Origin: Desulfobacterales bacterium
GTDB lineage: Bacteria; Desulfobacterota; Desulfobacteria; Desulfobacterales; UBA11574
Direction of reading: 5' to 3'
Length of the DNA stretch: 32,483 nucleotides
NCBI GenBank assembly: GCA_030145595.1
Contig: JAQYVG010000001.1
Span: 1 to 32,483 of the forward strand
Position numbers and translations under genes: made by a program. How positions within the stretch are numbered: position 1 is the first letter of the stretch; every line of letters begins with the position of its first letter. Below the pieces are notes generated by a model that ran no database searches, was not told the DNA's origin, and saw only the letters and a list, made by a program, of their open reading frames with translations. Of the stretch, positions 1-32,483 are shown piece after piece.

Positions 1-84
1 ACAATCAACAATCAACAATCAACAATCAACAATCAACAATCAACAATCAACAATCAACAATCAACAATCAACAATCAACAATCA
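1..84. repeat. 7-bp tandem repeat, 12 copies of ACAATCA
   Basis: Twelve uninterrupted, identical copies of ACAATCA run from the first base of the window to base 84, so the array may continue further left. Similar 7-bp periodic sequence (ATTCAAT-like units, and GATTGAC/GATTGTA units) recurs just before qmoC, which suggests a family of simple intergenic repeats in this genome. No coding potential is apparent. Confidence 0.95.
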
Positions 85-661
85 TGTATCATCCATCTTT
101 ATGTCAACATTAAAATGCTGTGTTCCCAAGAACCGTACCTAAGTATCTTGAAATCTTACCATAGTGCCACATAGTATCACGAGATTCAAAAGAGCAGTAG
201 CTTTTAGTGCTGTACGGCATTCATGTCCTGAATATTTTTGAAGAATATGAACGCTTTTCAGCACAACATATAGTGCTTACTCCGTATGCGATCATCTATA
301 TATTGTTAGCGGCCAATATGCATTTAAACACCCTAATATTTACGAACCAGGTTCGTCCAAAAGTTCTTGACAAGCATAATGTTAATTGGTATTTAAATCC
401 TTTGGCTTTTCATGGGCAAGCTATCTTCTTGATATTAAAGAATATATTTATGGAAATTTTGGTCGCGACGTTTCGTGACATAAATAAAACCGGATAGGAT
501 TTTTTTGTTTATCTGTAAAAAAAAATTAGACGGCCTAAAAGTTGCTTCTTTGGGCACATTTATGAAGGGAGGTGCAGAAAACTCGGAAGTTGTACCGTAA
601 AGTTTTTTTAGAGGTTAAAATACCGAAATCTTTTACAAAGCAAAATCAGGAGGTATACTAA
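85..661 (+). other. AT-rich upstream region and leader of aprBA
   Basis: About 575 bp lie between the tandem repeat and aprB. The only long ORF (207-497, GTG start, no convincing ribosome binding site) resembles no protein I recognise and I treat it as non-coding. One promoter-like site is listed separately. A clear AGGAGGT ribosome binding site at 648-654 precedes aprB. No RNA gene or transposon remnant is recognisable. Confidence 0.5.
367..395 (+). promoter_or_regulatory. possible sigma70-type promoter for aprBA
   Basis: A perfect TTGACA (367-372) is followed after 17 bp by TATTTA (390-395). The -10 match is weak. Transcription from here would give a leader of roughly 260 nt before aprB. 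This is an inference from motif spacing only. Confidence 0.3.
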
Positions 662-1099
662 ATGCCAAGTTTTGTAATTACTGAAAAATGTGACGGCTGC
701 AAAGGTGGAGACAAAACCGCCTGCATGTACATTTGCCCCAACGACCTGATGGTTCTGGAGCCCAATTCGATGTTGGCCTACAATCAGGAACCGGATCAGT
801 GCTGGGAATGTTTCTCATGCGTCAAGATCTGCCCCACCCAGGCAATTGAAGTAAGGGGTTATGCTGACTTTGTGCCGCTTGGAAGCAGCATTATGCCCAT
901 GCTGGGAACCGAGGATGTTATGTGGACCTGTAAGTTCAGAAACGGCACCATCAAGCGCTTTAAGTTCCCCATCCGGACCACCCCGGAAGGCGCCGCCAAT
1001 GCTTACGCAGATCTGAAAGGCAAGGACCTTGACAGCGAACTGCTTGCCACCGAAGAGGCCGACGGTTACGTTATGCTCACACCGATAGCAACCGTTTAA
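662..1099 (+). CDS. aprB: adenylylsulfate reductase, beta (iron-sulfur) subunit
   Basis: Electron-transfer subunit of cytoplasmic APS reductase, which reduces adenosine 5'-phosphosulfate to sulfite and AMP in dissimilatory sulfate reduction. At 145 residues it has the usual AprB length. Two [4Fe-4S] ligand sets are visible: C10, C13, C21 and C25 with the extended spacing CDGCKGGDKTACMYIC, then C47, C50, C53 and C57 (CWECFSCVKICP). The C-terminal part, lacking cysteines, would form the beta-sheet and tail that wrap AprA. The start is fixed by AGGAGGT at 648-654. aprA follows after 66 bp in the usual aprBA order. The complex is expected to receive electrons from Qmo, encoded just downstream. 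Confidence 0.98.
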   Translation: MPSFVITEKCDGCKGGDKTACMYICPNDLMVLEPNSMLAYNQEPDQCWECFSCVKICPTQAIEVRGYADFVPLGSSIMPMLGTEDVMWTCKFRNGTIKRFKFPIRTTPEGAANAYADLKGKDLDSELLATEEADGYVMLTPIATV

Positions 1100-1165
1100 G
1101 CAGATTAATGATTTTAAAAGATTCAGCAAACTGAACAACTACGATATTAGCTAAAGGAGGATAGC

Positions 1166-3154
1166 ATGGCATTACCGAATAAACCTTTAGGTGAACTCAA
1201 AGCCGTCAAGGACCCGGAAGTGGAAGAGCTCGAAGTTGATTATTTGATTGTCGGCGGCGGCATGGCTGCCACGGGAACGGCTTTCGAGATTAAAAAATGG
1301 GCGAAGGAAGACGCCAAGATTCTGCTGGTGGACAAAGCTTCTTTAGAGCGCAGCGGTGCTGTGGCCCAGGGACTTTCCGCCATCAATACTTACATTGGAA
1401 CCGCACAGGGCGACAATACACCGGATGACTATGTCCGCATGGTCCGCAACGACCTGATGGGCATCGTCCGTGAAGACCTTATTTTTGACTTGGGTAATCA
1501 CGTGGACGACTCGGTCTATCTGTTTGAAGAGTGGGGTCTGCCGATTTGGAAGATGTCGGATGACGGCAAGAAACTGGACGGTAAAAAGGGTATGAAGGTG
1601 GGGACATTGAAGAGCGGCGCCACCCCCGTACGTACCGGAAAATGGCAGATCATGATCAACGGCGAGTCCTATAAACGCATTGTGGCCGAAGCTGCCAAGC
1701 TGGCTCTCGGCGAAGACAATATCCTGGAGCGTGTGTTTATAGTCGAGCTGCTTCTGGACGCCAATGAAGAGAACCGCATCGCCGGTGCGGTCGGCTTTTC
1801 CGTACGTGAAAACAAAGTTTACATCATCAAATGCAACACCATGATGGTCGCCTGCGGCGGCGCCGTCAACATCTATCAGCCCCGCAGCGTCGGTGAAGGT
1901 AAAGGCCGCGCCTGGTATCCGATCTGGAATGCCGGATCCACCTATACCATGTGCATGAAAGTCGGTGCCGAGCTGACCATGATGGAAAACCGTTTCACCC
2001 CGTCACGCTATAAAGACGGTTATGGTCCGGTAGGGGCCTGGTTCTTGCTGTTCAAGGCCAAAACCCTCAACGGGCTGGGCGAAGGTTACGTGGGCAGTGA
2101 AGCGGCCCAAGCCGAACTTCAGAAATACGCACCTTACGGAACCGCCGCCATCACCCCGACCTGCCTGCGGAACCACCTGATGATTTTTGAGATGAAAGAA
2201 GGCCGCGGTCCCATTATGATGGATACGGTCAATGCGCTGAAGACCATGGGTGAAAAACTTGACAAGCGCGAGATGAAGGCCCTCGAATCCGAGGCCTGGG
2301 AAAACTTCCTCGACATGACTTGTGGTCAGGCCAACCTGTGGTGCGGTACCAACACCGAGCCCGCCGTGAAGAATTCGGAAATTATGCCCACCGAGCCCTA
2401 CCTGCTCGGATCTCACTCCGGCTGCTGCGGCCTGTGGGTATCAGGACCCGATTTTGACTGGGTACCCGAAGAATACAAAATCCGCTACAAAGAAAAAGTG
2501 TACAACCGTATGACCACGGTCAACGGACTGTTCACCTCCGGTGACGGTGTGGGCGCATCCGGTCACAAGTTCTCCTCCGGTTCCCATGCCGAAGGGCGGC
2601 AGTGCGCCAAGTCCATGGCCAGATTCGTGCGCGACAATGCCGACTTCAAACCGGCCATCAGCCAGTCCAACGAAGAACTGGTGGATCTGGTTTACAAACC
2701 GGTCAGGTTGTTCCTTGAGCATTGCGACTACACCACCGCCATCGATATCAACCCCAATTATCTCAAACCCGAGGGGATGACCTATCGGCTCATGAAAGCC
2801 GCCCACGAGTACGGCGCCGGTACGGCGACCTACTACCAGACCAGCAGCAAAAGCTTAGAGATGGTCATGGAAATGCTGCAGCTGATGCATGAAGACTGCG
2901 AAAAACTGGCGGCCGGTGATCTGCACGAACTGATGCGGGCCTGGGAAATCGAGCACCGTATCTGGACGCTCGAGTCTCATCTGCGCCACATCCAGTTCCG
3001 TAAAGAGACCCGTTATCCCGGATTCTACTATCAGTCCGACTATCCGGGAGTGGATGACGAAAACTGGTTCTGCTTTGTAAACTCCAAGTATGACCCCAAA
3101 GCAAAATCCTGGGATATCTTCAAGAAAGACTACATCCAGATTATCCCTGATTAG
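1166..3154 (+). CDS. aprA: adenylylsulfate reductase, alpha (FAD) subunit
   Basis: Catalytic flavoprotein of APS reductase, 662 residues, full length for the family. The N-terminal FAD-binding motif is at about residues 26-35 (YLIVGGGMAA). The region RFTPSRYKDGYGPVGAW (about 276-292) and the GSHSGCCG segment (about 413-420) carry residues conserved around the flavin and substrate pocket in AprA; family knowledge assigns an Arg and a His here to APS binding, but I did not align them. The ribosome binding site AAAGGAGG lies 5 bp before the ATG. It forms an operon with aprB and is followed by a strong intrinsic terminator. No frameshift or missing segment is seen. Confidence 0.98.
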   Translation: MALPNKPLGELKAVKDPEVEELEVDYLIVGGGMAATGTAFEIKKWAKEDAKILLVDKASLERSGAVAQGLSAINTYIGTAQGDNTPDDYVRMVRNDLMGIVREDLIFDLGNHVDDSVYLFEEWGLPIWKMSDDGKKLDGKKGMKVGTLKSGATPVRTGKWQIMINGESYKRIVAEAAKLALGEDNILERVFIVELLLDANEENRIAGAVGFSVRENKVYIIKCNTMMVACGGAVNIYQPRSVGEGKGRAWYPIWNAGSTYTMCMKVGAELTMMENRFTPSRYKDGYGPVGAWFLLFKAKTLNGLGEGYVGSEAAQAELQKYAPYGTAAITPTCLRNHLMIFEMKEGRGPIMMDTVNALKTMGEKLDKREMKALESEAWENFLDMTCGQANLWCGTNTEPAVKNSEIMPTEPYLLGSHSGCCGLWVSGPDFDWVPEEYKIRYKEKVYNRMTTVNGLFTSGDGVGASGHKFSSGSHAEGRQCAKSMARFVRDNADFKPAISQSNEELVDLVYKPVRLFLEHCDYTTAIDINPNYLKPEGMTYRLMKAAHEYGAGTATYYQTSSKSLEMVMEMLQLMHEDCEKLAAGDLHELMRAWEIEHRIWTLESHLRHIQFRKETRYPGFYYQSDYPGVDDENWFCFVNSKYDPKAKSWDIFKKDYIQIIPD

Positions 3155-3184
3155 TAATCGATCGGCTGCGATTTAGCCGGATAT

Positions 3185-3219
3185 ACCTCCAGGTGCCGCC
3201 AGGCACCTGGAGGTTTTTA
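3185..3219 (+). terminator. intrinsic terminator after aprBA
   Basis: A perfect 13-bp stem (ACCTCCAGGTGCC at 3185-3197 paired with 3202-3214) with a 4-nt loop GCCA is followed by TTTTT. It stands 31 bp after the aprA stop and only about 50 bp before qmoA, so it should sharply reduce readthrough into the qmo genes. Confidence 0.9.
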
Positions 3220-3270
3220 TTATGGAACCGCTATTAATCAATTGAAATTAACAATGCACGGAGGGATAGC

Positions 3271-4548
3271 ATGACAGAAGACAAAACAGCTCCTGCTAAT
3301 GGAAGCATTTTGGTTGTTGGAGGAGGGATCAGCGGGTTGACCACGGCCCTTGAAGCCGCCGAAGTGGGGTACGAGGTGTTTTTGGTCGAAAAAAACCCTT
3401 ACCTGGGCGGCAGAGTGGCACAGTTGAATCAATATTTTCCCAAGCTATGCCCTCCATCCTGCGGCCTGGAGATCAATTTTAGAAGAATCAAAGACAATCC
3501 TAAAATAACCGTCTTGACCCAGGGAGAAGTCGAAAAGATCGAGGGAACACCCGGCAGCTATGACGTTACTGTAGCGCTGAGCCCCAGGCTGGTTAACGCC
3601 AACTGCACGGCATGCAACGATTGCGTCGAAGCCTGCCCGGTGGAAAGAGATAATGAGTATAATTTTAACATGGACAAAACCAAAGCTATTTATCGACCTT
3701 TTGAAATGGCCTTTCCCATGCGCTATGCCATCGATGCGGCGGCCTGCAAAGGATCGGAATGCGGCGAATGCGCCAAGGTGTGCAAGTACGACGCCATCGA
3801 TCTGGATATGGCGGCCCAAACGCAGAACTTAAAGGTGGGAGCCGTTGTGTGGGCGACCGGATGGGAACCTTATGATGCCGCCAAAATAGACAACCTGGGG
3901 TTCGGCCAGTACCCGAACGTCATCACCAACATGATGATGGAGCGGCTGGCGGCGCCCAACGGACCGACCAAAGGAAAAATAACCCGACCGTCGGACGACA
4001 AGGAGCCCGCAAGTGTCGCCTTTGTTCAGTGCGCCGGGTCCCGCGACGAAAATTACCTTCCCTATTGTTCCTATATCTGCTGCATGGCCTCTCTGAAACA
4101 GGCCACCTACATCCGGGAACAGTATCCCGATGCCAAGGTGTATATTTTTTACATTGACGTCCGGGCACCGGGCCAGCGGTATGAAAAGTTCTATCAGAAG
4201 ATCAAAGAAGATGAGAATGTCATTTTGATCAAAGGCAAGGTCGCCGAAGTCAGCGAAGATACCGCCACCGGGAATATTACCGTGGTTGCCGAAAATGCCG
4301 TGACGGGCGAAAAGGTTTCGCAAGCCGTTGAAATGGCAGTTCTGGCCACCGGTATGCAGCCGACGGCTGCAAACGCCAAGCTGCCGGCCGATCTTACATA
4401 CAATGAAGACGGCTTTATCATCAATGATTTTGAAAAAGGCGGAATGTTTGCGGCTGGATGCGCCAACAAGCCCTCTGACGTGGTAACGTCGAATCAAAAT
4501 GCAACCGGTATGGCCCTTAAAGCGATTCAAACCCTGGTGAGGAAGTAG
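3271..4548 (+). CDS. qmoA: quinone-interacting membrane-bound oxidoreductase subunit A (HdrA-like flavoprotein)
   Basis: Soluble HdrA-like subunit of the Qmo complex, which passes electrons between menaquinol and APS reductase. The FAD-binding GxGxxG motif VVGGGISG is at residues 15-22. C60 and C64 are followed by one ferredoxin-like cysteine set (C112, C115, C118, C122) and a second group (C159, C164, C167, C171). A second dinucleotide-fold segment ending in AVLATGM lies near the C-terminus. The length of 425 residues fits QmoA. The ribosome binding site CGGAGGG precedes the ATG. qmoB begins 10 bp after its stop, and the qmoB ribosome binding site overlaps the qmoA stop codon, so translation is probably coupled. 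Confidence 0.96.
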   Translation: MTEDKTAPANGSILVVGGGISGLTTALEAAEVGYEVFLVEKNPYLGGRVAQLNQYFPKLCPPSCGLEINFRRIKDNPKITVLTQGEVEKIEGTPGSYDVTVALSPRLVNANCTACNDCVEACPVERDNEYNFNMDKTKAIYRPFEMAFPMRYAIDAAACKGSECGECAKVCKYDAIDLDMAAQTQNLKVGAVVWATGWEPYDAAKIDNLGFGQYPNVITNMMMERLAAPNGPTKGKITRPSDDKEPASVAFVQCAGSRDENYLPYCSYICCMASLKQATYIREQYPDAKVYIFYIDVRAPGQRYEKFYQKIKEDENVILIKGKVAEVSEDTATGNITVVAENAVTGEKVSQAVEMAVLATGMQPTAANAKLPADLTYNEDGFIINDFEKGGMFAAGCANKPSDVVTSNQNATGMALKAIQTLVRK

Positions 4549-4558
4549 GAGGTTATCC

Positions 4559-6898
4559 ATGGATAAAAAATATGGTGTCTATATTTGCACAGGTTGCGGC
4601 ATCGGAGATGCCCTGGTAATGGAAGATCTGTGTGCCGTGCCTGAAGAAGAAGGTTTTTCCGTTAAAACCCATCCGTTTCTCTGCGGAGCCGAAGGCCTTG
4701 AACTCCTTAAAAAAGATATCGCCGATGACGGCGTCAACACACTGATGATTGCCGCCTGTTCCCGCCGGGTCAATTACGATGTCTTCAAGTTCGAAGGCTG
4801 CATTGTCGACCGGGTGAACCTGAGAGAACAGGTGGTCTGGTCCCATCCCAGATCTGAATTCCCGGCCCTTACGGAAGACCAGAAAGATGACGGTGAATCC
4901 TTCGATCGTCTGCAGATGCTGGCCGAAGATTACCTGAAGATGAGCATGGCCAAGCTTGAAAAGATCGATCTGCCGGAGCCGTACAAAGTGGAAACCCTGA
5001 GCAGAAAAATTATGGTTATCGGCGGCGGCATCACCGGTATTTCAGCGGCCCTGGATGCGGCCAAAGCCGGCTATGAGGTTACTATCGTTGAAAAAGAGTC
5101 GTCTTTGGGCGGCTATGCGGCCAAGATGCGCAAACAACTGCCCAACGAAGACCCCTATGAAAATCTTATTCCACCGGTTATTGAAAGCAAGATCAAAGAA
5201 CTGGAAGGCTATGACAATATCACCGTTAAAACCGAGACCATCGTAGCCCGTCTCGCCGGTGAACCGGGAGATTTCATTGTAACGCTGAAAAAGCCCGGTG
5301 AAAAAATCGAGTTTGACGTCCCCTTTCCGCTGCCCGAAGAGATGAAGTTCGATGAAAACGGCAAAGAGCTCGATGTTGAAGATCAGCATAAACGCTATCT
5401 GGAATACAATGAAGGCAAACTTGACATTTTGCAGTTCGATCCTGACGGTGAAAAGTTCGGAGCCGTAGTCCTGGCGGCCGGCTGGCGCCCGGATCAACCT
5501 GAGGGCGATGAATTTGCCCATTTGGGTTTCGGGGAACTGCCCGATGTCATCACCAACTGCCAGTTCGAAGAAATTGCCGCCAAGGGCAAAGTAACCAGAC
5601 CGTCGGACGGCAAAGAAGCCAAATCCGTGGCCTTTATCCAGAGTCCCGGCAAGGGGGATGACGATGCTGATTTTAAGTATTGTGGATCGGTGACCAGCCT
5701 GGTGGCCCTCAAGCAGGCCAAATATGTACGCGAAGACTACGACGACAGCAAGGCCTATATCTTTTACCAGCACATGCGTACCCCCGGCCTGACGGAAAAC
5801 TTTTACAAGAGCATCCAGCAGGACGAGGGCATCTTTCTGACCAAAGGCGACGTCATCAGCGTCTCTACAAATGGAGACGGCATGATTTTGGAAGCGGACA
5901 ATACCCTTTTGGGAGAAAAAGTCAAGGTCATCGCCGATCTGGTTGTACTGGCCACCGGTATGGTCCCGGTAACCGTTGATGACCCTGTGGTCAACATGGC
6001 GTATCGCCAGGGACCTTCGTTTCGGGAGATCGGTCTTTTCGACGGCTTTTGCGATTCAAACTATATCTGCTTCCCGTATGAAACCCAGCGAACCGGTATT
6101 TATGCGGCCGGAGGCATCCGGCGCAGCATGACCATGGAAGAGTCCATGGAAGACGCCACCGGTGCCGCCCTTAAAGCGATTCAGTGCATTGAATCGGTCA
6201 ACCGCGGCGTGTCCGTGCACCCCCGGTCCGGTGATATGACCTTCCCGGACTTCTTTTTCCAACGATGCACCCAGTGCAAGCGCTGTACCGAAGAGTGCCC
6301 TTTTGGCGCTTTAGATGATGATGAAAAGGGAACTCCCAAACCGAACCCGTCGCGCTGCCGGCGCTGCGGCACCTGCATGGGCGCTTGCCCCGAACGTATC
6401 ATCGGTTTTGCCGACTTCAACATCGACAGTGTCGGCTCCATGGTCAAGGCCATCGGTGTGCCCTCTGAAGATGATTATTACGAGCCTCCCTTTAGGATCG
6501 TGGGATTTGTGTGCGAAAACGACGCCATGCCGGCCCTTGATATCGCCGGTTTGAACAGGCTTGTCTATTCAGCCGACGTGCGCTTAATCCCGATTCGGTG
6601 TCTGGGCTCCATGAACGTTATCTGGATCAAAGACGCCCTGGCCCAGGGCCTGGACGGAGCTTTCCTGCTGGGCTGCAATCACGGCGACGATTATCAATGT
6701 CATTTTATCAAGGGCAGCGAACTTTCGGAAATCAGAGTCCAAAAGATTGGTGAGGCCTTGTCGAGCCTGGCCCTGGAAGAAGAACGGGTCGCCCAGTTCC
6801 AGGTCGCCATCGACGAATACGATAAAATTCCCAAGATGATTAATGACTTTGTGGAACAGGTAGAAGCCCTCGGCCCCAACCCGTTCAAGGGATTCTAG
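4559..6898 (+). CDS. qmoB: quinone-interacting membrane-bound oxidoreductase subunit B (HdrA/MvhD-like)
   Basis: Second soluble flavoprotein of Qmo, 779 residues. It has an HdrA-like N-terminal segment with C10, C13, C42 and C67, then a FAD site at 154-160 (GGGITG). Two ferredoxin-type [4Fe-4S] sites follow (C570, C573, C576, C580 and C600, C603, C606, C610). The C-terminal region resembles MvhD, with the motifs GFVCENDA, RCLGSM and GCNHGDDYQCHF. In the HdrABC-MvhD paradigm such domains exchange electrons with a partner, so this subunit may contact AprBA or an additional soluble donor; that is inference. The ribosome binding site TAGGAGGTT (4546-4554) includes the qmoA stop codon. Confidence 0.96.
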   Translation: MDKKYGVYICTGCGIGDALVMEDLCAVPEEEGFSVKTHPFLCGAEGLELLKKDIADDGVNTLMIAACSRRVNYDVFKFEGCIVDRVNLREQVVWSHPRSEFPALTEDQKDDGESFDRLQMLAEDYLKMSMAKLEKIDLPEPYKVETLSRKIMVIGGGITGISAALDAAKAGYEVTIVEKESSLGGYAAKMRKQLPNEDPYENLIPPVIESKIKELEGYDNITVKTETIVARLAGEPGDFIVTLKKPGEKIEFDVPFPLPEEMKFDENGKELDVEDQHKRYLEYNEGKLDILQFDPDGEKFGAVVLAAGWRPDQPEGDEFAHLGFGELPDVITNCQFEEIAAKGKVTRPSDGKEAKSVAFIQSPGKGDDDADFKYCGSVTSLVALKQAKYVREDYDDSKAYIFYQHMRTPGLTENFYKSIQQDEGIFLTKGDVISVSTNGDGMILEADNTLLGEKVKVIADLVVLATGMVPVTVDDPVVNMAYRQGPSFREIGLFDGFCDSNYICFPYETQRTGIYAAGGIRRSMTMEESMEDATGAALKAIQCIESVNRGVSVHPRSGDMTFPDFFFQRCTQCKRCTEECPFGALDDDEKGTPKPNPSRCRRCGTCMGACPERIIGFADFNIDSVGSMVKAIGVPSEDDYYEPPFRIVGFVCENDAMPALDIAGLNRLVYSADVRLIPIRCLGSMNVIWIKDALAQGLDGAFLLGCNHGDDYQCHFIKGSELSEIRVQKIGEALSSLALEEERVAQFQVAIDEYDKIPKMINDFVEQVEALGPNPFKGF

Positions 6899-6912
6899 TG
6901 ATTGATGATTTT

Positions 6913-6988
6913 CGATTGACGATTGTAGATTGGATAGTTGCGCCATCCGACAGGATGAAGCAACTTAATTAAGGCTTCAATCGTCAAT
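6913..6988 (+). repeat. nested inverted repeats between qmoB and qmoC
   Basis: The 120-bp qmoB-qmoC gap holds an outer 11-bp inverted repeat (ATTGACGATTG at 6915-6925 and CAATCGTCAAT at 6978-6988). Inside it is a second hairpin, AGTTGC/GCAACT (6936-6941/6960-6965) enclosing CATCC-GACA-GGATG (6944-6957). There is no T-run, so it does not look like a terminator. In the transcript it would form a long stem ending about 17 nt before the qmoC ribosome binding site. Confidence 0.75.
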
Positions 6989-7018
6989 ATTCAATATTCA
7001 ATAGTAGGAGGTATTCTT

Positions 7019-8158
7019 ATGACGGATAAATACCTGATTGAGCCTGATATAAATTTTGTGAAAGAGATCATCGGGCTGGGGGGCGACACCCTGAAAAAGT
7101 GCTTTCAATGCGCAACCTGTTCGGTGGTCTGTCCTATTTCTCCGGACACCAAACCCTTTCCCAGGAAAGAGATGATTGCGGCGTCATGGGGATTAAAGGA
7201 CCGGCTGGTCGGCAATCTGGATATCTGGCTGTGCCATCACTGCGGGGATTGTACTACCAAATGCCCGCGCGGTGCCAAGCCGGGCGAAGTGCTGGGAGCT
7301 GTGCGCTCTTACGCCATCACGGAGTATGCTGCTCCCAAGGCCATCGGCAAAGCGGTCAATAACCCCAAAATGCTCCCTTTGCTTATGGGAATTCCCGTGG
7401 TGATCTTCCTGGTTCTGGGACTTATCACCGGTCTGCTCGATTTTTCACCGCCGCTGGGGGAACACGGGATCTCCCATTCTATGTTCTTTTCCACCTGGCT
7501 GGTCGATATGATTTTCGTTCCCCTGGCAGGCTGGGTTGTAATAGTTTTTGCCATGGGGCTCAAAAGATTTATCAATGATATCCATGAAAACGCCGTCCTG
7601 GAAGGCAAGACCGACAAGCAGGAGCTGGACTATGTTGGGTTAATCAAGGCGTTGTTTCGAGTTATCCCAACCATACTAAAACAGGACAAATTTTCGGAAT
7701 GCTCGGAAAACAAAGACCGGGACCTGGCTCACTGGATGGTCTTTTTATCATTTATCGGACTTTTTATCGTCACCAATGTATTTTTCGTGGCCCTTTACGG
7801 TCTGCAGCTTCACGGTCCCTATTCCCAGTTGAACCCGGTTAAATGGCTCGCTAATATCAGCGGTGTGGCCCTTGTTGTCGGTGGCATTCTGATGATCAAG
7901 AACCGTCTTTCCAAAACCGATCAGACCAGCGTTTACAAGGACTGGTACCTTTTAGGGCTTGTCCTGGGACTTGGACTTACCGGCATGCTGACCGAAATGA
8001 CGCGCCTGGCGGGTATGGCCGGTGTGACGTATGCTATGTATTTTGTCCATCTGGTGTTTGTGTTCAACCTGTTTGCATTTTTGCCGTTTTCAAAACTGGC
8101 CCACCTGGTCTACCGAACCGTGGCCATGGCATATAACGAATGGTCAGGCAGGAAATAA
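7019..8158 (+). CDS. qmoC: quinone-interacting membrane-bound oxidoreductase subunit C (HdrC-HdrE fusion)
   Basis: Membrane anchor of Qmo, 379 residues. The N-terminal HdrC-like part carries two [4Fe-4S] sets (C28, C31, C34, C38 and C72, C75, C78, C82). The C-terminal part has about six hydrophobic helices, starting near LLMGIPVVIFLVLGLITG, and resembles the HdrE/NarI-type cytochrome b domain that holds heme b and contacts menaquinone. Several histidines lie in or near these helices (for example in LAHWMVFLSF and MYFVHLVFVF), which suits heme ligation. TAGGAGGT (7005-7012) fixes the start. It is the last gene of qmoABC and is followed by a hairpin terminator. Confidence 0.96.
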   Translation: MTDKYLIEPDINFVKEIIGLGGDTLKKCFQCATCSVVCPISPDTKPFPRKEMIAASWGLKDRLVGNLDIWLCHHCGDCTTKCPRGAKPGEVLGAVRSYAITEYAAPKAIGKAVNNPKMLPLLMGIPVVIFLVLGLITGLLDFSPPLGEHGISHSMFFSTWLVDMIFVPLAGWVVIVFAMGLKRFINDIHENAVLEGKTDKQELDYVGLIKALFRVIPTILKQDKFSECSENKDRDLAHWMVFLSFIGLFIVTNVFFVALYGLQLHGPYSQLNPVKWLANISGVALVVGGILMIKNRLSKTDQTSVYKDWYLLGLVLGLGLTGMLTEMTRLAGMAGVTYAMYFVHLVFVFNLFAFLPFSKLAHLVYRTVAMAYNEWSGRK

Positions 8159-8194
8159 CCACAAGCAAGCTACTAGTACCAAATTCGACCAACC

Positions 8195-8229
8195 AAGGGG
8201 ATACAGAAATGTATCCCCTTTCTTTATTT
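8195..8229 (+). terminator. intrinsic terminator after qmoABC
   Basis: A perfect 10-bp stem, AAGGGGATAC (8195-8204) with GTATCCCCTT (8211-8220), has a 6-nt loop and a following T-rich tract (TCTTTATTT). It lies 36 bp after the qmoC stop. Confidence 0.85.
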
Positions 8230-8457
8230 CTGCCCTATTGAGTTAACTCCTCATCTTGATATTAAGCATAACAAAAATGGACAGGACATCATTTTGGAAA
8301 CAGGTCTTTATCTTATCTCAACTTAATGAAAACAGATAGTTGCAAGATGTCTGTATCGGCAGAAGTCAAAAAAAGTCCTATCTATTCTATCTACTTCTTC
8401 CACAAAACAACGCAATGACGTAATTTGATCTGGTATTTTATTCTACAAAATTTACCC

Positions 8458-8485
8458 TTGACTTTAGAGATATTTATTGTATTAA
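8458..8485 (+). promoter_or_regulatory. putative promoter for the structured leader or small RNA
   Basis: TTGACT (8458-8463) and TATTAA (8480-8485) are separated by 16 bp, close to a sigma70-type promoter. The predicted start near 8492 lies just upstream of the structured element at 8527-8577 and about 290 nt before the HDOD kinase gene. Confidence 0.45.
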
Positions 8486-8491
8486 TTTAAG

Positions 8492-8586
8492 TAATAATAT
8501 CAAAACGTTTACTTGGCATCTTCCAGCACCTCCTTCCCTAATGGGAAGTGGTGGCTCCTGTTGCTAGCTGCCACTTCTCTTTATTT
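8492..8586 (+). ncRNA. candidate small RNA or attenuated leader with anti-Shine-Dalgarno motif
   Basis: Two hairpins compete. The first pairs CTTCCC (8533-8538) with GGGAAG (8543-8548). The second is a 12-bp stem with two G-U pairs, 8545-8556 with 8566-8577, followed by TCTCTTTATTT, which looks like an intrinsic terminator. The sequence CACCTCCTT at 8527-8535 equals the anti-Shine-Dalgarno end of 16S rRNA. It is left unpaired when the terminator stem forms and partly hidden when the first hairpin forms. With the promoter at 8458-8485 this predicts an RNA of about 90-95 nt. It matches no RNA family I recognise. Alternatively it is an attenuator in the leader of the downstream kinase gene. Confidence 0.4.
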
Positions 8587-8783
8587 GATGAATAGATTTA
8601 CTAAAATCTTGAAATATTATAATACAAATTTGTCTAAAACAAGACAGCCAAAACTACCGCAGAAAGAAACAATGGCGGGCATCCTGCAGAATGTTGTGTG
8701 AATACTTCAAAAGAAAACCTAATTTGTACCGGTTTAATAGTGTGAATCGATATGAGAGTATCAAATGATAATGGTGGTGCTTG

Positions 8784-10952
8784 ATGCAAGAGCGTTCCGT
8801 TCAATTCTTCGATAAAATAAAGACTTCAAAAAACCTTCCCTCACTTCCTCAAATTCTATTAAAACTGATCGAACTCTGTAATAGTGAAGACAGCACATTC
8901 AAGGACATCGCCCAAGTCATCGATAAGGATACGTCTTTAAGTGCCAAAGTTGTCAAGATGGTCAATTCTGTCTATTATGGACTATCCAAAAGGGTAACAA
9001 GTATTGATCAGTCTCTGGTACTTTTAGGGCAAAATACAATCAAAAATATTGCCATTAGCGCGTCGGTTAATCAAGCTTTCAGCAAAGCAAAAGACAATTC
9101 TGTTTTTGGGTTGAAGGTTTTCTGGAGGCACTCTCTGATGTGTGCCATATTGTCCAAGCTGATTGCTAAAAAGATATCATACGCTTCTCCTGATGAGGCA
9201 TTTTTGACAGGGCTTCTTCACGATATAGGCAAGTTGGTTCTGTGGGTAAACTTTCCCAAAGAATATGCTGATATTCTTAATTCATCAAAAGGTCAGTGGG
9301 ATCTGGTTTTAGCCGGAGAAGCACGCCATGGTACTACTCACTGTGAAGTTGGAGCTTGGCTGATCAAACGCTGGAAGCTTCAATCATTCATGGCAGATGC
9401 AGTGCGTTATCATCATGAAGCAGTCGATAGAATTCAAGATGCTCTTGCTCTCGTTAAGATAATATATGTTGGGAATATCCTTTGTCCCGAAACAAATAAA
9501 GAAAAAGAGGTCAAATTTGGAATAGCCAAAAATATTTTTGGATTTGAAAACTCTGAGGTAGAAGAAATCATCCTTCAAGCCGAAAAAGATGTAATAGATA
9601 TCGCACAATCTTTAGATATAGATATTGAGCCGCTTGATGTTTCAGAAAAAACTGTTTCTGAAAAAGATCATGAAAAACAAGAAGATCTAATCCAGGAAGT
9701 AAAAGACATTACTTTGTTTCATGGCACACTCCAAAATCTTTTAGAGGCTCATGATGAAGATTCTATACTGCAAGCTGCACAGGAAGGGCTTCATATCTTG
9801 TTTGATGTTAAAAATGTTTTATTTTTTCTGCATGAATCAGAAAGAAATATTCTGCTCGGCAAGGGCATCGCTCCTGACAAAAATAATGATCCAATCAATG
9901 AAGTGACAATCCCCTTGCAAAATGGAAAAAGCCTTTTAGCCAAATCCCTTCTCCAAAGAAGGCCCCTTAATTCTTTCAGCGATTCAATCAAAGACAAACT
10001 TGCAATTATAGATGAGCAAATTATCCGCTTAGTTGAACAAGACGGTGTTCTTTGCCTTCCAATGATCGCACACAAACAATATGTTGGTGTAATAGTCTTG
10101 GGATTAGAAGAGGCTCGTGTCTCCCATTTAACTGATAAGATAAAGCTTCTGATGATGTTTACTAAACAGGCGGCTTCAGCTCTTCAAGCAAACTATTTGA
10201 CCCAAAACCAGGCAAAATTAATTCAGTCTGAACGTCTGAGCGCCACGTCAACCATAGCTCAAAAGATTGTTCACGAAGCGAATACCCCATTAAGCGTCAC
10301 AAAAAATTATCTTGCCATTCTGAAGAGAAAATTGTCTGAAGATCAGCCCGTTGAAGAGGAAATCAGGATTATTAATGAGGAAATCGATCGAGTGGCACTT
10401 ATTATAAGTGAATTGTCTGATTTTTCAGAACTTAAAATCCAGCCAAACGATCCTGTGGATGTAAATGCCCTTTTGTCAAACCTGATAAGAATTTTTCAGG
10501 AATCCCTTATACTCAAGCCCGACATCAATACTCATTTAAAGTTAGACCCTTCACTTCCGGCGGTTATGACAGATAAAAACAGAATGACGCAGGTCTTTAG
10601 CAACCTTATCAAAAATGCCGCTGAGGCTATGTCGGGCAGAGGAAATCTTTGTATTAGCACCAGAGATATTTCAAATTACATCGCCGATAAAATAAACCAG
10701 GTTGCAGACAATACACAAGGGTATATGGAAATCATTATCGAAGATGATGGTCCGGGCATTCCTGATAGCGTTAAAGCACAACTCTTTGAACCTTATATTA
10801 CCTCGAAAGGGGCCGGACATGCCGGTTTGGGACTCTCCATTGTTTATAATGCAGTCAAGGAATTAAAGGGGGCCATAACTTGTGAAAGCGGCAATAAAAA
10901 AGGAACGAGTTTTAAAATAGCTTTACCAATAACCCAACATCAAGAATCTTAA
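8784..10952 (+). CDS. HDOD-GAF sensor histidine kinase
   Basis: Cytoplasmic signalling protein of 722 residues from the ATG, with no membrane segment. Numbering here includes one extra residue from the possible TTG start at 8781. An HDOD domain spans about 15-215, with LPSLPQILLKL and the HD-like GLLHDIGKL. A GAF-like domain lies at about 325-470. The kinase core has the phosphoacceptor H498 in VHEANTPL, an N-box near 601-617 (NLIKNAAEAM), DDGPGI at 655-660 and GLGLSI near 682-687. No receiver or DNA-binding domain is present, so it probably signals to the hybrid protein encoded 15 bp downstream. The input signal cannot be told from sequence. Base composition is visibly more AT-rich than apr/qmo/sat. 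The ATG is preferred over the TTG because GGTGG at 8773-8777 gives better spacing. Confidence 0.9.
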   Translation: MQERSVQFFDKIKTSKNLPSLPQILLKLIELCNSEDSTFKDIAQVIDKDTSLSAKVVKMVNSVYYGLSKRVTSIDQSLVLLGQNTIKNIAISASVNQAFSKAKDNSVFGLKVFWRHSLMCAILSKLIAKKISYASPDEAFLTGLLHDIGKLVLWVNFPKEYADILNSSKGQWDLVLAGEARHGTTHCEVGAWLIKRWKLQSFMADAVRYHHEAVDRIQDALALVKIIYVGNILCPETNKEKEVKFGIAKNIFGFENSEVEEIILQAEKDVIDIAQSLDIDIEPLDVSEKTVSEKDHEKQEDLIQEVKDITLFHGTLQNLLEAHDEDSILQAAQEGLHILFDVKNVLFFLHESERNILLGKGIAPDKNNDPINEVTIPLQNGKSLLAKSLLQRRPLNSFSDSIKDKLAIIDEQIIRLVEQDGVLCLPMIAHKQYVGVIVLGLEEARVSHLTDKIKLLMMFTKQAASALQANYLTQNQAKLIQSERLSATSTIAQKIVHEANTPLSVTKNYLAILKRKLSEDQPVEEEIRIINEEIDRVALIISELSDFSELKIQPNDPVDVNALLSNLIRIFQESLILKPDINTHLKLDPSLPAVMTDKNRMTQVFSNLIKNAAEAMSGRGNLCISTRDISNYIADKINQVADNTQGYMEIIIEDDGPGIPDSVKAQLFEPYITSKGAGHAGLGLSIVYNAVKELKGAITCESGNKKGTSFKIALPITQHQES

Positions 10953-10967
10953 ATTAAGGAGTTCAAG

Positions 10968-12935
10968 ATGCCCAATAGTCCTAAAGTTCTCATAGTTGAT
11001 GACGACTCCAGAATGTGCGAAAGCTTAAAGGCATTATTAAGCAATCAGGACTATATATTGAAAACATGCAATAGTGGTAAAAAAGCAATAGAATATTTGA
11101 ACAAGGATGATTTTGATCTTGTGCTTCTCGACATGGTTATGCCTGATATGAATGGCTACCAAATCATGGATTATATAAACGATCAAAGTCCTGATACCCT
11201 GGTCATTGTTATTAGCGGACATGCTTCAATAAAATCAGCTATAAAATTTATAAAGAAAGGGGCCTACGACTGCATCAGGAAACCATTCGAGCCGGAAGAA
11301 TTGTTGATTACAGTAAAAAATGCCCTTGATCACAAAAGGTTAGTGAGTGAAAACGATGTTATTAATGAAAAGCTGATACGGACAGAAGAATGTTACAGGT
11401 ATCTGGTTAAAAATTCTCCTGACATTATTTATATGCTGGATAGTCAAGGCAACTTTAAATTTATTAGCAATGCAGCTGAGCGGTTACTCGGTTTTAAAAT
11501 TGAACAACTTATTGGTCAGCACTATACTACTCTTATCCATGGCGATGATTTAGAAAAAGCTAAATGGTCATTTAATGAAAGAAGAACCGGCGATCGTGCT
11601 GCCTCCCAAATGGAATTGCGCCTAAAAGTCTGTGATGAAAATGGTCAGTTTAAGGATAGTAAGGTCGGACACCTGACTATTGAACTGAAATCAAACGGCA
11701 TATACGAAGAGCCGATCAAAAAAGAGGATAAAAAATTCATTGGTACACATGGCGTTATAAGAGACATAGATGACCGGAAGCAGCTTGAATCCCAATTAAA
11801 ACAAGCTTATAAAATGGAAGCTATCGGCACACTCACTGGTGGAATCGCTCATGAATTTAACAACATCCTCGGTATCATTTTAGGTAATACGGAATTAGCA
11901 CTGGATGATGTTCCTGAGTGGAATCCTGCTCATTTCAACCTTGAAGAGATTAAAACAGCAGGCCTGCGTGCCAAAAATGTTGTCAGACAGCTTCTCAGTT
12001 TCATCCGAAAAACCGACATAAAGCGACAACCTATAAGTCTAATCCCCGTCATCAAAGACGCTCTCAAGTTTTTGCGATCCACGTTAACTGCTAATATTGA
12101 TATTCGTCAGAACATTCAAGATACAGCTGATACCATCCTTGCTGATCCAACTCAAATCAATCAGATAATGATCAATTTATGCACTAATGCTTCTCACGCC
12201 GTGGAAGAAACCGGGGGGATGCTGGAAGTCGGAATGCAAAATGTTTTTTTGGATGAAGATTCAACTTCTATGCTTGACCCTGAATTGACCCAGGGCAACT
12301 ATGTCAAAGTGACTGTAAGCGATACTGGTCATGGCATAGCCCCGGAAATCCTAGAACGGATATTTGATCCCTATTTTACAACAAAAGAAGTTGGAAAAGG
12401 TTCCGGTTTGGGGCTATCAGTGGTTCAAGGCATTGTCAAAATCCATAAAGGTGCAATTACTGTTGACAGCGAACTCGGCAAAGGAACCACTTTTAGCGTT
12501 TTTTTTCCCTTGACTGAAGAAGAAGTGGTGACAGAATCTAAAACTATTGAGAAACTTCCTACTGGTAATGAAAAAATACTCTTTGTTGATGATGAAGAAT
12601 CAATCGTGTTTATTGTGCAACAGATACTGGAGCGATTGGGATATCAGGTCGAAGTAAAAATAAATCCTGTCGAAGCTCTGGAATTATTTCGTTTGAACCC
12701 TGATCAATTTGATCTGGTGATCACCGACATGGCGATGCCGCAGATGACCGGTGACAAGCTGGTGAAAGAAATTTTAAACATCCGCTCTGAAATGCCGATA
12801 ATCTTCTGTACCGGATTTAGTGAAAAAGTTGCAGAGGAAAACGCAAAAGAACTTGGCGTCAAAGCTTTTGCCATGAAACCCCTGGTTATACGCGATCTTG
12901 CAATGGTGGTTCGAAAAGTTCTGGATGAGGTATAA
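10968..12935 (+). CDS. hybrid histidine kinase, REC-PAS-HisKA-HATPase-REC
   Basis: Soluble 655-residue phosphorelay protein. An N-terminal receiver (about 5-122) has D11-D13 and phosphoacceptor D55, with K105. A PAS domain covers about 142-270. HisKA has H295 in GGIAHEFNNILG. The ATPase domain has NLCTNASHAVEE (403-414), DTGHGI (452-457) and GSGLGLSVV (478-486). A second receiver has D540-D541, D587 and K637. There is no output domain, so the final target lies elsewhere. The ribosome binding site TAAGGAG and the 15-bp gap to the upstream HDOD kinase indicate one operon and probably one relay. It shares the AT-rich composition of the upstream gene. It lies between qmo and sat, but a role in sulfate reduction is only a possibility. 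Confidence 0.92.
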   Translation: MPNSPKVLIVDDDSRMCESLKALLSNQDYILKTCNSGKKAIEYLNKDDFDLVLLDMVMPDMNGYQIMDYINDQSPDTLVIVISGHASIKSAIKFIKKGAYDCIRKPFEPEELLITVKNALDHKRLVSENDVINEKLIRTEECYRYLVKNSPDIIYMLDSQGNFKFISNAAERLLGFKIEQLIGQHYTTLIHGDDLEKAKWSFNERRTGDRAASQMELRLKVCDENGQFKDSKVGHLTIELKSNGIYEEPIKKEDKKFIGTHGVIRDIDDRKQLESQLKQAYKMEAIGTLTGGIAHEFNNILGIILGNTELALDDVPEWNPAHFNLEEIKTAGLRAKNVVRQLLSFIRKTDIKRQPISLIPVIKDALKFLRSTLTANIDIRQNIQDTADTILADPTQINQIMINLCTNASHAVEETGGMLEVGMQNVFLDEDSTSMLDPELTQGNYVKVTVSDTGHGIAPEILERIFDPYFTTKEVGKGSGLGLSVVQGIVKIHKGAITVDSELGKGTTFSVFFPLTEEEVVTESKTIEKLPTGNEKILFVDDEESIVFIVQQILERLGYQVEVKINPVEALELFRLNPDQFDLVITDMAMPQMTGDKLVKEILNIRSEMPIIFCTGFSEKVAEENAKELGVKAFAMKPLVIRDLAMVVRKVLDEV

Positions 12936-12967
12936 AAAAAGGAGATGTCAGGGGACATCTCCTTTTT
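12936..12967. terminator. bidirectional terminator between the hybrid kinase gene and sat
   Basis: GGAGATGTC (12941-12949) pairs perfectly with GACATCTCC (12954-12962) across a 4-nt loop. A5 on the left and T5 on the right make it work on both strands. It separates two converging genes, with stops at 12935 (plus) and 13011 (minus). Confidence 0.9.
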
Positions 12968-13010
12968 ATGCTGCAGGTCAAACTGATTTTGTTATCAGGA
13001 TTATGAAAGA

Positions 13011-14288
13011 TTACTCTTCGCCGGTTGCAGCGCCGTGCATCTTGATTTCGACTTTTTCTTCAAGCTCTTCATAGTACTGGCGAAGGATTTCAACAACTTC
13101 ATCCCGTCCAAAATGATCGGGAAGCTCGCCGCCTTCTGAAAGCATTTTGCGCAGCATGGTTCCGGAGAGCAGTACCCGGTCCTCTTTGCCGTGGGGGCAA
13201 GTCCTTAAGGATGCCATACCGTCGCACTTGTAGCAGTAGAAGGTCCAGTCGATCTTTAAAGGTTTGCACAGCAGCATTTTGCCGGGATCATCAGAGGTCG
13301 GAATCTTGTCAAAGATCGTCTGGGCTTCGAACATGCCGTAAAAGTCACCCACACCGGCATGGTCCCGGCCGATAATCATGCGTGAGCAGCCGTAGTTCTG
13401 ACGGAAGGTGGCATGCAGCAGGCCTTCACGGGGCCCGGCATAGCGCATGTCAAGGGGATAACCGCCCTGTACCACGTTATTTTCCACAAAGTAGCCCTTT
13501 ACAAGGGCATCGATGCATTTAACGCGAACGTCGGCCGGAATATCACCCGGTTTCAGGTTACCGACCAGCGAGTGAATATAGACACCGTCGCAAACTTCAA
13601 CGGCAATCTTGCACAGGTATTCGTGGGATCGGTGCATGGGATTTCTGAGCTGCAGCGCGGCAATCTCGGTCCAGCCTTTATCTTCGAAGATCTTGCGGGA
13701 GTCTTCGGGCCGCATATAGGTGCCCGCAAATTCGACGGGGTATTCACCTTCACTCAACACTTTGACCGGACCGGCGATATTAACATCATTCTGCGCCATG
13801 ACCATCTGAACGCCGGGGTGATCGTCTTGGGAAACTTTCCAGAATTCCTCGACCGTTGGGGTCCCTTCCCCCATAAAAACCTTCTCGCATTCATACTTTT
13901 TGTCGGCCTCGGTCATTTCATACTTCTCGGTGACCTGCATAGTGGCCATGATTTCATCGCCTTCCGGGTCGTAAAGTGCAATCTCATCGCCTTCACTAAT
14001 ACCGTCAGCATCTTCTTTGGATGCATCCAGCGTCACCGGAATGGGCCAGAATGTCCCGTCGGCAATTTGAAAATTATCACAAACACCCTGCCAGTCCGCC
14101 TTGGTCATAAAACCTGTCAGCGGGCTGAAGCCTCCGATCCCCATCATGATTAAGTCACCCTTTGAGCGTGGTGCAATAGAGATCTTTTTAAGGCCCTCGG
14201 CCTTTTTCTTTTCCGCTTCCAATTCAGCGCCTTCAAGTAGGCAGCAAGTTAAGCCTTTGCCGCCATGAGGTGGAATTAAATTTGACAT
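13011..14288 (-). CDS. sat: sulfate adenylyltransferase (ATP sulfurylase)
   Basis: Catalyses ATP + sulfate to APS + pyrophosphate, the activation step before AprBA. The 425-residue protein has the nucleotide-binding motifs [11 protein letters not shown] (213-223) and GRDHAG (307-312). A probable zinc site, C352, C355, C364 and H366 ([15 protein letters not shown]), is typical of dissimilatory prokaryotic Sat. There is no APS-kinase domain. The ribosome binding site AAGGAG (complement of 14299-14304) supports the ATG at 14288. It is on the opposite strand from aprBA and qmoABC and separated from them by the two kinase genes, so it is a separate transcription unit. Confidence 0.98.
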
Positions 14289-14365
14289 AAGTCTTTCTCT
14301 CCTTTCGCTTTTTATATTAAAATAAATGGCTTTTAGAACACCATCTCGATTTTACCAAAAGAGTA

Positions 14366-14394
14366 CAATTAATAGGGATAAAACTATTTGTCAA
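14366..14394 (-). promoter_or_regulatory. possible sat promoter
   Basis: Reading the minus strand, TTGACA (14394-14389) is followed after 17 bp by TAATTG (14371-14366). The -35 is perfect and the -10 is weak. It would give a leader of about 70 nt before sat. Confidence 0.35.
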
Positions 14395-14410
14395 GCAGAA
14401 TTCCAGCACT

Positions 14411-14487
14411 AATGTGTCAATCGCTTTCAAATGCAATATATTGTATTATTTATATTGTTGACACGCAATATATACTGGCGATATGCT
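14411..14487 (+). promoter_or_regulatory. promoter-like site with palindromes upstream of the zinc-ribbon gene
   Basis: TTGACA (14458-14463) and TATGCT (14482-14487) are 18 bp apart on the plus strand. GTGTCAA (14411-14417) and TTGACAC (14458-14464) form an inverted repeat that overlaps the -35, and CAATATATTG nearby is a perfect palindrome. These could be operators for the divergent sat and zinc-ribbon genes. No known regulator consensus fits well. Confidence 0.35.
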
Positions 14488-14600
14488 TTTTCCCAGAAAG
14501 TCGATAATAGTAGACAAAAATTGAATGATTTATTAATATGCTTAACGAATCAAACATATTGCGAAATTGACTATCTTTTTTCTCAAGCTATTAGATCGAG

Positions 14601-14619
14601 TTAGTGTCCATCCATAAAT
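14601..14619 (+). repeat. dispersed repeat TTAGTGTCCATCCATAAAT, copy 1
   Basis: This 19-mer is identical to a copy at 22731-22749 and closely matches a variant at 15103-15120. It lies between the putative promoter and the zinc-ribbon gene, in the same orientation as the copy that follows that gene. Confidence 0.85.
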
Positions 14620-14664
14620 ACTTTTGAGCACTAAATAGTTTTATCAACAAAAAGGGGGGGGCGA

Positions 14665-15102
14665 ATGACTGCAATAAATTTAGAAGAGGCCAGAATCAAC
14701 TTAGAAGGCCAATGGCTGTCTGCTGAAGATCTGACTAGCATGATCCAGGAAAAAATGCAGGCCGGTGATATGAAATTTTCAAATCTTGCCACTGCCCTGG
14801 AGGAGCTTAACAACGCGCTGGAAAATTCAACCACGTTGGATATAAAGCTTGTTCTTACAAAAGGAGAATACGAAAAATTAAAAGCTGCCGGCGGTGACGA
14901 TGACCGCAAGTCTGTTCGCAAAGCGCTCATGGCGTTCATCGGCGGCAGTACCGCCGGCCTAAAGAGGCTGGCTATTAAATGCCCCAAATGTAAAGCTTCT
15001 ATCGAGATACCAACAGATGAAAGACCCCTTGATGTCGAATGCCCCAAGTGTGGTACCGGCGGCCGTTTAACAGCACAGAACAAGTGGGCCAAGCTCGACT
15101 AA
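14665..15102 (+). CDS. uncharacterised protein with C-terminal zinc ribbon
   Basis: A 145-residue soluble protein of no family I recognise. Residues 1-60 look helical (IQEKMQAGDMKFSNLATALE and neighbours). The C-terminus holds CPKC about 19 residues before a second CPKCG, a likely four-cysteine zinc ribbon as in proteins that bind nucleic acid or act as structural adaptors. The start is supported by a purine-rich stretch with a run of eight G (14654-14661) directly before GCGAATG. That homopolymer is unusual in a ribosome binding site and could slip. The gene sits between two direct copies of the TTAGTG[T/C]CCATCCAT repeat, and the second copy starts right after its stop codon. Function unknown. 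Confidence 0.75.
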   Translation: MTAINLEEARINLEGQWLSAEDLTSMIQEKMQAGDMKFSNLATALEELNNALENSTTLDIKLVLTKGEYEKLKAAGGDDDRKSVRKALMAFIGGSTAGLKRLAIKCPKCKASIEIPTDERPLDVECPKCGTGGRLTAQNKWAKLD

Positions 15103-15120
15103 TTAGTGCCCATCCATTTA
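15103..15120 (+). repeat. dispersed repeat TTAGTGCCCATCCATTTA, variant copy
   Basis: Shares TTAGTG-CCATCCAT with the copies at 14601 and 22731. It starts on the base after the zinc-ribbon gene's stop codon. With copy 1 it brackets that gene in direct orientation. Confidence 0.75.
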
Positions 15121-15216
15121 GGACTTTTTAAGGGCTCGCCAATAATACCTTCGCATTTTCCTACCCTGCCACGATTCTTAACGGTCGCAACGTTAAAAAA
15201 TGGCCCTATAATCAGC

Positions 15217-15244
15217 TTGATTTTTCTTAAAAACATAATATAAT
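15217..15244 (+). promoter_or_regulatory. promoter of the cold-shock gene
   Basis: TTGATT (15217-15222) and a perfect TATAAT (15239-15244) are separated by 16 bp. The predicted start near 15251 leaves a leader of about 120 nt before the cold-shock protein gene. Confidence 0.65.
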
Positions 15245-15251
15245 ACAATTA

Positions 15252-15371
15252 ATCAATAAAGGTCCGTTCTTAATTGGCGGACCGGTTTCGCTCTGAAGGC
15301 AAGATCCATTTGTCAAAGCGGCAACCTGCAGTTTGGAACCATGAGAATTTTTTTGAAAGGAGCGTGTCACT
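15252..15371 (+). promoter_or_regulatory. structured 5' leader of the cold-shock gene
   Basis: The leader contains GGTCCG (15261-15266) paired with CGGACC (15278-15283) and ends in the ribosome binding site AAAGGAG (15356-15362). Long structured leaders that act as temperature-responsive RNA are known for cspA-type genes; that this one behaves so is inference. Confidence 0.45.
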
Positions 15372-15572
15372 ATGGCTAATGGAATTGTAAAATGGTTTAA
15401 TAGCAGCAAAGGTTATGGCTTCATTGAGCAGGAAGATGGCCCGGATGTATTTGTTCATCATTCAGGCATCAATGCTACCGGTTTCAAGACTCTCTATGAA
15501 GGCGACCGGGTTACTTTTGACATTGAGCAGGGGCAAAAAGGTCCTGCTGCAGTAAATGTCACTGTAGTTTAG
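15372..15572 (+). CDS. cold-shock domain protein (CspA family)
   Basis: A 66-residue single cold-shock domain that binds single-stranded RNA or DNA. The RNP1 motif KGYGFI is at 13-18 and the RNP2 motif VFVHHS at 27-32. W8 and F9 complete the aromatic binding face, and the length is standard. The start is fixed by AAAGGAG nine bases upstream. It has its own promoter, leader and terminator, so it is a single-gene unit. The symbol is left blank because csp paralogues cannot be told apart from one copy. Confidence 0.97.
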
Positions 15573-15590
15573 CTTAAATTTTTGAATTAG

Positions 15591-15631
15591 AAAAGGGCGT
15601 TCCATTTGATTTTAAATGAACGCCCTTTTTT
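15591..15631 (+). terminator. intrinsic terminator after the cold-shock gene
   Basis: AAAAGGGCGTT-CATTT pairs with AAATG-AACGCCCTTTT (left 15591-15607, right to about 15629) with one bulged C, followed by more T. It begins 19 bp after the stop codon. Confidence 0.9.
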
Positions 15632-15666
15632 GTGGTTTTTATTCTTTTTGCAACCAAAATTGCTGG

Positions 15667-15703
15667 TCTCGCAAAAAGGTAGGAAAACGACCTTTTTACG
15701 AGA
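15667..15703. repeat. hairpin with 14-nt arms
   Basis: TCTCGCAAAAAGGT (15667-15680) and ACCTTTTTACGAGA (15690-15703) are inverted repeats with one mismatch and a 9-nt loop. It follows the csp terminator and has no T-run of its own beyond the stem. Role unknown. Confidence 0.8.
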
Positions 15704-15724
15704 GTATTTTGTATTTGGTTTTTA

Positions 15725-15798
15725 GTGTTTGGTGATTTAACATAATGGCATATAAGCATATATTTCAAGGAAAACACAAAATACTAAACACCAAACAC
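15725..15798. repeat. inverted repeat of GTGTTTGGTG
   Basis: GTGTTTGGTG (15725-15734) and CACCAAACAC (15789-15798) are perfect 10-bp inverted copies. Both lie in low-complexity TATTTTGTATTTGG / AAAATACTAAACACC sequence, and they end 11 bp before the next ORF. It looks like a simple dispersed intergenic repeat. Confidence 0.7.
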
Positions 15799-15808
15799 CT
15801 GATGAATT

Positions 15809-16945
15809 TTGTTTTTTAGAATTTCATCACAACTTGCCGGTAGCGGCGTGAAAAACGTTTTGCTGAAATTTTTCATTCTGGCTTCAATGCTGTTGGGGCT
15901 GCCCATGCTGGGCATCATTCTTGCGGGGTACCCGGTTTTAAGATATTTGGAGTTTCCTCCTGAAACGCTGTACGTTTCCCATGCACCGTTTTCCTGGGTT
16001 GCTTTTACTGCTTACACTCTTTTTATTACTGCAGTGGTACTGCCACTCTTTATTCCGGTGATTCGATCAATCCGGCGATCTATACCAGATAGTGCGACCG
16101 TCTTTCCTTTTCCGTGGTGGGGCCGGCTGGGAGTTATTACCGGCATGCTTTTTTGGATACTGGCCTGGACCCGCTTCCCCTGGTTTGCCGGCCTGCAGCC
16201 ACATACGTTCACTCCCTTGTGGCTTTCGTATATCCTGGTCATCAACGCCCTGTGTTATCGGCGCAGCGGCCGCTGCATGTTAATCAACCGCAGTCGATAT
16301 TTTCTGCTCCTTTTCCCGGCAAGTGCGGCCTTCTGGTGGTTTTTTGAATACCTAAACCGGTTTGTTCAGAACTGGCACTACACGGGTGTCCATTACGGTA
16401 CCGTGAAGTATTTCTGTCTTGCTACCCTACCGTTTTCAACCGTACTGCCTGCGGTTTTAGGAACCCGGGAGTGGATTGCCGGCTTTCCCTGGATTAAGCA
16501 GGAGTTCAAACATTTTCTGCCTCTTGGCTTTTCACACCCCAAACTTGCGGCCTGGACCGCTCTGGGGATATCCGCTTGCGGCTTGACCGGCATCGGTATC
16601 TGGCCGGATTACCTTTTTCCCCTCCTGTGGGTATCACCTCTGATGATCATCGTTTCACTGCAGGCCCTAATGCGAGAAAGGCATGTACTGTCAGTCATCT
16701 TTAAGGGCGATTGGCGCGGTGTGATTTCTTCAGCGGCGGCGGCACTGTTTTGCGGCCTGTTTTGGGAGATGTGGAACTACTATAGTCTTGCCAAATGGCA
16801 CTACAGTGTACCGTTTGTCCACCGTTTTCAAATATTTGAAATGCCGCTTTTAGGGTTTGCCGGCTACCTTCCTTTCGGGCTCGAGTGCCTTGTGATCGGA
16901 GACCTGCTCTCTCGTCTACAAAATCCAGTTGACAAATCAAAATGA
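15809..16945 (+). CDS. multi-pass membrane protein with internal duplication
   Basis: A 378-residue integral membrane protein with roughly nine or ten hydrophobic segments and no family I can name. Two halves repeat a pattern: WWFFEYLNRFVQNWHY at 176-191 and LFWEMWNYYSLAKWHY at 317-332. Each is preceded by a PLW...S helix pair (136-160 and 271-295) and followed by an aromatic- and proline-rich helix. The shared E-x-x-N and WHY residues inside membrane helices are candidates for a polar or metal site. The TTG start at 15809 has no good ribosome binding site; GTG at 15848 or ATG at 15887 are alternatives. Function unknown. Confidence 0.75.
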   Translation: MFFRISSQLAGSGVKNVLLKFFILASMLLGLPMLGIILAGYPVLRYLEFPPETLYVSHAPFSWVAFTAYTLFITAVVLPLFIPVIRSIRRSIPDSATVFPFPWWGRLGVITGMLFWILAWTRFPWFAGLQPHTFTPLWLSYILVINALCYRRSGRCMLINRSRYFLLLFPASAAFWWFFEYLNRFVQNWHYTGVHYGTVKYFCLATLPFSTVLPAVLGTREWIAGFPWIKQEFKHFLPLGFSHPKLAAWTALGISACGLTGIGIWPDYLFPLLWVSPLMIIVSLQALMRERHVLSVIFKGDWRGVISSAAAALFCGLFWEMWNYYSLAKWHYSVPFVHRFQIFEMPLLGFAGYLPFGLECLVIGDLLSRLQNPVDKSK

Positions 16946-17239
16946 ATAGAAGCAACATCCTTATGCCTCGTCAGATCAAATAATGTTGGTTCACCGCCGG
17001 CCGGCCCCGCTGAAAACGGGGTGCGCGCAAAGGCAAAAAATATGTGCGTCTCTGCGGTGAGATACCATTTCCGGGCTAAAGTGCTATATATAGGTTTTTT
17101 TAATTGACAGACAACAATATGTTGATATATGGAGAATGAAAATGCAACATAGTGATAATATGCTAAAGTAATTTGTTCTGCCCGTCGAAATAAGTTTAGA
17201 AAACATACCGACCAGCTACAACTTAGAAAGTATGATAAT
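16946..17239. other. intergenic region with inverted repeats
   Basis: TCACCGC (16991-16997) and GCGGTGA (17054-17060) form an inverted repeat around a GC-rich segment that includes CCCCG/CGGGG and the phrase GTGCGTCTCTGCGGTGAGA. The rest is AT-rich. The minus-strand ORF across it runs through both flanking genes and is a shadow. No promoter is convincing. Confidence 0.5.
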
Positions 17240-18613
17240 ATGGGCAAGAATATCGGATTTGTTTCCACCCGATTTGCAGGCACAGACGGCGTCACTCTGG
17301 AAGCAAGCAAGTGGGCGGGCGTCTTTGAAAACAGCGGACACAACTGTTTCTGGTTTGCCGGCAAATTAGACCGTAATGCTGACAGAAGCTTGCTGGTCCC
17401 TGAAGCCCATTTCCAACACGATAAAAATGTCTGGATCAATTCTCAGGTAGATGGCACTGTTGGACGCACGCCATCGGTAACCCAAGAGATTCACTCCCTG
17501 CGATCGCAATTAAAAACTTGTCTTTACCAGTTTATCGAAGATTTTAACCTGGATCTTTTAATCGCGGAAAATGTCCTCAGTATTCCAATGCATGTCCCGC
17601 TGGGACTGGCATTGACGGAAACAATTGCTGAAACACAGATTCCCACCATTGCCCACCATCACGATTTTTCATGGGAGAGGATCCGTTTTTCCGTGAATGC
17701 CCTGAGCGACTATATCCGCATGGCTTTTCCACCCAACCTGCCCAACATCAAACATATTGTGATCAATTCCGAAGCTCAGGAGCAGTTGGCTCTGCGCACA
17801 GGGATTGCATCGATCATCATCCCCAATGTTCTGGACTTTGAAAATCCGCCCAAGCCTGATATTGAAGCCGCCCGTGTTTTCCGAAAAGCCATCGGCCTGG
17901 AACCGAATGACAAGATGATTTTGCAGCCCACTCGCATCGTGCAGCGCAAAGGGATCGAATATGCCATTGAATTGGTCAAGGAATTGAAAGATCCTGGCAA
18001 TAAACTGGTAGTATCCCATGAAGCCGGAGATGAAGGCTATGAATACGCCGAATGGCTGCAAGAATATGCCCGTGAACATGATGTCAACCTGCGGCTAATC
18101 ACAACCCGGATAGCAGATCCGTTGAGCAACAATGGCAACGGTGAGTGCGAATATTCGCTCTGGGATGTTTACCCTTTTGCGGACTTTATCACCTATCCCA
18201 GCCTATATGAAGGATTCGGCAATGCTTTTTTAGAAGCCATTTACTTCAAAAAGCCAATATTGGTCAATCGCTATGCCACTTTTGTCAGGGATATCGAGCC
18301 GCTGGGATTTGATTTAGCGGTTATGGATGGCTATCTCTCAAGGAAAACCGTCCAAAGTGTCGTTGAAATTCTGGAAACACCCGAGCGCAGAAAACAAATG
18401 GTTAATTATAATTATAAAGTTGCCACCCGGCATTATTCGTATTCCGTTCTACGGACCCGGCTCAATGCTATTTTGAACTATTTCTTCGGTAGTGATGTCA
18501 GAGGACTTTCCGCTAAAGCAACGTTTCCGATATATGAAGGTATGGATATTGCGCCCCACCAGACTCTACCACGGCACTTTGACAGCCACAGTTTCCCAAG
18601 ACGTTCTATCTAG
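17240..18613 (+). CDS. glycosyltransferase family 4 type
   Basis: A 457-residue soluble GT-B-fold glycosyltransferase. The N-terminal acceptor domain starts with IGFVSTRFAGTDGVTLEASK, a glycine-rich loop with the GTDGV pattern. The donor domain contains QPTRIVQRKGIEYAIEL (a nucleotide-sugar binding strand-loop) and the E-x7-E motif EGFGNAFLE near residue 324, followed by KKPILVNRY. It probably transfers a sugar from an NDP-sugar to a small acceptor or glycan; donor and acceptor cannot be named. It stands alone with no sugar-pathway genes next to it. The C-terminal tail after about residue 420 looks unstructured. The ribosome binding site is weak. Confidence 0.85.
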   Translation: MGKNIGFVSTRFAGTDGVTLEASKWAGVFENSGHNCFWFAGKLDRNADRSLLVPEAHFQHDKNVWINSQVDGTVGRTPSVTQEIHSLRSQLKTCLYQFIEDFNLDLLIAENVLSIPMHVPLGLALTETIAETQIPTIAHHHDFSWERIRFSVNALSDYIRMAFPPNLPNIKHIVINSEAQEQLALRTGIASIIIPNVLDFENPPKPDIEAARVFRKAIGLEPNDKMILQPTRIVQRKGIEYAIELVKELKDPGNKLVVSHEAGDEGYEYAEWLQEYAREHDVNLRLITTRIADPLSNNGNGECEYSLWDVYPFADFITYPSLYEGFGNAFLEAIYFKKPILVNRYATFVRDIEPLGFDLAVMDGYLSRKTVQSVVEILETPERRKQMVNYNYKVATRHYSYSVLRTRLNAILNYFFGSDVRGLSAKATFPIYEGMDIAPHQTLPRHFDSHSFPRRSI

Positions 18614-18753
18614 TAGTCTATATAGATCAAAATCTGAAAATTGTTGTCAAATTCTGGTATGACACTTTGGTTAAAGCAACACGCAGATAGCGGTATTCAT
18701 ATCGCCCTTCAAGGAAATGACAGGACCGGAGTAACTCGGCGACAATTCTTGAG

Positions 18754-19860
18754 TTAAATCTTTATTAGTTCATACTTGCGGCTTCCAAGGCCGATCTGTT
18801 CGGCGTAATCGAGCTGGATCTCCCAGTCTATGTCGGGATAAATGCCCCTGAATTTATCCTCACCGCATTCTGTGTTGGTTTTCAGGCAGGAGTCCGGCAG
18901 GGCCTGTTCACGATTTACAAGATCGACAGACGCCTGGTCAATGGCCACCGGATCAGTGGCGGCAACGATGCCGATATCTCTGACGATGGGCGCATCGTTA
19001 TAACCGTAGCAGTCGCACGCCGGCGAGACATTATTGATAAAATTCAGGTACAAGGCCTTGCCTTCTTTATTCTTTAAAACACCCAGGGTGTATTCCACCA
19101 TTTTTTCCAGAAAAACGGGTATGGCCTGATTCCACTGGATTTCAATGGCGCTTTCGGGGCAGATGAGGATACATTCCCCACAGCCGATACACTTTTTGGA
19201 GTCCAGCACCGCCTTTTCCTGCTGCAACGCAAGCGCCTGCACAGAGCAGTGGCTGACGCAGTCCCCGCAGCCGACGCATTTTTCCTTATTAACCTGGGGC
19301 GCCACGGTGGAATGCTGTTCCAGTTTTCCCCGGCGCGACGCGCAGCCCATTCCCAGGTTTTTAATGGTTCCACCGAAACCGGAAAGCTCGTGGCCTTTGA
19401 AGTGGGCTACTGATATAAGGGCATCGGCGGCGACAATCTCCGATCCGATGTACACCCTTTTACAGTTTTTTTGATTGACAACAGCAGCGGTTTCGCTTTT
19501 GCCTCTAAGCCCGTCTGCGATGATTAAAGGGGCATCCACCACGGCATAAGCAAAACCGTTTTGAATCGCTGTTGCAAGATGTTGCGCAGAGTCGCTGCGA
19601 GTGCCTGCATATAGCGTATTGGCATCGGTTAGAAATGGGAATCCGCCGGCGCTTTTGATGGTTTCCACAACTTTACGCAAAAATACGGGCCGGATGAAAG
19701 CAGTATTTCCCAGCTCGCCAAAGTGGAGCTTGACGGCAACAAGATCTCTTGCTTTGATCTTTTCAGAAAGCCCGGCCGTATGCATTAACCGTGCAAGCTT
19801 GCCAATCAGATTCTCTTTAGGCGTTGCTCGCAAATCGATAAAATAGACGCTGCTCTTCAT
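18754..19860 (-). CDS. DUF362 protein with two [4Fe-4S] ferredoxin sites
   Basis: A 368-residue cytoplasmic protein of the DUF362 family. The DUF362 core includes KLHFGELGNTAFIRP (44-58) and HFKGHELSGFGGTIKNLGMG (153-172). Two ferredoxin motifs are inserted at C195, C198, C201, C205 and C224, C227, C230, C234. The C-terminus has the conserved VAATDPVAIDQASVDL segment. Such proteins are often annotated only as iron-sulfur or 4Fe-4S binding proteins, and no reaction is established to my knowledge. The ribosome binding site GGGGAGGATAGG before the ATG is strong. It is transcribed alone. Confidence 0.9.
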   Translation of the reverse strand: MKSSVYFIDLRATPKENLIGKLARLMHTAGLSEKIKARDLVAVKLHFGELGNTAFIRPVFLRKVVETIKSAGGFPFLTDANTLYAGTRSDSAQHLATAIQNGFAYAVVDAPLIIADGLRGKSETAAVVNQKNCKRVYIGSEIVAADALISVAHFKGHELSGFGGTIKNLGMGCASRRGKLEQHSTVAPQVNKEKCVGCGDCVSHCSVQALALQQEKAVLDSKKCIGCGECILICPESAIEIQWNQAIPVFLEKMVEYTLGVLKNKEGKALYLNFINNVSPACDCYGYNDAPIVRDIGIVAATDPVAIDQASVDLVNREQALPDSCLKTNTECGEDKFRGIYPDIDWEIQLDYAEQIGLGSRKYELIKI

Positions 19861-20077
19861 CCTATCCTCCCCCTATGTTAATAATTCATCCTCAAAGATT
19901 TAAGGCTCTGAATTAAATTATGTGAAAGTCATTTACCACCTGCTGCCGGAGCGCTGCGCTTAAGGATCACTTCGTTTAAGGAGCGGCCTGCGGCCTCGAG
20001 GAAAAAAAATTATATCCGCATTCGTGTGTGTCGTCTAACGGATTCATCTTGTATAATTATTTTCAGAGTGGTAAGCG

Positions 20078-20836
20078 GTGACTGCTATAATTTATGAGAC
20101 CTTTGAAAAAGTCAAGGTGTTTGAGCAAAGGCAAGCAGGAGCAATGGACGTCAATACCAAACTGGTGGTTTTGGACAAAATTTACAGAGTGTATGATGAT
20201 TTTACCGGCAAGCTGGACCTGGCATGCCAAAAATATTGTGCCCATTGCTGTACGTGCAATGTAACCTTGACGACCCTTGAGGGTTATAGAATTGCCCGGC
20301 ACCTGATTTCAAGCGGGCAGTCGAGTCTGTTTGAAAAGCTGCAGGCGGTGTTGAGCAGCAAGCGCTTTCAGCCCGTGGTAACGACCAACAAACTGGCAGA
20401 ACTTTGTGCGCTGGGAAAGGATCTTCCCTTAGAGTCCAGCGATCCGGCCTGGGGACCTTGTCCGCTATTGAAAAATGACGAATGCCTAATTTATTTGCAA
20501 AGACCCTTCGGCTGCCGGTGTATGGTTTCAAAACACAACTGCCGGGAAACCGGCTATGCGGACATGGATACTTTGGTGCTTACAGTTAATAATGTATGCC
20601 TGCAGTATATGGAACACATCGATGCGCATGGCTTTACGGGAAATCTAAGCGATGTTCTGGACGTGATGGCAAAGGAACAAAATCGTCAACATTATAAAAG
20701 TAACAAGCTGAAGGTCGCCGGCACCAGCCTGATCGCCAACCGGCCGATTAAGGTCCTGATGATACCACCGGAGCACCGGCATGAAGTGAAACCGATACTC
20801 GACGCTCTCAACAGAATTCAAGTCCCCATGAAATGA
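20078..20836 (+). CDS. YkgJ-type cysteine-cluster (Fe/Zn-chelate) protein
   Basis: A 252-residue protein with the clustered cysteines C50, C54, C57, C58 and C60, then GPCPLL (C128), DECLIY (C136), RPFGCRC (C146, C148) and C155. This pattern matches the YkgJ/CxxCxxCC family, thought to hold zinc or an iron-sulfur cluster; the function is not known. The start is uncertain: GTG at 20078 lies upstream of a 17-bp dispersed repeat (20094-20110), so the first about 11 residues are encoded partly by repeat DNA. ATG at 20144 (AGGAG at 20137-20141, short spacing) may be the true start, giving 230 residues. It converges with the TPR gene. Confidence 0.75.
   Translation: MTAIIYETFEKVKVFEQRQAGAMDVNTKLVVLDKIYRVYDDFTGKLDLACQKYCAHCCTCNVTLTTLEGYRIARHLISSGQSSLFEKLQAVLSSKRFQPVVTTNKLAELCALGKDLPLESSDPAWGPCPLLKNDECLIYLQRPFGCRCMVSKHNCRETGYADMDTLVLTVNNVCLQYMEHIDAHGFTGNLSDVLDVMAKEQNRQHYKSNKLKVAGTSLIANRPIKVLMIPPEHRHEVKPILDALNRIQVPMK
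20094..20110 (+). repeat. 17-bp dispersed repeat ATGAGACCTTTGAAAAA, copy 1
   Basis: Identical to 26216-26232. Here it overlaps the putative 5' end of the YkgJ-type gene. At the second site it lies just outside the 3' end of the ABC transporter genes. Confidence 0.8.
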
Positions 20837-20849
20837 TGAAGATAAATAA

Positions 20850-20895
20850 GGGTCATATACAAGACGCAGTCGATGGGACTTTTTAAGACGCTATC
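20850..20895 (-). repeat. partial copy of the 26031-26182 repeat element
   Basis: On the minus strand, the 31 bases from 20895 downward match the left end of the 26031 element at 27 positions, including TAAAAAGTCCC and ACTGCG. The homology then fades. It fills the gap between two converging genes and overlaps the stop codon of the TPR gene. Confidence 0.7.
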
Positions 20896-21529
20896 AAGGT
20901 TTGCCGGGCGGTTGCATGCGTTTAACAAGCTCAGAAACAAGTTGCCCGTTGGGTGATTTAGCCGCCGGATTGACGGCCGCCAGTTCCTCCCAGGCTCGCA
21001 CAGCACCGGCCAGATCGTTCAGGTCATGCATCAGCACAATACCCTTGTTGAAACGCGAAACTTCGTGGCGGGGATCAACGGCAATGGCCTTGTCAAAAGC
21101 CTTAATAGCTTCGGCAGGCTTGCCGCTGCGACGGTACATGACCCCCATATCGGTCAAAACATTGGCATTGTCGGGCTTCAGGGCCAAAGATTTCTGGTAG
21201 GCATTGATGGCTTTTTCATGATTTTCGCTATCAAAGTAGAGGTTGCCCAGTTGAATCCAGGCCTCGGCATCATTAGGATTCTGGTTGGTTATTTTTTCGA
21301 GTTCAAAAATCCTGGCGGCCGTTTCAACCGAAGGGCCCTTGGCATCGGCCTGCGGCGGTGGTGGTTGCGATCGTGGCGGTGCAGAAGCAACCGGCAGTCC
21401 GCTGCTTGACTTATAAACCGTTACAACCACTCCCATCAAAAACCCCACGACCAGGGTAATGATGGCGACCCAGAGCATGGTTTCTTTTTTTACATAACCT
21501 GTTGTTGGTACTTCGTTTTGTTTAGTCAT
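20894..21529 (-). CDS. membrane-anchored TPR protein
   Basis: A 211-residue protein with an N-terminal transmembrane helix (about 18-39, WVAIITLVVGFLMGVVV), a proline-rich linker (about 49-60) and three tetratricopeptide repeats at roughly 88-121, 122-155 and 156-189. The repeats carry the usual A/G/Y/P positions (AWIQLGNLYFD and VLTDMGVMYRRSGKPAEAIK). It is likely an inner-membrane scaffold with periplasmic TPRs, somewhat like the TPR part of CcmH/CcmI or NrfG-type proteins; no cytochrome c genes are nearby to support that role. The ribosome binding site AAAGGATG precedes the ATG. Confidence 0.85.
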   Translation of the reverse strand: MTKQNEVPTTGYVKKETMLWVAIITLVVGFLMGVVVTVYKSSSGLPVASAPPRSQPPPPQADAKGPSVETAARIFELEKITNQNPNDAEAWIQLGNLYFDSENHEKAINAYQKSLALKPDNANVLTDMGVMYRRSGKPAEAIKAFDKAIAVDPRHEVSRFNKGIVLMHDLNDLAGAVRAWEELAAVNPAAKSPNGQLVSELVKRMQPPGKP

Positions 21530-21570
21530 TTTGTCATCCTTTAGTTCCTTAATTGTTTATTTGTGCTTAT

Positions 21571-21721
21571 TGTGGCAAATCCTATTCCATTGCTACGAAG
21601 ACACCAAGGCAGTCACTGGTGAACCGTTATCAGTGAAAAGTGATCAGTAAGAGCAAACTGATTACTGACATTTGTGCCTTCCCGCCTGCCAAAGTAAGTA
21701 CGACGGACAGGTGTGGCAAAT
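21571..21721. repeat. intergenic repeat patch bounded by TGTGGCAAAT
   Basis: TGTGGCAAAT occurs at 21571-21580 and 21712-21721 in direct orientation. Between them lie imperfect units of the ATCAGTGA/GATCAGTAA type, a TCAGTAA/TTACTGA inverted pair and a CCTGCC...GGACAGG hairpin. It looks like accumulated simple dispersed repeats between the TPR and amidohydrolase genes. Confidence 0.5.
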
Positions 21722-21756
21722 ATTTTCTGGTTCCGGATTGTCCATATCAGGGGTTT

Positions 21757-22596
21757 TCACAGCTTAAACAATTGAGCAGCATTCAAACCGCAGATCGATT
21801 CAATCTCAGCTTTTGATAGTCCGGAAATATCAAGCTCCCGGAAATACCTGGCCGGATTAATAAGCGGAAAGTCACTGCCAAAAAGAATCTTATCCAGCCC
21901 GACGATATCCTTGGCATAGCGGTATATTTCCGGGGCATAAAGAAACGGAGATGCCGCCGTGTCAAAATAAACATTTTTAAGGCTTGCTCTTACCTCCTTC
22001 TTAAGGAGGGCAAAGAAAAAGATTCCCCCGCCCCAGTGAGCCAGCACGATAACATTTTCCGGGAATTTTTTAACCAGATCGTATATCTGCTTCAAGGTAT
22101 GCGGTGTTTTTCCGGGGTACGTATGGCCCACCGGCTCATTGGTGTGGATCAGTACCGGAAGATCCTTGTCCCGGCAGATCTGCATCAGGGGGGCCAGTTT
22201 ATCAAGAGCTTCATCATCGATACCGGATTGATAAAAGGCAAGTTCACCAATACCTGCAAGCCCTCCTTCCAGGCATCGCAAAGCTTCCGTGGCAGCGTCC
22301 CGGCTGAAGGGATCCAGGCAGCACAAGCCGATAAGACGCTTAGGATATCTTGCCACGGCTTCCAGGATATAGTCATTGTGCTTGATAAATGTCTGCGATT
22401 TTTTCCAGGGGAACCCAAAAATAACGGATTTGTCGACCCCCTGCCGGTCCATTGCAGCGACGATCTCTTGGGCCCCGACAAGTTTTGAACCCGGCAAGCT
22501 GTATAAAAGCTTGAAAGCAGGTTCAGACGCAAAATAAGCTTCCCGATTTTCCCGTATCCCTTTAGGAAAAATATGAGTATGAAAATCGATGACCAT
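21757..22596 (-). CDS. amidohydrolase-family (amidohydrolase 2) TIM-barrel protein
   Basis: A cytoplasmic metal-dependent hydrolase or decarboxylase-like protein of 279 residues. It opens with VIDFHTHIFP, the HxH metal motif of the amidohydrolase superfamily. VLIHTNEPVGH, VLAHWGGG and LFGSDFPL supply the later His and Asp ligands. The family includes ACMSD-like decarboxylases and lactone hydrolases; the substrate cannot be inferred here. The track starts at a TTG (22614), but the ATG at 22596 fits better: a GGAG lies about 10 bp upstream and the metal motif follows at once. It is a single-gene unit. Confidence 0.85.
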   Translation of the reverse strand: MVIDFHTHIFPKGIRENREAYFASEPAFKLLYSLPGSKLVGAQEIVAAMDRQGVDKSVIFGFPWKKSQTFIKHNDYILEAVARYPKRLIGLCCLDPFSRDAATEALRCLEGGLAGIGELAFYQSGIDDEALDKLAPLMQICRDKDLPVLIHTNEPVGHTYPGKTPHTLKQIYDLVKKFPENVIVLAHWGGGIFFFALLKKEVRASLKNVYFDTAASPFLYAPEIYRYAKDIVGLDKILFGSDFPLINPARYFRELDISGLSKAEIESICGLNAAQLFKL

Positions 22597-22684
22597 TGAT
22601 ATAGCTCCACGCAAACAAAAACGTTTTGTTGACTGAAAGTAATTCTATACAATATATACACTTAATTAACAACCTTCTATCAAT

Positions 22685-22801
22685 GTCCGTTGACAGTTGC
22701 CCGTTGCCCGTGGGAAAAAATAAGAGGTGGTTAGTGTCCATCCATAAATTTGGAATATTCAATAACTGCCGACCACTGACAACGGACCACTAACAACGGA
22801 C
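22685..22801. repeat. mosaic of dispersed repeats including TTAGTGTCCATCCATAAAT copy 2
   Basis: GTCCGTTGACAGT (22685-22697) and ACTGACAACGGAC (22775-22787) are inverted with one mismatch. A further CACTAACAACGGAC unit follows to 22801. Between them at 22731-22749 is an exact copy of the 19-mer found at 14601. The patch ends 8 bp before the next gene and must contain or abut its promoter. Confidence 0.8.
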
Positions 22802-22808
22802 ATCACTA

Positions 22809-23135
22809 ATGTTTTTAATTGTAGGCATTGCTCCTAAAACAAAAATTTTAGACCATTCCCCCAGGATCTGTCCCGCCTGCGGATTGGCCCAGGCGCGACT
22901 GAAACGGGTGGACAGCTATTTCAACCTGTTTTTCATTCCTCTTATACGGGTTAAAAAAGGGGAACCGTTTATCATCTGTGACAGGTGTGAAAGCATTACA
23001 TCTGAGACGACCTCCGGATATTATTCCCCGTGGGACAAAAAGAAATCAAGGTGCAATTCTTGCGGCGGGACACTGGACGGTGAGTTCAAATATTGCCCTC
23101 ATTGCGGCAAACCGGTTACGCTGAATATTTCATGA
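22809..23135 (+). CDS. small double zinc-ribbon protein
   Basis: A 108-residue protein opening with the hydrophobic FLIVGIAPKTKIL. Two four-cysteine zinc sites follow: C21, C24, C57, C60 and C82, C85, C96, C99 (CPAC, CDRC, CNSC, CPHCG). The middle SYFNLFFIPLIRVKKGE resembles the zinc-ribbon-15 type proteins found in many bacteria; the function is unknown. Its stop overlaps the start of trmL as ATGA, so the two are translationally coupled. No clear ribosome binding site is seen, because the upstream sequence is a repeat patch. Confidence 0.8.
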   Translation: MFLIVGIAPKTKILDHSPRICPACGLAQARLKRVDSYFNLFFIPLIRVKKGEPFIICDRCESITSETTSGYYSPWDKKKSRCNSCGGTLDGEFKYCPHCGKPVTLNIS

Positions 23136-23602
23136 AAGCTTTTAGCACTCAATTTGAACGCCATGTTGTTCTGGTTGCGCCTGATATCCCCTGGAACACC
23201 GGCAATATCGGGCGTACTTGCTTAGGAACCGATGCCTCTCTGCATTTGATAAAGCCGCTGGGATTTTCATTGGAAAACCGGGATATGAAACGGGCGGGGT
23301 TGGATTACTGGCACCGGGTAAAATTGACGATCTGGGACGATTTTGAAAGTTTCGAGAAAAAAATGGACCCCCAAAAAGACGAGATGGTTCTGTTTACCAA
23401 AAATGGAGCTAAACCTTTCTGGGACACGCCGTCACCTGCGAGGCTCTTTCTGGTTTTCGGCTCGGAAACCAGAGGACTTCCCCAAACAATCGTATCAAAA
23501 TATAAGCATGCCACCTATCAGATCCCCATTACCGACGCGATCCGCAGCCTTAACCTGTCCACCGCGGTAGGCATTGCATTGTACGAAAGCCTGCGCCACT
23601 AG
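23132..23602 (+). CDS. trmL: tRNA (cytidine/uridine-2'-O-)-methyltransferase TrmL-like
   Basis: A SPOUT-class methyltransferase of 156 residues, matching TrmL, which methylates the wobble ribose (position 34) of certain leucine tRNAs using S-adenosylmethionine. The SpoU motifs are NTGNIGRTC (motif 1), FGSETRGLP (motif 2) and IRSLNLSTAVGIALYE (motif 3, the knot region). The ORF track starts at 23093, but the ATG at 23132 overlaps the upstream stop as ATGA and gives the normal family length and N-terminus. A related 2'-O-methyltransferase is the main alternative. Confidence 0.9.
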   Translation: MKAFSTQFERHVVLVAPDIPWNTGNIGRTCLGTDASLHLIKPLGFSLENRDMKRAGLDYWHRVKLTIWDDFESFEKKMDPQKDEMVLFTKNGAKPFWDTPSPARLFLVFGSETRGLPQTIVSKYKHATYQIPITDAIRSLNLSTAVGIALYESLRH

Positions 23603-23648
23603 TCCCTTTTTTGCCACGAAATTTACGAAGAACTACATTTTTTTTAAA

Positions 23649-23874
23649 TAGCCACAGACGCACACAGACGAGTCTTCGCTGCGCTACGCCCCCGCAAGCA
23701 GGCGCAGACTTTTGCCCTGCGGACATTCGCAGGGCAAAATCACGTATCGCTTCGCCAAAGAAGTGTAATTGGATAGCCCTTATATTTACCCGAAGGGCAT
23801 GACATCTAATAGTTTGCACTGCCTGTGGCAGTGCAAACTATTAGTCTGTGTAAGTCTGTGTGTGTCTGTGGCTA
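23649..23874. repeat. 226-bp hairpin-rich element with terminal inverted repeats
   Basis: Terminal arms 23649-23669 (TAGCCACAGACGCACACAGA...) and 23854-23874 are inverted with 20 of 21 bases matching. Inside are a perfect 12-bp hairpin (TTTTGCCCTGCG, 23710-23739), a GCCCT/AGGGC pair (23776-23798) and a perfect 18-bp hairpin with a 3-nt loop (CTAATAGTTTGCACTGCC, 23806-23844). No transposase is encoded, and the small ORFs inside look like chance. It resembles a non-autonomous miniature element or a structured RNA. Confidence 0.85.
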
Positions 23875-23900
23875 AATTGATTTTTAGCTTTGATTGGTGC

Positions 23901-23933
23901 AAAAAAATAGGGCCCGAAAAATTCGGGCCCTAT
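23901..23933 (-). terminator. intrinsic terminator of fhs
   Basis: A perfect 12-bp stem, ATAGGGCCCGAA (23907-23918) with TTCGGGCCCTAT (23922-23933), is followed on the minus strand by seven T. It lies 32 bp beyond the fhs stop codon. Confidence 0.93.
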
Positions 23934-23965
23934 GGGGTAAATCAGATGAATCGATTGTTACGTTA

Positions 23966-25729
23966 TTAGAACAATCCTGTCACCTTTCCGGTTTCAACGT
24001 CCACATCCACCCTGCGGTAAGCAGGATCGGAACTGGTTCCCGGCATCAGGCTGATAGCGCCGCAAACCGGACAAAGGAACTTGGCGCCGGAGAAGATCAG
24101 CACGTCCTGGACCGGCAGGGTCCATCCCTTGGGCACACCCTTGACCGCCGGGTCATGGGTCAGCGAGAGGTGGGTCTTGACCATCATGGTGGTGTATTCA
24201 TCGTACTGGGGATCGTTTTCAAGCATCTTGGCCTTGGCTTCGGCCGCGGGCGTCCAGGCCACACCGTCGGCGCCGTAAACGTTCTTGGCGATCAGGTCAA
24301 CCCGGTCACGCAGCTTGGTTTCCAGAGGATACAGGAATTTGAAATCACCCGGATCGTCACAGGCTTCGATGACCGCATCGGCAAATTCCAGGGCGCCGTC
24401 ACCGCCGTCGGCCCAGTGGGTGGACTCTGCACAGCGGGCCCCGGCTGCCTCGGCTGCCTTGCGCACCATGGCTACCTCAGCATCGGTATCGTTGTGGAAG
24501 CGGTTGATGCAGACCACCGGGTTGACGCCGGCCAGGCGGATGGTTTTGATGTGGTGTACCATATTATCCACACCCGTTTCCAGGAATTCCAGCCCTTCTC
24601 TCGTATACTCAGGAGGCAGCGCCAGGCCGGCTACGACCTTGGGACCACCACCGTGCATCTTCAGGGCTCGGATGGTGCTGGTAAGAACGGAGACGTGGGG
24701 TTTCAGTCCGCTGTAACGGCATTTGACGTTCCAGAACTTCTCAAAGCCGATGTCGGCACCGAAACCGGACTCGGTCACATTGTAGTCAAAAATCTTCAGG
24801 CCGACCCGGTCGCCGATAATTGAAGATTGACCCACGGCGATGTTGGCAAACGGTCCGGCATGCACCATACAGGGCTGATATTCAGCGGTGCACATCAGAG
24901 TCGGATTAATGGTGTTTTTCATCCAGGCGGTCATGGCATTGCCGACTTCCAAATCGCCGGTGGTTATCGGTTTGCCGGTTTTGTCAAAGGCCACGGTGAT
25001 GTTGTTTAGTTTTTCACGCAGATCGGCGAGATCATAAACAATGGAAAGAATTGCCATCAGCTCGGAGCTTACCGCGATCCCGAACTTGGACTGCATGACC
25101 ATGCCGTCAAACCTGCCGCCCATACCTATAACGATATTTCGCAAAGCCTGAGCACAAAAATCCATGATCCAGCCCATCTCTACTCGTGTGGGATCGACGT
25201 CCAGCCTGGGCATACGCGTCAGACGCGCAAGCTGTTCATCGTTGTAGTTGCGCTCATGCTGCATTCTGGCGGTGAGTGCCACCATGGCCAGGTTGTGAGC
25301 GTTCATGATGTCGTTGATGTCGCCGGTGAGACCCATGGAGAATTCGGTCATGGGAATCAGCAGAGAGTTGCCGCCGCCGGCCGCGGTTCCCTTGATGTTC
25401 ATGGTCGGTCCACCCGAGGGCTGCCGCAGAACGCCACCAACATTTACTCCGCGTTTGCCCATACCTTCCATAAGACCGCAGGAAGTGGTGCTTTTGCCTT
25501 CACCCAAAGGCGTGGGCGTGATGGCGGTCACTTCAATGTACTTGCCATCCGGCTTGTCCTTGAGCCGCTCGATAATCTTCATGAAATCCAGTCTGCACAG
25601 TCTCCCCTGGGGGATAATTTCATCTGGTTCAAGACCCAGTTTTTCCCGCCATTCTTCAGGAGTAGGCATGTTTTCTTCGGCCGCTTCTGAAATCTGCCAG
25701 TCGGCCATTTCTACCGCATTGTAAGCCAT
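23966..25729 (-). CDS. fhs: formate-tetrahydrofolate ligase
   Basis: Converts formate, ATP and tetrahydrofolate to 10-formyl-THF; in complete-oxidising sulfate reducers the reverse direction serves the methyl branch of acetyl-CoA oxidation. The protein is 587 residues. The P-loop [10 protein letters not shown] is at 73-82, followed by [15 protein letters not shown] and [20 protein letters not shown]. The conserved C-terminal tail ends [17 protein letters not shown]. The N-terminus is slightly longer than in shorter homologues, but [12 protein letters not shown] and following residues look native. AGGAGG 8 bp before the ATG confirms the start. It has its own terminator and is not clustered with other C1 genes here. 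Confidence 0.98.
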
Positions 25730-26030
25730 CTACTCAACCTCCTCTATTTAAAGTTAAAAGATACGGGAACCCAATGCTAAATCACCCGCATGGTTCCCTG
25801 CACTTTATTCATTTTATAGGGTTATGAACCCTATATCTTCCATCAGATGGTTCCCATGTAAATAAAAAACCCTGATAGACCAGTTGTTTTTTTAGGTTAA
25901 AACAACAAGCACTTATACTTAAAAAGAACTTAAAAAGCACTGGCGGTATGTTACCATCAACTAAAAATTGCCTTAAAGCACATGCAATCTTATTTGGCAA
26001 GTAATATGTTAATGTTTTGGATAAAAAAAT
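25730..26030 (-). promoter_or_regulatory. fhs leader region with two hairpins
   Basis: On the fhs strand the leader holds GGGAACC-ATGC paired with GCAT-GGTTCCC (25798-25765, two extra bases bulged) and TATAGGGTT paired with AACCCTATA around ATG (25835-25815). The unit ATGGTTCCC occurs twice (25790 and near 25847 on the plus strand). Motifs of the known THF and ZTP riboswitches are not recognisable. The hairpins could be regulatory or accidental. The 63-residue minus-strand ORF in this region is probably not a gene. Confidence 0.45.
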
Positions 26031-26182
26031 GATGGCGTCGTAAAAAGTCCCCTCTACTGCGTTGTAGTATTTTTTCAGACACTTGACATACTACATGTAT
26101 AGCCTCGTTCCTGAAAAAATACTACGCCTTTTTATCCCGCCGTGGTTTGGCGGGGGTATATGAATCTTTTTACGAAATCATC
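26031..26182. repeat. 152-bp REP-like element with terminal inverted repeats
   Basis: Ends GATGGCGTCGTAAAAAG (26031-26047) and CTTTTTACGAAATCATC (26166-26182) are inverted with 14 of 17 matches. Inside, GTAGTATTTTTTCAG (26064-26078) and CTGAAAAAATACTAC (26111-26125) are a perfect 15-bp inverted repeat around a loop with the palindrome TACATGTA. CCCGCC/GGCGGG (26136-26154) forms a further hairpin. A diverged partial copy lies at 20850-20895. It carries no ORF. Confidence 0.85.
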
Positions 26183-26215
26183 AAGATTAATCACCGTGCG
26201 ATTTTTTCCTATACC

Positions 26216-26232
26216 ATGAGACCTTTGAAAAA
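26216..26232 (+). repeat. 17-bp dispersed repeat ATGAGACCTTTGAAAAA, copy 2
   Basis: Exact copy of 20094-20110. It is located 19 bp beyond the stop codon of the ABC transporter gene, next to the 152-bp element. Confidence 0.8.
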
Positions 26233-26250
26233 TGTTGCCCGCATTCATCA

Positions 26251-28272
26251 CTATAAGTTCGGGCTGTGCAGTTGATAAAGCCTGAAATAAAACCCCTGGC
26301 GCTGCATCAGTTCGTCGTGAGTCCCGGTTTCGATAATCCGGCCTCTGTTGAGCACCATAATACGGTCGGCTCCCCGGGCGGTTGAAAGACGATGGGCAAC
26401 GATGATGGATGTGCGGTTGGCCATCAGGTTAGAAAGAGCTTTCTGGATTTTAAGTTCTGTGGACGAATCGATATATGAGGTGGCTTCGTCCAGTATAATA
26501 AGATCGGGGTTGCGGGCCAAGGCCCGCGCAATCGATATGAGCTGGCGTTCTCCGCTTGAAATTGACATTCCGCCTTCGGCAAGAACGGTATCAAGACCGC
26601 GGGGCAATCTGTCGATGAGGGTATTGCAGTTTGAGTCCTTGATCAGCTGCTGCATATTTTTTCCCAAAATGCCGTCTTTGCCCAGGGTAATATTGTCACG
26701 TACAGTTTCGGAAAACAGAAAAGGATCCTGCATAACCAGGGCCATTTTCTCCCTTAATTGAAAAGTGTGTATCTTTTTGATATCTATGCCGTTTACAAGC
26801 ACCTGGCCTGATGTGGGATCATAAAACCGGGTAATGAGGTTGATAATCGATGTTTTCCCCGAGCCGGTCGGTCCCACCAAAGCAACAGTTTCGCCGGCTG
26901 AAACTTTAAAAGAGACCCGTTTAAGTACGGTTTCACCTTTTATATATGCAAGGGAAACATCTTTTAAAGCAATTTGGGTAATGTTATCCAGCGCACTTGT
27001 AAAAGTTTGGGTTTTAAGGCCGGATGTTGATCCGCGCTCGACTGTCGATACAGGCTGCGGAAGCCTTTCAGTACTGTCCAAAATTAAAAAAATTCTTTCA
27101 GCCGATGCCATGGCATTTTGCATGATATTATATTTTTCGGCGAGGTCTCGAATGGGCCTGAAAAACATTCTCATATAGGAAATAAAGGCAACCAGCGCTC
27201 CGAGGCTGATACTGCCGGTCATCACTTTGCCGCCGCCGTAATAGATTACGATCGCTATGGTTACCGCGCCCAGAAGTTCTATAACCGGCATAAAGACAGC
27301 AAAAACATGGACCTGTCGCATACCGGCCAGATAATGTTCATGATTCAGTTTGGAAAAATCCCGGTAATTCTCCTTTTCCTGCAAAAAGAGCTGGATAACC
27401 TTTAGGCCGCCGATGGTTTCCGAAAACTTGGTATTAATCTCGGCAATCTTGATCCTGAGAACTCTGAAAGCTTCCCGGGCCTGGCCGGCAAAATGGATGG
27501 ACGCCAGCAGCACAACCGGGAGCACCATAAAAGAAATAAGTGTCAGTTGCCAGTTGATGCCTAAAAGAACAGCGGTGATTCCTAAAAGCAAAAAAAGATC
27601 CTTGAAAATAAATACAATCACGGATGTGAACAGTTCGTGCATGTTTTGAATATCATTGGTGACCCGGGTGACGAGACGGCCCACGGGATTACGGGTAAAA
27701 AATGCCACCGACAGGCTCTGGATATGCTCAAACAGGCGAACCCTCAGATTATGCATGATCATCTGCCCCACATATTCCATCACCATAACCTGCACAAAGT
27801 TGAGAACAAACGTCACCAGCACAATCACGAGAAAATAAGCGGCAATCATGCTGACCCCGGCCAGGTCGCTACGGCGCAGCACAGCCAGTTCTTTTTTTTC
27901 CAATTGCTCAAGATCGTCTAATTTAACGAGGGCAAATGATTCGTATCTTTTGAAGATGTCTGCATTTTTTTGGACAATAGCCTCAACTTTGGCATCCGCC
28001 AGATCAGCCCGCAGGTATCTGACGTTACTATCAGCCACATCCCGACCAAGACCTTGCACGGATTCTGCCTGCGGCACGATATAGCGGTCGATTGCAATCT
28101 TGGTGAGATACGGCAGAGAAAGGTCCAGCAGGGTGATAACAACCATGAGAACAATTGATAAGCCCAGGAGCAGTTTGTAAGGCCTCGCATACGGATACAG
28201 GCGCTTTAACAATTTTACATCATAAGGCTTGCCAAGCTGCTTTTCCTCAAAATATCCAAAATCAGTGCGCAT
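26251..28272 (-). CDS. ABC exporter half-transporter, consensus-Walker-B subunit
   Basis: A 673-residue MsbA/LmrA-type half-transporter with an N-terminal six-helix membrane domain and a C-terminal ATPase. Walker A is VGPTGSGKTS (about 464-472), Walker B is LIILDEATSYID (about 589) with the catalytic Glu present, and an H-loop His is present (VAHRLS). The signature is non-standard: SSGERQ instead of SGGQ. An unusual hydrophilic insertion of about 75 residues (roughly 65-140, rich in charged residues) lies between the first two helices and should face the periplasm. Its start overlaps the stop of the partner gene by 11 bp, and a GAGGAGG ribosome binding site lies inside that gene. It likely forms a heterodimer with the partner; the substrate is unknown. 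Confidence 0.9.
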   Translation of the reverse strand: MRTDFGYFEEKQLGKPYDVKLLKRLYPYARPYKLLLGLSIVLMVVITLLDLSLPYLTKIAIDRYIVPQAESVQGLGRDVADSNVRYLRADLADAKVEAIVQKNADIFKRYESFALVKLDDLEQLEKKELAVLRRSDLAGVSMIAAYFLVIVLVTFVLNFVQVMVMEYVGQMIMHNLRVRLFEHIQSLSVAFFTRNPVGRLVTRVTNDIQNMHELFTSVIVFIFKDLFLLLGITAVLLGINWQLTLISFMVLPVVLLASIHFAGQAREAFRVLRIKIAEINTKFSETIGGLKVIQLFLQEKENYRDFSKLNHEHYLAGMRQVHVFAVFMPVIELLGAVTIAIVIYYGGGKVMTGSISLGALVAFISYMRMFFRPIRDLAEKYNIMQNAMASAERIFLILDSTERLPQPVSTVERGSTSGLKTQTFTSALDNITQIALKDVSLAYIKGETVLKRVSFKVSAGETVALVGPTGSGKTSIINLITRFYDPTSGQVLVNGIDIKKIHTFQLREKMALVMQDPFLFSETVRDNITLGKDGILGKNMQQLIKDSNCNTLIDRLPRGLDTVLAEGGMSISSGERQLISIARALARNPDLIILDEATSYIDSSTELKIQKALSNLMANRTSIIVAHRLSTARGADRIMVLNRGRIIETGTHDELMQRQGFYFRLYQLHSPNL

Positions 28273-30022
28273 TAATAAATTCCTCCTCTATTTCCTGGAG
28301 GCGAAATATTTTGGCATAGTACTGATTGTTTGCCATCAATTGAGTATGCGTTCCGGATTCCACAATACGCCCCCTGTCAAGGGCGATGATATGATCGGCA
28401 AAACGGACTGCAGAAATTCGATGGGAGGCAATAATAATGGTTCTGTTGTCGGCCATGGATCTGACGGTCGTGATAATGTCACGGCCGGTTTCCATATCCA
28501 CCTGGCTGATGGGGTCGTCCAGGATCACAATGCCGGCCTCATTCAGCAGGGCACGGGCCAGGGCAACACGCTGTTTCTGTCCACCGGAAAGAATGACTCC
28601 CTTTTCGCCGACAATGGTATCAAAGCCTTCGGGAAATGATTGGATGGTATCATAAAGGACTGCTCTTTGGGTCGACTGTATTAATTCCACCTCTTTTGCA
28701 TCAGCACCGAAGGTAATGTTTTCCCGGATGGTGCCGGCAAATAAAAAAGGCTCCTGTGACATGAAAGCGATCAGGGATCTGAGATCGGCCAGCTGTATTT
28801 TTCGAATGTCGATGCCGTCTATCAGAATGCGCCCCTGTGAGACATCATAAATCCTCGGTATGAGACTCAAAAGGGTTGTTTTACCGCTTCCGGGAGGACC
28901 AACGACACCTAAAATCTTGCCATGGTCGAGGTTAATATCGATTGCAGTTAAAACCTGGGTAGTGTCAGAAACGGCAGCTTCGAGCCCATATGAGAAGGCG
29001 ACATTTTCAAAAACAAGTCCGCCGCGGGTCTTTTTGATGGGCTTTGCGTCCGGCATATCGTCAATTTCAGGTTCTGTTTTTATAATCTTATCGATCCTGT
29101 CAAGAGAAGCTTTACCCCGCTGGATAAGGTTCGTGACCCAGCCGATGGCCATCATGGGCCAGGTTAGAAGACCCAGATAAGCGATAAACGCCACAAAATC
29201 TCCGGGGGTGATGGTAAAATCGATGGTTTGACGTCCCCCCAGAAAAAGAATGATGACCAGGCTTAAGTTTGAAAGCAACACCATCAGGGGGAAAAAAGAG
29301 CCGGTAACCCTGACCAGCTTCAGATTTTTATCGATATAATCCCTTGATTTGGTTTCAAGTCTTGCAGCAGAATCTTTTTCCCGGCAATATGCCTTTATGA
29401 CGCGGATACCTGCAAACCGCTCTCTGGTAACCTCGGTTAAATCTGAAAATGCCTTTTGTACCTCCCCATACATGCGGTGCATCTTTTTACTGAAAAACCG
29501 TGCGCTCACAACGATCAAAGGCATGGGTATGAGAACAAAAACCGTCAGCCTGATATTGATATAGGCCATAAAACCGATTGCTGCCGTCCCTAACACAATA
29601 GCGTCGGTTAGCGCCACCATACCCATACCGGTAGCCATACGAACATGTTGAATATCATTGGTGGCATGCGCCATCAGGTCGCCGGTTTTGGTTTTATCGA
29701 AATATGGGGCCGAAAGGGTTTGAATATGCGCAAAAAGTCTGTTGCGCAGGCCCTCTTCGACCCGGCGCGATGTGCCCATGAGGCAACGTCGCCATACGTA
29801 TCGGAAAAGACCTATCAGGACGGCAATCCCTACGATATAAAGGGCATAGGCTAACAGTTTCATCAGGTCGGTTTGCAGGGCGGCAAGATCGTCAATAGCC
29901 CATTTGATGACGCGGGGGATGAAAAGCTGCAGGAAATCGACGGTGATCAGACAGATGATTCCCAGGACAATCCGTAATCGGTTTTCCTGAAGATACGGTT
30001 TTATTAAATAAAAGGATTTCAT
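28262..30022 (-). CDS. ABC exporter half-transporter, degenerate-site subunit
   Basis: A 586-residue half-transporter, first gene of the exporter pair. Six membrane helices are followed by an ATPase domain with Walker A GPPGSGKTTLL (about 373-383), the canonical signature LSGGQKQR (about 476) and Walker B VILDDPISQVD (about 500). The residue after the Walker B Asp is Asp instead of the catalytic Glu, while the H-loop SHRIS is intact. Together with the altered signature of the partner this is the pattern of heterodimeric exporters with one degenerate ATP site, such as TM287/288. The AT-rich region before the start has a TATAAC but no confident promoter. Confidence 0.9.
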   Translation of the reverse strand: MKSFYLIKPYLQENRLRIVLGIICLITVDFLQLFIPRVIKWAIDDLAALQTDLMKLLAYALYIVGIAVLIGLFRYVWRRCLMGTSRRVEEGLRNRLFAHIQTLSAPYFDKTKTGDLMAHATNDIQHVRMATGMGMVALTDAIVLGTAAIGFMAYINIRLTVFVLIPMPLIVVSARFFSKKMHRMYGEVQKAFSDLTEVTRERFAGIRVIKAYCREKDSAARLETKSRDYIDKNLKLVRVTGSFFPLMVLLSNLSLVIILFLGGRQTIDFTITPGDFVAFIAYLGLLTWPMMAIGWVTNLIQRGKASLDRIDKIIKTEPEIDDMPDAKPIKKTRGGLVFENVAFSYGLEAAVSDTTQVLTAIDINLDHGKILGVVGPPGSGKTTLLSLIPRIYDVSQGRILIDGIDIRKIQLADLRSLIAFMSQEPFLFAGTIRENITFGADAKEVELIQSTQRAVLYDTIQSFPEGFDTIVGEKGVILSGGQKQRVALARALLNEAGIVILDDPISQVDMETGRDIITTVRSMADNRTIIIASHRISAVRFADHIIALDRGRIVESGTHTQLMANNQYYAKIFRLQEIEEEFINAH

Positions 30023-30067
30023 AAAGTTATATAATTATCGCAATTGAAAGCAACTTTTTCCCGTACA

Positions 30068-30096
30068 TTGACTTTCACAATGGCGGTTGTTATGAT
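30068..30096 (+). promoter_or_regulatory. strong promoter immediately upstream of the RNB gene
   Basis: TTGACT (30068-30073) and TATGAT (30091-30096) with an ideal 17-bp spacer. The -10 ends only 8 bp before the ATG at 30105, so transcription would start at or within a few bases of the start codon, implying a leaderless mRNA. Confidence 0.6.
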
Positions 30097-30104
30097 GTCG
30101 GGTT

Positions 30105-32090
30105 ATGGAACCAGGAAATATTGTTGAATACATAGACCGCCAGAAAATAATATGCGCGGTTGTCCTGGAAGTCAAGAAACAGAGACTCAGGCTGCTTGCC
30201 GAAACCAATCGGGAAGTCAACCTTTCGCAAAGCCGCCTGTCTCACAAATGTAATCTGCGTATTGAGCTTTCCATGGGCAGAACCCGGATTGTCGATAGGT
30301 TAAATGAAATCGCAAACCGGCGTAAAGCTTTAAGTGCCGATGTTGATGTCAAAGAGTTGTGGGAAGTTCTGAATACGGAGCAGGAATGGATCGACCTTGA
30401 AACCATGACCGCATTCTGTTTCCCGAACAGTCCGACTTATGACCACGAATCCGCTGTAATAAGAGCATTTTTTGAAAACAGACTCTTTTTTAAGTTTAAC
30501 CAGAATAGCTTTTTCCCGATTTCAGAAGAACTGCTCCAGCGCAAAGTTGCCCAGCAGAAAGAAGCCGCCCGCAGAAGCCGGCTCATCGCCGAGGGAAGCG
30601 ATTGGTTAACAAACATACTGGTAGGCAATCAGGTAGACTTGCTCCAGGATAAGTCTGAAATTATAACCATACTGAAATCATATTATATTTTTGAAAAGGA
30701 AAGCGAGCATTATAACATTGGCAAAGCCATTCTGGCCGGGGCCGGAATCGATGCTGCCGAAGGCTTGTTTCAGATCCTGGTAAAACTGGGAGTCTTTGAC
30801 AAAAATGAAAACATCGATCTATATCGATACAATATGCCCACTGTTTTTTCCGACGAGGTTACAGAGAGCACGACCAAACTGATCAACTTGAAGTCGCCGG
30901 CGTTTGCCGGCAACAGTCGTAAAGACCTGACCATGCTGCCCATCATGACCATAGACGGCCAGGGAACCCTTGATTATGATGATGCTATCAGTATCGAAGA
31001 TAAAGGTGATCATTACAGACTAGGTATTCATATTGTTGATGTGGGGCATTATATCAAAAAAGGGGATCTGATTGATCGGGAGGCTTTTGCGCGCGGAAGT
31101 TCCATTTATATGCCGGATCAGAAAATACCCATGCTGCCCTCCGGCCTGGCTGAAGATCTTTGCAGTCTGAGAGCCGGGGAATTGCGTCCTGCCGTCAGTA
31201 TCATGGTAAATTTAAGGCGGTATTTCGAAATCATCGATTATGAAATTTTCGCGAGCATTATCAGGGTAAAGGACCAGTGTACCTATTACGATGTCAATCT
31301 GATGGCATCCGATAATAACAAAATCATTATCTTGCGCGATATTGCCGAATCGTTCCGCCAAAAAAGGTTTGAAGGTGGTGCCGTTCAAATAAACCTGCCG
31401 GAGATCCATGTCTGGATCAATGAAGACGGTGAAGCCACTATAAGCCGCATTAACAGGGAAAGCCCCGGAAGAATGCTGGTTGCGGAAATAATGATCATGG
31501 CCAACTGGTTGATGGCCAAATTCCTTAAAGCAAATGATGTGCCGGCCGTTTACCGGTCTCAAAAGGCTCCCAGGGAACGCCTCTATAAGGGCAATGAGGG
31601 CACTATTTTTGAAAACTATATGCAGCGCAGGTTTCTAAGCCGTTTTGTGCTGAACCACCGGCCCGAACATCATTCCGGATTGGGGCTGAATGCCTATGTC
31701 ACGGCTACTTCTCCCATCCGGAAATATTTTGATCTTGCCACCCAGCGGCAGATAAGGGCGATTCTCGGTCTGGAAGAGCCTTATACCAAAGAAGAGATTG
31801 ATCATATCATCCAAATGCTGGGCCAACCGATGGGCGATGTGTCAAGGATTCAATACAGCCGCAACAGATACTGGTTGTTGAAGTACCTTGAAAAAAGAAT
31901 CGGCCAAAAAGAAGAGGCCATTGTCTTGTTTAAACGTAGAAGCAACTACAGGATACTGCTGACGGAATATGTTCTGGAATGTGATCTGGCGCAGTCGAGC
32001 GGCATAAGTTTAAAACCCGAAGACCTGATTCAGGTTACCCTGCAGCATGCCGACGCGCGCAAAGATGTGGTTTCGGTATTTATGGGCTAA
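30105..32090 (+). CDS. RNase II/R-family (RNB domain) exoribonuclease
   Basis: A 661-residue 3'-5' exoribonuclease-like protein. The RNB catalytic core has all four metal-binding Asp residues in DGQGTLDYDDA (D284, D290, D292, D293) and the conserved TSPIRKYFDL motif near residue 534. The N-terminal about 270 residues hold a small beta-rich start (GNIVEYIDRQKIICAVVLEV) and helical regions in place of the standard cold-shock domains. The C-terminal part after about residue 590 is short and shows no obvious S1 domain. It resembles the RNB proteins annotated as ribonuclease II-like in Desulfobacterota more than typical RNase R. There is no Shine-Dalgarno; see the promoter entry. Confidence 0.92.
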   Translation: MEPGNIVEYIDRQKIICAVVLEVKKQRLRLLAETNREVNLSQSRLSHKCNLRIELSMGRTRIVDRLNEIANRRKALSADVDVKELWEVLNTEQEWIDLETMTAFCFPNSPTYDHESAVIRAFFENRLFFKFNQNSFFPISEELLQRKVAQQKEAARRSRLIAEGSDWLTNILVGNQVDLLQDKSEIITILKSYYIFEKESEHYNIGKAILAGAGIDAAEGLFQILVKLGVFDKNENIDLYRYNMPTVFSDEVTESTTKLINLKSPAFAGNSRKDLTMLPIMTIDGQGTLDYDDAISIEDKGDHYRLGIHIVDVGHYIKKGDLIDREAFARGSSIYMPDQKIPMLPSGLAEDLCSLRAGELRPAVSIMVNLRRYFEIIDYEIFASIIRVKDQCTYYDVNLMASDNNKIIILRDIAESFRQKRFEGGAVQINLPEIHVWINEDGEATISRINRESPGRMLVAEIMIMANWLMAKFLKANDVPAVYRSQKAPRERLYKGNEGTIFENYMQRRFLSRFVLNHRPEHHSGLGLNAYVTATSPIRKYFDLATQRQIRAILGLEEPYTKEEIDHIIQMLGQPMGDVSRIQYSRNRYWLLKYLEKRIGQKEEAIVLFKRRSNYRILLTEYVLECDLAQSSGISLKPEDLIQVTLQHADARKDVVSVFMG

Positions 32091-32143
32091 ATTTCTCCTT
32101 AATTCAAATTCTCTTCCAATAGATATAATTAAATTTGGATCAT

Positions 32144-32476
32144 CTCCAAAAGAGTTGGAGTAATCCTAAGGATTCAAGGGTCCAAGGATCCAAGGGTTCG
32201 AGTGAAATACTTTAAAATATCTATGCCTTAAAAGTTTTGCCGAAGTTGTATAGGCTATGTTTGCATCTATATAAAAAAACGAATTACAAATGTATCCTCT
32301 GAAGAAGAAAGGTTCAATTTAAAATTACAGAAAAGAAGGGCTGTCGCGGACATTTTATCAAGTATAGCAAAAGTTGAAAGGATGCTCAAAACGATGATAA
32401 AATCGATTGAAAGCAAACACTTGAACCCTTGACCCCTTGAATCCTTGGACCCTCTTCTCCAACTAAATTGGAGAAG
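32144..32476. repeat. long imperfect inverted repeat enclosing a small coding-like segment
   Basis: The left arm (32144-32204) reads CTCCAA...TTGGAG and then AAGGATTCAAGGGTCCAAGG through GGGTTCGAGTG. The right arm (32418-32476), read in reverse complement, has the same order of modules: CTCCAA...TTGGAG, AGGGTCCAAGGATTCAAGG and GGGTTCAAGTG. Each arm contains its own small CTCCAA/TTGGAG hairpin. The arms enclose about 210 bp with a coding-like fragment. Confidence 0.75.
32232..32432 (+). pseudogene. possible remnant of a four-helix-bundle (23S rRNA IVS-type) protein gene
   Basis: The plus frame open from 32232 to the stop at 32430-32432 has no ATG or GTG start. Its last 50 codons encode an amphipathic helical sequence (EEERFNLKLQKRRAVADILS, then KVERMLKTMIKSIESK) that resembles the C-terminal helix of the four-helix-bundle proteins found in 23S rRNA intervening sequences. 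The stop falls inside the right repeat arm. The 71-residue minus ORF over the same bases is taken as its shadow. The resemblance is from memory and may be coincidental. Confidence 0.25.
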
Positions 32477-32483
32477 AACCAAA

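Follow-up and report, generated by a model that had tools for sequence, protein, structure and literature searches.

Candidate element downstream of the apr-qmo cluster

The window analysed here is a 32,483-nucleotide stretch of a Desulfobacterales genome (G000). Just 3′ of its sulfate-respiration (apr-qmo) gene cluster lies a short plus-strand element, in which a promoter motif precedes a predicted small RNA carrying an anti-Shine-Dalgarno (anti-SD) segment. A strong terminator-like hairpin after qmoC (8195–8220) separates the cluster from the RNA. The features are as follows.

8458–8485, plus strand: sigma70-type promoter TTGACT-16-TATTAA (TTGACT at 8458–8463, TATTAA at 8480–8485, 16-nt spacer)
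8493–8586, plus strand: predicted small RNA, its 5′ end inferred from the promoter and its 3′ end from the hairpin and TTTATTT
8513–8526, plus strand: small hairpin B, weak in this copy and 5–6 bp in most other copies
8527–8535, plus strand: anti-SD segment CACCTCCTT, with CTCC invariant in 10/10 copies
8543–8579, plus strand: long hairpin C (GGGAAGTGGTGGC/GCTGCCACTTCTC), 13 pairs, whose 5′ arm can pair with the anti-SD region instead
8580–8586, plus strand: TTTATTT tract, a plausible intrinsic terminator together with hairpin C, in this genome only
8784–10952, plus strand: HDOD-GAF-histidine kinase gene, whose conserved upstream stretch begins near 8687, past the RNA

An earlier note, made from the letters of this DNA, had described a promoter-like pair, an anti-SD segment and two competing folds at this site. 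The promoter pair and the segment are present where it placed them, and CACCTCCTT occurs once in the window. Shuffled versions of 8486–8590 fold at −18.3 kcal/mol on average and the native region at −28.1 kcal/mol (z −3.4; 0/200 shuffles); hairpin C alone has −20.0 kcal/mol. Both competing folds exist, at −23.0 kcal/mol with the terminator hairpin enforced and −25.3 kcal/mol with the anti-SD paired. The latter is thus the more stable when the RNA is taken in isolation and, judged on energy only, the window copy would have its seed mostly paired.

Homologous copies within one family

A DNA search returned one clear same-genus homologue, in Ca. Desulfatibia vada (G005; JACNIG010000267). The promoter, core and hairpin are all kept in this copy, and CCTTGAC and TTGTATTAATTTAAGTA of the window promoter are the same letters there. 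A covariance model built from these two copies (R1) reached another genus. With a model lacking the promoter sequence (R2), we count ten homologous copies in 8/24 genomes of the family containing Ca. Desulfatibia (E 1e-23 to 7e-10), the match to the window copy spanning 8502–8581 (E 7e-18). Three copies (a, b and c) lie in G015, and G000, G005, G010, G012, G014, G018 and G020 hold one each. Six of the ten were used to build R2; those of G012, G020, G015c and G010 were absent from model building and are independent finds. Incomplete assemblies may explain the family genomes without a copy. Contamination of G015 stands at 8%, and its three copies may come from more than one strain.

A model built from all ten copies (R3) recovers them, and finds no convincing member outside the family in 390 genomes of the class and 395 of the phylum, groups that overlap, so that distinct genomes number fewer than the sum. 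The weak matches outside the family (G103, G283, G091, G753, G507, G747, G581 and G643) resemble coding sequence or common GC-rich terminators, with no promoter and little of the core; that in G103, a possible exception, has CACCTCC ahead of a hairpin. A scan for the core pattern with three mismatches was too loose to use. Four matches in viral contigs, and four of the five exact ones in genome contigs, were set aside as chance; the fifth is Ca. D. vada. A minus-strand reading (AAGGAGGTG, then ATG and a 10-codon ORF, with a similar arrangement in Ca. D. vada) was rejected, because it is not kept in the other copies and because the promoters and operon direction favour the plus strand.

The covariance search in Desulfobacterota thus yielded ten copies in eight genomes, with stems and CUCC core conserved. 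Support for the element comes from this comparison, namely from the promoter, core and hairpin kept in Ca. D. vada and from the ten copies in the family, and the observation of the earlier note is confirmed as real and beyond chance. On the evidence of sequence comparison, 8493–8586 is a member of a lineage-restricted, predicted structured RNA family, previously unlisted, of uncultured sulfate reducers.

Shared anatomy and alternative pairings

The copies, predicted to be about 90–110 nt long, follow a common plan: hairpin B (∼5 bp with a 3-nt loop) is joined by a short linker to RCCUCCUU, and a variable linker leads on to hairpin C of 12–18 bp. CUCC is present in 10/10 copies, and the anti-SD columns are 93% conserved versus 57% in both flanking linkers, a conserved seed in variable surroundings as in the trans-acting anti-SD sRNA class. 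The exceptions within the seed are G020, with a changed 3′ end (CCUCCAU), and G015c, with one C fewer.

The ten-sequence alignment was fitted to the R2 model and leans towards structure; in it, 97.6% of the hairpin cells are standard pairs, and five pairs have two-sided changes versus 2.6 in shuffles. Slid controls of the same alignment are only 48–62% paired. An earlier six-sequence MAFFT alignment gave 95.8% paired, with three two-sided pairs. These data bear on whether a promoter-like pair, a terminator and a C-rich stretch simply came together by chance. For such an assembly speaks that the consensus promoter/terminator scan shows no excess of sites here, and did not report the element site (hexamers below the cut-off, loop too long for the scan). 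Rfam 15 likewise has no match to the window at gathering score, and no relevant match to five copies to E 5. Chance assembly is nevertheless refuted by ten homologous copies with compensatory changes, and we consider it extremely improbable.

The 5′ arm of hairpin C is better conserved than the 3′ arm (0.93 against 0.83), as expected if the 5′ arm has a second partner. An alternative helix between this arm and the anti-SD segment is possible in 93% of cells and carries one compensatory change (U-A to C-G, in G010), which gives it modest support from the alignment. In predicted nascent folds, at the stage when the 3′ arm is still to be transcribed, eight copies have the seed mostly paired to the 5′ arm. 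In predicted full-length folds the seed is released from the arm in all copies but that of G000, where 76% pairing with the hairpin arm remains; once released, it is either free or paired to a 5′ segment, being largely free in 3/10 copies (G005, G012 and G010) and half free in G015c. The family comparison thus supports the idea of a structured RNA that is conserved, has its own promoter and carries a conserved anti-SD segment alternating between two pairings.

The terminator-like stem and T-rich tract of the earlier note hold for the window, with 13 pairs and TTTATTT, and do not carry over to the family: a U-tract follows hairpin C in G000 only (1/10 copies), so hairpin C is not a terminator across the family.

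The 5′ arm of hairpin C might alternatively be the ribosome site of a short ORF starting in the loop at UUG (AUG in G020), with the anti-SD segment sequestering it. Every copy does have a start-like triplet suitably spaced after this SD-like arm (TTG in eight, ATG in G020, CTG/TTG in G000). However, codon changes lack a synonymous bias, indels split the frames soon after the hairpin, ORF lengths range from ∼9 to 45 codons, and UUG is a weak start. We regard a coding leader as very unlikely.

Promoters and neighbouring genes

A promoter motif lies directly upstream in 9/10 copies, TTGA(C/T) sigma70-type in five and sigma54 in four. The sigma54 sites, TGGCAY-N5-TTGCT, precede the model start by ∼39–49 nt in G010, G012, G015b and G015c; the chance expectation for this motif is ∼0.0013 per 60 nt. 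In G020, a sigma54 site stands ahead of a CxxC gene that itself precedes the element. As regards an independent transcription unit, an own promoter motif is seen in nine copies, a clear terminator in G000 only and a later terminator in G014.

The genes downstream vary, encoding an HDOD kinase, a hybrid kinase, HU, cytidylate kinase or small CxxC proteins. A conserved regulated gene was not found downstream of the ten copies; several unrelated genes occupy this place, and 5/10 copies precede the 91-aa CxxC gene described next, or its operon. Six of the ten share their locus with an uncharacterised 91-aa CxxC protein (CQxCEQFEKRVKEWNY..GAIDPLPYIDDMIxPHKHLIFEG; for example L156 2577–2852, L152 5809–6084 and L149 2312–2644), for which we found no Pfam or NCBIfam match. 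The RNA is mostly placed as its upstream leader, and all six occurrences of the gene in the family stand in element loci. In G012, G015a and G015c, the AGGAG of the CxxC gene lies within ∼20 nt after hairpin C; in G020 the order is reversed, with the element behind the CxxC gene. The G014 copy looks stand-alone: there is an intrinsic terminator 150 nt further on, and no sizeable gene before a glnD-like one that begins ∼650 nt away. At about 5600–5640 of the G014 locus (L153), ∼70–110 nt past the element, there is also a perfect long inverted repeat (CAAGGGTTGGTCC...GGACCAACCCTTG) without a T-tract.

Attenuation of the HDOD kinase operon, which the earlier note had offered as an alternative, does not fit the comparison, as this operon is not a conserved neighbour. 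In Ca. D. vada the RNA precedes a hybrid histidine kinase, and the HDOD gene stands elsewhere; the ∼95 bp upstream of that gene (window 8687–8784) are conserved, and the RNA is absent there. Taken together, this finding and the local U-tract make a separate small RNA at 8493–8586 more likely than an HDOD attenuator in the window genome. The conserved stretch 8687–8784 may hold a promoter or regulatory site of its own.

A broader cis-acting reading takes the RNA as the 5′ UTR of whichever operon follows, the anti-SD segment and hairpin C forming a two-state switch that hides or frees the ribosome site, or terminates. The promoter motif upstream and a same-strand gene downstream in nearly all copies speak for it, as does the predicted competing pairing of nascent transcripts with its compensatory change in G010. 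In addition, a pairing of −15.1 kcal/mol is possible in G000 between the anti-SD region and the start region of the HDOD gene. The 91-aa CxxC gene, linked to the element in 6/6 occurrences and mostly led by the RNA, with its AGGAG close to hairpin C at three loci, also suits cis action. Against it, an alternative hairpin acting as intrinsic terminator was not found outside G000, and the element is missing from the conserved HDOD upstream region of Ca. D. vada. Nor do the copies prefer their own ribosome sites: pairing of the element with its own downstream start region and with those of other copies averages −9.88 versus −9.88 kcal/mol (nine loci, three of them paralogous, with start codons picked by eye). 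The varied downstream genes, the reversed G020, the isolated G014 and this lack of own-site preference argue against an obligate leader, whereas the frequent leader position and the nine copies without a U-tract argue against simple trans action. We take a cis-acting leader to be a minority possibility, to be weighed seriously.

Other neighbours are of signalling type: GAF or PAS sigma54 activators (G010, G015b, G020 and G015c), VpsT/CsgD-like regulators (G015b and G020), PilZ proteins (G012 and G015a), PAS-LuxR regulators (G014, G015a and G018) and kinases (G000 and G005). With the CxxC linkage, they tie the family to signalling, possibly to surface-lifestyle control, and the RNA may have its physiological role in such circuits. 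Two loci (L156 2–3862 and L150 2486–5223) combine a divergent GAF-sigma54 activator, a sigma54 promoter, small CxxC proteins and a VpsT/CsgD-like regulator, an arrangement resembling a surface-lifestyle switch of uncultured Desulfobacterales.

A proposed gated anti-SD riboregulator

Hfq (PF17209) was not found in any of the 24 family genomes, although five control genomes searched in the same way do have it, which speaks against a classical Hfq-type trans sRNA. The model that we prefer, and to which we give about an even chance, is an Hfq-independent anti-SD riboregulator, a lineage-restricted RNA with its own promoter that would act mainly in trans, with gated exposure of its seed. The RNA would be made from the promoter directly upstream, sigma70 in the window copy and sigma54 in other copies. 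Acting mainly in trans and independently of Hfq, its RCCUCCUU segment would pair with Shine-Dalgarno sequences and block ribosome entry. Exposure of the seed would be gated by the 5′ arm of hairpin C (GGGAAGGGG-like, and itself SD-like), which would have two alternative partners, the seed and the 3′ arm of the hairpin.

With an anti-SD core as generic as this, no targets can be named. Exact complementarity to the AGGAGGT ribosome binding sites of aprB, qmoB and qmoC, to which the earlier note had drawn attention, is indeed found (at 648, 4547 and 7006), and predicted duplexes of the anti-SD with apr/qmo ribosome sites range from −11.7 to −17.0 kcal/mol. This complementarity is common to any strong SD and is thus no evidence for those targets; that the RNA might regulate apr/qmo is speculation from generic SD complementarity.

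The segment might instead serve as a ribosome-directed decoy, a copy of the 16S rRNA 3′ end that titrates SD sequences generally, with no specific targets. In agreement with this, the best conserved part is the 16S tail core, and the bases flanking the seed vary between copies, which argues against one specific target. A decoy would need to be highly abundant, however, and sigma54 control in signalling loci suggests a specific use; we consider it quite unlikely. The 16S rRNA tail pattern itself (GGNTGGATCACCTCCTT) is absent from all 24 family assemblies, one-contig genome included, probably reflecting masked sequence.

A more elaborate form of the gated riboregulator, which we put forward tentatively and with low confidence, is a 16S-tail mimic gated by an SD-mimic strand in the same RNA. 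It would be sigma54-activated in several copies and would act as a multi-target, Hfq-free regulator of translation of signalling and perhaps sulfate-respiration genes in these uncultured sulfate reducers. Within a single short RNA, an rRNA-tail mimic that alternates with an SD mimic would make a simple, testable switch, and the short segment kept in the family is predicted to be capable of occluding ribosome-binding sites. If genomes in which Hfq is not detected do keep such a riboregulator, controlled by sigma54 or sigma70, they would illustrate how RNA regulation proceeds in the absence of this chaperone.

Comparison with known systems

An RNA family of this kind is not listed in Rfam 15, and our literature searches returned nothing on anti-SD small RNAs in sulfate reducers or on sigma54 sRNAs of Deltaproteobacteria. 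The Qrr sRNAs of Vibrio are sigma54-dependent, lie near an enhancer-binding activator, occur in several copies per genome and need Hfq. The family is like them in that some copies have a sigma54 promoter motif near an activator, and in that a genome may hold several copies (three in G015). In contrast, Qrr RNAs depend on Hfq and have other seeds, half of the copies here have sigma70-type promoters, and there is no Rfam match; a sigma54 promoter lies upstream of 4/10 copies, the window copy not among them.

Anti-SD or SD-sequestering attenuators and riboswitch expression platforms use mutually exclusive pairings of an anti-SD strand, as the element is predicted to do. The element differs in having no known ligand-binding domain and no conserved regulated gene, and in that hairpin C mostly lacks a U-tract. 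In RNAIII-type sRNAs, an unpaired C-rich segment pairs with SD sequences, and Hfq is not needed. The element would resemble these in both respects, but no homology is seen, and architecture and lineage are different. Such C-rich-loop sRNAs of Gram-positives, RNAIII among them, are mentioned alongside the alpha-r14 family (PMC3927594).

The alpha-r14 sRNAs of Rhizobiales (NfeR1/SmelA075; PMC10746234, PMC3927594) come closest. In these, as here, the anti-SD motif is much better conserved than the stems; NfeR1 silences mRNAs through aSD seeds, is Hfq-independent (PMC10746234), and is linked to two-component signalling. Each of their three hairpins displays CCUCCUCCC in its loop, whereas the element has one RCCUCCUU between two hairpins, and stems, lineage and promoters also differ. 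The element, which has no Rfam match, is thus not a member of alpha-r14, and its nearest functional precedent is NfeR1 of that family.

Follow-up and report, generated by a model that had tools for sequence, protein, structure and literature searches.

The nearest known kind of element to the 226-bp piece described here is the MITE. Like MITEs, the piece has terminal inverted repeats and is short, intergenic and devoid of a transposase or any other gene, with longer gene-bearing kin and site polymorphism between relatives. It differs from them in that its longer kin code for a PD-(D/E)XK protein instead of a transposase, and in that the termini are tandem arrays accompanied by internal hairpins with conserved loops. 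REP/BIME palindromes with their RAYT (TnpA-REP) and the ends of IS200/IS605 are alike in associating intergenic DNA hairpins with one small single-gene nuclease, but the protein here has the PD-(D/E)XK fold, and no tyrosine HUH protein was noticed in reading the elements. Foldback elements, such as Drosophila FB and Galileo, have long inverted termini made of short tandem repeats. The termini found here are also inverted and made of short tandem repeats, whereas the elements are bacterial and archaeal, far shorter, and associated with another protein. Finally, 23S rRNA intervening sequences and S23 four-helix-bundle elements are likewise small single-gene insertions, and intergenic genes of this family (PF05635) occur between inverted tandem arms, yet they differ by an unrelated fold, other arm sequences and shorter-looking repeat units. 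No description of elements like ours was found in the open-access literature, in which the partner protein family, TIGR04256/PF13366 (PDDEXK_3, GxxExxY), is mentioned just in passing and no link to terminal repeats was found; subscription papers and preprints fall mostly outside this coverage, so that the novelty of this widespread and apparently undescribed kind of element is provisional.

The 226-bp piece occupies positions 23649-23874 of the window, the whole stretch of 32,483 nucleotides of Desulfobacterales DNA that was analysed. It lies between two convergent genes, named from ORF reading as tRNA methyltransferase-like (trmL-like, + strand) and formate-tetrahydrofolate ligase-like (fhs-like, - strand). 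An earlier note on this DNA had described near-perfect inverted arms, two perfect hairpins and the absence of a transposase, and all three points were confirmed: the arms (23649-23669 and 23854-23874; 21 nt) are complementary at 20 of 21 positions, two hairpins pair without any mismatch, one at 23710-23739 (12 bp with a 6-nt loop) and one at 23806-23844 (18 bp with a 3-nt loop), and ORF reading revealed no transposase inside or beside the piece. The features of the locus are as follows:

23649-23669, + strand: left terminal arm, TAGCCACAGACGCACACAGAC, two tandem units of about 10 bp.
23670-23702, + strand: insert splitting the left arm, GAGTCTTCGCTGCGCTACGCCCCCGCAAGCAGG; missing at the trmL-fhs site in G001 and G006.
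23703-23709, + strand: CGCAGAC, the third unit of the left arm, displaced from the other two, by comparison with loci L030 and L031.
23710-23739, + strand: hairpin A, TTTTGCCCTGCG-GACATT-CGCAGGGCAAAA, with a GAC-type loop also present in relatives.
23746-23755, + strand: box, ATCGCTTCGC; the full family form is a mini-hairpin, ATCGC-TTC-GCGAT.
23776-23798, + strand: tail hairpin, GCCCTT...AAGGGC; family form TGCCC-TTC-GGGCA in the other-strand reading.
23806-23844, + strand: hairpin B, 18-bp stem and 3-nt loop (ACA on the - strand).
23844-23874, - strand: right terminal arm, three tandem units, GTCTGTGTAA GTCTGTGTGT GTCTGTGGCTA.
23907-23933, no strand assigned: flanking terminator-like hairpin, ATAGGGCCCGAA...TTCGGGCCCTAT, outside the element and kept at empty sites too.

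A 10-bp unit, CACAGACNCA, is repeated in short arrays to form both arms, and the consensus end of this arm family is (AA)TTAGCC. The window contains three matches to the arm motif, all within the 226-bp piece, for 0.16 expected by chance. A third unit (23844-23853) extends the right arm, and that of the left arm is separated from its neighbours by the insert at 23670-23702, in which a short repeat, GTCTTCGCTGCGCTACGCCCCCGCAAGCAG, is found that recurs at several places in the same genome and in G001 (L002, L003, L005, L008). The box is one base short of its family form, and the loop of hairpin B has diverged, since family loops are GAC.

Longer kin of the piece reveal what such arms can enclose. 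At loci L034, L037, L038, L045 and L051, arms of the window type flank a gene for a protein of about 120 aa that belongs to the GxxExxY family, far above the curated cut-offs for TIGR04256 and PF13366. A full copy comprises an arm of two to three 10-bp units, hairpin A with its GAC loop, the TTC-loop box ATCGCTTCGCG, the GxxExxY gene, the TGCCCTTCGGGCA tail hairpin, a mirrored hairpin B and the inverted arm, so ordered, with some copies lacking some of these parts; the box stands on the gene-start side and the tail hairpin on the gene-end side. The window copy has every part of a full copy except the gene: its arm type, subterminal hairpins, ATCGCTTCGCG box and tail hairpin are those of the family, and with no GxxExxY coding in 23649-23874 it counts as a derivative without the gene and not as a full member. 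Its identity and anatomy as a GxxExxY-family element are thus well supported by sequence comparison. We further consider it probable that the piece is a non-autonomous, MITE-like member of a family whose movement would be driven by the nuclease. Among 43 distinct paired CRCAGAC elements, a sample biased because some loci were fetched via the gene and others via the arm, the GxxExxY gene was present in 12 and absent from 31, and it was found in 12 of the 13 elements of at least 430 bp.

The association between the gene and inverted arms extends well beyond this arm type. Inverted arms with a score of at least 30 surround 54% of 81 GxxExxY genes of the phylum, whereas mismatched flanks give 3% and shifted dummy genes 2%. 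Across phyla, they were detected around 71% of 77 genes in named genomes, a set including Methanosarcinales (archaea), Bacteroidia, Planctomycetes, Chloroflexi, cyanobacteria and Treponema, against 9.5% for mismatched flanks and 1.1% for shifted dummy genes. The best period of 35 arms with a clear period was 10 bp in 24, 9 bp in seven and 8 bp in four, and the 20 nt outside the arms are 76% A+T versus 53% in the loci. Arm sequence correlates with GxxExxY protein similarity (Mantel rho 0.28; 0/2000 permutations), the CRCAGAC arms of the window type corresponding to one protein clade (MDINDxTYxINGAxFEV..); arms and gene are inherited together, so this co-variation alone is no proof of recognition. 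A plasmid search returned only eight records with a relative.

The structure model of the GxxExxY protein (pLDDT 95.9) most resembles, among solved structures, those of Cas4 SSO0001, lambda exonuclease, MGME1 and an archaeal Holliday junction resolvase, and the family has invariant catalytic-type residues (E27, D66 and E76xK78); both the fold and the E...D...ExK residues are those of PD-(D/E)XK proteins. A PDB sequence search with the GxxExxY profile gave no significant relative. Judging from the modelled fold and the invariant residues, the protein is thus likely a nuclease of the type acting on DNA ends or single strands. The earlier note had suggested recent mobility or a nuclease target. 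A mobile character and a nuclease target are the right direction, the arms matching those at the ends of elements with a PD-(D/E)XK gene and the hairpins keeping their pairing by compensating changes; how recent the mobility may be is discussed below. In the mechanism that we propose, the GxxExxY protein of the matching clade would recognise the arm array, at about one unit per helical turn, together with hairpin loops in DNA extruded as single strands or cruciforms, and would nick or cut there. The element could thereby be copied, or moved, into intergenic sites rich in A+T, and copies without the gene may be moved or maintained in trans. The window copy is probably recognised by such a nuclease.

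A competing explanation is an ordinary MITE, moved in trans by a conventional transposase of the IS or RAYT type, with GxxExxY as a passenger, perhaps selfish or defence cargo. The inverted termini, the copies lacking the gene and the polymorphic sites are all typical of MITEs, and in G034 and G241 many arm copies ride within another, TA-flanked high-copy MITE, so that other enzymes can move arm DNA. The intergenic four-helix-bundle genes (PF05635; L355-L384) have the same kind of flanks, with inverted tandem arms scoring at least 36 around 62% of 21 genes versus about 2% of controls; as these genes are unrelated to nucleases, this makes the nuclease a less certain mover. The ends of the piece are shared with GxxExxY elements. 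Against a conventional transposase, none was seen within the arm-bounded elements that were read; the arm sequence tracks the GxxExxY clade, and the termini consist of tandem 8-10-bp units in place of a single inverted repeat. On balance, we regard a transposase-driven MITE as rather unlikely and favour a family of GxxExxY elements moved by the nuclease. Arm amplification in G034 and G241 was considered as a sign of mobility and rejected, the copies lying inside the TA-flanked MITE, and these MITE-borne copies were left out of the hairpin and element statistics. This high-copy MITE (L196-L226) has the form TATACTGATCC...GGATCAGTATA, with CACAGAC arm arrays inside.

Within its own genome, the whole 226-bp piece is single copy, but elements of the same plan occur elsewhere: contig C57 has a complete one, C153 and C355 have further ones, and C216 and C183 carry partial ones. 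The earlier note had named a single-copy sequence with no homologue and with stems decayed in relatives as the case against its reading; homologues were found here, and the stems are kept. The GxxExxY genes and remnants read in this genome lie mostly between arms of other sequence types, and none was found between CACAGAC-type arms in the assembly (92% complete), for which reason the window copy is probably inactive today. A one-clade alignment (A2) served as the query of the search of genome contigs.

The trmL-fhs site was compared among relatives. The same element is present in G000, G001 (same genus) and G006 (same family); its G001 orthologue has about 300 bp inserted inside, and in the G006 orthologue both hairpin stems differ in sequence while pairing is kept. 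The nested G001 segment (L031, about 1578-1865) has inverted ends of its own near TTGGAGAGTTTT / AAACTTTCCAA, and nested palindromes, CCCCAGTGAAAT...ATTTCACGGGG and CCCCAGTTAAA...TTTAACGGGG, were seen in the genus and its relatives (L005, L045, L066). A mini-element with CACGAAG arms stands at the same site in G002 (same genus) and arms of the AAATCCCAAAT type in G019, G023 and G009; the site has thus hosted more than one kind of element. No element is present in G007, G008, G011, G012, G014 and G015, whose site comprises only 80-110 bp with the terminator-like hairpin. Two more sites resemble the trmL-fhs site in an occupancy that differs between relatives.

The earlier note had proposed recent mobility, which these comparisons do not support for the window copy: three related genomes share the element at the same site, and the insertion is therefore probably old. 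From the distribution of its orthologues, the copy probably predates the split of its holders, repeated insertion also being possible. A search for target-site duplications found the trmL-fhs sites too diverged between relatives, with no close pair of empty and occupied sites, and the L234 sites of relatives occupied by other elements; the compared sites yielded no clean pair of junctions at high identity.

The hairpins provide a further line of evidence. Stems of at least 11 bp next to the arms were found on 34 of 132 sides in the inward direction, against two outward and none after shuffling; the loops of these 34 inward hairpins are GAC-type in 25, with five more in reverse. Inside elements, the density of the box motif is about 24 times that of the loci overall. 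An alignment of 15 stems has pairing in all 167 cells, and both sides vary in 11 of its 12 pairs; its covariation score is 0.75 versus 0.18 when shuffled and at most 0.16 when slid. This hairpin set (A3) was picked for pairing; because its stems were found in this way, the fully independent evidence is provided by the G006 orthologue and by the orthologues at C57 in G000 and G001, which differ by a clean A-T to C-G stem change. The hairpins keep their pairing by compensatory changes, a sign of structural constraint or of correction. As a separate observation, elements with CGCAGAG arms (L101, L125, L061, L318) have varying stems and TGAGAGG-type loops, a parallel to the GAC loops of CACAGAC elements, so that loops seem to follow arm type.

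Such stems might instead belong to a structured RNA or transcription-termination element acting between convergent genes, by 3' end protection, attenuation or bidirectional termination. Its position between convergent genes and the compensating changes in its stems would suit this role, as would a very stable fold: region 23640-23885 folds as RNA at -126.8 kcal/mol versus a mean of -67.7 for dinucleotide shuffles (z = -12.85), with none of 200 shuffles as good. However, no Rfam family reaches its gathering threshold for the 226-bp piece, both orientations occur among copies, and the separate terminator-like hairpin at 23907-23933 is kept even at element-less sites. Beyond the loop-closing pair, G-T pairs are no commoner in stems than true mismatches, a test limited by hairpin selection bias. 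The selection for RNA structure that the earlier note had raised is therefore not shown, this low G-T share fitting DNA structure or templated palindrome repair at least equally, and an RNA element appears improbable.

Palindromes are known to correct themselves through replication errors, and perfect stems without function could arise by such templated correction. The piece might thus be non-functional debris of old insertions, its stems kept perfect by template switching (quasipalindrome correction), a view with which the diverged loop of hairpin B and the insert in the left arm of the window copy agree. Yet the GAC loop, the box and the tail motif keep their order across genera while stems change, and correction alone would not preserve a loop sequence, which makes debris a very doubtful explanation of a piece that we continue to place in the GxxExxY family.

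GxxExxY genes occur in bacteria and archaea, in many phyla and often in several copies, with no assigned role found, and genomes commonly have short tandem repeats in intergenic DNA that lack an explanation; linking each GxxExxY nuclease to its own arm array gives both a testable function. More tentatively, these genes and arrays may form widespread transposase-free mobile elements of bacteria and archaea in which a GxxExxY protein of about 120 aa, similar to Cas4 and lambda exonuclease, would be the sole mobility protein, acting on arrays of 8-10-bp units and on extruded hairpins with clade-specific loops. If so, many of the common short intergenic arrays (CACGAAG, CAGATTAA, CAGGATTA, CGCAGAG and CACAGAC types) would be the termini of such elements and of their gene-less derivatives. 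Should the nuclease be the mover, this would represent a single-protein, transposase-free mobility system and possibly a site-specific DNA tool.

Three further inverted pairs of short tandem units were noticed in the window, at 32169-32453, 22683-22803 and 6901-7002. The unit of the first, AAGGATTCAAGGGTCCAAGGATCC, resembles arms around four-helix-bundle genes in relatives (L360, L362). In one clade (L119, L124, L142), the GxxExxY gene begins within the arm, and ATGAACRCAGAT encodes its first residues, MNxD.
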